NCBI GenBank assembly: GCA_021162615.1
Contig: JAGGYH010000140.1
Coordinates: 1 to 44,576, forward strand
DNA: 44,576 nt
DNA from: Candidatus Aminicenantota bacterium
GTDB taxonomy: Bacteria > Acidobacteriota > Aminicenantia > Aminicenantales > Aminicenantaceae
Direction of reading: 5' to 3'
The position numbers and the translations under genes are program-made. Below the pieces are notes generated by a model. It made no database searches. It was not told the DNA's origin and saw only the letters and a program-made list of their open reading frames with translations. Shown one piece after another: positions 1 through 44,576 of the stretch. How positions within the stretch are numbered: the stretch's first letter is position 1; each line of letters opens with the position of its first letter.

Positions 1-126
1 AAAGCCGAGCTGTGAGTATGTTTGACCCACGGACGGGGGGAGTTACGCAGCAGCCGAGAACACAGTGCGAAGAATGGCGTTAAAAATCTGAAGGGAGCAC
101 AGGCCACACCTGAATTTCACATCGGC
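1..126. repeat. right part of dispersed intergenic repeat (copy A)
   Basis: This stretch aligns without gaps to 21280-21405, at roughly 80 percent identity by eye. Both copies share GTTTGACCCACGGACGGGG and end in ATCGGC. In the other copy this is the right part of a larger structured element, so copy A is probably cut by the window edge. No convincing gene was seen here. Confidence 0.8.
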
Positions 127-139
127 TTGCCTATATGGT

Positions 140-257
140 AAAAAAATGGCGATTAAAATGAAAGTAAAAACAAACAAAAATATTTCAGTTGTCATTTTTT
201 TTAAAAGTATGCAGTTCCTTGCTATCAAAACAAAAAATTGCTCATCGCCATTTTTTT
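140..257. repeat. 118-bp inverted-repeat-bounded intergenic element
   Basis: A perfect 14-nt inverted repeat bounds it: AAAAAAATGGCGAT at 140-153 and ATCGCCATTTTTTT at 244-257. It lies directly after copy A and is followed by ATGAATAGGTCAGGTTA, a motif that recurs at the edges of other intergenic elements in this window. It could be a small MITE-like insertion or a transcription hairpin ahead of the lipoprotein operon. I see no coding potential. Confidence 0.55.
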
Positions 258-292
258 ATGAATAGGTCAGGTTAAGAAAGGATTAATCTGAA

Positions 293-655
293 ATGAACAC
301 AAAAACAGTTGTATTAATGAGTTTGCTCATCCTTCTGCTCCTTTTAACTGGCTGCGTTATGTATCTTCCTCAGGATGAAGTGAAGTTTGGAATCGAGGCA
401 GCCCAAAAAGGATTATGGGATGAGGCCATATTCAGATGGGAAAGAACCCTCCAATCTAACCCGAATTCTCCTGCCGCCCACAACAACCTGGCTGTTGCTT
501 ACGAAAAAAAGGGGGATTTTGATAAAGCTGAAAATGAATACAAAAAAGCGTTAGAACTCAGCCCTGAAAACGAATATATCCAATCCAATTACAAAAAATT
601 TAAAGAAAACTTAAACAAAATTGAAAAAAATGAGAACAAAGATGAAAAAAAATAA
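293..655 (+). CDS. TPR-repeat lipoprotein
   Basis: A 120-residue exported protein. The N-terminus is a lipoprotein signal with the lipobox LLTGC, cysteine at residue 21. About two tetratricopeptide repeats follow (residues 30-97; AAHNNLAVAYEKKGDFDKA is typical), then a lysine/glutamate-rich tail. TPRs mediate protein contacts, so this is probably a periplasm-facing scaffold attached to a membrane. It overlaps the next gene and is first in a likely three-gene operon with another lipoprotein and a large metallopeptidase/barrel protein. A shared envelope complex is inferred, not shown. The partner and exact role are unknown. Confidence 0.8.
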   Translation: MNTKTVVLMSLLILLLLLTGCVMYLPQDEVKFGIEAAQKGLWDEAIFRWERTLQSNPNSPAAHNNLAVAYEKKGDFDKAENEYKKALELSPENEYIQSNYKKFKENLNKIEKNENKDEKK

Positions 656-1313
656 ACAACTTTTTTATAAAACAACCATTATTTCTCTTTTGTTTGCTCT
701 CTACAGCTGCAGCACTATGTCGTCTTCTATAGAGGTAAGCGCAAACATAGCAAAAAAGCCTGAATTAAACCTGATGCCATTCGAAGAAATTGTAATCACA
801 GACTTCCTTCAAAAAAAGGAAAAACCTGATTTTGATATTAACCATGAAATCAAAGATTATTTTGCCCAGGAGATGAGAATCAAAACAAAAAAAAGAGTAA
901 AGCTGGAACAGATCTCCGCTGAAGACGAAAAAAATTTCAAAGAAAAAGAATTCTGGGTCAGCCTTTCTGATAAGGAAAAGAAAGGAATTATTCTCTCTGG
1001 GATATATGAATACAAATCCGAAACAAGAAAAGCCCTGATAAAAGACAAGAAAAAGTTTGAAGATCCTTTCTCATATGAAGACAGGTTCGCCCGGAGAAGT
1101 ATGTACTCACTTATCCTGGACCTCTATTTTATAGACAGCCAGACGGGAGAGGTCTTGTTCCAGCGGAAATTCAGCGAGACGAAGACTTATGAGAATCCAA
1201 ACCAAATCCCAGCCTTTGCCTTTTATGACCTTATATTCCGTATTAAAGAAAAGCTTTTTCGTGATATTTTTGCTGAACCGCAGCCGCAACAACGATATCT
1301 CATCCTAAAATAA
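642..1313 (+). CDS. putative lipoprotein of unknown function
   Basis: From the ATG at 642 the protein has 223 residues. In-frame alternatives are ATG 630 and TTG 621. I chose 642 because it places a short basic region before the hydrophobic stretch and a lipobox-like LYSC. The start lies inside the end of the upstream gene (overlap 14 nt) and has no clear Shine-Dalgarno, which suggests translational coupling. The mature part is charged and holds the phrase SLILDLYFIDSQTGEVLFQR, reminiscent of proteins that assemble at the outer membrane (FlgT/LpoB-like folds), but I cannot assign a family. It ends 9 nt before the metallopeptidase/barrel gene. Confidence 0.65.
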   Translation: MKKNKQLFYKTTIISLLFALYSCSTMSSSIEVSANIAKKPELNLMPFEEIVITDFLQKKEKPDFDINHEIKDYFAQEMRIKTKKRVKLEQISAEDEKNFKEKEFWVSLSDKEKKGIILSGIYEYKSETRKALIKDKKKFEDPFSYEDRFARRSMYSLILDLYFIDSQTGEVLFQRKFSETKTYENPNQIPAFAFYDLIFRIKEKLFRDIFAEPQPQQRYLILK

Positions 1314-1322
1314 GGAGATACA

Positions 1323-4280
1323 ATGAAAAAACACACAAATCAGCTGCTTGGCATAGTGCTCCTCTTGTTCTGTACGGCTTCTTTATCAGCACAAAGTTTT
1401 TATTACCCTTATTATGGTAAAAACAAAATCCGTTATAAAGACTTTAAATGGAAAAGCTATGAGACAGAGCATTTTGAACTGTACTATTATATGAATGATG
1501 TCGATTTTTTGAAAAGAATCGCAGAGCTTGCTGAGAGCTCCTATGACAGGATAAGCCAGAGCACAAAGCACAACCTCTCTGCAACCGTTCCCATTCTTTA
1601 TTACAAAACCAGCACCGAGTTTCAACAGACGAATCTTTTCCAGCTCCCGGAGGGAGTACTGGGAGTAGCTGAGCCCATACTGTACAGGATCGCTCTGTAT
1701 GGAGATATGCCCATCGATGAATTGGAGGATTTGGTCGAACACGAACTGACTCATATATTTGAATATGACATGATCTGGGGAAGTCCCGGCGGAGCTCTGC
1801 ATGCCATAAGTTCGCCTCCGCTGTGGGTCATGGAGGGATTCTCAGAATACAATACGGGGAGATGGTCTTCCTGGTCAAACCTGATTATCAAAGACACAGT
1901 GCTCAATGACCGTATTCCTGAAATGAGAAAAAACGGCAACCTTTACTCGAGGTATCCCCTCCCAAGAGATCCTGCCTATGATTTTGGGCATGCGATTTAT
2001 GATTTTATTGAACAGAGATTCGGCAAAAACGGAGTTGCAAATTTATGGCAGTCACTGAAAAAGGCCCCGCTAATGGGCCCGATAAATCCCATAAAAAACG
2101 CCTTTAAAATGGATCCTCAAATGTTCGGCCACGAGTTCAATAAATACCTTAGAGAAAAATACAAATCCTTTTTGATGTGTGAAAATCCGGAAAACTACAG
2201 TATGGCACTCGGACCTAATTATCCTGTGAACGAATTCTATTTCGCCTTTTCCCATTCTTTATCCCCTTCAGGAGATCTCATCGCTGTTCTGACGGCCAAT
2301 CAAAAAGCCTACGAATTCGATATTATTCTTTTCTCTGCCAAGGACGGATCCTTTATAAAAAACCTCACTAAAGGATATACTTTAAAGTATCAAAACATCA
2401 AATACGAGATTGAACCTTCTGTGGGCAGAGATATTGCCTGGTCTCCTGATGGGGATAAAATCGCTTTCTTCGGAAGGTCAGGAGAAAAGCACAGCCTGTT
2501 TCTGGCCAATGTGATTAACAGCCGCGTCATTAAAAAAATCAAAATCCCTCAGGACCGGCCCACTTCTCCGTGTTTCGGTCCCGAAGGAAACAAACTGTTC
2601 TATACCGCTTTCTCTAACGGAGTCCATGACATATTCAGCATATCCATTGAAACAGGGGAATCCACCAACCTGACCAACAATGACCTTTATGAAAAAGCTC
2701 TGGCCGTATCTCCGGACGGAAAGTCTATTGTCTATACCCTTCGCATCGGGATCTATGACAAGCTGTTCCTCTCTCCTTTGAATGACCTGAGTAAAAAGAC
2801 CCAGCTGACTTTTGGCAAAGGAAATACCATCTGTCCGGAATTTTCCCAGGACTCAAGCCTCATATACTTTTCGGGTGACATGAGAGATTCTTATAACATC
2901 TACTCCTTGTCACTGAAGACCGGTGAGCTCAAAAGACATACGGATGTGAGGACCGGCAATTTCTTTCCATACCCTGTTGCAAATGAAAAAGATACGATTG
3001 TTTTTTCTTCCTTCCATAAAGGCGCCTTTCAAATATTTAAAGGCAAGCTGGAAGGAGTCGTTGTAAAAAACGTAAGGTTTGATATGTTAACCGCTGAAGA
3101 ATATGAAGAATACAAACCGCATATCACAGTGGAGATCGATAAGTCAAAAATCAAATCCCATGAGGGAATGGGAGAGCTCTATTTAACGGGAAGGCCTCCT
3201 GTGGATACCACGATTTCAACAGACGGCTCTCTTTACGGCGGCTCGTCCCTTTCTTTCTCAGATCTCTTCGGTGATCACAACTTCAATGTGACGGCCTACC
3301 AGGTCAGAGATTTCCGGTCTTACTACTTTTCTTACCTCAATCAGAAAAGAAGACTGCAGTATCAAGCCTCTGCCTATCACTACACCCTTTTCTATTATAC
3401 TCCCTATTACTACATCGATCCGAGCCTGTACTACACCCTCAACTACAATGACGCCCTGGCAACACGATCTATATCAGGCGCCTCTCTTGCGGCCTACTAT
3501 CCCTTTAACCGGTACTACCGGGTTCAAGGTGCTTTCCAATATTCCTACTATGATGAAGAATACTATGATCCCACTCTTGCCCGGACGATGGCGGAATCCG
3601 GACAGATTTTTAGTTACTTTCTTACCGGAAGCTTGTTATCCGCCTCTCTTTCTCTTACCGGGGAGACCACTCATTTCAAATACTTTGGTCCTGCGGCAGG
3701 AAACACCTTCAATCTTTCATTCTCCCAGGCTATCCCTGTCACGGATTCGTTTCTTACCAACACAACCCTTCGATTAGACTTTCGGCAGTATTTATATTTA
3801 GGCCTCGATTCCCTTTTTGCGTTCCGTTTTGAGGGTTTTGGAAGCTGGGGAGAAACTCCTTTTATAAACTACTTCGGAGGCAACAATCAAATCCGGTCCC
3901 AGTACTATTACAGTCTTATTGGAACGGAAACCTGGTTCGCTAATCTTGAGTTTAGATTCCCCATTATAAATGCTGCTTCCACAATAATCGGCCAGCTCGG
4001 ACCAGTAAGAGGAACGCTGTTTTTCGATATCGCCAGAACCAAAATCAAGGGTTACCCGGCCAAGATGTATATTAGAGACACGCGTAAATCAGGCTTTACA
4101 TATTATTATCTCGCTGATGCTGTGGGCTCAATGGGATATGGATTCCAATTCTTCCTCCTTGGATTTCCCGTTCATTTAGATTTCGTGAGGCTTGTGTACT
4201 GGCCTGACTTTTCAGATCCATTTGGATTTGAAACCGGAGACCGCTGGATGACAAAATTCTGGATAGGCTTTGATTTTTAA
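1323..4280 (+). CDS. zinc metallopeptidase (MA-like) with TolB-type propeller and C-terminal outer-membrane barrel
   Basis: A 985-residue exported protein. A signal peptide (residues 1-23, ending LSAQ) leads to a gluzincin-type domain with HELTH at 140-144 and a likely third zinc ligand, Glu, in WVMEGFSEY near 168-176. Residues about 300-600 hold repeated TolB/WD40-like strands such as DIAWSPDGDKIAFFGRSG and ALAVSPDGKSIVYTL. The C-terminal 350 residues are rich in alternating aromatic strands and end KFWIGFDF, the terminal-Phe signature of outer-membrane barrels. Family knowledge suggests a surface-anchored protease. The combination of all three parts in one chain is inferred from the sequence. 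The preceding lipoproteins may be assembly partners. Substrate unknown. Confidence 0.8.
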   Translation: MKKHTNQLLGIVLLLFCTASLSAQSFYYPYYGKNKIRYKDFKWKSYETEHFELYYYMNDVDFLKRIAELAESSYDRISQSTKHNLSATVPILYYKTSTEFQQTNLFQLPEGVLGVAEPILYRIALYGDMPIDELEDLVEHELTHIFEYDMIWGSPGGALHAISSPPLWVMEGFSEYNTGRWSSWSNLIIKDTVLNDRIPEMRKNGNLYSRYPLPRDPAYDFGHAIYDFIEQRFGKNGVANLWQSLKKAPLMGPINPIKNAFKMDPQMFGHEFNKYLREKYKSFLMCENPENYSMALGPNYPVNEFYFAFSHSLSPSGDLIAVLTANQKAYEFDIILFSAKDGSFIKNLTKGYTLKYQNIKYEIEPSVGRDIAWSPDGDKIAFFGRSGEKHSLFLANVINSRVIKKIKIPQDRPTSPCFGPEGNKLFYTAFSNGVHDIFSISIETGESTNLTNNDLYEKALAVSPDGKSIVYTLRIGIYDKLFLSPLNDLSKKTQLTFGKGNTICPEFSQDSSLIYFSGDMRDSYNIYSLSLKTGELKRHTDVRTGNFFPYPVANEKDTIVFSSFHKGAFQIFKGKLEGVVVKNVRFDMLTAEEYEEYKPHITVEIDKSKIKSHEGMGELYLTGRPPVDTTISTDGSLYGGSSLSFSDLFGDHNFNVTAYQVRDFRSYYFSYLNQKRRLQYQASAYHYTLFYYTPYYYIDPSLYYTLNYNDALATRSISGASLAAYYPFNRYYRVQGAFQYSYYDEEYYDPTLARTMAESGQIFSYFLTGSLLSASLSLTGETTHFKYFGPAAGNTFNLSFSQAIPVTDSFLTNTTLRLDFRQYLYLGLDSLFAFRFEGFGSWGETPFINYFGGNNQIRSQYYYSLIGTETWFANLEFRFPIINAASTIIGQLGPVRGTLFFDIARTKIKGYPAKMYIRDTRKSGFTYYYLADAVGSMGYGFQFFLLGFPVHLDFVRLVYWPDFSDPFGFETGDRWMTKFWIGFDF

Positions 4281-4331
4281 CCCTTATAAAAAAATAATTC
4301 AATAAATTCTGTTTTATTCCGACAAAACTTC

Positions 4332-4360
4332 TTGAAATACACATTTGCGGGTGTTAATAT
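4332..4360 (+). promoter_or_regulatory. sigma-70-type promoter of dnaA
   Basis: TTGAAA at 4332-4337 and TAATAT at 4355-4360 are separated by exactly 17 nt. This would start transcription near 4367, placing the DnaA-box-like sites at 4391-4422 in the leader, just after the start site. Motif match only. Confidence 0.6.
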
Positions 4361-4390
4361 ATTTCTAACCAAACCATCTTTTAATAGAAG

Positions 4391-4422
4391 TTTTCCACAT
4401 TTGTGGATATATCTGTGGAAAA
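4391..4422 (+). promoter_or_regulatory. cluster of three DnaA-box-like sites in the dnaA leader
   Basis: TTTTCCACA (4391-4399), TGTGGATAT (4402-4410, reverse of ATATCCACA) and TGTGGAAAA (4414-4422, reverse of TTTTCCACA) each differ from the consensus TTATCCACA at one position. The first and last form an inverted pair. They sit between the promoter and the ATG at 4436, so they could give DnaA autorepression or form part of the replication origin. Confidence 0.6.
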
Positions 4423-4435
4423 AGAGGGATTCATT

Positions 4436-5764
4436 ATGGAAGATTCACATAAATTAAACCCATGGATTCGTATCCAAAAGAAAATCAAAAATAAAATTGA
4501 TAAAAACAGTTTTGAGACGTGGTTCGGACCCACCTTGTATATAGGACAGGAAAAAAACGCTCTTTATATAAAGGTCCCTAACTCCTATTTCAGAGACTGG
4601 CTCTCTTTCCACTATTCCGGCCTTATCAACTCCTCCTCTAAAGAGTTGTTTGATAAAGTTTATGACATTAAATATATTTTTGATGACTCCTCTTCGTTCA
4701 TGCGGCGGAGCCCGAGAGAGAGAAGGTCTAAAGACGGATATCTTTTAAATCCCAATCTTAATCCTAATTATACATTCGATAATTTCATAGTAGGTTCATG
4801 CAACCAATTCGCTCAGGCTGCGGCTTCATCTGTATCTCAAAACCCGGCAAAATCCTATAATCCTTTATACATCTACGGAGGAGCAGGCCTGGGAAAAACA
4901 CATCTTATGAACGCGATCGGTCATGAAAGCCTGAGAAGTAAAAGAGGCATGAAAATCCTTTATATGACAACAGAGAAATTTATGAATGACCTTATAACCC
5001 ATCTTCAATACGGAAAGGTCATGGACTTCCGCGAAAAATACAGAAATATAGACCTCCTTCTAATGGATGATATTCATTTCCTTTCAGGAAGGGAGAGAAC
5101 AAAAGAAGAATTTTTTCATACTTTCAACCATCTCTATGAAAACCAGAAACAGATCGTCATCTCAAGCGACTGCCCTCCAAAAGAAATCCCCAATATAGAA
5201 GAAAGATTCAGCTCAAGATTTGAATGGGGTCTTATAGCAGACCTAAAACCGCCTGATATAGAAACGAGAATTGCCATATTAAGGAAAAAATCACAGATAG
5301 AAGGTGTTTATCTTCCTGAAAGCGTGGCCCTTTTTATTGCTGATAAAGTGCATTCGAATATTCGGGAGCTGGAAGGATTTCTCAGGCGAGTGATCGCGTA
5401 TTCCTCCTTGAAAGGACAGCCCATTGATCTGGAGCTTGCCAAAGAATCCCTGAAAAGTCTTCTTGATTCAACCGAACATATCATCACGATTGAAAAAATA
5501 CAAAAATTTATTTGTCATGAATATAAGATGGGGCTTAAAAAATTAAAATCAAAGAACAATTCCCCTAAAATCTCTTTTCCCCGCCAGATAGCCATGTATC
5601 TATCAAAACACCTTACTAAATCCTCTCTTCCTGAGATTGGAAAAAAATTCGGTGGAAAACACCACACTACGGTCATCCATAGTATAAGAAAGATAGAGAA
5701 ATTAAGAGAGACTAACAGAAGTTTCGACAAGAAAATCACAAGGATGATTCATTCTATAAGATAA
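4436..5764 (+). CDS. dnaA: chromosomal replication initiator DnaA
   Basis: DnaA binds DnaA boxes at the origin and opens the duplex as an ATP-bound oligomer. From ATG 4436 it has 442 residues, normal for the family. An N-terminal DnaB-interaction domain is followed by the AAA+ core with Walker A GGAGLGKTH (148-156), Walker B LLMDDIHFL and the sensor region RFSSRFEWGL. The C-terminal helix-turn-helix carries the signature GGKHHTTVIHSIRKIE. An upstream in-frame GTG at 4403 would place the DnaA-box-like sites inside the coding sequence. The ATG is preferred because GAGGG precedes it at good spacing and the protein then starts like other DnaAs. dnaN follows, the classical origin arrangement. Confidence 0.97.
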   Translation: MEDSHKLNPWIRIQKKIKNKIDKNSFETWFGPTLYIGQEKNALYIKVPNSYFRDWLSFHYSGLINSSSKELFDKVYDIKYIFDDSSSFMRRSPRERRSKDGYLLNPNLNPNYTFDNFIVGSCNQFAQAAASSVSQNPAKSYNPLYIYGGAGLGKTHLMNAIGHESLRSKRGMKILYMTTEKFMNDLITHLQYGKVMDFREKYRNIDLLLMDDIHFLSGRERTKEEFFHTFNHLYENQKQIVISSDCPPKEIPNIEERFSSRFEWGLIADLKPPDIETRIAILRKKSQIEGVYLPESVALFIADKVHSNIRELEGFLRRVIAYSSLKGQPIDLELAKESLKSLLDSTEHIITIEKIQKFICHEYKMGLKKLKSKNNSPKISFPRQIAMYLSKHLTKSSLPEIGKKFGGKHHTTVIHSIRKIEKLRETNRSFDKKITRMIHSIR

Positions 5765-5877
5765 TGGATTCTTAGGTTTAAGATAAATTTTCACATATTG
5801 TTTGCATTTATTATTATTATTATTTAATCTTTAACTAAGCTATATATATAAATAATAAAATATAAAAGGTGGAAAAA
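5765..5877. other. AT-rich dnaA-dnaN spacer
   Basis: This 113-nt spacer is strongly AT-rich, with a run of TTA repeats near 5810-5825 and TATATATATAAATAATAAAATA before dnaN split over 5841-5862. It could serve as an unwinding element and/or a dnaN promoter. No good DnaA box is visible in it, so origin function is unproven. Confidence 0.35.
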
Positions 5878-6978
5878 ATGAGGTTCTCAATCAAAAAAGA
5901 AAATATTTTTACAGAACTCCAACTTCTTCAGGGAATTGTTGAAAAAAGGAATACAATGCCCGTTCTTGCTCACATCCTGATAGATGCGGGTAAGGATCGG
6001 GTGGAGTTGATTGGGACAGACCTGGAAGTAGGACTTAAGACTTATATAGAAACCAAGGTTGAAGAACCAGGCGCCGCAACCATATCTGGTAAAAAGATCT
6101 ATGAAATAATCAGGTCCCTTCCAGATGGAAAGAACGTCACATTTTCACTAATAAACGAGAAGATGATCGAAATATCTTCAGGAGCCAGCCAGTTCAAGGT
6201 TCTTTGTAAGGCCAAAGATGACTATCCACAGGTTCCAGAGGCAAGGTTTGAGAAAAATATCATTCTTCCTCTGGATAAATATACAGAAATGATAAACCGG
6301 GTCTATTTTGCCATAACTCAAGAACAGAGATATTATCTCAATGGAGCTTTAATGATTCTCAAAGGAGACCAGATCGAGCTGGTCAGTACAGACGGACACA
6401 GGCTTGCTTATACATCTTCAAAAATAGAAAACATGGATATTCATGAAGAGATCAATGGAATCGTATCCAAGAAAACACTTGGCGAATTAAGGAAATTCGA
6501 AGATAAAGAGATTAAGTTTGACTTGGATGAGAGTAATCTGTTCTTTAATGTAAAAAACAGAACGCTGATTTCCCGTATCATAGAGGGGAAATTCCCAAAT
6601 TATAATGCGGTCATTCCTAAAGACAATCCCAATATTCTTATTTTTTCAAGAGAAGAAATCACAGATGCTATAAGAAGGGTTTCTCTTTTGTCTACGGAAC
6701 GTTCCAAAGGAATTAAGTTAAAATTAGAAAAAGACAAAGTCGAACTTTTCTCCTCTAATCCAGAACTCGGGGAGGCGCGTGACCAGGTTGAAACAGAATA
6801 CAGCGGGAATAAATTTGAGATCGGATTCAATTCTCAGTATATTCTAGATTTTTTAACGACCATACAGTCGGAGAATGTCAGGTTTGAAATGAAAGACTCC
6901 AACAGTGCCGTTCTTATGGCTCCGGAAGAGGAAAATGAAATAGAATACAAATATATTCTCATGCCCATGAAGCTTTAA
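5878..6978 (+). CDS. dnaN: DNA polymerase III beta subunit (sliding clamp)
   Basis: The beta clamp encircles DNA and tethers the replicative polymerase. The 366-residue product has the usual three-fold repeated clamp architecture: LPDGKNVTFSLINEKMIEI in domain 1, STDGHRLAYT in domain 2, and the C-terminal EYKYILMPMKL that matches the canonical ending (YLIMPMRL type). The ATG at 5878 is preferred over GTG 5869 because AAGGTGG lies 5 nt upstream of it. It is the second gene of the dnaA locus and converges with apbE, leaving only 9 nt between stop codons. recF and gyrB do not follow here. Confidence 0.97.
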   Translation: MRFSIKKENIFTELQLLQGIVEKRNTMPVLAHILIDAGKDRVELIGTDLEVGLKTYIETKVEEPGAATISGKKIYEIIRSLPDGKNVTFSLINEKMIEISSGASQFKVLCKAKDDYPQVPEARFEKNIILPLDKYTEMINRVYFAITQEQRYYLNGALMILKGDQIELVSTDGHRLAYTSSKIENMDIHEEINGIVSKKTLGELRKFEDKEIKFDLDESNLFFNVKNRTLISRIIEGKFPNYNAVIPKDNPNILIFSREEITDAIRRVSLLSTERSKGIKLKLEKDKVELFSSNPELGEARDQVETEYSGNKFEIGFNSQYILDFLTTIQSENVRFEMKDSNSAVLMAPEEENEIEYKYILMPMKL

Positions 6979-6987
6979 CCATAGAAG

Positions 6988-7914
6988 TTATTTTATCAGC
7001 TCTATATCAAACTCTTTCCCAAAGAAAAAGATTTCACCGTCATCATTGACTATAACCGCACCATAGTCAGGATATTTTTTTAGAATATTTTCTGGTTCTT
7101 TAGAAACAAAAAGAGCGGTAGAAAGCGCATCACAGAAAAGGACCTCGGGCCCCATAACAGTAACACTTTGTTTTCCTTTTGCCGGATAACCGGTTGAAGG
7201 GTCAAAAATATGATGGTATCTTACTCCATTTTTAATAAAGAATCGCTGGTAGTCTCCGGATGTAGCTGCCCCCTGGTCCATAAGATGAAGGATGCCGAGA
7301 AAACCTTCTTTTCTGGGATGCTTTATCCCGATTTTCCAATCATTATTCTCCGGATTTTGACCCCAGCAGAAAATATCTCCTCCTGCATTTAAAAAGCCTT
7401 TCTGGATGTTCATCTTCCTGAGAGCCTGTGAAGCAAGGTCCACTCCATACCCTTTGGCAATACCGCCCCAGTCCAGTTTCATCTGCTCCGGAAGAATGAC
7501 TTCATCGTTTTTTATCTGGATTTTATCCATCCCCACGAGTTTTATCAATCCGTTTATTTCTTCCGAAGAAGGCACTCTGTAATGCCCGCTCAAAAATCCC
7601 CATGCCTCTTTGAGCGGACCTACTGTGATGTCAAAACACCCGTACGTATTTTTATAGATTTTCAGGCTTTCCCTTAAAAGATACTGAACATGACTGGATT
7701 TCAGGTCTGTTTTTTCAGGAGAAAAAAGCTCTTCTATGGATGAAAATATTTTTTCAACTTCCTTTTTTACTTGAGAGAATTCCGGAGAAGAGCCAAAGAC
7801 TCTCAGTTCACAGACCGTATCGAAAAACACCAATGTGGATGAGTGCCAAGTCTTTTGCGGACCGCAGTTGAACGCAAACACAACGACCAGAATCAAGACA
7901 CCGTATTTTTTCAT
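6988..7914 (-). CDS. apbE: FAD:protein FMN transferase (ApbE), lipoprotein
   Basis: ApbE attaches FMN covalently through a phosphoester bond to Thr/Ser in RnfG, RnfD and related proteins outside the cytoplasmic membrane. The 308-residue product has a short signal with a lipobox-like FAFNC (Cys17), so it is probably membrane-anchored in the periplasm. Family motifs are present: WGGIAKGYGVDLA (149-161), LNAGGD (175-180), HHIFDPSTGYPA (234-245) and a metal-binding CDALSTALF near 261-269. Its substrates are probably the RnfG and RnfD encoded 10 kb away on the same strand, an inference from pathway knowledge. It stands alone here, facing dnaN. Confidence 0.93.
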   Translation of the reverse strand: MKKYGVLILVVVFAFNCGPQKTWHSSTLVFFDTVCELRVFGSSPEFSQVKKEVEKIFSSIEELFSPEKTDLKSSHVQYLLRESLKIYKNTYGCFDITVGPLKEAWGFLSGHYRVPSSEEINGLIKLVGMDKIQIKNDEVILPEQMKLDWGGIAKGYGVDLASQALRKMNIQKGFLNAGGDIFCWGQNPENNDWKIGIKHPRKEGFLGILHLMDQGAATSGDYQRFFIKNGVRYHHIFDPSTGYPAKGKQSVTVMGPEVLFCDALSTALFVSKEPENILKKYPDYGAVIVNDDGEIFFFGKEFDIELIK

Positions 7915-8011
7915 ATATCCGGAACTTTCTTTTTTATTTCAAAGATTTAGAAGAAGATCAAATCAATTTTCCAGAAACAGGCCTCATTTATTATACTGGA
8001 TTTATCTTTAA

Positions 8012-8039
8012 TTGACATATATATTGTTTGTATTATAAA
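8012..8039 (+). promoter_or_regulatory. promoter of the sugar/nucleoside cluster
   Basis: TTGACA (8012-8017) followed after 16 nt by TATAAA (8034-8039). It lies in the 174-nt space between the divergent apbE and the MFS transporter gene and reads toward the transporter. Motif match only. Confidence 0.5.
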
Positions 8040-8088
8040 TTTTTACGTATATCAAGACGGAAAGGAAAAACAAAATCACGAGGGAAAC

Positions 8089-9294
8089 ATGAGTTATAAA
8101 ATCCGACTTGGTTTTATGATGTTTTTACAGTATGCGATTTGGGGAGCCTGGGCCCCGGTATTATCAGAATATCTGATCAACAACCTGGGATTTACCGGAA
8201 CTCAGGTCGGTCTTGTTTATGCTCTTCTTCCTTTAGCGACCATTATCTCCCCTTTTCTTGGAGGGCAGATGGCTGACAGGTATTTCCCTACCGAAAAAGT
8301 CATTGCTTGTTTACAGCTTAGCGGGGGGGCTATCCTTATTTATACGTCCTTTGTTTCCGATTACCCTACCATGATGTGGCTTATATTTCTCTATTCCCTT
8401 TTATACGCACCTACATTAGCTCTCACCAATTCCATAGCCTTTATAAACTTGAAAGATTCCGAAAAGGAATTCGGCATCATCAGGGTGTGGGGAACCATCG
8501 GCTGGATCGCCGCAGGACTCATTTTAGCGGGATGGAGGATGCTGGCGAACTCTCAAGAGGCACTGGCATTCAGAGGGGATACGCTGATGCTCGCAGGGAT
8601 TTTCTCTCTTATCATGGGGGCTCAGTCTTTCTTTTTACCCCATACTCCTCCTAAAAAGGAAGTCAAAAAACCGTGGGCTTTTCTGGAAGCCATTAAGATG
8701 CTGAAAGACAAGAACCTGGCGATTTTTGTGGGGATCGCCTTTGTAGTGGCTACAGAGCTTCAGTTTTATTACATTCTGACCGCTCCCTATTTGACTTCAG
8801 GGGCCATAGGAATCGATGCTTCAATGGTTTCCGGTGTCATGGTCATTGCCCAGATCGCCGAAATATTTGTCATGGCGATTCTTCTTCCCTATTTTCTTCC
8901 CAAGTTCGGTATTAAAAAGACCATGATTATAGGGGTTTTGGCATGGCCGGCCCGCTATATAATCTTTGTGATCGGCCAGCCTGTATGGTTGGTTATTGCC
9001 TCCCTGTCTCTCCATGGGTTTTGCTATGTGTTCTTTTTTACGGCTGCATTTATATATATAGACCAGGTGGCGCCAAAGGATATAAGAGCTTCGGCACAGA
9101 GCCTAATCTCCATTGTGACCTTAGGGCTGGGTAACTTTCTGGGAAGCCTTTTTGCGGGATGGATACAGACCCTTTTCACTGGAGCAGACGTGACTGACTG
9201 GAGAAGTGTTTTTATCATTCCGGCAGTTTTAACCATTCTCTGTGCGGTCGCCTTTATTTTGCTTTTTAGAGAGAAGAAAAAAATCAATGTATAA
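8089..9294 (+). CDS. MFS transporter, nucleoside:H+ symporter (NupG/XapB-like) family
   Basis: A 401-residue protein made almost entirely of hydrophobic segments, consistent with 12 transmembrane helices. The N-terminus MFLQYAIWGAWAPVLSEYL and the loop GGQMADRYFPTEK fit the nucleoside H+ symporter branch of the major facilitator superfamily. The start is preceded by GAGGGAAAC. It is the first gene of a cluster with a Gfo/Idh dehydrogenase and a TIM-barrel/DUF1080 lipoprotein, so its real cargo may be a sugar or glycoside instead of a nucleoside. That reassignment is inference from context. Confidence 0.85.
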   Translation: MSYKIRLGFMMFLQYAIWGAWAPVLSEYLINNLGFTGTQVGLVYALLPLATIISPFLGGQMADRYFPTEKVIACLQLSGGAILIYTSFVSDYPTMMWLIFLYSLLYAPTLALTNSIAFINLKDSEKEFGIIRVWGTIGWIAAGLILAGWRMLANSQEALAFRGDTLMLAGIFSLIMGAQSFFLPHTPPKKEVKKPWAFLEAIKMLKDKNLAIFVGIAFVVATELQFYYILTAPYLTSGAIGIDASMVSGVMVIAQIAEIFVMAILLPYFLPKFGIKKTMIIGVLAWPARYIIFVIGQPVWLVIASLSLHGFCYVFFFTAAFIYIDQVAPKDIRASAQSLISIVTLGLGNFLGSLFAGWIQTLFTGADVTDWRSVFIIPAVLTILCAVAFILLFREKKKINV

Positions 9295-9315
9295 GTCATA
9301 ATAAGAGAGGACAAA

Positions 9316-10566
9316 ATGTCTCAAAAAAGATTGGGCATAGGATTTATAGGGGCGGGTTTTATAACCAGGTTTCATATCAAGTCCTGGGTCGGAGTCCGGG
9401 ATTCTGACATTCAGGGGATTGTAAGCCGAAGCAAGGAAGGAGCCAAGCAAGCAGCCGGACTTGCGCATAAGCTCAGAGTCGGAGATGCAAAAGTTTACCC
9501 GACCATATCTGATATGGTGGCCTCACCGGATATAGATGCGCTCTGGATATGCTCGCCGAATTATAACCGGATAGAGGTCATGGAAGAGATTGTCCATGCC
9601 GTCAAATCAGGCAAGGGAGACCTCATAGGCATTGCCTGTGAGAAGCCGCTGGGAAGAAACGTTCAGGAGGCAGAAAGGATGCTGTCTCTTGTAAGGGAAG
9701 CAAATCTTTTGGACGGATATCTTGAGGACCAGATATTTTCCCCGGCTGTTGTCAGGGGCAAAGAAATCTTATGGATAAGGGGAGCGGCGACCACAGGGAG
9801 GCCCTATCTGGCCCGCGCTTCTGAGGAACACGGAGGCCCTCATATGCCATGGTTCTGGGAAGGTTCTCTTCAGGGCGGAGGCGTGATAAATGACATGATG
9901 TGCCATTCCGTGGAAGAAGCGCGCTACATGCTGACCCCCCCGGGGGAGGAACGGAGCTCCCTGAGACCCAAGAAAGTAATGGCTTATGCGAACTGCCTGA
10001 AATGGCAGCAGCCCCGGTATGCCAGAGAGCTCGCGAAACAGAGCGGCGGAAAGCTTGATTATCTCAAACGGCCGGCAGAAGATTTTGCCAGAGCGGTCAT
10101 AGAGTATGAAGGGAGCCGGGGAGAAAGGCTTGTGGTAGAGACCACCACTTCCTGGTGTTATGTAGGGGCTGGACTGAGGCTGAACATGGAACTTTTAGGG
10201 CCTGAGTACTCACTGTCCATAAATACGCTGGACTCAAACTTAAAAATATTTTTCAGCCGGAATGTAAAGGGAGAACAGGGAGAGGACCTGGTTGAAAAGC
10301 AGAATGCGGAAACAGGATTGATGCCTATTGTCAGCAGCGAAGAAATCGAATACGGATATACAGATGAGAACCGGCATATGGTCCAGTCTTTTCTGGACGG
10401 CCAGCGCCCCATGGAGAATTTTAGCGATGGGGTCGAAGTGACCAAACTTCTTATGGCCGCTTATCTGAGCATAGAGGGGGAGAGAACGGTTCCTTTTCCT
10501 CCGGAGGGACTGGAAACGTTTGTCCCGGCAGTGGCTAAAGGGGAATGGAATCCCAAGAAAAAATAA
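9316..10566 (+). CDS. Gfo/Idh/MocA family oxidoreductase
   Basis: A 416-residue NAD(P)-dependent sugar dehydrogenase-like protein. The Rossmann motif GFIGAGFITRFHIKSW lies at residues 8-23, and the family motif ACEKPLGRN in the middle carries the usual catalytic Lys. No signal peptide, so it is cytoplasmic. Members oxidise or reduce hydroxyls of sugars, inositols and glycosides, often at C3. The neighbours are a transporter 21 nt upstream and an isomerase-like/DUF1080 lipoprotein 12 nt downstream, which makes a keto-sugar or keto-glycoside route plausible. The substrate cannot be read from the sequence. Confidence 0.88.
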   Translation: MSQKRLGIGFIGAGFITRFHIKSWVGVRDSDIQGIVSRSKEGAKQAAGLAHKLRVGDAKVYPTISDMVASPDIDALWICSPNYNRIEVMEEIVHAVKSGKGDLIGIACEKPLGRNVQEAERMLSLVREANLLDGYLEDQIFSPAVVRGKEILWIRGAATTGRPYLARASEEHGGPHMPWFWEGSLQGGGVINDMMCHSVEEARYMLTPPGEERSSLRPKKVMAYANCLKWQQPRYARELAKQSGGKLDYLKRPAEDFARAVIEYEGSRGERLVVETTTSWCYVGAGLRLNMELLGPEYSLSINTLDSNLKIFFSRNVKGEQGEDLVEKQNAETGLMPIVSSEEIEYGYTDENRHMVQSFLDGQRPMENFSDGVEVTKLLMAAYLSIEGERTVPFPPEGLETFVPAVAKGEWNPKKK

Positions 10567-10578
10567 AAAGGAGGGAAT

Positions 10579-12054
10579 ATGAAAAACAAAAGGCTTATAG
10601 GATTAATACTGACCGTATTTTTAGCTGTTACGTGCTTTGGCTGTGAACAGGCAGCCCAAGAGGAAACTTCCGCAGCCCAGGAGGTTTCTTCCCGATTCGA
10701 AAGAATTCCTTATTCCGAGGTCAGGATCAAAGAGATCCCGTTTGCTGTTCAGTGCTGGACTTTTAGAAAGTTTTCTTTTTTTGAAACATTGGAGAAGGTC
10801 AAAGACCTGGGAGTTAAATATGTGGAAGCCTATCCGGGACAGATGCTTGACAGGGATAACCCTGATGTGAGAATGGATCATAATCTCAGCGGGCAGCAGA
10901 TAGAGGAGGTGAAAAAAGCCCTGAGAAAACACGGGTTGACAATAGTAAGCTATGGTGTGGTCGGTTTCGACAATACAGAAGAAAGCATGGGAAAAGTGTT
11001 TGAATTCGCAAAAAAAATGGGGGTCCGGACCATTGTCACAGAACCGAAATTCGATGACTTTTCCTTGATTGAGAAAATGGTGAAGAAATACAATATAAGA
11101 ATAGCCATACACAATCACCCCGAACCCACAAAATACGCACGGCCGGAAACGGTCCTGGAGCATATCAAAGGTTTGGATGAACGGATCGGGGCCTGTGCGG
11201 ACACCGGGCACTGGATGCGGACCGGAGTGAATCCGGTCGAGGCACTCCGCCTGCTTGAGGGGAGGATCATCAACGTTCATTTGAAAGACTTGAATGCGTT
11301 CGGGGACAAGAAAGCCTATGATGTTCCGTTTGGCCAGGGAGAGGCCAATATCCATGATATTCTTGCGGAGTTGACCCTGCAGAACTATGCGGGTTTTCTG
11401 GCGGTGGAACACGAGAATCCGAAAGAAGTGGACAATCCTTCTCCGTCCGTAAAAAAGGGGATCCAATATGTTGACAGCATTAGCTATTATAAAGGATATG
11501 AGGAAATATTATCCCGGAGCCATGGAAGGTATTCCAAGGCCGGCTGGAATCACTACGGGCCCGGATATTTTATTCTTGATGAAAAAACAGGCATCTTAAA
11601 GTCTCAGGGAGGCATGGGATTATTCTGGTACGCAAGAAAAGCGTATCAGGATTTCATCCTTGAGCTGGATTTCAAATGCTCCAAGGAAGATACGAATTCC
11701 GGAGTGTTTTTGAGGGTGCCTGATGTCCCGGTAAGCGACAGCTATATCTACCATTCTTTTGAAATACAGATCTGTGACAAAGAAAAAGGAGTGCACAAAA
11801 CAGGAGCGGCATATGATGCTGAGGCCCCAATCAAAGACGCATCTAAAGAAACAGGCAAATGGAACCATTTTAAGATTACCTTCCAAGGAGACCGGATGGA
11901 GGTGGAGCTTAATGGGGAAAAGATACTGGACTGGAAGGCAGAACCCAGGGGAAAAGTGAAGGATTTTGCGGAGAAAGGATACATCGGCCTGCAGAACCAT
12001 GACAGCCTGTCGCCTGTTTATTTCAGGAATATTTTTATCAAAGAGATCAAATAG
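10579..12054 (+). CDS. TIM-barrel sugar isomerase/epimerase fused to DUF1080 domain, lipoprotein
   Basis: A 491-residue lipoprotein (signal ending CFGC, Cys22). Residues about 50-300 form an AP-endonuclease-2-like TIM barrel of the xylose isomerase superfamily, with likely metal ligands in AIHNHPEPTKY, CADTGHWMRTG, INVHLKDLN and VEHENP. Residues about 315-490 match the DUF1080 (3-keto-disaccharide hydrolase) jelly-roll: SQGGMGLFWYARKAYQDFI and NSGVFLRVPD. DUF1080 and isomerase-like proteins have been linked to cleavage of 3-keto-glycosides, so together with the Gfo/Idh enzyme this could be an oxidise-then-eliminate deglycosylation step. Specificity is unproven. It faces the sugar kinase with a 5-nt gap between stop codons. 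Confidence 0.85.
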   Translation: MKNKRLIGLILTVFLAVTCFGCEQAAQEETSAAQEVSSRFERIPYSEVRIKEIPFAVQCWTFRKFSFFETLEKVKDLGVKYVEAYPGQMLDRDNPDVRMDHNLSGQQIEEVKKALRKHGLTIVSYGVVGFDNTEESMGKVFEFAKKMGVRTIVTEPKFDDFSLIEKMVKKYNIRIAIHNHPEPTKYARPETVLEHIKGLDERIGACADTGHWMRTGVNPVEALRLLEGRIINVHLKDLNAFGDKKAYDVPFGQGEANIHDILAELTLQNYAGFLAVEHENPKEVDNPSPSVKKGIQYVDSISYYKGYEEILSRSHGRYSKAGWNHYGPGYFILDEKTGILKSQGGMGLFWYARKAYQDFILELDFKCSKEDTNSGVFLRVPDVPVSDSYIYHSFEIQICDKEKGVHKTGAAYDAEAPIKDASKETGKWNHFKITFQGDRMEVELNGEKILDWKAEPRGKVKDFAEKGYIGLQNHDSLSPVYFRNIFIKEIK

Positions 12055-12059
12055 CCTGG

Positions 12060-13640
12060 TTAATATTTGGATTTAAGCTGATGCTGGAGCTCGAAGGGGT
12101 TCTCCCCTTCTTGCCCTCTGATGCGTTGGGTGAGAGCCTGATAAAGCCGTTTCTGGAGCCGGTAAATAGGGGCAGAGGCCGGGTCTGGACTTTTCCTTCC
12201 TTTATGGTCTAAGACCACAAAAGAGGAGGTCAATTCTTCCAGGGAAAGTTTTATCCCCGCCTCTTTTCCCCAGACCCAGGCGGCATGAACAGCGGCACCG
12301 AGAGCGGCTCCCTCCCCGAGAACAGGGATGGTTTCCGCCTCGAATATATCGGCGATGGCCTGCCTCCAGGCTTCTGACTGGGAAAGGCCTCCCGTAAGCC
12401 TGATTTGTTTGGCTTTGACCGGCATGCGCTTATAACCCTGGTAGAGATTGAGGACATGCCCTTCCAGAACCGCCCGGCACAGCGTGTGTTTGTTGAAATC
12501 ATCCAGACCGAATCCAAAGTACACTGGCGAGGCCAGAGGAAGGTCCGGTGTCCTCTCTCCCACATACCACGGGACCAAGACGCGGCCCTGATTTCCCGTT
12601 TTTGTCTGGCGGATGATGCGTGTAAACTCTTCATGGGAGATTTTGTATTTTTTTTGGAGCTGGTTGTATCCGTTAGATAGGTTTGAGACACACAGTAGCG
12701 GGAGATAATTTCCGGTGCTGTCGCAGTAGCAGGCGATTTCCCCTGAAGGATCAACATAAGGTTTCTTTAGAATAGTGAAAGCTGTTCCGCTGGTTCCCAA
12801 GCTTACTGTTAAAAGGCCTGGTTTTATGTTGCCCGTGCCAACAGCTCCGTACATGTTGTCTCCGGAACCGGCATCGATTTTACACAGAGGAGAAAAACCG
12901 TAGGTTTTCACCAGGCGGGATGAAACGAAACCTATGGAGCGGCAGGAAGATTTGACCGGAGGCAGTTTCTTTTTAAGAGCCGGGTCTATGGCATGGATAA
13001 CTTTTTCCGACCATTTCCCGGCTTCGGGGTTCCACAGAGCGGTCCCTGAAGTGTCTCCGGGCTCCATGACGGTGACGCCCCCGGTGAGATACCAGTTGAT
13101 GTAGTTGTGCACGACCAGAAAAGTTGCTGTTCTTTTATACTTTTCCGGCTCATGTCTCAGCATATGCAGGATTTTGGGCGCAGTATAACCGGTTTTCTGG
13201 CTGTTTCCCACCTCTTCGATCATGGCTTTTTTGCCACCCACTGCCTGTGTTAGGATTTTACATTCCTCTGCTGTTGAAAAATCATTCCAGAGCTTGCTTC
13301 TCTTCCTCGAGAGCTTTCCTTTCGGGTCCAGGGAGACCAAGCCGTGCTGCTGTCCTGATACGGATAGACACAAAATATTTTCCTGATGGATTTTTGATTT
13401 TTTGAGCCTTGCGAAAAGGACATCAAGTGCTTCGATCCACATACGGGGTTCTGATTCGGAACAAGTCTCCTTAAGGCCTTTTACAGCGCCGTTATGGGTG
13501 TTGTAGAGTGGAAGGTCCTGGTCGTAATTCAGGGAGTCAAGATAGACGACTTCCTTTTTTTCCGTATCCAGGATTATCATCTTGCAGCTTTGAGTTGAAA
13601 CATCTATTCCCGCAAAAAGCGGTTCTTTTGGGTCTTTCAT
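12060..13640 (-). CDS. FGGY-family sugar kinase (xylulokinase-like)
   Basis: A 526-residue ATP-dependent carbohydrate kinase. The N-terminal ATPase motif AGIDVSTQSCKMIIL and the later GGLSQSEAWRQ adenine-binding motif are typical of FGGY kinases. WYVGERTPDLP and SGQQHGLVSLD are the xylulokinase-like substrate region. ATG 13640 is used; TTG 13649 is an in-frame alternative and neither has a strong ribosome site. It is the last gene of the rnf-containing operon, 11 nt after the NusG-II gene, an unexpected partner for an Rnf complex. It converges with the DUF1080 lipoprotein gene and may act on sugars handled there. Confidence 0.88.
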   Translation of the reverse strand: MKDPKEPLFAGIDVSTQSCKMIILDTEKKEVVYLDSLNYDQDLPLYNTHNGAVKGLKETCSESEPRMWIEALDVLFARLKKSKIHQENILCLSVSGQQHGLVSLDPKGKLSRKRSKLWNDFSTAEECKILTQAVGGKKAMIEEVGNSQKTGYTAPKILHMLRHEPEKYKRTATFLVVHNYINWYLTGGVTVMEPGDTSGTALWNPEAGKWSEKVIHAIDPALKKKLPPVKSSCRSIGFVSSRLVKTYGFSPLCKIDAGSGDNMYGAVGTGNIKPGLLTVSLGTSGTAFTILKKPYVDPSGEIACYCDSTGNYLPLLCVSNLSNGYNQLQKKYKISHEEFTRIIRQTKTGNQGRVLVPWYVGERTPDLPLASPVYFGFGLDDFNKHTLCRAVLEGHVLNLYQGYKRMPVKAKQIRLTGGLSQSEAWRQAIADIFEAETIPVLGEGAALGAAVHAAWVWGKEAGIKLSLEELTSSFVVLDHKGRKSPDPASAPIYRLQKRLYQALTQRIRGQEGENPFELQHQLKSKY

Positions 13641-13651
13641 AGGGCCCAAGC

Positions 13652-14383
13652 TCAGCCAATGGACGTATCAACGAGGTCGCTTCTATCGATTTCAACAAGG
13701 AGACGATTGGGGGCGCAAATAATACGTTCTCCTGCATAGGATATGGGAGGAGTGAGGCAGCAAATTTTATGGCGGCATGAGGATTCATTAATCCATGCTT
13801 TTCCGTTGTTCACGGAAACCGCTATTTCCCCTTCTTTTCCTTTATACAGTTTTGTTTTGTTTCTATCAAGAGCCAAAGAGTCTATCTTTTGACCCTGGCT
13901 GAAAACAGAGAGGGACTTTCCCGTGTATCTGTGTTTCGATCCCCTGAAAGAGGCAATAGTCAGGCAGGAGGAAAGAGGGCCTTCTTTGTTTATTTGTTTC
14001 CACAGGGAGAGAAGCCTTTGGGACCGGATATCCCATATTTCCCCCTCTCTCGCCATGGTAAACGACGGCCGGATTTTATGTTTGAGACTCCTGAATGAGA
14101 TGGAGAGGTCAGAGCCGGTGTGAAGAGGGGAAAAAATCCATCCTTTTTTCTGAAGTTCCTGCATCATCTGTTGTTCATTCGGATAGGAATTCAAAAAAGA
14201 AAACTTTTTCCCATAACTCATGCCCTGTTTTTTCAACTCTTCGAGCAGGGCAGGAAGGATCTGGTGGGGATCTTCAGATACCAGATGGATCTCGGAGGCA
14301 CTCTGTGTTTTCTTAGAGCCGAGTATGAACTGGCTTAACAGGGGAGCTGAAACAAGAGTCTGAATGAAACAGCGTCTATTCAT
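13652..14383 (-). CDS. Tat-leader protein with C-terminal NusG domain II
   Basis: A 243-residue protein. It begins NRRCFIQTLVSAPLLSQF, a twin-arginine-like or Sec leader. The C-terminus (about 160-235) fits NusG domain II (KOW-unrelated, Pfam NusG_II): GKAWINESSCRHKICCL, then ISYAGERIICAPNRLLVEI. The paired cysteines in CRHKIC are characteristic. The middle (about 40-150) resembles nothing I can name; it contains HPxxI-like text and could be a periplasmic binding module. NusG-II proteins commonly sit beside FMN-binding and Rnf genes, so an accessory role in Rnf assembly or flavinylation is likely. It overlaps the RseC gene by 8 nt. Specific function unknown. Confidence 0.75.
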   Translation of the reverse strand: MNRRCFIQTLVSAPLLSQFILGSKKTQSASEIHLVSEDPHQILPALLEELKKQGMSYGKKFSFLNSYPNEQQMMQELQKKGWIFSPLHTGSDLSISFRSLKHKIRPSFTMAREGEIWDIRSQRLLSLWKQINKEGPLSSCLTIASFRGSKHRYTGKSLSVFSQGQKIDSLALDRNKTKLYKGKEGEIAVSVNNGKAWINESSCRHKICCLTPPISYAGERIICAPNRLLVEIDRSDLVDTSIG

Positions 14384-14813
14384 GATAGTCTCCTTCTCTT
14401 ATTATACCAATAATTTCTGGATAAAAGTCCTTTTTATTTTTTTTAAAATGATAAAAGAGGGCACTTCCTGTGATGATCAGGCCCAGGAAAAAACCTGCGA
14501 TCCCTCCGGCATAATAAGGAAGGGACAACCAGCCTGCACAAAAAGAACCTAAAAGCATGCCGAATAAAGAGGCCATCAGCATGAATCCGAAAAGAAGAGT
14601 GAGGGTCTTGCTGTATCTGCCTTCAGGGACTTCAATCGTCACTTCGTCTCCCGCCCTTGCTTTAATGGGATTCAAGACATTGATAAGGCCCTTTTCCCGT
14701 TCTTTGTTCGAACAGATATGCCGGGCTGCACACTTTTGGCATCCGGAGACACAGTCCAGCTCGACCTGAGCAAAAGAACCTTTCAATAATATTATTTTCC
14801 CTTTATCCTTCAT
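14376..14813 (-). CDS. rseC: RseC/SoxR-reducing-system family membrane protein
   Basis: A 145-residue protein of the SoxR_RseC family. A cysteine-rich N-terminal region (CVSGCQKCAARHIC, residues about 21-34) is followed by a small beta domain and two hydrophobic helices (about 70-90 and 98-120). In E. coli, RseC works with the Rsx (Rnf-like) complex to keep SoxR reduced. In other bacteria the gene sits inside rnf operons, as here, directly after rnfB with an 11-nt overlap. No soxR is visible in the window, so an assembly or redox accessory role is more likely. The family call is firm, the role inferred. Confidence 0.85.
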   Translation of the reverse strand: MKDKGKIILLKGSFAQVELDCVSGCQKCAARHICSNKEREKGLINVLNPIKARAGDEVTIEVPEGRYSKTLTLLFGFMLMASLFGMLLGSFCAGWLSLPYYAGGIAGFFLGLIITGSALFYHFKKNKKDFYPEIIGIIREGDYHE

Positions 14814-15615
14814 GATTCTCTTCTTTTGTGATCCGCCCTATGGCATCTGTCGGGCATTTTTCTATGGCCGGAATTTTTTCTGGGTCAATTTTTTTATAGT
14901 CTTTGATGACAGCGAGGTTGTTCTCAAGAACAATGGCCTCCGGGCAGGCCCTGACACAGATGCCGCATGAAATACAGGCATTTTTGCATGCTTTTTTAGC
15001 GGCCGCCGCACTATCGAGAGAGCGGCAGAATACCATGATGTTTTGGGACACCGGCTGGAGGTCAATGATATCGCGGGGGCAGGCATCCACACATTTTCCG
15101 CAGGCCGTGCATTTATCTGCATCCACGACCGGCAGGCCTTCCTCTCCCATGTGTATGGCATCAAAGGGGCACGCCCTGACACAGTCCCCGAAACCCAGGC
15201 AGCCGTACACGCACTCTTTGTTTCCTCCGATAATGTGAGCGGCATGACAGGTGGTTATCCCCAGATAAATTCCTTTCTCTCTTGCAGCCTTTGTGTTGCC
15301 GCGGCAGTGAACTCTGGCCACTTTCTTTATTGCTTTTCCTGCTTCTGTTCCCATGATTCTGGCAATTTTTTGAGAGACGTCTTCCCCGCCTACAGGACAT
15401 CCGGTTATTTCCGCTTTTCCTTTTGCCACGGCTTCGGCAAAGGCCCGGCATCCCGAGTATCCGCATCCCCCGCAGTTTGCCTGGGGCAGTACTTCAGAAA
15501 TGGCTTCGACTTTTGGGTCTTCCTCCACTTTGAGCTTCTGGTAGGCAAAAGAGAGGCCTATGGAAAAAAGCAGGCCTAAAAGACCCAGAGTCAGAATAGG
15601 TATCAGAAATTGCAT
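14803..15615 (-). CDS. rnfB: Rnf complex iron-sulfur subunit RnfB
   Basis: RnfB is the membrane-anchored ferredoxin-like subunit that receives electrons from ferredoxin. The 270-residue protein has one N-terminal helix, then the diagnostic NCGGCGYSGCRAFAEAV cluster motif (about 47-63) followed by the downstream Cys in ITGCPVGG. Several [4Fe-4S] motifs follow: CLGFGDCVRACP, CTACGKCVDACP and CISCGICVRACP. It lies downstream of rnfA with a 1-nt overlap and upstream of rseC. Order and overlaps show a single translationally coupled operon. Confidence 0.96.
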   Translation of the reverse strand: MQFLIPILTLGLLGLLFSIGLSFAYQKLKVEEDPKVEAISEVLPQANCGGCGYSGCRAFAEAVAKGKAEITGCPVGGEDVSQKIARIMGTEAGKAIKKVARVHCRGNTKAAREKGIYLGITTCHAAHIIGGNKECVYGCLGFGDCVRACPFDAIHMGEEGLPVVDADKCTACGKCVDACPRDIIDLQPVSQNIMVFCRSLDSAAAAKKACKNACISCGICVRACPEAIVLENNLAVIKDYKKIDPEKIPAIEKCPTDAIGRITKEENHEG

Positions 15616-16190
15616 TATTTTATCATCCCTGAAAAGCCGGAAAAAGCAAGCGCCATGATTCCGGCTACAATGAGAGCGATACCTGCTCCTTTTAAGGGTT
15701 CGGGTACGTCTGCAAGGTCCAGCTGTTCCCTGATACCGGACATGAGAACGATAGCCAGTGTGAAGCCCAGTCCAGAACCGACTCCAAAAACAACCGTCTT
15801 TATAAAGTCATAGTTTTTCAGCGCGGCCAAAAGAGCCAGCCCCATAATGGCGCAGTTTGTCGTTATTAAGGGGAGATAAATACCAAGTGCCTGATAAAGA
15901 GGAGGGCTCATCTTCCTGATGAACATTTCAACAAGCTGCACCAGAGAAGCGATGACCAGAATAAAGGAGACGATCTGGAGATAGTCAAGTCCAAAGGGGA
16001 TCAGGATCCAGTGGTTTATCATCCAGGAAGCCACAGCGGTCAGCGTCATGACAAAAGTCACGGCCATCCCCATGGAAAAGGCCGCATCTATTTTTTTACT
16101 TACTCCCAGAAAAGGGCATATACCTAAGAAGTAGTAGAGAACAAAATTATTGACCAGGATGGCGGCAACAAAGAGAGTTAAAAGATCCAT
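15615..16190 (-). CDS. rnfA: Rnf complex membrane subunit RnfA
   Basis: A 191-residue integral membrane protein with six predicted helices. Conserved family text is present: LFVAAILVNNFVLYYFLGIC at the start and TTNCAIMGLALL in the middle. RnfA and RnfE form the half-channel pair that holds a buried iron-sulfur centre between conserved Cys residues (LGIC and NCAI here) and passes electrons across the membrane while Na+ or H+ is moved. It overlaps rnfE and rnfB by 1 nt each. Confidence 0.96.
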   Translation of the reverse strand: MDLLTLFVAAILVNNFVLYYFLGICPFLGVSKKIDAAFSMGMAVTFVMTLTAVASWMINHWILIPFGLDYLQIVSFILVIASLVQLVEMFIRKMSPPLYQALGIYLPLITTNCAIMGLALLAALKNYDFIKTVVFGVGSGLGFTLAIVLMSGIREQLDLADVPEPLKGAGIALIVAGIMALAFSGFSGMIK

Positions 16191-16807
16191 TATACACTCC
16201 TTGCCTTGGTCTTAGACTCTATCAAGAGGGCGATCCCTAATAGCACCCCGAGAGTGATAAAGGCACCGGCCGGAAGAATCATGATGGTCCACGGTTTAAA
16301 CCAGGATCCCAATAACTGGTGGCCTAAAAAGCTTCCGGAACCAAGGAGTTCTCTTATGGAGCTCAGCAGCAGTAAAGCCAGGATGAAGCCCGTACTCATT
16401 CCCAGTGCATCAATAAGGGACCGGCCTATGGAGTTTCTGGAGGAGAAGGCTTCCTGCCGTCCCAGAATAATACAGTTGACCACGATCAGCGGTACATAGG
16501 GGCCGAGAGCCTTGGATATGGGAGGAAAAAAGGCTGCTAAAAACCGGTCTGCTATGGTGACAAAGGAAGCGATGATCACGATATAAGTGGCGATACGCAC
16601 CTGACTGGGAATCAGTTTTTTTATGGAAGATACAACAAGAGAGCTCAGTATCAGCACAAAGGCCGTGGCAAGGCCCATGGCTATTCCGTTTATAACGGCA
16701 TTGGTTACAGCAAGAGTGGGGCACATCCCAAGCAGTTGTCTGAAGACCGGATTTTCGTTCCAAAGGCCTTTGAGATACTCGGCTCCGATGCTTTTTTTAG
16801 GTGGCAT
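16190..16807 (-). CDS. rnfE: Rnf complex membrane subunit RnfE
   Basis: A 205-residue paralogue of RnfA. It starts with the typical amphipathic lead GLWNENPVFRQLLGMCPTLA and continues with VNCIILGRQEAF, where Cys and the charged loop are diagnostic of RnfE. About six helices. The gene overlaps the end of rnfG by 11 nt and rnfA by 1 nt. With RnfA it forms the membrane electron-transfer core. Confidence 0.96.
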   Translation of the reverse strand: MPPKKSIGAEYLKGLWNENPVFRQLLGMCPTLAVTNAVINGIAMGLATAFVLILSSLVVSSIKKLIPSQVRIATYIVIIASFVTIADRFLAAFFPPISKALGPYVPLIVVNCIILGRQEAFSSRNSIGRSLIDALGMSTGFILALLLLSSIRELLGSGSFLGHQLLGSWFKPWTIMILPAGAFITLGVLLGIALLIESKTKARSV

Positions 16808-17402
16808 TTTTTTCCTCGCTAGAGAGTTGGCCCTTTTGTTTTATTTCTTTCAGTCTTTCAAGGGAAAGATTGACGATATCGAGCACTTTTTCTGATGAGA
16901 TAGTAGCGCCTGTTATGGCATTGACCTCAGAGGGAGCCAGATTTCCAGGAGATTCCACAGCCGGTTTTCGCAGAGACAGCGGCTGTTCACAGTTTCTGCC
17001 TTCCCAGTATCTGAGGAAGGATGTTTTGTCAGTGATCTTGGCTCCCAGGCCGGGGGTCTCCTTTTGTTCCAGGATGGTCAGAGCCTTTATTTTTGAAAAG
17101 GAAGGATCGATCCCATACATCAATGTAATGATATCCTGAAAGCCAGTGCCTGAAGCGTACACCGCAAATCCTACCGGATTATCGTTTTCATCCCTGCTTT
17201 CGTAAATGGTCAGGGATTCGTCTTCAAAAACCTTGTGGCTGGTCTTTGTGGAAGGAAGGACTTCGCTGATGGCGTTTTGTATTTCCAGCTGCTGGTTCAT
17301 GGCAATCCGTTCTTTGGTCAAAAGACCTACCACGGAAAGAAAACTGCCGGAAATCAGACCCACGGCAGTGAGAACGACGATCATTCTGGCAGAAAGGTTC
17401 AT
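16797..17402 (-). CDS. rnfG: Rnf complex FMN-binding subunit RnfG
   Basis: A 201-residue protein with one N-terminal helix (RMIVVLTAVGLISGSFLSVV) and a periplasmic FMN-binding domain. The flavinylation motif NAITGATISS lies near residues 161-170. By family rule, the Thr of GAT receives FMN from ApbE. The usual leading Asp of the ApbE consensus is Asn here. ETPGLGAKITD is the conserved flavin-pocket segment. It overlaps rnfD by 4 nt (ATGA type). Confidence 0.95.
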   Translation of the reverse strand: MNLSARMIVVLTAVGLISGSFLSVVGLLTKERIAMNQQLEIQNAISEVLPSTKTSHKVFEDESLTIYESRDENDNPVGFAVYASGTGFQDIITLMYGIDPSFSKIKALTILEQKETPGLGAKITDKTSFLRYWEGRNCEQPLSLRKPAVESPGNLAPSEVNAITGATISSEKVLDIVNLSLERLKEIKQKGQLSSEEKNAT

Positions 17403-18376
17403 GCTCTCCTTCTCCTTTCTCCCAGGATCCGTGGGCGTGTGTATCTGTTTATAAGAGGGACGAATGTGTTCATGAAAAGGATGGAGAACATAACGCCTTC
17501 AGGAAATCCGCCGAACAGCCTTATGAGCCCGATGAGGGAACCTATCCCCAGTGCATAGATCCAGGCCCCCAAGGGAGTTATAGGTGAGGTGACCATATCC
17601 GTGGCCATAAAAAATGCTCCTATCAGGAGTCCTCCGGCCAGAACGTGAAACAGAGGATGTGTGTACTTGTCCGGGCTTGTGATCCAGAAAATACCTGTAA
17701 AAACGGCCAGAGCACTGATGATTCCTACGGGAATCCGCCAGTCAATGACTTTCCGGAAGAGCAGGAAGAGGGCTCCTGCAAGAAGAGCTATGGCCGAGGT
17801 TTCTCCCAAACAGCCCCCGACATTCCCCCAGAAAAGGTCTTTGAGGGGAGTCAAGGAGCCTTCTGTTATGGAGGCCAGGAATTTGAGATTTCCCAGCGGG
17901 GTGGCAAAGGTGGCAGTGTTTACCTGAAGGGTTGACGGAGGTATCCAGGTGGTCATGGCCACGGGAAAAGCGATCTGCAGAAACGCCCGTCCGACCAGAG
18001 CCGGATTGAACACGTTGTAACCCAGCCCTCCGAATACCTGCTTCCCGAGGGCGATAGCCATAACAGAGCCGATGATCACCAGATCCAGAGAAAGGGAAGG
18101 GGGCAGAGTCATAGCCAAAAGCAGGCCTGTGATGATGGCTGAGCCGTCCCAGAGAGAATGCATATCTTTTTTCCTGACTTTAAGAAAAACAGCTTCTGTG
18201 ATCAGGCAGGAGGCCACACAGGTGATGTAGATGAGGGCAGCTTTCAGCCTGAAAAAATATATGGAGGCAGCAACCGCTGGAATGAGGCTTATGATGACCG
18301 CATACATTATTTTTGACACAGAATCTTTGTCTCTGAAATGAGGGGATGACTTTAAAATAAAAGTGTTCTCTTTCAT
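17399..18376 (-). CDS. rnfD: Rnf complex membrane subunit RnfD
   Basis: A 325-residue multi-helix protein (NqrB/RnfD family). SSPHFRDKDSVSKIMYAV is the conserved N-terminal lead, and GGLGYNVFNPALVGRAFL is a hallmark loop. The covalent FMN site is probably the Thr in TATFATPLG (about 152-160). Many homologues have Gly or Ser before the Ala where this has Phe. It overlaps rnfC by 1 nt. Function: transmembrane flavin subunit coupling electron flow to ion transport. Confidence 0.95.
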   Translation of the reverse strand: MKENTFILKSSPHFRDKDSVSKIMYAVIISLIPAVAASIYFFRLKAALIYITCVASCLITEAVFLKVRKKDMHSLWDGSAIITGLLLAMTLPPSLSLDLVIIGSVMAIALGKQVFGGLGYNVFNPALVGRAFLQIAFPVAMTTWIPPSTLQVNTATFATPLGNLKFLASITEGSLTPLKDLFWGNVGGCLGETSAIALLAGALFLLFRKVIDWRIPVGIISALAVFTGIFWITSPDKYTHPLFHVLAGGLLIGAFFMATDMVTSPITPLGAWIYALGIGSLIGLIRLFGGFPEGVMFSILFMNTFVPLINRYTRPRILGERRRRA

Positions 18377-19695
18377 CAGCTTTTCTTTTTTCGTTTCATG
18401 CTTGTGATAGCGTTCTTGCCGACCCTGATCCAGTGGACCAGGGGGATTTTAGCCGGGCATATATACTGGCAGCAGCCGCACTCCACACAGTCAAGCACGC
18501 CCCATTTTTCTGCTTCTTGGTAATATCCGTGCCTTGAATAATTCATCAGCCGGGTGGGTACAAGACCCATAGGGCAGTGGCTTACACAGCGTCCGCAACT
18601 TATACATGGAAATTCCTCAGGAAAAGCTTCTTCTTCCCATACAATAAGCCCGGATGTCCCTTTTATGACCGGAGTATCAAGGTTCCATTGGGCAAGGCCC
18701 ATCATAGGGCCTCCCATAACGAGCATATTCGCTCCCTCTTTTAAGCCGCCGCAGTATTCAACAGCATGCTTAAAAGGAGTGCCGATGCGGATGAGCAGAT
18801 TTTTATTCTCTTTGAGTCCAGGGCCGGAAAGGGTCACCGCTCTTTCATATAAGGGTGTGCCGGAGGATACGGCATCCCAGACTGCTTTGGCGGTTCCCAC
18901 ATTCTGTACCACCACACCCACATCAAAGGGAAGGCCCCCTCTGGGGACTTCACGTTTCAGCAGGGCATAGATAAGATTTTTTTCGGCTCCCTGCGGATAC
19001 TTGGTCTTTAAGAGAGCTGTTTCTCCGGGGAAACCGTTCATTTTTTGTTTGAAAAGTTCGAAAACATCTCGTTTATTATCTTCAATCCCGATGATAATCC
19101 TTTTAGCTTCCGCTGCCTTCCGGACCAATTCCGCTCCATTTATAATATCCTTGGTATACTCAAGCATCAATCTGTAATCAGAGGTCAGCAGAGGCTCGCA
19201 TTCACATCCGTTAATGATAACCGTGTCAATGGCTTTCCCTTTAGGGGGAGAGAGCTTGACAGCGGTTGGAAAGGCAGCTCCGCCCATGCCCACGATTCCC
19301 GCGTCTCTCACCTTGCTGCGGATATCTTCAGGTTTGAGTGAAAAAGGGTCTTTCGTGCCTTTCATGTCCGGATGAGGCGTGTCCTTTCCGTCATTAGCGA
19401 TGATGACGGTCAGGGCAGGAGAGCCGAGAGGATGGGGGTGTTCTTTTACAAACAGGACTTTTCCAGAGACGCTGGAATGGACAGTTGCGGAAAACAGCTC
19501 GTCACTGTCTCCGATTTTCTGTCCGAGAAGCACTTCCTCTCCTTTTGAGACGAGAGGATCAGCCGGCTTTCCGAAGTGTTGATTGAGAGGGATGAATACT
19601 TTTTCGGGCGGTTCCAGTTTCTCAAGCCTCTGGCCTTCTGTATAATGTTTATATTCCGGAGGATGTGTGCCGCGGGGAAATGTCTTCTTTCTCAT
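18376..19695 (-). CDS. rnfC: Rnf complex NADH-oxidoreducing subunit RnfC
   Basis: RnfC exchanges electrons with NAD and carries FMN and two [4Fe-4S] clusters. The 439-residue protein contains the glycine-rich flavin/NADH region GIVGMGGAAFPTAVKLSPP (about 134-152), the CECEPLLTSDYRLMLE-like segment (NGCECEPLLTSDYRLM), and two ferredoxin motifs: CISCGRCVSHCP and CVECGCCQYICP. It is the first gene of the operon rnfCDGEAB-rseC-NusGII-kinase and sits behind a promoter at 19724-19753. It is divergent from the GNAT gene. Confidence 0.96.
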   Translation of the reverse strand: MRKKTFPRGTHPPEYKHYTEGQRLEKLEPPEKVFIPLNQHFGKPADPLVSKGEEVLLGQKIGDSDELFSATVHSSVSGKVLFVKEHPHPLGSPALTVIIANDGKDTPHPDMKGTKDPFSLKPEDIRSKVRDAGIVGMGGAAFPTAVKLSPPKGKAIDTVIINGCECEPLLTSDYRLMLEYTKDIINGAELVRKAAEAKRIIIGIEDNKRDVFELFKQKMNGFPGETALLKTKYPQGAEKNLIYALLKREVPRGGLPFDVGVVVQNVGTAKAVWDAVSSGTPLYERAVTLSGPGLKENKNLLIRIGTPFKHAVEYCGGLKEGANMLVMGGPMMGLAQWNLDTPVIKGTSGLIVWEEEAFPEEFPCISCGRCVSHCPMGLVPTRLMNYSRHGYYQEAEKWGVLDCVECGCCQYICPAKIPLVHWIRVGKNAITSMKRKKKS

Positions 19696-19723
19696 AGCAT
19701 TCTCTGTTTAAATTTGACTATAA

Positions 19724-19753
19724 AGTGTATTAATTATTAGTTAGGCTTGTCAA
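19724..19753 (-). promoter_or_regulatory. promoter of the rnf operon
   Basis: On the minus strand, TTGACA (complement of 19748-19753) and TACACT (complement of 19724-19729) are separated by 18 nt. This starts transcription about 20 nt upstream of rnfC. Motif match only. Confidence 0.5.
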
Positions 19754-19853
19754 CAGAAAATATAAAAGGATTTAGAAAACGGTTTTTTGCTTTGCAAATT
19801 ACGGGATTGTTGTATAATAAGGGAAAAAAATCCAGGACGAGTGAGGGATAAAA

Positions 19854-20978
19854 ATGGGAATAGAAATCAAGGAAGTTAAGGGGAAGAAGGATTTAAGAAG
19901 ATTTATATATATTGCTGAAAAGATCCACAAGGGACATGAAAACTGGGTCCCTCCCATTTATATGGATGAGTGGAAGTATTTTTCTCCAAAAAAGAATCGA
20001 GCCTTTACTTACTGTGATACGGTTCTCTGCCTTGCCTATAAAGATAATAAATGTGCAGGCCGGATAATGGGCATCATCAATAAGCGTTACAATGACTTCA
20101 GAAACGAGAAGACTGCGAGATTCGGGTACTTGGAGAGCCGGAAGGACAAAGAAGTCGTTAAAGCGTTGTTGGGTTATATCGAAAACTGGGCCCGAGAACA
20201 CGGGATGAAGAAGGTCATAGGCCCTTACGGATTTACGGATCAAGACCCGGAAGGCTTTCTGATCCAAGGCTTTGACAGTGCAGCCACAGTGCCCAATTAC
20301 TACAATTTCGAATGGATGCCTTCTTTTATAGAAGAGATGGGATATGAAAAGGATATAGACTATGTGGTCTATAAGATCGATGTCCCTGATGAAATTCCAG
20401 AGTTTTACAAAAGGATACGCAAGAGGTTGGAACGGAGAGGAGAATTTAAGATACTGGAGTTCAAAAAAACAAAGGAATTGAAACCATGGGTTAAACCTGT
20501 TTTGAGCTTGATGAATGAGTGCTACACAACAACCGATATCTACGGTTATAGCCCGTTGGGAGAGGATGAGATGCAGGACCTGGCAAAAAGATATCTTCCT
20601 CTTCTTGACCCCAGATTTGTAAAGGGCGTTTTACATAAGGATGAGCTGGTAGCCTTTGTCGTTGGTATGCCCAACCCTGCCGAAGGAATCAGGAAGGCCA
20701 AAGGACGACTTTTCCCTTTTGGTCTTATCAAGATCATGAGGGAAATCAAGAAAACAAAGCAGCTTGATCTCCTCCTGGGCGGCATTAAGGAAGAGTACAG
20801 GGGGCGCGGGCTCGATGCCCTGATGGCGATCAATATGTTGATGAGCGCCCATGATGCGGGAATGAAGGTCATGGATACACATCATGAAATGGAATCCAAT
20901 GTAAGAGTCCGGGCCGAGATGGAAAGGGTGGGAGGCCAGATTTATAAAAAGTACCGTATCTACCAGAAAAACCTTTGA
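19854..20978 (+). CDS. GNAT-superfamily N-acetyltransferase-like protein (YghO-like)
   Basis: A 374-residue cytoplasmic protein. The N-terminal half has the pattern of a family annotated as GNAT-like (KIHKGHENWVPPIYMDEWK; RIMGIINKRYNDF; FGYLESRKDKEVVKALL; GPYGFTDQDPEGFLIQGF). The C-terminal part carries EEYRGRGLDALMAINMLM, close to the acetyl-CoA pyrophosphate loop of GNATs. It resembles the poorly characterised YghO group. The start has GAGGG 7 nt upstream, and a TATAAT lies near 19813. Substrate unknown. It stands alone between the divergent rnf operon and a repeat element. Confidence 0.75.
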   Translation: MGIEIKEVKGKKDLRRFIYIAEKIHKGHENWVPPIYMDEWKYFSPKKNRAFTYCDTVLCLAYKDNKCAGRIMGIINKRYNDFRNEKTARFGYLESRKDKEVVKALLGYIENWAREHGMKKVIGPYGFTDQDPEGFLIQGFDSAATVPNYYNFEWMPSFIEEMGYEKDIDYVVYKIDVPDEIPEFYKRIRKRLERRGEFKILEFKKTKELKPWVKPVLSLMNECYTTTDIYGYSPLGEDEMQDLAKRYLPLLDPRFVKGVLHKDELVAFVVGMPNPAEGIRKAKGRLFPFGLIKIMREIKKTKQLDLLLGGIKEEYRGRGLDALMAINMLMSAHDAGMKVMDTHHEMESNVRVRAEMERVGGQIYKKYRIYQKNL

Positions 20979-20993
20979 TTTAATCTGAGGGTC

Positions 20994-21425
20994 AGATGTG
21001 GCTTGTGCTTTTAACCTTCATCAGGCAAGCTGGTTCTTCAGCCCGCTGATTTTCCCCGGCGAGTAAAATCAGCTTATTCCTCGTCTCGCTCCCCTCTGCG
21101 AGGAACCATGCCCGCTCGCCTGCGGATGACTTCAGAACCAGCCTGCCTGCCTGAAAGTCTGGATGAGGCAGAGATCTTATTTATCTTATTGGAAAAGCGG
21201 ACTACTTATGAAAATCAGGTGTGGTTGAAGCGATTTTAAAGATTTAGCCTTCGGAGTGCTGTGTTTGAGGGAACTCAGCGAAGCTGAGCTTCGAGCATGT
21301 TTGACCCACGGACGGGGGGAGTTGCGCAGAAGCCGAGAATACAGCATGAAGAATGGCGCTAAAAATCTTTAGTGAGCACAAGCCACATCTTATTTTCATA
21401 TCGGCGGGTTTTATGAATAACCAGG
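20994..21425. repeat. structured dispersed intergenic element (copy B, apparently full length)
   Basis: This fills the 448-nt gap between the GNAT gene and polA. A perfect 16-nt inverted repeat marks the outer limits: AGATGTGGCTTGTGCT at 20994-21009 and AGCACAAGCCACATCT at 21375-21390. Nested inside are GCTGATTTT/AAAATCAGC (21045-21053/21065-21073), an imperfect roughly 20-bp pair built on CAGGCAAGCTGGTTCT near 21022 and AGAACCAGCCTGCCTG near 21132, and CTCAGCGAAGCTGAG near 21274. The right part matches 1-126. The edge reads TTTATGAATAACCAGG just beside the polA stop. Non-coding; mobile or RNA-structured. Confidence 0.75.
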
Positions 21426-21426
21426 A

Positions 21427-24096
21427 TTATTTGGCTTCAGCCCAGTTCACGCCCCAGCCAAGGTGAACCTTTAGAGGGACTTTTAAAGGGAGGACCTTCT
21501 CCATTTTTTCTTTAGCGATTTGTTCCATCAGCTTTTGTTCAGCGTCCGGCACTTCAAATACAAGTTCGTCGTGAACCTGGAGAATGATCTTGGAGTTCAG
21601 GTTGTTTTTTTTTATTTCTTCCCATATGTCTCTCATGGCTTTTTTCATCAAGTCCGCAGCGGTTCCCTGTATAGGAGTATTTAAAGCAATCCTTTGTCCG
21701 GCTTGCTGGATAACCTTGTTTTTGCTTTTGAGCTCCGGTATGGGCCTCTTTCTCCCAAACAAGGTTTCTGAATAGCCTTTTTCTTCAGCCTCTTTGACAC
21801 AGGCTTGCTGGAAGGCCATGACCTGGGGATATCTTTCAAAATAAAGGTCAATGAATTTTTTTGCCTCAGAAGTGGATGTTTCTAACTGTTTGGCTAGCGA
21901 AAAAGGGGAAGTGCCGTAAATAATACTGAAATTTATTATTTTAGCTCTTCTCCGGAACTCATCGCGAAAAAGGGAGGCTTCTTTCCCAAAAACCTTATCA
22001 GCTGTTTCTTTGTGAACATCCCTGTCGTTTTCAAAGGTTTTGATAAGCTCCGGATCTTCAGATAGATGAGCCAGAACCCTCAGCTCTATCTGCGAGTAGT
22101 CTGCCGAAAGAAAAAGATGCTCCGGTGGTGGTATGAAGGCTCGGCGAAAACGCATGCCCCATTCGCCTCGTATGGGAATATTTTGCAGATTGGGATAACT
22201 GGAGGAAAGCCTTCCGGTTGAGGCGATGGTCTGGTTGTAGGAAGTATGTATCCGGCCGGAAGTCTTGTTTATGAGTTTTGGCAAAGCGTCGGCATAGGTG
22301 GATTTGAGCTTGGAAAGCTTCCGGTATTCAAGGATTTCTTTGACAACAGGATATTTAGATGAGAGATTTTCCAGAACACCGAAACTGGTAGAGAAACGGC
22401 CTGTTTTTTTTGTCTTTTTGGAGGAAGGAAGGCCGAGTCTAACAAAGAGGACTTCTCCAAGCTGCTGAGGAGAGTTGATATTAAATTCTTCACCGCACTG
22501 TTCATATATTTTTTTTTCTAAGCGGGTTATGCTTTCTTCAAGCTCCTCGGACAGAGTTTTGAGAACGCCAGGATCGACTGTGATTCCCCATATCTCCATA
22601 TCAGTCAGCACCTCTATCAAGGGCTGTTCTATGTCACGGTACAAACGGGTGAGGTTTTTTTCTCTTGCTTTTTCCATCAGAACGGAGCTCAGCTGAAGCG
22701 TTATATCAGCATCCTCACATGCGTAGGGCATCACTTTGTTGACATCCACTTTGTCTAATGTGACCTCGTCTTTCCCCTTGCCGGCTATTTCTTCATAAGA
22801 AGTTGTTTTTACGTGGAGGTGTTTCAGTGCGAGCGAATCCAGGTTGTGCTTTCCCAGGTTCGGTTCGCACAGATAGGAAAGGATCATGGTGTCTATGTCT
22901 ATTCCTTTGAGCGGCGCCCCTTCTCTTTTGAGTACGATACAGTCATATTTGATATTTTGGCCGATTTTTTTTATCTCCGGATCGGAGAAGATCTCGCTCA
23001 GCCGGTTCAGACTATTTTTTAAGGGCAGTTGTTTGGGAGCTCCCGGATAATCATGCCTCAAGGGCAGATAAAAGGCTTGATGGGGTTTAAGGGAGAAAGA
23101 GATGCCGACCAGGTCGGCCTCTGTGGGGTTAGGGCTGTTGGTCTCTGTGTCGATAGACACTTTTTTTGATTTTTTTATTTGATCGATCAGAGCATCCAAG
23201 TCCTGCTCGTTGACAATAAGAGAGTAATCTTTTTTGGATTCCTTAACTCTGTACAGATAATCAGAAAGAAGTTTGGAAAATTCAAGTTCCTCAAGGATGG
23301 GAATCAATTCCTCATAATCCGGATCAGTAAGGATTAAATCATTCAAGTTGAATTCAATGGGCATATCTGTGTTTATGGAGACTAATTTGCGGCTTATATC
23401 GATATCTTTTCTGCTGTTTTTGATTTTTTCTTTAATCCTTGGATTTTTTATCTTTTCAGGATTGTTGATAAGATTATCTACAGACCCATAGTCTAGAAGA
23501 AGCTTTTTTGCTGTTTTCGCTCCGACCCCCTTGACTCCGGGAATGTTGTCTGTAGGGTCTCCCCAGAGCGAGAGCAGGTCTTTGACTTTGGACGGGGGAA
23601 CGCCGATACTCTCTTCAACGGCTTTTTTGTCCATATAGGATTCTTTGGCGACATTGTAAACCATCACAGAATCACTTACGACCTGGTAGAGGTCTTTGTC
23701 ATTGGTCACGATTACGGCCAGCACATTGTTTTTGCTCGCTTTTTTTGCTAATGATGCCAGGATATCGTCTCCTTCAAATCCCTGTTCTGCGAACACCTTG
23801 ATCTTGTATGCTTTGAGGAGTTTTTTTAATACAGGCAGTTGAGGGGCGAGGTCTTCCGGCATGGGTTTTCTATGGGCTTTGTAATCAGGAAAGATTTTAT
23901 GGCGGAAAGTAGGCCCCTTGGAGTCAAAGGCTATCCCCAAATATTTGGGGTTTTCTTTTTCCATAAGCTTGCGGATTGTTTGAATGAATCCGTATATGGC
24001 ATTTGTGGCGAAGCCTTTGGAATTCGAAAGATTGCGAATGGCATAGTAAGAACGGTAGAGAAGAGAGTTCCCGTCAATGAGAAATATTTTATCCAT
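21427..24096 (-). CDS. polA: DNA polymerase I
   Basis: An 889-residue enzyme for gap filling and primer removal. The 5'-nuclease domain (1 to about 290) begins FLIDGNSLLYRSYYAI. The 3'-5' exonuclease domain looks intact (VSIDTETNSP with Asp/Glu; IGQNIKYDC; YACEDADITLQL). The polymerase domain has motif A DYSQIELRVLAHLSED, motif B RRRAKIINFSIIYG and motif C QVHDELVFEV. Length and order are standard family A. The stop lies directly beside the structured repeat element. Confidence 0.97.
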   Translation of the reverse strand: MDKIFLIDGNSLLYRSYYAIRNLSNSKGFATNAIYGFIQTIRKLMEKENPKYLGIAFDSKGPTFRHKIFPDYKAHRKPMPEDLAPQLPVLKKLLKAYKIKVFAEQGFEGDDILASLAKKASKNNVLAVIVTNDKDLYQVVSDSVMVYNVAKESYMDKKAVEESIGVPPSKVKDLLSLWGDPTDNIPGVKGVGAKTAKKLLLDYGSVDNLINNPEKIKNPRIKEKIKNSRKDIDISRKLVSINTDMPIEFNLNDLILTDPDYEELIPILEELEFSKLLSDYLYRVKESKKDYSLIVNEQDLDALIDQIKKSKKVSIDTETNSPNPTEADLVGISFSLKPHQAFYLPLRHDYPGAPKQLPLKNSLNRLSEIFSDPEIKKIGQNIKYDCIVLKREGAPLKGIDIDTMILSYLCEPNLGKHNLDSLALKHLHVKTTSYEEIAGKGKDEVTLDKVDVNKVMPYACEDADITLQLSSVLMEKAREKNLTRLYRDIEQPLIEVLTDMEIWGITVDPGVLKTLSEELEESITRLEKKIYEQCGEEFNINSPQQLGEVLFVRLGLPSSKKTKKTGRFSTSFGVLENLSSKYPVVKEILEYRKLSKLKSTYADALPKLINKTSGRIHTSYNQTIASTGRLSSSYPNLQNIPIRGEWGMRFRRAFIPPPEHLFLSADYSQIELRVLAHLSEDPELIKTFENDRDVHKETADKVFGKEASLFRDEFRRRAKIINFSIIYGTSPFSLAKQLETSTSEAKKFIDLYFERYPQVMAFQQACVKEAEEKGYSETLFGRKRPIPELKSKNKVIQQAGQRIALNTPIQGTAADLMKKAMRDIWEEIKKNNLNSKIILQVHDELVFEVPDAEQKLMEQIAKEKMEKVLPLKVPLKVHLGWGVNWAEAK

Positions 24097-24138
24097 TTAA
24101 TGATATTTTAAATGAAAAAGTCGGGAGTTAGCAAGGAA

Positions 24139-24390
24139 TCAAAGATGATCGAACTTTCCGGCAGATACTTCTTGGAGGCATTCTTCATGCTGCTTTGTTA
24201 TCAACTCTTGTATTTTCTCTTTGAGATCCGGTTGGTTTAGAAAGGATGCATAGGATGATTTTCGCGAGAAGAGGACTTTCCCGGATTTGAAGACAACGGT
24301 CTCCACATAATTGATCCCTTTTCCTTTGTCCTCTGTTTGGAGGTGATAATTGACTTTGTTTCGTTTAATATTTGTGTTTAATCCAGCCAT
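24139..24390 (-). CDS. small conserved protein of unknown function
   Basis: 83 residues, no signal or membrane segment. The pattern VNYHLQTEDKGKGINYVETVV, broken here as NYHLQTEDKG then YVETVVF, followed by KVLFSRKSSYASFL and a C-terminal helix, resembles small uncharacterised proteins I recall from other anaerobes (HLQTED...ITHLF...SKKTSYAD). It sits 42 nt upstream of polA on the same strand and may be co-transcribed. Function unknown. It could be a short beta-sheet domain with a helical tail. Confidence 0.6.
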   Translation of the reverse strand: MAGLNTNIKRNKVNYHLQTEDKGKGINYVETVVFKSGKVLFSRKSSYASFLNQPDLKEKIQELITKQHEECLQEVSAGKFDHL

Positions 24391-24465
24391 TTTGCATTAT
24401 ATTGGTGAATATATTATACATCGATGGGCCTTAATTTCAAGCATTTTCCCCCTTGTTTATCATTA

Positions 24466-24493
24466 TTGACAAAGAAAGGTGAGATGTTATAAT
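24466..24493 (+). promoter_or_regulatory. strong consensus promoter of the rpmF-fatty acid operon
   Basis: TTGACA (24466-24471) and TATAAT (24488-24493), both perfect consensus hexamers, are separated by 16 nt. The first start codon (24522) is about 21 nt after the predicted start site. Strong, probably growth-related expression is expected. Confidence 0.7.
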
Positions 24494-24521
24494 AGGATAA
24501 CTTTTTTTGGGAATTTGTATA

Positions 24522-25040
24522 ATGATTATTGATATTGACAGGCTTTCGCCTGAAGGACTCGAGATTGAGAGAGACTTTGAATTTTTCAATTCTGAATTAG
24601 TTGAGGAAGAGGCTGTGTTTCTTGAACCCGCACATGCAGAAGTCACCCTGAGACGGACAGGTGATGAGATATTATTGAAGGGGAGAATAAAAACAAAGAT
24701 AAGCCTTATCTGCTGCCGCTGCCTTTCTCCGTTTGAACTTCCTGTTGATTCTCATTTTGATCTGGTTTATTTGCCTGAGGAGTTGGAAGAAGAAAAGGAA
24801 CAGCTGGAAACAGAGGATTTATTGAAGAATTTTTATTATAATAGGAGAGTTAACTTAAGAAAGATCATATTGGAACAGGTGAATCTGACTTTTCCTGCCC
24901 GGCCTTTATGTTCCGAGGATTGCCCCGGGATATGTCCTGTTTGCGGGAAAAATATAAAGGAGGAAGGCTGCTCCTGTGATTTGAAGAAAGATGATCACAG
25001 ATTTAAAAAATTAAAAATTTATTTGAAAGATAATAGATAA
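24522..25040 (+). CDS. yceD: DUF177 / YceD-family protein
   Basis: 172 residues from ATG 24522. A further upstream in-frame start at 24507 would fall almost at the transcription start. The family is almost always encoded just before rpmF, as here, and is connected with 23S rRNA/ribosome maturation in bacteria and plastids. Cysteine pairs CCRCLSPFELPVD in the middle and CSEDCPGICPVCGKN near the C-terminus are typical and may bind zinc. The stop is immediately followed by the rpmF ATG. There is no clear Shine-Dalgarno. Confidence 0.88.
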   Translation: MIIDIDRLSPEGLEIERDFEFFNSELVEEEAVFLEPAHAEVTLRRTGDEILLKGRIKTKISLICCRCLSPFELPVDSHFDLVYLPEELEEEKEQLETEDLLKNFYYNRRVNLRKIILEQVNLTFPARPLCSEDCPGICPVCGKNIKEEGCSCDLKKDDHRFKKLKIYLKDNR

Positions 25041-25223
25041 ATGGCTAATCCAAAAAGAAGACATTCACATTCAAGAAAAAACAAGAGAAGAGCACACCAT
25101 GCCCTTAAAGTGCCGTCTCTATCATTATGCCCTAACTGCGGGAATCCAAAGATGCCTCATAGAGCCTGTCCTGACTGCGGATATTATAAAGAGCGCCAGG
25201 TGATTGAAGGAGCTGAAGAGTAA
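25041..25223 (+). CDS. rpmF: 50S ribosomal protein bL32
   Basis: 60 residues, typical length. The basic N-terminus NPKRRHSHSRKNKRRAHHAL is followed by the zinc-binding form LCPNCGN...CPDCGYYK, which has all four cysteines (C+ type). It starts directly after the DUF177 stop codon and lies 14 nt before plsX. Confidence 0.96.
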   Translation: MANPKRRHSHSRKNKRRAHHALKVPSLSLCPNCGNPKMPHRACPDCGYYKERQVIEGAEE

Positions 25224-25237
25224 GCGCGGGAGGATTT

Positions 25238-26251
25238 ATGAGGATTGCAGTAGATATTATGGGTGGGGACTACGGCCCCAGAGTAGCAGTACAGGGAGCT
25301 GTGAGCGCGGCCCGTGAGTATAAAGTGGGAGTTCTTCTGGTTGGAGCAGAAGATATCATTAAAAAGGAACTAAGAAGCGTCAGTAATGGACAGGAGGATG
25401 TCACAATTGTCAATGCATCCGAATCCATTGGAATGGGAGAAGGGCTGCTTTCTTTCCGGAAAAAAAGCAGGTCTTCCATACTTGTGGGGCTGAATCTCGT
25501 AAAGGGGAAAAAAGCAGATGCCTTTGTCAGCATAGGGAATACCGGGGCAGTGGTTTATTTATCAAGGAAGGAATTAGGAGCCCTGAAAGGAGTGGAAAGA
25601 CCGGCTTTAGCCCTGCTTGTCCCTACTTTAGAAGGGATGACTCTTCTTACTGATGTGGGAGCCAATGCAAACTGCAGTGCGAGTCATTTGGTTCAGTTTG
25701 CATTGATGGGGGAAGTTTTCATGAAAGCGGTCATGGGAATCGATAATCCCAGGATTGCCCTGATGAGTATTGGCGAGGAGAAGAACAAAGGAAACGACCT
25801 GACACGGGAAGTCAATAAAAAGCTGAGTGCCACCTCCCTGAATTTCATTGGTAATGTAGAAGGGAAAGATATCTATTCAGGGAAAGCTGATGTGATTGTG
25901 AGCGATGGGTTTACCGGGAATATTGCTTTAAAGACAAGCGAAGGGGTCATATCAAACTTTGCACACATGGCGCGCCTAGAAATAATGAAAAACATATTTG
26001 TGAAGATCGGATTTTTTCTCATGAAGAGGCATCTGAAAAAGGTTTATAAAAAGATGGATTATGCGGAATACGGAGGAGCGTATCTTCTGGGAGTCAACGG
26101 GGTCTGTATTGTGGGCCATGGACGATCTAATCCTGTTGCCATCAAAAATGCTGTAAGGCTTGCAAGGGATTATGTGAAAGGCAGAGTGCAGGAAAAAATA
26201 CTTGAAAGACTGGATGCATATGAAAAGGCGTTGATAGGAGCTAAGGCTTAA
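25238..26251 (+). CDS. plsX: phosphate acyltransferase PlsX
   Basis: PlsX converts acyl-ACP to acyl-phosphate, feeding PlsY in phospholipid synthesis. 337 residues, standard. The N-terminus IAVDIMGGDYGP and motifs FVSIGNTGAVVYLS, LTDVGANANCSASHL and DVIVSDGFTGNIALK are conserved. GGAGG precedes the ATG at good spacing. The stop is immediately followed by the fabG ATG. Confidence 0.96.
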   Translation: MRIAVDIMGGDYGPRVAVQGAVSAAREYKVGVLLVGAEDIIKKELRSVSNGQEDVTIVNASESIGMGEGLLSFRKKSRSSILVGLNLVKGKKADAFVSIGNTGAVVYLSRKELGALKGVERPALALLVPTLEGMTLLTDVGANANCSASHLVQFALMGEVFMKAVMGIDNPRIALMSIGEEKNKGNDLTREVNKKLSATSLNFIGNVEGKDIYSGKADVIVSDGFTGNIALKTSEGVISNFAHMARLEIMKNIFVKIGFFLMKRHLKKVYKKMDYAEYGGAYLLGVNGVCIVGHGRSNPVAIKNAVRLARDYVKGRVQEKILERLDAYEKALIGAKA

Positions 26252-26992
26252 ATGGATTTTGCGGGAAAAGTGGCTGTGGTCACTGGAGCCTCCCAGGGAA
26301 TAGGAGAGTCCATTGCACAGGACCTTGCTGAACATAGAGCTGAGGTCATAGTCATAGATGTGCAAAAAGAAAAAGCTGAAGAAGTGGCCAGCACAATAAG
26401 AGAGAAAAACGGGAAAGCGTCAACATACATCATAGATGTATCCAAGTCAGGTCAGGTTGACAGCACGGTTGAGAAGATCATTGAACGGTATGGAAAGATA
26501 GATTTTCTTGTCAATAATGCCGGTGTCACAAGAGACAGCTTGTTGATGCGGATGAAAGAGGAAGATTGGGATACCGTCATTTCTGTTAATTTAAAGGGTG
26601 TTTATAATTTTTCACGGGCTGTCATCCGCAGTATGGCGAGAAACCGTTTTGGGCGGATTGTCAATATTTCCTCTGTGGTAGGTTTGATGGGGAATGCCGG
26701 ACAATCTAATTATGCAGCCTCCAAAGCAGGAGTAATCGGTTTTACAAAGTCATTAGCCAGGGAAGTAGCCGCCAGAAATGTCACTGTGAATGCTGTAGCC
26801 CCGGGCTATGTAGCCACTTCAATGACTGAATCGCTTCCCGAATCAGTAAAGAAAAATTTTATTGATATTATCCCGATGAAAAGATTTGGTAAGCCTAAGG
26901 AAGTAGCTCAGGTGGTTCGATTCCTGCTTTCCGATGATGCAGCTTATATAACCGGGCAGGTTATAAGTATAAACGGCGGAATGCTTATGTAA
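26252..26992 (+). CDS. fabG: 3-oxoacyl-ACP reductase FabG
   Basis: A 246-residue short-chain dehydrogenase that reduces beta-ketoacyl-ACP with NADPH. It has the cofactor motif VTGASQGIGESIAQ (10-23), NNAG near 88-91, the catalytic Ser in NISSVVGLMG and YAASKAG (Tyr/Lys). FabD and FabH, often next to these genes, are missing from this cluster. It follows plsX with no spacer. Confidence 0.95.
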   Translation: MDFAGKVAVVTGASQGIGESIAQDLAEHRAEVIVIDVQKEKAEEVASTIREKNGKASTYIIDVSKSGQVDSTVEKIIERYGKIDFLVNNAGVTRDSLLMRMKEEDWDTVISVNLKGVYNFSRAVIRSMARNRFGRIVNISSVVGLMGNAGQSNYAASKAGVIGFTKSLAREVAARNVTVNAVAPGYVATSMTESLPESVKKNFIDIIPMKRFGKPKEVAQVVRFLLSDDAAYITGQVISINGGMLM

Positions 26993-27029
26993 AATCTTCT
27001 TTAAATAATAAAAAATTTAGGAGGAAAAG

Positions 27030-27272
27030 ATGGATAGAGAAGAGTTATTGGCCAAAGTAAAGGAAATCGTATCTGATAAACTCAGTATTAGTGAAGACCA
27101 GGTTACGGAAGAGGCTTCTTTTATAGATGACCTGGGTGCTGATTCTCTTGATACAGTGGAGTTGATTATGGCTCTGGAAGATGAGTTTGAACTGGACATT
27201 CCTGATGAAGAGGCAGAGAAGCTGGACACAGTCGGCAAAGCCATTGATTTTGTTTTAGAAAAAGTAAAGTAA
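27030..27272 (+). CDS. acpP: acyl carrier protein
   Basis: 80 residues, acidic, four-helix pattern. The phosphopantetheine site is Ser39 in the motif [13 protein letters not shown] strong Shine-Dalgarno AGGAGG lies 7 nt before the ATG, unlike neighbours that lack one, which fits high ACP demand. It sits between fabG and fabF. Confidence 0.97.
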
Positions 27273-27315
27273 AAATCAAAAAAAGATATAAATACACCCT
27301 TTCTGTTTTATTACT

Positions 27316-28563
27316 ATGGCTCATCCAAGGCGTGTTGTTATAACAGGTATCGGTATCGTTTCCCCTTTAGGGGTTGGGGCGGAGAGGAACTGGGAGTCCA
27401 TGAAAGCGGGCAGGACCGGTGTCACCCGGATATCCAAATTCGACCCCGAGGCTTTCTCAAGCCAAATTGCCGGAGAGGTTAAGGATTTCAATCCGCTGGA
27501 CTTCATTGGTAAAAAGGAGTCCAGAAAAATGGATCCTTTTATTCAATATGCGGTGGCTGCCGCTGAAATGGCAGTTGAGGACTCTCAAATCAAGAGATCC
27601 CAATTAGAGGGAGACCGAACAGGAGTCTATATCGGCTCTGGTATAGGGGGGATCAGTTCCATAGAAGAAAACCACAAGGTCCTTTTAAGCAAGGGGCCGA
27701 AAAGGGTTTCTCCGTTCTTTCTGATCGCAACGGTTATTAACGAGGCATCTGGACAGGTTTCCATCCGTACGAAAGCAGGAGGACCTAATTCGGCTTGTGC
27801 CACTGCATGTTCCACCGGCACACATGCCATAGGAGATTCATACCGGATCATTGCCAGAGGAGATGCGGATTTGATGCTTGCCGGAGGCAGTGAAGCCCCT
27901 ATTACGCCTCTGGGATTAGCTGGTTTTTGTTCTATGAGGGCCCTTTCAGTCAGGAATGATTCCCCGGAAAAAGCTTCCCGTCCGTTTGATAAGGGAAGGG
28001 ATGGATTTGTCATAGCGGAAGGGGCAGGGATTGTGCTGCTTGAAGAGCTGGGTTCAGCAGTAAAAAGGAGTGCTCGTATTTACGCAGAGATAGTTGGTTA
28101 CGGCATGAGCGGGGATGCCTATCATGTTTCCGCTCCGTGTCCGGACGGAGATGGAGCCTGGAGGTCCATGAAAAGAGCACTGAGTGATGCAGGAGTGAAA
28201 CCTTCGGACATCGGTTATATCAATGCGCACGGGACTTCCACCCCATGGAATGATAAAATCGAGACGCTTGCGATAAAAAGAGTTTTTGGAGACTATGCAT
28301 ATAAGGTGGCTGTCAGCTCCACAAAGTCTGTAACAGGACATATGCTGGGAGCTGCGGGAGGTTTTGAAACGGCAGCCACAGCCATGGTGCTAAAACATCA
28401 GATTATTCCGCCGACCATAAATTATGAAAATCCTGACCCTGAATGCGACCTTGATTATGTCCCCAATGAAGCCAGGAAAGCAGAGCTGGACTATGCTTTA
28501 AGCAATTCTTTTGGTTTTGGCGGGACAAACGGTACGCTTGTCATAAAGCGTTTCCTGGAATAG
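27316..28563 (+). CDS. fabF: 3-oxoacyl-ACP synthase II
   Basis: A 415-residue condensing enzyme for chain elongation. The catalytic triad Cys-His-His is visible: [27 protein letters not shown] and [12 protein letters not shown]. The C-terminal glycine-rich [13 protein letters not shown] is typical. The ATG has no evident ribosome site. It is the last gene of the fatty-acid operon. A 9-bp perfect inverted repeat overlaps its stop codon. Confidence 0.96.
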
Positions 28564-28585
28564 AATGATTCCTTTCCATTCTATT
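28559..28585 (+). terminator. possible weak terminator hairpin after fabF
   Basis: AATAGAATG (28559-28567) and CATTCTATT (28577-28585) form a perfect 9-bp stem with a 9-nt loop overlapping the fabF stop. It is AT-rich and lacks a T-run, so the terminator role is uncertain. Confidence 0.35.
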
Positions 28586-28659
28586 AATTAATCTGATTGA
28601 CCTTTAATCCAACCTTTTATATCATCAAAGAGAGCGGCCTTAATTCTTATACGGTTGAG

Positions 28660-28815
28660 GCTTTTATGTTTTTTATCATATTTAATATGAGATATTTTAC
28701 CTGAATGATGAACGAGTTGAGATGGCGGCAGATGCGAGGCGAAATCTTGCAGATCGCAGAAAACAAAATGATAATAAGAGCATCTCCATTTTTTTTATGA
28801 ATTGTTCAGGTTTAT
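28660..28815. repeat. intergenic repeat fragment between fabF and etfB
   Basis: It contains GCAGATGCGAGGCG, shared in inverted orientation with the element at 33181-33442. It then ends in CATCTCCATTTTTTTTATGA and ATTGTTCAGGTTTA, close to the ending at 244-270. It looks like a degenerate relative of the other intergenic elements. No gene seen. Confidence 0.5.
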
Positions 28816-28828
28816 AAGGAGGTTATAA

Positions 28829-29611
28829 GTGAATATACTTGTGTTTGTAAAAATGGTTCCTGATTCGGAATCCAAAATTAAAATCGACCACAGCCAGAAC
28901 CGGATCGATACGGAAGGATTGAATTTTGTCATGAATCCGTACGATGAATATGCTGTGGAAGAGGCCCTCCAGATAAAGGAGTCCAAAGGGGGAACGGTCC
29001 GGGTTGTTTCGGTGGGCCCAGAGGGGGCTGTAGCCACTCTTAAAAAAGCTCTTGCCATGGGTGCGGATGAAGCCCTTTTGATAAAAGACGAGCAAATAGA
29101 GACCTATGATGGACTCAGGGCTGCAAAGATCATAGCCCGGGTAGTCAAGGAGAAGTTTCCGGATTGCCGTCTGCTGCTGTTCGGGAAGCAGTCTATTGAT
29201 ACGGATAATGCACAGATCCCTTCCATGGTTGCCGGATTACTGGATTGGCCGCAGGTCAATATTGTTACAAAACTTGACCTGGAAGAGGAATCCGGTACTG
29301 CCCTCAGGGAAATAGAGGGAGCGGTTGAGAAGGTAAGCTTTTCCCTTCCTGCGGTAATCAGCGCTCAGAAAGGGCTTAATGAACCCCGGTATGAGACACT
29401 AAAGGGCATCATGGCAGCCAAAAGAAAGCAGGTACCTGTGGTCTCCCTCCAAGAAGTCGGTGTCCAAGAGTCGGACCTTGAATCCAAATTGAGATTAGTG
29501 AAGATATCTTCACCTCCTACCAAGGAAGCCGGGAAGAGGATAGAAGAAGAGCCGGAGGAAGCGGCCAGACAGCTGGCCCAGTTCCTGCATGAAGAAGCCA
29601 AGATAATATAG
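28829..29611 (+). CDS. etfB: electron transfer flavoprotein beta subunit
   Basis: A 260-residue protein. The N-terminus NILVFVKMVPDSESKIKID and the family signature region around VEKVSFSLPAVISAQKGLNE are typical of EtfB/FixA, which binds AMP or a second FAD. It pairs with etfA 9 nt downstream. Etf passes electrons between acyl-CoA or other dehydrogenases and quinone or NAD/ferredoxin systems. No dehydrogenase partner is encoded beside it. Whether it bifurcates cannot be judged from this sequence. Confidence 0.94.
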   Translation: MNILVFVKMVPDSESKIKIDHSQNRIDTEGLNFVMNPYDEYAVEEALQIKESKGGTVRVVSVGPEGAVATLKKALAMGADEALLIKDEQIETYDGLRAAKIIARVVKEKFPDCRLLLFGKQSIDTDNAQIPSMVAGLLDWPQVNIVTKLDLEEESGTALREIEGAVEKVSFSLPAVISAQKGLNEPRYETLKGIMAAKRKQVPVVSLQEVGVQESDLESKLRLVKISSPPTKEAGKRIEEEPEEAARQLAQFLHEEAKII

Positions 29612-29620
29612 GAGGAGACG

Positions 29621-30595
29621 GTGATACTTGCATATATGGAAGTCAGAGAGGGGAAAATAAAGAAGTCTTCACTGGAAGCCTTATCCGAAGCCAAAAGACG
29701 GGCTGATGACCTGGGTGAGGCATTAGAGGCTGTATTCCTGGGGAAAGACCTGGATGGGTTGGCTGAAGGAGCCTATAAATACGGAGCCTCTAAAGTTTAT
29801 TTACTTGAGAATCCCCTGTTGGAAAGTTATTCTTCTTCTCTTTATGCATTGGTTTTAGCGGATTTTATAAATGAGATAAAGCCCAAAGCTGTATTTTTTT
29901 CTGCCACGGCTATGGGCAAGGACTTGTCTCCACGCTTAGCAGCCAAACTGGATGTTGGGGCGGCCACTGACTGCATCAAGACCTCGGTAAATAATTCGGT
30001 CCTGGAAATAGCGAGACCTATCTATGCAGGGAAAGCCTTTGCTTCTTTTCAGTTTTCCTCTGAACCCTGGGTCGTCTCACTCAGGCCGAATGTGTTCCCC
30101 TTAATAGAGCCTCTTTCTGAAAAAGGAGAAGCCGTCAAGAAAGAGGTTGAGGCCTCTCAGGACCAAGTTAAAGACCAGGTGGTTGAAGAGAAAAGAGAGG
30201 AAGGCGCTGAACTTGATGTGACAGAGGCAGACATTGTTGTTTCAGGGGGAAGAGGAATGAAAGGGCCGGAAAATTTTGGTTTGCTGAGAGATTTGATCGC
30301 CCTGCTCCCCAATGCCGCTTTAGGCAGCTCCCGTTCGGCTGTTGATGCCGGATGGGTCGATCACCAACACCAGGTCGGCCAGACAGGGAAAACCGTATCG
30401 CCCGATCTCTATATAGCCGTAGGTATTTCCGGAGCCATTCAGCATCTTGCCGGGATATCTTCCTCGAAATTCATAGTGGCTATTAACAAAGATCCGGAAG
30501 CCTCGATCTTTAAAGTTGCGGATTTTGGAGTGGTCGGAGATTTGTTCAAGGTTATACCTCCCTTAAAAAAAGAGCTTGAAAAGTTTAAGGAATAG
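29621..30595 (+). CDS. etfA: electron transfer flavoprotein alpha subunit
   Basis: 324 residues beginning at GTG 29621, with GGAGGAG just upstream. The C-terminal FAD-binding domain is clear: VVSGGRGMKGPENF, GSSRSAVDAGWVDHQHQVGQTG, YIAVGISGAIQHLAG and VAINKDPEASIFKVADFGVV. A charged linker rich in Glu/Val/Lys (about 165-200) separates the domains. It forms the heterodimer with EtfB. Confidence 0.95.
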   Translation: MILAYMEVREGKIKKSSLEALSEAKRRADDLGEALEAVFLGKDLDGLAEGAYKYGASKVYLLENPLLESYSSSLYALVLADFINEIKPKAVFFSATAMGKDLSPRLAAKLDVGAATDCIKTSVNNSVLEIARPIYAGKAFASFQFSSEPWVVSLRPNVFPLIEPLSEKGEAVKKEVEASQDQVKDQVVEEKREEGAELDVTEADIVVSGGRGMKGPENFGLLRDLIALLPNAALGSSRSAVDAGWVDHQHQVGQTGKTVSPDLYIAVGISGAIQHLAGISSSKFIVAINKDPEASIFKVADFGVVGDLFKVIPPLKKELEKFKE

Positions 30596-30649
30596 CCTTT
30601 GTCTAAGGCAAACGAAGTTCCCATCATATAAAGAAAAGAAGGAGGGATT

Positions 30650-31981
30650 ATGCCTGATTGGAAAAGGCAGGGGTTGATCACACGACGCGACTTTCTGAAA
30701 GGGGCGGCTGCGGCAGCAGCAGCGCCCATGATCGTTCCATCCAGAATTTTTGGCGCTTCAGCCCCAAGCAACACACTGGCCATGGGATGCATTGGAACGG
30801 GCCGCCAAGGGCAGGGAGATATGCAGGAACTCATATACCGCGGACTGGAAGTCGGAGCGCGGGTCGTGGCTGTGTGTGATGTGGATTCCCACCGCAGAGA
30901 GGACGCCCAGTGGCTTGTGGATAAACTTTATTCCGCAGAGCTTGGGAAAGGAAGATACAAAGCATGTGAGGCTTATCATGATTTCCGTACTCTTCTTCAT
31001 CGAAAGGATATTGACGGAGTGTTGATAGTGACTCCGGACCACTGGCATGCGCTCCATGCTGTGGCAGCGGCCCGTTCGGGCAAAGACATCTATCTTGAAA
31101 AGCCCCTGACCTATTCCATAACCGAAGGCCAGAAACTGGTTCGGGCTGTGCGCAAAAACAGCCGGATACTTCAGGTCGGATCCCAGCAGCGCTCCTCTCC
31201 TTATTTTCTTAAGGCCTGTGAACTTGTCCGCAACCAGCGGATCGGAGAACTCCGCACCATATATGTCTGGCTCCCGGAAGACCAGGGAGCCGGAGATCCT
31301 CAGCCCATGCCAGTACCTAAAAATCTTGACTATGATTTCTGGATGGGGCCCACTTCCGAGGCCCCTTTTACAGAGGACAGAGTTCATCCACAGCGCGATT
31401 ATACCAGGCCCGGCTGGCTTCAGATCGAGCGGTACTGCCGGGGGATGATCACTGGATGGGGATCGCATATGAATGACATCGCCCAGTGGGGAAACGGGGC
31501 AGATCATTCTGGTCCTGTTGAGATCAAAGCCGAAGCCCAATTTCCCGACAGGGGCCTCTTCGATGTGCACACTACGTTTAGGGCCGAGGCTGTGTACAAA
31601 AACGGAGTGAGGCTCATCATGGAGACCGGCAGTCCGGCCGGGGTTCGTTTTGAAGGAAGCAAAGGCTGGGTTTTTGTTCAGCGCGGAGCCATCAAAGCTT
31701 CAGATGAAAACTTGCTTCGTCAGAAAACAGGGGATGATGAGGTCAAGCTTTATCACAGCGCAAACCATATGAAAAATTTCCTGGAATGCATGCGCACCCG
31801 GAAAGAACCAGCGGCCCCTGTGGAAGTGGGTCACCGTTCAAACACTGTATGCGTGATGACCCATATCGCAATGAAATTAGGGCGTATGCTTAAGTGGGAT
31901 CCTCAAAAAGAAAGGTTCATCGGTGATGATGAAGCCAATAAGTGGCTGGACTATCCCCACCGGGAACCCTGGATATTATAA
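30650..31981 (+). CDS. Tat-exported Gfo/Idh/MocA oxidoreductase
   Basis: A 443-residue protein with a twin-arginine signal (ITRRDFLKGAAAAAAAPMIV, residues 10-29), so it is folded in the cytoplasm and exported with its cofactor. The Rossmann segment AMGCIGTGRQGQGDMQEL, VTPDHWHALHAVAAA and YLEKPLTYSITEG carry the family Lys-Pro motif. Homologues act on glycosides in the periplasm. It sits 54 nt after etfA with a strong AAGGAGG site, so co-transcription with etfBA is possible but the functional link is unclear. It is the second Gfo/Idh protein in the window. The other is cytoplasmic. Confidence 0.9.
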   Translation: MPDWKRQGLITRRDFLKGAAAAAAAPMIVPSRIFGASAPSNTLAMGCIGTGRQGQGDMQELIYRGLEVGARVVAVCDVDSHRREDAQWLVDKLYSAELGKGRYKACEAYHDFRTLLHRKDIDGVLIVTPDHWHALHAVAAARSGKDIYLEKPLTYSITEGQKLVRAVRKNSRILQVGSQQRSSPYFLKACELVRNQRIGELRTIYVWLPEDQGAGDPQPMPVPKNLDYDFWMGPTSEAPFTEDRVHPQRDYTRPGWLQIERYCRGMITGWGSHMNDIAQWGNGADHSGPVEIKAEAQFPDRGLFDVHTTFRAEAVYKNGVRLIMETGSPAGVRFEGSKGWVFVQRGAIKASDENLLRQKTGDDEVKLYHSANHMKNFLECMRTRKEPAAPVEVGHRSNTVCVMTHIAMKLGRMLKWDPQKERFIGDDEANKWLDYPHREPWIL

Positions 31982-32243
31982 GAAGGAGAGAAAAGCTGGG
32001 AATTGAAAACCAGAGAGGAGAAAACCCAAACGTGGCGTCCGGTTGCGCCTTCTCTCGGGCAGCATTTTAACCGCTGGTTAGAACAGAGGTTGGAAAAGAG
32101 GGTCAAAAGTATATTTTAAAATACAAACAAGCTTGACACGGATTATTCATGAGGAAAGGCAGTTCTCTCCTTGCGAACGACCGTAATAGGGTTCGGGAGG
32201 GGCCGTCTGTTTTTTATGGTACGTAGTCAGCACGGAGGGTGTA

Positions 32244-33182
32244 TTGGATTTAAAAACAAAGGAATTTATCGAAAAAAAAGTTAAAGAGATCGAAGACACA
32301 GTGGGTTCAGGGAGCGCTATCTCTGCTCTTTCCGGAGGCGTGGACAGTTCCGCGTGTACGGTTCTGGCGCATAAGGCATTGGGAGACCGCTTAAAAGTCA
32401 TTTATATTGATGACGGCCTGATGAGAGAGAATGAGGACAGATATGTATCTGAAGCCTTTTCTGAAATGGGGATTAAAGTGGAGGTCATCAATGCCCGCAG
32501 CGATTTTTTCTCAGCGCTTAAAGGCATCACAGATCCTGAGGATAAAAGAAAGGCTTTCCGCAATAAATTCTATGAAGTGTTTGGAGAATCTGTGCTCAAA
32601 AGCGAAGCCAAATATCTAATTCAGGGGACCATTGCCGCTGATATTATCGAGACTAAAGGCGGGGTCAAAACCCAGCATAATATCCTGGAACAGATCGGTA
32701 TTAATCCGGAAAAAGGGTATGGTTTTAGAGTCATAGAGCCCTTGAAGGAGCTGTTCAAACACCAGGTGAGAGAAGTGGCAAAGTCCTTGGGTCTTCCCAA
32801 AGAACTTTATAAAAGGATGCCCTTCCCCGGACCGGGTTTGTCCACAAGAATTATAGGCGAAGTGACAGAAGAAAGGGTTCGGAAGGTGAGGAAAGCCACT
32901 CAAATTGTAGAGGAAGAAATTGCCGGTTTAGAACCATTTCAGGCCTTTGCTGTGCTGCTGAGCGATAAGGGGACCGGAGTCAAAGAAGGGAAGAGAAAAT
33001 TCGGAGAAATCATGATTATCAGATGTGTGGAAAGCCGGGATGCAATGACAGCAGAGGCGACCAAAGTGCCCTGGAAAATATTGAGGAGAATATCTGAAAG
33101 AATAACAGAGGAGGTTCCCACTGTCACAAGGGTGGCCTATGAGATCACTCCAAAGCCTCCGGCTACCATAGAATACATATAA
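32244..33182 (+). CDS. guaAB: GMP synthase, stand-alone ATP-pyrophosphatase subunit
   Basis: 312 residues, covering only the synthetase and dimerisation parts of GuaA. The P-loop-like pyrophosphatase motif ALSGGVDSSACTVLAHKAL lies near 28-46, GTIAADIIETKGGVKTQHN in the middle, FPGPGLSTRIIGEVT after it, and the C-terminus PKPPATIEYI is the XMP-site ending. The N-terminal glutaminase domain of usual bacterial GuaA is missing, so this corresponds to the two-subunit arrangement known from archaea. It needs ammonia or a separate glutaminase encoded elsewhere. TTG start at 32244 is supported by GGAGGG 4 nt upstream. The stop codon overlaps the left end of a MITE-like element. Confidence 0.88.
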   Translation: MDLKTKEFIEKKVKEIEDTVGSGSAISALSGGVDSSACTVLAHKALGDRLKVIYIDDGLMRENEDRYVSEAFSEMGIKVEVINARSDFFSALKGITDPEDKRKAFRNKFYEVFGESVLKSEAKYLIQGTIAADIIETKGGVKTQHNILEQIGINPEKGYGFRVIEPLKELFKHQVREVAKSLGLPKELYKRMPFPGPGLSTRIIGEVTEERVRKVRKATQIVEEEIAGLEPFQAFAVLLSDKGTGVKEGKRKFGEIMIIRCVESRDAMTAEATKVPWKILRRISERITEEVPTVTRVAYEITPKPPATIEYI

Positions 33183-33442
33183 CCTGGTTATTCATAAAAT
33201 ATGTATGCATTTCAATACATATTTATCATGATTGACTCGTTTTTATGTATTATTCATCAAGAACATGATTATGACATTGATTCATATAATGACTTTAATT
33301 TTATAACGCAACCATATTTTACCCTTCAGGCGAGCCGATTTCACAGCATCTGCATTGTTGCAGGGCATTCGCGGTGAAGGGCCACAGCTTCATACCCTGC
33401 GCCTCGCATCTGCTACAACCTCGACTCGTGAATAACCAGGTT
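33181..33442. repeat. 262-bp MITE-like element with 14-bp terminal inverted repeats
   Basis: Perfect terminal inverted repeats: AACCTGGTTATTCA at 33181-33194 and TGAATAACCAGGTT at 33429-33442. The left one overlaps the guaA-type stop codon. The right end extends into the palindrome CCAGGTTATTAACCTGG at 33436-33452. The interior carries GCCTCGCATCTGC, shared inverted with the fabF-etfB gap. No open frame of note. It fills the gap before the terminator at 33460. Confidence 0.7.
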
Positions 33443-33459
33443 ATTAACCTGGAAAATTA

Positions 33460-33493
33460 AAAAAAAAGCCCGGGGGCTTAAGAGCCCCCAGGC
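33460..33493 (-). terminator. Rho-independent terminator of the Asp-box protein gene
   Basis: Read on the minus strand: a G/C stem (GCC...GGC plus GGGGGCT/AGCCCCC, 33468-33493, loop of 4) followed by a run of eight T. It lies 24 nt after the stop codon at 33517. Confidence 0.9.
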
Positions 33494-33516
33494 GTATTTC
33501 TCTATCGGTTTAGAAG

Positions 33517-35946
33517 TCAGTACATCCAGCGGAAACGGCGCTGTCCGCCGTTAACGGCTTTTGCATCAAGAGCCCACATCCCGCGTCCATGAGTGGCGAC
33601 CACAATGATGTTGTCTCTGGGATGAATGATGAGGTCCTGCACATAGACAGTAGGTAGATTTCCGCCCAAAACAGCCCAGGTTTTTCCTTTGTCTTTGGAT
33701 ACATAAACACCGACGTCTGTTCCCACATAGAGGATGTTTTCATTGATGGGGTCTTCACGGATCACATTCACAGGTCCCAGGGGAATCCCTGAGGATATGT
33801 CTTTCCATGTCTGTCCGAAATCGTCTGACATCCATACATATGGTTTGAAGTCGTCATTGCGTTTTCCGTTCTGTGTCATATAGACTACTGAGGGATTGTG
33901 TTCGGAAGCCACGATACGGCTGACCCATTTTTTGTAGGGAAGCCCGTCCATGATTTCTTTCCAGTTTCTTCCGCCGTTATGGGTCACCCACACTTTTCCG
34001 TCGTCTGTGCCTGTGTAGATAAGGTCAGGATTAAATGGGGATTCGGAGATGGCAAAGATGGTCTGATAAGGGATGTCACCCAGTTCGTCTTTGTTGCCGT
34101 AACTTAGATCCGGGCTGATTCTTTCCCAAACATCTCCCTGGAAACGGGAGCGGTACAGGTATTGAAGTCCAAGATAAACGGTTTCCGGATGGCTGGGGGA
34201 TAATATAATAGGAGCCAGCCACTGGCCTCGGAGAGGATCGATTTCATTTGTCTGAGGGGGAAAAATATTTTTCATCTCTCCGGTCTTAAGGTTGGATCGT
34301 GTGATGCGTCCGTAAAATCCGGCAGAATACACGATATCAGGGTCGTTGGGGTCAATGGCATGAGTGGAGCCTTCACCGCCGGGGGCGTATTCCCATTCCA
34401 CAGCTTGGTATCCTTCTGTCTCATTCCCTCCGGCACCAGGCATGGCCATCCTATATCTTCCGGAGCCCGTTCTTTTCAGGACTTCTCCCCGGTAACTGCC
34501 GTGGTCCTGCATGGAGCCGTAGACATGGAATGGGGTTGCCATATCATAAGAAACATTGAAAAACTGGCACACAGGCAGATTATCTGTAAAGCTCTTCCAG
34601 TTAGCGCCTTTGTCATAAGAGACAGCAAGGCCGCCGTCATTGACATTGAGGATGTAGTTGGAATTCTGAGGATCTATCCACATTCCGTGATGGTCTCCGT
34701 GGACGTTTCGCCCGATGCTTTGGAACGTCTTTCCCCCGTCAGTTGAAACACTCAGGGGAACTCCCATGATATAAACTCTATCGGGATCATTGGGGTCGAC
34801 CCGGATTTGCCCGAAGACCCACCCGTATGTTCCGGAATGGCGCATCATGAAAGCCTTCATTTGTTCTGTTTGTCCGCTTGTTTGATGCCAGGTTTCGCCT
34901 TTATCGTCAGAGCGGTAAACCGTGGCTCCCTTGATGATTCCTTCCAAAGCGCCTGTGTATGAATCAGCTTTTTCTTCTTCTGTTAGTTTTCTGGCGATTT
35001 CGTAGTTATCGACCAGGGCATAAAGCGTATTGGGCTGACTGATACAGATATCAAGTCCGATTCGTCCCCTATATTTTGCTTCGGGAAGACCATTGTTTAT
35101 GGGGCTCCAGGTTTTTCCTCCGTCCGTAGTCTTGAAGATGCCGCTCTGGTCATAGCCGGCAAAGTTGCGGGGGTCGTTCCATTTGAGGCGGATTCTCTGC
35201 CAGAGGGCTGCGTACAGGGTATCTGAATCCTCAGGGTCCATGGCCAGGTCATATCCGCCGACACGGGGGCCTTTATAGAATATTTTATTCCAGGTTTTTC
35301 CTCCGTCTGTGGTCTTATAGATCCCTCTTTCTTCATTATCTGTCCATTCATGCCCGCCAGCTGCTACATAGACTGTATCCGGGTTCTCAGGGTGGACAAC
35401 AATACGGGCGATTGTTAAAGAGTCGGCAAGGCCCATATGGTTCCAGGTTTTTCCCCCGTCAGTTGACTTATAAATCCCCGCACCATTTTGGGAACTGCGG
35501 AAGATGTTGGCTTCCCCGGTTCCTACCCATAGAACCTGAGGATTTGTCGGGTCAAGAGCGATGTCTCCTATGGAAGCGGTGATCTCGTTTTCAAAGATGG
35601 GTTCCCAGGTTGTGCCCTCATTCACGGTTTTCCAGACTCCGCCCGAGGCTGTGGCCACATAGATGGTGTAATTTTTCCCTTTGGGTGTTACTACAGCAAC
35701 GTCCGTACACCGGCCGCTTATGTTCGTGGGACCGATGTGCCACCACTTAAGGTCTTTGAACTCTGAGTTGGCCTCCATTTCCAGGTGCTTGGAGAACCAC
35801 TCGAAGCGCAGCGCAGGATCTGTATTCTGTATAACTTCTTGTGATTTTATCTTTTTGGCAGTAAAGGATGAGGCAGATATTCCTCCGATCAAGAAAAGGG
35901 CAAGAAAAGCAACAAGAAAAATCGAAAAAACATGTTTGTGTGACAT
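33517..35946 (-). CDS. secreted Asp-box (BNR/VPS10-like) beta-propeller protein
   Basis: An 809-residue exported protein with a signal peptide (residues 1 to about 26, ending GGISAS). At least nine Asp-box motifs are visible, for example STDGGKTWNHM, TTDGGKTWNKI, TTDGGKTWSPI, SDDKGETWHQT, STDGGKTFQSI, SDDFGQTWKDI and SKDKGKTWAVL, implying one or two large propellers of the sialidase/sortilin type. It ends THGRGMWALDAK plus a short tail. Similar proteins are abundant in Acidobacteriota and Bacteroidota and may bind or cut glycans or peptides. No catalytic residues can be assigned. AGGAGG precedes the ATG. Confidence 0.88.
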   Translation of the reverse strand: MSHKHVFSIFLVAFLALFLIGGISASSFTAKKIKSQEVIQNTDPALRFEWFSKHLEMEANSEFKDLKWWHIGPTNISGRCTDVAVVTPKGKNYTIYVATASGGVWKTVNEGTTWEPIFENEITASIGDIALDPTNPQVLWVGTGEANIFRSSQNGAGIYKSTDGGKTWNHMGLADSLTIARIVVHPENPDTVYVAAGGHEWTDNEERGIYKTTDGGKTWNKIFYKGPRVGGYDLAMDPEDSDTLYAALWQRIRLKWNDPRNFAGYDQSGIFKTTDGGKTWSPINNGLPEAKYRGRIGLDICISQPNTLYALVDNYEIARKLTEEEKADSYTGALEGIIKGATVYRSDDKGETWHQTSGQTEQMKAFMMRHSGTYGWVFGQIRVDPNDPDRVYIMGVPLSVSTDGGKTFQSIGRNVHGDHHGMWIDPQNSNYILNVNDGGLAVSYDKGANWKSFTDNLPVCQFFNVSYDMATPFHVYGSMQDHGSYRGEVLKRTGSGRYRMAMPGAGGNETEGYQAVEWEYAPGGEGSTHAIDPNDPDIVYSAGFYGRITRSNLKTGEMKNIFPPQTNEIDPLRGQWLAPIILSPSHPETVYLGLQYLYRSRFQGDVWERISPDLSYGNKDELGDIPYQTIFAISESPFNPDLIYTGTDDGKVWVTHNGGRNWKEIMDGLPYKKWVSRIVASEHNPSVVYMTQNGKRNDDFKPYVWMSDDFGQTWKDISSGIPLGPVNVIREDPINENILYVGTDVGVYVSKDKGKTWAVLGGNLPTVYVQDLIIHPRDNIIVVATHGRGMWALDAKAVNGGQRRFRWMY

Positions 35947-35972
35947 AAATACCTCCTAATAAAAAGTTATTA

Positions 35973-35989
35973 TGATATATAATATATCA
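35973..35989. promoter_or_regulatory. AT-rich palindrome upstream of the Asp-box gene
   Basis: TGATATATAATATATCA is a perfect palindrome around a central A, lying 27 nt upstream of the Asp-box start codon. Its half-site TGATATAT equals that of the vapBC operator palindrome at 37081-37096. An operator is possible; AT-richness makes chance plausible. Confidence 0.35.
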
Positions 35990-36017
35990 GAAACCAATAG
36001 TTAAAGAAATGAATTTA

Positions 36018-36046
36018 TTGACTCTTTTTTATTCAGTTTATATCCT
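36018..36046 (+). promoter_or_regulatory. promoter of the 36.1-kb secreted protein gene
   Basis: TTGACT (36018-36023), 17-nt spacer, TATCCT (36041-36046). It reads toward the gene at 36099, which also has AAGGAGG before its ATG. Confidence 0.5.
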
Positions 36047-36098
36047 AAATGCTGTACAAAGGTCCTGTTTATAATAATTAAGAATAAGGAGGATAAAT

Positions 36099-36707
36099 AT
36101 GAAAAGGGGACTCTTGGTTTTTGGATTGGTTATATCATTAGCCATGCTTCCTTGTTTGTTAAAGGCAGAGCTGGTTTCCGAAAGCCTTGATGGCAGCTCA
36201 TTCGGTCAGCAGGAAGAGATAGAGAAGACCATTTTAGATGCACTGGATATGCTGAAAAAAGGAGATACGAACCAGGCGGTCTCCTTACTGGCTGAAGCTA
36301 TGATGATGATCAAAAGCAGCGAGAAGCTAAGCGTGAGCCAACTGTTTCTCTGCACAGAGATCATTGGATACAGGGATTATGAGAAGAGGGAAAGAAACAC
36401 ATTAAAATCCGGTGAGCCGTTCCTTCTTTATATTGAGCCTGCCGGATATCAGATCAAAAAAGAAGGAAGCGAATATAAAATCTGGGTATCTGAAGATGCG
36501 TCTATTATTAATGAGACGGGAGACATCATCTTCCAGCAAAACAACTGGGTGGAATATCAAAAGGGCTTTGTCAGCCCGGTCATCCCGTTTTATATAACGA
36601 ACCGCGTCACAGATATCCCTCCCGGAAAATACACCTTTAAATTCACCATAAAAGATAAGTACAAGAACTCTTTTTTGGAACAGTCTTTTGATTTTGTTGT
36701 GGAGTGA
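36099..36707 (+). CDS. secreted protein of unknown function
   Basis: 202 residues. A Sec signal peptide (1 to about 23, ending LLKAE) precedes a helical part with ILDALDMLKKGDTNQAVSLL, which looks like a single TPR-type hairpin. The C-terminal half (about 100-202) is beta-rich, with FLLYIEPAGYQIKKEG and IPPGKYTFKFTIKDKYKNS, suggesting an Ig-like or carrier fold that ends in FDFVVE. I recognise no named family. It is divergent from the Asp-box exoprotein, with a short shared control region. Confidence 0.75.
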   Translation: MKRGLLVFGLVISLAMLPCLLKAELVSESLDGSSFGQQEEIEKTILDALDMLKKGDTNQAVSLLAEAMMMIKSSEKLSVSQLFLCTEIIGYRDYEKRERNTLKSGEPFLLYIEPAGYQIKKEGSEYKIWVSEDASIINETGDIIFQQNNWVEYQKGFVSPVIPFYITNRVTDIPPGKYTFKFTIKDKYKNSFLEQSFDFVVE

Positions 36708-36870
36708 GGAACCGACCTAGCTTATTGATTAAAGTAAATTCTCCGGGCCTGTCCCCCTATTAAAACATCAAAACTCAGATAGTCTATCCAGCTTTTTATC
36801 GATCTTTAACACGGAATGAAGCAGAACATTGACTCCATTGGCACAATCCTGGAGAGTTGTGTATTCTTAC

Positions 36871-36978
36871 TTCATCTGTAAACACCGCCACTTCCAAAGG
36901 ATGAAGGGTCCTGATATTGTTTTCATTGATCACCTGGACACATTCGATAGCTCCTAAAACACCCAGAGCCCCATCATA
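36871..36978 (-). pseudogene. relic of M20-family hydrolase (allantoate/carbamoyl-amino-acid hydrolase type)
   Basis: Reading the minus strand from 36978 gives YDGALGVLGAIECVQVINEN and then RTLHPLEVAVFTDE. This is the characteristic metal-site segment of M20 amidases (family text DGVLGVLAGLE...RPIEVVVFTNEEG). A TGA codon lies immediately upstream of it and the similarity fails after TDE. Only about 36 codons remain, so it is a decayed gene fragment. The rest of the 36708-37050 gap holds no convincing gene. Confidence 0.5.
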
Positions 36979-37052
36979 TCATTGTGAGATCATTGAGAAA
37001 AGATAACGAATTTTTACGTCTACTTGTCTAAGTGTACAGCTACGTATATTCC

Positions 37053-37081
37053 TTTACAGAAATCTTTAATTGATATATACT
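37053..37081 (+). promoter_or_regulatory. vapBC promoter
   Basis: TTTACA (37053-37058), 17 nt, TATACT (37076-37081). The last base of the -10 box is the first base of the operator palindrome. Confidence 0.6.
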
Positions 37082-37096
37082 ATGATATATATCATA
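37081..37096. promoter_or_regulatory. palindromic operator of the vapBC operon
   Basis: TATGATATATATCATA is a perfect 16-nt palindrome covering the predicted transcription start, with another half-site TGATATATA just upstream (37071-37079). This is the expected place for VapBC autorepression. It is followed at once by AAAGGAGG, the ribosome site. Confidence 0.6.
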
Positions 37097-37109
37097 AAGG
37101 AGGCTTCTC

Positions 37110-37337
37110 TTGCAAACCGCAAAAATATTCACAAACGGAAGAAGCCAGGCTGTTAGACTGCCCAAAGAATTCCGGATGCCCGGAGATGATGTTTTCATTA
37201 AAAAAATCGGAAACATAGTCATCCTTATTCCGAAAGATGCACCCTGGTCAACCCTGGTCAATAGTCTTGATCAATTTACAGATGATTTTATGAAAAGCCG
37301 GAAACAATCCTCTCTGGATACGAGGGAAAATCTTTAA
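37110..37337 (+). CDS. vapB: antitoxin VapB (AbrB/SpoVT type)
   Basis: 75 residues from TTG 37110, with AGGAGG 6 nt upstream fixing the start. The N-terminal swapped-hairpin DNA-binding domain reads TAKIFTNGRSQAVRLPKEF, typical of VapB antitoxins. The C-terminal segment (about 45-75) would wrap the toxin. It overlaps vapC by one base (TAATG). It is expected to repress its own promoter at 37081-37096. Confidence 0.92.
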   Translation: MQTAKIFTNGRSQAVRLPKEFRMPGDDVFIKKIGNIVILIPKDAPWSTLVNSLDQFTDDFMKSRKQSSLDTRENL

Positions 37338-37741
37338 TGATGTACATGCTTGATACAAATATTTGCATCTATATCATAAAGAGAAAACCTGCGCATGTTA
37401 TAAAAAGATTTCAGAAAACCCGAATTTCGAAAATAGGTATCTCTTCCGTAACTTTGAGCGAACTCTTCTATGGTGTAATGAAAAGTTTGAAGCCAGAACA
37501 AAATCACCTGGCGCTCGTTCAATTCGCAGCTCCATTGGAGATCCTTGCTTATGATCACAAAGCAGCTCAATATTATGGAGATATCAGATTTCAGTTGGAA
37601 AAGCAGGGCACTCCAATTGGAGCGCTGGATACTTTTATTGCTGCGCATGCCCTTTCCTTAGGTTGTATTCTTGTTACAAACAATGAAAAGGAATTCAATA
37701 GAGTTCCAAGACTAAAAGTCGAGAATTGGACGAAGTTATAG
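37337..37741 (+). CDS. vapC: toxin VapC, PIN-domain ribonuclease
   Basis: 134 residues. The PIN acidic residues are present: Asp6 in YMLDTNICIYIIK, Glu42 in SSVTLSELFYGV, Asp98 in GALDTFIAAHAL, and the fourth site region TNNEKEF near 114-120. Homologues cleave tRNA or rRNA. Translation is coupled to vapB, whose stop overlaps the start. A second ATG three bases on is also possible. The pair looks intact. Confidence 0.93.
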   Translation: MMYMLDTNICIYIIKRKPAHVIKRFQKTRISKIGISSVTLSELFYGVMKSLKPEQNHLALVQFAAPLEILAYDHKAAQYYGDIRFQLEKQGTPIGALDTFIAAHALSLGCILVTNNEKEFNRVPRLKVENWTKL

Positions 37742-37834
37742 GGGACGCTCCATAAGGTACCACCCTATATTACTGATCTTTTTAGGTATTAAAAATATTC
37801 TATATTTTTTCCTTTGGAATATTTTCATTTGTAT

Positions 37835-37969
37835 CCCCTTATTGTTGAAGATCATAAAGTCATAGACAAGATCATCAAACACCTTAAACTGACTTTTAAG
37901 GCTGAACGGCCCCCGTCTCCTCAGGCTCAGCTCCGAATAGCGGCTGAGGAACAATCAGAATATATGTGA
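37835..37969 (+). pseudogene. C-terminal relic of IS91-like transposase
   Basis: The frame from 37835 to a TGA at 37967-37969 reads LIVEDHKVIDKIIKHLKLTF, then KAERPPSP and AAEEQSEYM. This is like the extreme C-terminus of IS91-type transposases, where VIDKIIKHLKL is followed by a Pro-rich stretch and an acidic end. The zinc-binding and catalytic parts are missing. It is one of several mobile-element relics in the 36.7-38.3 kb interval. Confidence 0.5.
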
Positions 37970-38198
37970 AACTCTAGACTCCTGAATCAAGGACAAGGAA
38001 GATCTCTGTCTTTTCTGAGCCTTACTAATCCTCATTTTATGATATTCTCTCGCCTCTGGTGGGTTTTTGTTGACTGGATGAGTTTTTTTTGTGTATCATG
38101 GTTGATAGAATCGCTTGGAAATTTGATGGAATTGAGTGAAAATCACCATCAACAGAAAAAGCAGATTCTTATTGTGTGCCATGAGATTTGGATGGCGG
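37970..38198. other. non-coding interval in relic-rich region
   Basis: Between the transposase relic and intron domain V I see no gene. It may be remaining intron sequence (domain IV or 5' parts) too decayed to recognise. Confidence 0.3.
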
Positions 38199-38269
38199 GA
38201 GAGGTATGAGTCGAGAGGTTCACGTACCGTTCTGCGAAGGGCTGGGGTGAAACTCCCTGGTCTACTCAC
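38199..38269 (+). ncRNA. 3' end of a group II intron (domains V and VI)
   Basis: 38199-38232 is a 34-nt domain V. Its stem GGTATGAGTC/GGTTCACGTACC is closed by the GNRA tetraloop GAGA (38213-38216) and has the 2-nt CG bulge at 38223-38224. Domain VI follows, ending TCTACTCAC at 38269, the usual intron 3' end. In the catalytic triad position AGC reads AGA (38200-38202), facing G. The remaining intron and its reverse transcriptase are not seen upstream, so it is a relic. Confidence 0.75.
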
Positions 38270-38306
38270 CCTTAAAAAATAAATATTTTTTGGGAGGATG
38301 CTGGCA

Positions 38307-38624
38307 ATGAGAAAGAGCATCAAGTTTTTGTTGGTCCTTGTTGTTTTTTTGTTTTTTTTAAATGGTTGCATCGAAGATTTAGTCAGTAATTCAGCCTATG
38401 TCCGTTTCCGAAACGATTCAGCTACAAAAACGGTTATGGCTGTCTGGGACGGTGTAAGCATGGGGGGGAATCTAGCACCCGGAGAAATTACTGAATATTA
38501 CGAACAAAACCCAGGAACGCATACTCTTGTCTGGAAGAGGGCTTCAGATGGCAAGGCTCTTACTTCCATGGGTTATCCGAGTTTGGTGTCAGGTAAATAC
38601 TACACTTACCCCTACAGCGATTGA
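38307..38624 (+). CDS. small lipoprotein
   Basis: 105 residues from ATG 38307, with GGAGG 9 nt upstream; the ATG at 38298 touches that site and is less likely. The signal peptide is very hydrophobic and ends FLNGC (lipobox). The mature part, with YVRFRNDSATKTVMAVWDG and SGKYYTYPYSD, looks like a small beta-sandwich that may bind at the surface. It starts 37 nt after the group II intron end. Function unknown. Confidence 0.7.
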   Translation: MRKSIKFLLVLVVFLFFLNGCIEDLVSNSAYVRFRNDSATKTVMAVWDGVSMGGNLAPGEITEYYEQNPGTHTLVWKRASDGKALTSMGYPSLVSGKYYTYPYSD

Positions 38625-38640
38625 TTGTTTTTAAAAGCTT

Positions 38641-38859
38641 ATTTATAGGGGACAGACCCGGCTATCTTCCCTATTTCCATATAATTACGACACTTTTCCA
38701 CAGTTAGTTACAGTTTAAATCGATGATTTTTAGGCCCAAAATTAAAAGAAACTAAAGGAACTGGATGATAAAGGGGAATTCGTATTGATTGTTTTTTGAT
38801 AGGGGAGGAGGATTCTAGAATGCGAACGACACGCTGATCCTGGGAATGAGCATATCCGT
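38641..38859. repeat. 219-bp direct repeat, copy 1
   Basis: It aligns to 43879-44097 with no gaps and only about four mismatches. It covers the 3' flank and last 14 codons of the barrel-protein fragment. It begins with TAGGGGACAGACCCGG, a short motif also found in variant form at 36748 and 40612. This copy is in the natural context of the barrel gene, so it is probably the source. Confidence 0.9.
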
Positions 38860-39178
38860 ACGGGATCGGCTCACGAAATAATTCACATTATTCCCAACAA
38901 TTTCGATATCACCCGGCATCAGATAATCCGCAACTCCTCCCTGGATATATCGGATCCCTATATCCAGCATAACAGAAGAACGAATTTTTTTCCTCGGTCC
39001 TAGAAAGTGGACAAGATCCAACACAAGACCACCACCCAACCCATAGCTCAGCACAGTGGAGAGCAGATGATTCGTGCTGGCTATCCGTTCGTCATCATAA
39101 TCATAATCGTCACAAACTCTCGTGTCAGTGGTTAGATGCTGGAGACCCATTTCATTCCCCTGAGAAAAAACAAAGGCC
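38815..39178 (-). pseudogene. C-terminal fragment of outer-membrane beta-barrel protein
   Basis: The frame is open from a stop near 39178. A Met at 39150 would give 111 residues. The sequence has alternating barrel strands (LSYGLGGGLVLDLVHFLG, SVMLDIGIRYIQGG) and ends LIPRISVSFAF with the terminal Phe of outer-membrane barrels. No signal peptide or N-terminal half is visible, so it is probably a truncated gene. The final codons are duplicated at 44053-44097. Confidence 0.6.
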
Positions 39179-39353
39179 TACTTGTTTATGTCTGATACTG
39201 AGGACAACGGTCCCCATATTCGGACAAGCGCACATGAAATAAAATAAGCAGGCCCGGTCAACCAGAATTGCTTTACACTCTCATAATGGGCTGAGCTTGT
39301 AAAGAAGGGAAATATGGCAGTAAAGTTTTTTTAAATACCAAAAAGGAGGGATT

Positions 39354-39488
39354 ATGAAACGCACGACTTTTTTAAACACACTTCTGGCTCTCATAATCTT
39401 CGCCCGGAACAGCGGGTTCTTTTTGCTCAGACAGTGGGATATCCTGCAGAGACCCAGGCCACATAAATTTGGGAAACAAGAAAGATGA
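39354..39488 (+). pseudogene. frameshifted start of an exported protein
   Basis: AAGGAGGG lies 4 nt before an ATG that encodes MKRTTFLNTLLALIIFA, a good signal-peptide start. The frame then turns into unlikely arginine-rich sequence and stops after 44 residues. The neighbouring frame reads PEQRVLFAQTVGYPAETQAT, which looks like the natural continuation. A one-base frameshift relic is likely. The rest of 39179-39659 shows nothing further that I can support. Confidence 0.4.
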
Positions 39489-39659
39489 ATTTCTCAACTC
39501 AACTTTCCAATTGACTGGATTTGTCTTTTTTTTATATGATAGGCAAGAGAAGCGAAGCATTCAAAAGGCAATAATTTGATGAAATCAGGGGGAAATAGGG
39601 TCAACTTTGGCTGATAGATATGAAATCAAAAAACCCAGCGCTTTTACGTGTTTTTTAAA

Positions 39660-40334
39660 ATGAACATATCCCCATTAACGCTGCTTTATTTATTTTTTGC
39701 CCTGGCCATCTCTGTGTTTTTTTTGATCAGGGCCGAGTTTATGAAACGAAGATGGCAGTTTTACATCTTAAAGCCCATCTCCACAATGCTGGTGATTTCT
39801 GCAGCTCTTATGTCTCTTCAGCAGCCATCATGGAATAGAACCTATACCTTGGGCGTGCTCCTGGGGCTCATATTTTCCTTTGCTGGGGATATCGCCCTGA
39901 TGTTTCAGGAGAAGAGGAAGGCTTTTTTAGCAGGACTGGTTTTTTTTCTGGCAGCTCATATTGTTTATGCAGCTGTTTTTCTGACTCTAGGGAGATTTAC
40001 GCTGTGGGATCTTGTTTCGGCACTGATCCTGATGGCTGCCGGCGCAGGCTTTTACATGCTGATCCGGCCCAATCTGGGATCAATGAAGGGACCGGTCATC
40101 GGATACATCGTGGTCATTTCCTTTACGGTGAACCGGGCCTTCTCGGCATGGGCCAGCCCCGAATTTAATCCGGCTCAGGCATGGATGATCGCATCCGGCG
40201 TCCTTTTGTTCTACTTTTCAGATGTGATTCTGGCGGCCACTAAGTTCTGGAAAACATGGAGATACAACCGCATCAGTTTGGTATTTTATTACATCGGTCA
40301 ATTTCTGATCGCGCTGGCTGCCAGCTATTTTTAG
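39660..40334 (+). CDS. YhhN (TMEM86/lysoplasmalogenase-like) membrane protein
   Basis: 224 residues from ATG 39660. GTG 39648 is an in-frame alternative and neither has a clear ribosome site. Seven to eight transmembrane helices. Family text LKPISTMLVISAAL, IFSFAGDIALMF and FLAGLVFFLAAHIVYAAVF agrees with the YhhN family, whose animal members hydrolyse the vinyl-ether bond of lysoplasmalogens. Anaerobic bacteria can make plasmalogens, so such a role is possible. The substrate is not known here. Confidence 0.85.
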   Translation: MNISPLTLLYLFFALAISVFFLIRAEFMKRRWQFYILKPISTMLVISAALMSLQQPSWNRTYTLGVLLGLIFSFAGDIALMFQEKRKAFLAGLVFFLAAHIVYAAVFLTLGRFTLWDLVSALILMAAGAGFYMLIRPNLGSMKGPVIGYIVVISFTVNRAFSAWASPEFNPAQAWMIASGVLLFYFSDVILAATKFWKTWRYNRISLVFYYIGQFLIALAASYF

Positions 40335-40349
40335 CTTTTTAGGGGGATG

Positions 40350-40373
40350 CCCATTAGAAGGCGGCTGTCAAGA
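40350..40373. repeat. 24-nt sequence duplicated at 43855-43878
   Basis: An identical 24-nt stretch centred on TTAGAAGGCGGCTGTC occurs at 43855-43878, where it forms the first piece of the intergenic patchwork. The surrounding 40335-40571 interval has no gene I can support. Confidence 0.85.
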
Positions 40374-40571
40374 GGATAGACAAAATCATTCATAATAATT
40401 ATATTATCAGTACAGTAAATATGTGAGTTAATCTTGGAAACTCGGATGTGCCCGATATTTCGTGATAAGAGGATGCAGTAAGTTCTGCTCCAGACACCCA
40501 TAGGGATCAAGGCACAAGGATGCCCCTGGCACACAAAGGTGCCCCAGAAAACGATCGGTACCATGCCATGT

Positions 40572-40997
40572 CTAAGAGAGGGATATAACAGATCCATGGT
40601 TTGTTCCAGTCCTGTCCCCAAATAAAATATCGGCTTCCTTTTCAGCTTCGGAAGGGGATCGGCATATCACTGCTTCATAGCCATGCTCTGATTTTGAGAT
40701 GTTTTGCATATCCACCCCTCCCTCCCCGGAAACGATTCTGATGACCTTTCCCACCCCGGTTTCTACGGCGGCCTCCATGGTTTTGCTTATAATTTTATTC
40801 ATGCCTTCGCCGCTGGGATTGTATTCTCTCACATCGGATATCGCAATGTAACCGGGCTTTAATTTCCCGGCTTCCCTTCGCAGATCATCGTGCAGTGCGG
40901 CGATATCCTTTTCAGTCAGAACTCCCTTCAATGTCGTATACAAACGGTTTTTCTCGACATCCGCCCGGACGGATACCTCTTTTTCATCCGTTTTCAT
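40572..40997 (-). CDS. STAS-like (SpoIIAA-type) small protein
   Basis: 141 residues, cytoplasmic. Alternating strands and helices (NRLYTTLKGVLTEKDIAALH, GYIAISDVREYNPSG, KVIRIVSG, YEAVICRSPSEAEKEADILF) fit a STAS-like fold, similar to anti-sigma antagonist domains. No obvious phosphorylatable Ser in the canonical place. It starts 8 nt after the MBL enzyme gene, and its ribosome site GAGGTG overlaps that gene's stop. After ILFG the last 14 residues read through the repeat-like GGGGACAGGACTGG, so the original stop may have been lost. Confidence 0.65.
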   Translation of the reverse strand: MKTDEKEVSVRADVEKNRLYTTLKGVLTEKDIAALHDDLRREAGKLKPGYIAISDVREYNPSGEGMNKIISKTMEAAVETGVGKVIRIVSGEGGVDMQNISKSEHGYEAVICRSPSEAEKEADILFGDRTGTNHGSVISLS

Positions 40998-41005
40998 TCT
41001 TCACC

Positions 41006-41731
41006 TCACCCGGGCAGGGTGTTTCCGTCAAAATATTTGATATCGTGAGGAGCGATAATGATATCGGCGGCTTTCTGAATCCGCTGGACGGAATCAAACG
41101 CCTGGAGGGCATCGATGTGGATTCCGGGAGCTATGGCCTGCACGCCCATTTTTTTCAATGCCTCCGGTGGATCAAAATTCTCCTCTATGGTGCAAAGGCC
41201 GCTGATGCAGGCTTTCCCTTTATCGGTATCGATCAGGACGCTTTGCGTTCCCGGCGTATGCCCGGGCGTTTCGATGATTTCAAGCCCCGGTTCAACAGCG
41301 GCATCCCCATCAATAATCTCCAATTTTGTCCCCTCGGGGGGAACAACAAACCACCCCGCCTGAGTCGGGTGAGGATTCCGCGCGTAATCCAGCTCATCTT
41401 TTTGAATGAAAAAAACCGCATTTTTGAATTTGGAGATGTCACTGGCGTGATCTTTGTGAAGGTGAGTCAGGATAACGATGTCAATGTCATCCGGTGTGAG
41501 GCCTATTTTCCCAAGCGCTTCTTCCTGCGTCTGGAAGTCGATTCCCGGAAAACCCGTGCTCCGAATCAGTTCCCCCGAAGCGCCGGTATCAACGACAATA
41601 TGCTTTCCCGCTCCCTGGATCACCCACATGTAAACTCCTATGGTGATCTCCGTCCCGTAGCCGAAAAGATAGGTCATAAATCCCTTATCGATGGGCGATT
41701 CTTTAGAAATCGGAAGAGGTTTGATATTCAT
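41006..41731 (-). CDS. metallo-beta-lactamase-fold hydrolase, N-acyl-homoserine lactonase-like
   Basis: 241 residues. The metal motif THLHKDHASD (HxHxDH), a downstream His in ETPGHTPGTQSVLI, and a terminal IIAPHDIKYFD His match the AiiA/AttM-type lactonase branch. Signal acyl-lactone opening is the best-known activity, but the branch also contains other lactonases and esterases. No luxI/luxR is in the window. A good ribosome site AAGGAG precedes the ATG. It is the first gene of a two-gene unit with the STAS-like protein. Confidence 0.82.
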   Translation of the reverse strand: MNIKPLPISKESPIDKGFMTYLFGYGTEITIGVYMWVIQGAGKHIVVDTGASGELIRSTGFPGIDFQTQEEALGKIGLTPDDIDIVILTHLHKDHASDISKFKNAVFFIQKDELDYARNPHPTQAGWFVVPPEGTKLEIIDGDAAVEPGLEIIETPGHTPGTQSVLIDTDKGKACISGLCTIEENFDPPEALKKMGVQAIAPGIHIDALQAFDSVQRIQKAADIIIAPHDIKYFDGNTLPG

Positions 41732-41840
41732 TGTCTTCTCCTTGAAGAAAGGATAAAAAATTATTATTTTGCATATTCAGATCCCATGTCAAGAGAAAAC
41801 CCGAATCTCCATGCCGCCAGGCAGCCGCCCGACGCAGCCG

Positions 41841-42581
41841 CTATATCTTGCGGATCATGGGAATGAGATGTTTGCGTATTCTATCCGCTTCAGAACGCAT
41901 ATGAATCAGCTTTTCCTCGTCCAAGGGGACAACAATATCCCTTTTAGAAAATTCAACACCCTTCATGCGGGCAATTTCCAGATGCAGCTCCATTACTTTT
42001 TCCGAGTGGGTAAACATCAGATTGGCTGCAGCACTCTCCAGGCGCTCCATCCTGTCCTGAAACACATTGTTGCTGACTGAAAACATGCAGTTCTTGTTGC
42101 CCTTCACCGTGTTATAAATCGTTTGGTAAATGGGTCCTCCGTAGGTCGGTGAAAAGAAAAGAATGTTCAGCGCTGCTCCCGCAAGAATCGCAGGCCTCCC
42201 CTTTTCAGCCAGGCGTTCCTCTGCCTTTTGGACTGCTTCGGCCCAAATATCGGGCTTCAGCAGATTGGCCTTCAGATAATCACCCTTGTCCTCAGCAATG
42301 CCTTCGGCCTGCGGATCAAAATCAATGTAGACAATCCGATCTTTATAAGTGCTTCCGTCAACTCCGCAGGAAGCAAATACTTTTTCGGCATACTCTCTTC
42401 CGGAATTGATTAAAAGATAAATGAGAGAGCTGTCCTGCTTGAGCCAGGAAGCAAGAAACATCCCGGCAATCAGAGGCTTCCCCGAGCCGCCCGGCCCGCT
42501 GATTATCGTACTCGACGGCACGGAAATGCCTTCCGGCAGTATGGGCCGCAGCCAATCATATTCCAATGTGAAATGTTTCAT
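41841..42581 (-). CDS. RecA/KaiC-fold ATPase-like protein with atypical Walker motifs
   Basis: 246 residues. The P-loop region STIISGPGGSGKPLIAGMF (24-42) has Pro where Ser/Thr coordinates magnesium. The expected Walker B segment RPAILAGAALNILFF lacks an obvious Asp. The overall order, including DRIVYIDFDPQ and IYNTVKGNKNCMFSVSNN, fits the Rad55/KaiC-like RecA superfamily found in signal-transduction contexts. It may bind nucleotide weakly, or act as a regulatory scaffold. It is divergent from the methyltransferase-NifX gene and upstream of the MBL/STAS pair on the same strand. Confidence 0.65.
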   Translation of the reverse strand: MKHFTLEYDWLRPILPEGISVPSSTIISGPGGSGKPLIAGMFLASWLKQDSSLIYLLINSGREYAEKVFASCGVDGSTYKDRIVYIDFDPQAEGIAEDKGDYLKANLLKPDIWAEAVQKAEERLAEKGRPAILAGAALNILFFSPTYGGPIYQTIYNTVKGNKNCMFSVSNNVFQDRMERLESAAANLMFTHSEKVMELHLEIARMKGVEFSKRDIVVPLDEEKLIHMRSEADRIRKHLIPMIRKI

Positions 42582-42663
42582 CTTTCATCCTCCGTTCTAA
42601 ATCCATTATACCGCTTTTTCACGGGGATTTAGACCTCAACCAGCAAATATTTTCCATATTTTT

Positions 42664-42692
42664 TTGATTTTTTCACGCTGTTTGACTAAAAT
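42664..42692 (+). promoter_or_regulatory. promoter of the methyltransferase-NifX gene
   Basis: TTGATT (42664-42669), 17 nt, TAAAAT (42687-42692). The start codon at 42704 is only about 5 nt beyond the predicted transcription start and has no Shine-Dalgarno, so the mRNA may be leaderless. Confidence 0.45.
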
Positions 42693-42703
42693 ATCCTCTC
42701 AAT

Positions 42704-43513
42704 ATGGACGCTTTCAGCATTGTCGAAAATGAGTTGGAGAGCCTTCAAACAAAGCCTCACCGGCTGCTTGAAATCGGTGCCGGATCCGGGGACTTTCTAA
42801 AGAAGCTCACAAAACAATATCAGGCTGAAGGCGTTGGAATCGATCCCTTTGCCCATGAAGCCCCGCAGGATAACCCGAGGCTCTATAAGAAAACCGCCGA
42901 AGAAGTAGGCTCTCTGCGCCGCTGGTTTGATGTGGTGTACAGCATCAGGGCTTTTCACCATTTTACAGAACCCGGGCGGTGTTTAAAGGCGCTTCGTTCT
43001 GTTCTCGCCTGGGGCGGCCGCTGTCTCCTTGTGGATTGGCACGAAGGCGCTTCAACAGGCTATCCTGAATATTATTACTCCATGGAAGAAGCCTCTGAAA
43101 TGATGGAAAAAGCGGGGCTTCATATATTGAAAAGGAAACGATTCGGCGATCTGTTCTTGATTTCAGCCACACTGAATTCCTGGCGCGTGGCTGTGGCGGC
43201 CGACTCTACAGGCGGCATAATCTTTCAGAAGATGTTCGGACAGGCCCCACAATTTCAGGTTTACAGCCTTTCCCTGAGCAGCAAGCCTCAGCTTGTGGAA
43301 ACACGCCGCAATCCTTATGAAAAGACCCTTCAACATGAAAAAACATTCGACGTCTATAAACTGGTAAACGACTGCCCGATTCTTGTGTCTTCAAGAATCG
43401 GCAAAAGAGGTATCTCCCGGCTGGAAAAAATGGGAGTCACACTGATATTCAAGCAGGGGCCGATCAGCTCCTTTTTAACCTCTGATTTCCTAGAAAATCC
43501 GTTTGTGCTATAA
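42704..43513 (+). CDS. class I SAM methyltransferase fused to NifX/NifB-type cofactor-binding domain
   Basis: 269 residues in two parts. Residues about 1-155 are a Rossmann methyltransferase: motif I LLEIGAGSGDFLKKL (21-35), VVYSIRAFHHFTEPG and ALRSVLAWGGRCLLVDW. Residues about 160-258 match the dinitrogenase Fe-Mo cofactor-binding fold (Pfam Nitro_FeMo-Co): RVAVAADSTGGIIFQKMFGQ, then APQFQVYSL, and SRIGKRGISRLEKMG. NifX-type domains hold iron-sulfur metalloclusters. A methyltransferase fused to one is unusual. The next gene is a DUF59 protein, known from Fe-S assembly, which supports a role in metallocofactor handling, by inference. Target unknown. Confidence 0.75.
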   Translation: MDAFSIVENELESLQTKPHRLLEIGAGSGDFLKKLTKQYQAEGVGIDPFAHEAPQDNPRLYKKTAEEVGSLRRWFDVVYSIRAFHHFTEPGRCLKALRSVLAWGGRCLLVDWHEGASTGYPEYYYSMEEASEMMEKAGLHILKRKRFGDLFLISATLNSWRVAVAADSTGGIIFQKMFGQAPQFQVYSLSLSSKPQLVETRRNPYEKTLQHEKTFDVYKLVNDCPILVSSRIGKRGISRLEKMGVTLIFKQGPISSFLTSDFLENPFVL

Positions 43514-43541
43514 TAGCAAAGCTTTTGAACAGGAGGTCAAG

Positions 43542-43841
43542 ATGTCTCAGATAACGCAAGAAGATGCTCTCAAAATAGCGGCACAGGTGATGCATCCGGC
43601 CATTGACAGAAACCTGGTCGACCTAGGCATTGTCAAAGATATAGAAATCAAGGGGACCCATGCGACCGTCACATTCGCCTTCCCCGCTCTCAATATTCCA
43701 ATTGCAGACCAGCTCATCGGCAGCGTGCGTAGCATATTAGAGAAGCAGGGATTAAGCGTTGACCACCAGGTCACGGTGATGAGCCAGCCCGAGCTCCAGT
43801 CTTTCCTGGCCATGGAGCAGGCCGCCTGGAAAGGATTGTAG
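43542..43841 (+). CDS. MIP18/DUF59-family protein (SufT-like)
   Basis: 99 residues from ATG 43542, with AGGAGG 5 nt upstream; the longer frame from 43503 overlaps the previous gene and is unlikely. The core HPAIDRNLVDLGIVKDIEIKG and VTFAFPALNIPIADQLIGSV fits DUF59, seen in SufT, PaaD and the N-terminus of Mrp/ApbC Fe-S carriers. The conserved Cys of the usual GCP motif is replaced (PALNIP). It lies 28 nt after the methyltransferase-NifX gene and is probably co-transcribed. Confidence 0.82.
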   Translation: MSQITQEDALKIAAQVMHPAIDRNLVDLGIVKDIEIKGTHATVTFAFPALNIPIADQLIGSVRSILEKQGLSVDHQVTVMSQPELQSFLAMEQAAWKGL

Positions 43842-43854
43842 ATCTCCGGGGTCA

Positions 43855-44147
43855 CCCATTAGAAGGCGGCTGTCAAGAATTTGTAGGGGACAGACCCGGC
43901 TATCTTCCCTATTTCCATATAATTACGACACTTTTCCACAGTTAGTTACAGTTTAAATCGATGATTTTTAGGCCCAAAATTAAAAAAAACTAAAGGAACT
44001 GGATGATAAAGGGGAATTCGTATTGATTGTTTTTTGATAGGGGAGGAAGATTCTAGAATGCGAACGACACGCCGATCCTGGGAATGAGCATATCCGTGCT
44101 TCCCTTCGCAGATCATCGGGCAGTGTTTAAAGGCACTTCGTTCTGTT
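43855..44147. repeat. patchwork of four abutting direct copies of nearby sequence
   Basis: Pieces in order: 43855-43878 = 40350-40373 (24 nt, identical); 43879-44097 = 38641-38859 (219 nt, about 4 mismatches); 44098-44125 = 40870-40897 (28 nt, 1 mismatch, from inside the STAS-like gene); 44123-44147 = 42979-43003 (25 nt, 1 mismatch, from inside the methyltransferase gene). All keep the same orientation. The pieces touch or overlap by 3 nt. It fills most of the gap between the DUF59 and histidine kinase genes and encodes no gene of its own. Confidence 0.9.
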
Positions 44148-44200
44148 GCCGTTATGCAGCATGCATAAAAAAACTTACTTGAAAATCTTCAAGGAGACGG

Positions 44201-44576
44201 CTATTTGCTAACTGAAAACTCAACCTTAAAAGAGGTACCGCCATTGCGGTCAAGCTCAATTGTTCCGTCAATCTGTCTGGTTAAGTCATTTACCATCTGC
44301 AGCCCTAATGATTGGGCCTTGCGAAAATCTATATCTTCAGGGAAACCAATGCCGTCATCGCTTACGACAAGAGTAATCATACCCTTTTTATCAGAATAAA
44401 GCTTTATGCAAATTTCGCCTTTTTTCCCTTCAGGAAAAGCATGCTTTATTGAATTAGATAAAAGCTCGTTGGCAATCAATCCACATGGAATCGCCCGATT
44501 GAGGTCAAGAAAAACTTCCTCCAAATCAGTCTTAAGTGCAACAATATTTGAATCGACACCGTAAGAATGATAAATA
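44201..44576 (-). CDS. sensor histidine kinase, C-terminal part (cut by window edge)
   Basis: The frame is open to the window edge, so only the last 124 residues or so are seen. They form the ATPase domain of a HisKA_2/HWE-like kinase: AIPCGLIANELLSNSIKHAF (N box), VVSDDGIGFPEDIDF (G1 box), SLGLQMVNDLTRQIDG (G2 region) and GGTSFKVEFSVSK at the end. Such kinases phosphorylate response regulators. Sensor domains and partner lie outside the window. The patchwork repeat ends 53 nt after its stop codon. Confidence 0.88.
   Translation of the reverse strand, partial: IYHSYGVDSNIVALKTDLEEVFLDLNRAIPCGLIANELLSNSIKHAFPEGKKGEICIKLYSDKKGMITLVVSDDGIGFPEDIDFRKAQSLGLQMVNDLTRQIDGTIELDRNGGTSFKVEFSVSK

Follow-up and report, generated by a model that had tools for sequence, protein, structure and literature searches.

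The window, i.e. the whole stretch of DNA analysed, comprises 44,576 nt from a Candidatus Aminicenantota bacterium. It contains an intergenic patch of approximately 300 nt (43848–44147), a mosaic of small direct copies with sources in the preceding ~5 kb. The patch is flanked on the left by the stop of a small FeS_assembly_P-type gene (43503–43841) and on the right by the stop of a histidine-kinase-like gene on the minus strand (44201 onward). The features of the region are as follows.

38641–38859 (+): source of block 2
40343–40620 (+): long copy of dispersed repeat E1, 90% to C51:4008–4278, with ends GGGGAT...GTCCCC
40870–40897 (+): source of block 3
42973–43003 (+): source of block 4
43848–43878 (+): block 1, the outer 31-nt tip of dispersed repeat E1 (GGGGTCACCCATTAGAAGGCGGCTGTCAAGA)
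43879–44097 (+): block 2, a 219-nt copy of 38641–38859, consisting of repeat E2 and the 3′ end of a minus-strand membrane-protein-like ORF
44098–44125 (+): block 3, a 28-nt copy of 40870–40897, within the minus-strand ORF 40572–40997
44117–44147 (+): block 4, a 31-nt copy of 42973–43003, within the methyltransferase gene 42704–43513
44158–44190 (+): foreign-looking piece, 91% to C98:21056–21088 (minus strand)
44191–44576 (−): 3′ part of the histidine-kinase-like gene (HATPase_c), a 97% copy of C131:11115–11500, at the right edge of the patch

All four copied blocks are genuine and well beyond chance. Positions 43855–43878 of block 1 are identical to 40350–40373 (24/24). Block 2 aligns with its source at 98.2%, with four mismatches and no indels; the mismatches, at positions 43883, 43986, 44048 and 44073, are all transitions. 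The block 3 alignment extends over 44090–44125 and 40862–40897 (89%) and has a core at 44098–44125 that matches at 27 of 28 positions, and block 4 shows 94% (29/31) with one further transition at 44135. Comparison of the window with itself gives raw scores of 48, 418, 52 and 52 for the four copies, against a top score of 37 among 2000 random 350-mers compared with the same 5.8-kb neighbourhood. Thus the four direct-orientation blocks of 24, 219, 28 and 25 nt described in an earlier note on this DNA are all present, and the few base differences it recorded between source and copy are borne out by the transitions in blocks 2 and 4. Its statement that two blocks come from inside genes is also correct, as blocks 3 and 4 have their sources in the ORF and the methyltransferase gene listed above, and these source loci still sit within ORFs present in the window. 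The block sources are 1–5 kb from the patch; elsewhere in the 44.6-kb window the self-comparison yields almost no short local copies.

The 31-nt tip of E1 (GGGGTCRCCCATTAGAAGGCG..TGTCAAGA) is found at 43848, at C51:4008, at the end of C57, and at the left end of the long copy 40343–40620. Tips with ~90% identity are also present in three related genomes, G034 (two), G026 and G005, and in the aligned E1 copies the match begins at the same GGGG end. Block 1 had been assigned to a source at 40350. The 24/24 match stands, but the block is really 31 nt long and displays a higher identity to C51:4008–4038 (94%) than to 40343–40373 (90%). Because block 1 is a conserved E1 tip that is closer to C51, its source need not be 40350 and is not established; it may have been inserted earlier, in an unrelated event. 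The right end of the long E1 copy (40572–40620) encodes the last codons of ORF 40572–40997, and insertion seems to have altered the C-terminus of this protein.

E2 makes up the opening ~60 nt of block 2 and has further copies on other contigs, C102 and C29 among them. On C102, a Y1_Tnp (PF01797) gene at 7820–8149, one of two such genes in the genome, has E2 copies to its left and right; these copies, at 5155, 7059 and 8383, are all on the plus strand and hence direct. The E2 match does not extend into the right half of block 2, and the block runs ~115 nt beyond the repeat into the gene end. Since the E1 tip and E2 recur elsewhere, blocks 1 and 2 each have a repeat end as their left edge. The earlier claim that ordinary insertion sequences or repeats were not responsible for the patch thus needs to be qualified, as mobile repeats do contribute.

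E2 shares the defining features of REP/RAYT elements only in part. As in REP/RAYT (PMC2817692), it flanks a Y1_Tnp gene and has an imperfect GGG...CCC palindrome at its start, and the likeness extends to the patch copy of E2, which reads GTAGGGGACAGACCC. However, the GT(A/G)G head is not conserved in E2, where the patch copy alone reads GTAG and other copies read ATAG or otherwise, and the copies around the Y1 gene are direct, unlike the inverted flanking copies of REP/RAYT. Of block 2, the likeness accounts for no more than the leftmost ~100 nt.

The junctions in the patch are near-blunt, with 0, 0 and 3 exact shared bases. Blocks that abut or overlap by only 3 nt had been described; the three exact bases are confirmed, but blocks 3 and 4 in fact share a 9-nt imperfect overlap with two mismatches (donors CGTGCAGTG and CGGGCGGTG, patch CGGGCAGTG). 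In this segment (44117–44125) a base of one donor precedes a base of the other donor in the patch, so that a single switch is insufficient there without further mutation. No strong hairpin was found at the block 3/4 junctions beyond those in shuffled sequences.

The junctions also bear on the possibility of a chimeric assembly, the alternative offered in the earlier note, or of a chimeric library molecule. The window is from a 146-contig assembly, and the contig ends 430 nt rightward of the patch, inside a repeated gene. With only 0–3 exact bases at the junctions, however, there is no overlap through which an assembler could have joined reads, and the transitions that separate copies from sources, four in block 2 and one further in block 4, are scattered over the copies. 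A chimera is disfavoured on these grounds and is regarded as highly improbable; misassembly of the patch appears very unlikely.

The mosaic extends to the right of block 4, where 10 nt without a match (44148–44157) are followed by the C98-like 33 nt and then by the C131 copy, which from 44191 reaches the ends of both contigs. A search for a source of 44148–44191 in the rest of the duplicated tract gave matches no better than those of shuffled sequence. The duplicated end of the histidine-kinase-like gene (44191–44576 and L055:11115–11500, 97%) breaks at the same base in both contigs, and several paralogues are present in G003. A further mosaic lies at L055:10990–11114, to the left of the second kinase copy, where the short start of an IS110-like gene gives way to ...GTGTCCCC / ...ATGTCCCC fragments.

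Stretches totalling 1.07 Mb (37.5% of the genome) were sampled. Seven two-copy local pairs were found in this sample, two of them in the patch, and blocks 3 and 4 are present there in two copies each and no more. Ten other tiles in the 1.07 Mb have at least three local donors, each including many-copy repeats, and no other site in the sample mixes three local sources with two-copy pieces. The loci L109, L111, L121, L131 and L136 show intergenic-looking tiles of repeats, with up to tens of copies in the sampled third.

Blocks 2, 3 and 4 have the same order and orientation as their sources (38641 < 40862 < 42973), with skips of ~2.0 and ~2.1 kb between them. Random, independent donors would give such an order and orientation in about 1 of 48 cases. 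This agreement ties blocks 2–4 to one tract copied forward, either by replication or as the remnants of a duplicate. Thus the picture of four pieces from four places is replaced by three blocks collinear with a single 4.4-kb tract, together with the end of a dispersed repeat (block 1).

A chain of template switches, as previously suggested, is still the best account, although four independent jumps are unneeded given the collinearity of blocks 2–4. The patch may be the scar of faulty local DNA synthesis, with one step back and then forward skips along the same template, a tentative reading whose probability falls just short of even. In this process, a DNA end in replication or repair, close to the repeat tip (43848–43878), would re-enter the template ~5.2 kb back, at the E2 end (38641). 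After 219 nt had been copied from there, a forward skip of ~2.0 kb would be followed by copying of 28 nt, and a second skip of ~2.1 kb by copying of ~25–31 nt and rejoining of the sequence now at 44148 and beyond. The repeat ends may have stalled or broken the fork. One event and this direction of synthesis are inferred; as no relative with an empty site was found, several events would fit the patch as well as one. A step back with skips fits better than jumps to unrelated sites, since order and orientation in blocks 2–4 follow those of the sources. On the other hand, two junctions lack the 2–5 nt microhomology expected of the mechanism, which may count against template switching. End-joining is argued against by Ku (PF02735), which was not detected in this genome, but the genome is 93% complete and its absence is therefore not certain. 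A more specific version, i.e. a single repair event in a wild bacterium that went back to a mobile-repeat end and made ~2-kb forward jumps on the same template, perhaps tracking lagging-strand fragments, is rather unlikely. If true, this single-event reading would provide a readable nucleotide-scale record of serial template switching.

The main rival to template switching is an eroded tandem duplication, in which the segment from 38641 to ~43878 was duplicated and at least three later deletions left 219, 28 and ~25 nt of the second copy. Such a history accounts for the collinearity and direct orientation of the blocks as well as template switching does, since both would follow automatically, the similarly low divergence across all pieces is consistent with such an origin, and relic islands do occur in this genome (39 + 90 nt on C99, 87%–90%). 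However, a 5-kb perfect tandem repeat would usually be expected to collapse by RecA recombination before three large deletions can take place. In addition, two such short islands (~28 and ~25 nt) with two ~2-kb gaps represented 0.03%–0.7% of the end states in an erosion simulation, a crude toy model with criteria set after the data had been seen. Erosion of a duplication is a possible but doubtful origin. Template switching that stepped back once and then skipped forward in a single event would not depend on an unstable 5-kb tandem repeat. The relics on C99 (L138:5596–5634 and 6589–6678) are of the neighbouring gene L138:9017–9427; their order is that of the source, another gene lies between the two, and they are most simply remnants of a decayed paralogue.

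Independent captures are also consistent with the repeat ends that open blocks 1 and 2, with the presence of two Y1_Tnp genes, and with the continuation of the mosaic into the C98-like piece and the C131 copy. Here E1 and E2 would have been inserted or mobilised by Y1-type transposases together with some flanking DNA, and blocks 3 and 4 would be separate short-patch captures of local single-stranded DNA. Such an origin is unlikely: it needs separate hits at one spot that are nevertheless in source order, block 2 continues past the repeat into the gene end, and no target-site signature was identified. In Acinetobacter baylyi, short-patch double illegitimate recombination reportedly puts short stretches of the cell's own DNA into unrelated sites with which they share little sequence; the patch, by contrast, holds three pieces in source order at a single spot, and one of these is 219 nt long.

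Template switching finds parallels in E. coli, where complex amplification junctions have been attributed to repeated template switches, among them a pair of direct switches producing a partly deleted direct duplication (PMC3161906), and where models of long-distance template switching and MMBIR are available (PMC2621351). Shared with the patch are lengths of nearby sequence at a new junction, several junctions together, direct-orientation switches with skipped stretches, and the sufficiency of short matches. The E. coli cases, however, are selected kilobase amplifications, while the patch is a fixed intergenic 300-nt scar with pieces of 25–30 nt and mostly blunt junctions. The patch is most likely a known kind of mutation accident and not a new genetic system. 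Serial local template-switch footprints have been well documented both for human genomes and for selected E. coli amplifications; few are known from natural bacterial intergenic DNA. Scanning for collinear mini-copies beside repeat ends could measure the frequency of such events outside the laboratory. The patch alone is a mutation scar without known function, and the explanation given here implies none.

Other identities for the patch were considered. The earlier note had proposed checking if the 293-bp block is a common repeat; a search of the assembly yielded no second full copy, and a multi-copy block is ruled out. No match was found in the phage collection, the window has no Rfam match, and no tandem repeats were found. 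An empty site was sought in relatives, but the flanking genes were not found at a comparable locus; in a scan of genome contigs the sole match was a 39% relative of the methyltransferase. Two further repeats were seen elsewhere. A perfect 27-nt direct repeat (L081:1293–1319 and 1934–1960) flanks ~610 nt, partly dispersed repeat, at a gene end, and resembles an unusually long target duplication. In the window, positions 2–126 and 21281–21405 form an 85% direct repeat pair that is also similar to L081:1650–1740 and probably belongs to a dispersed family.
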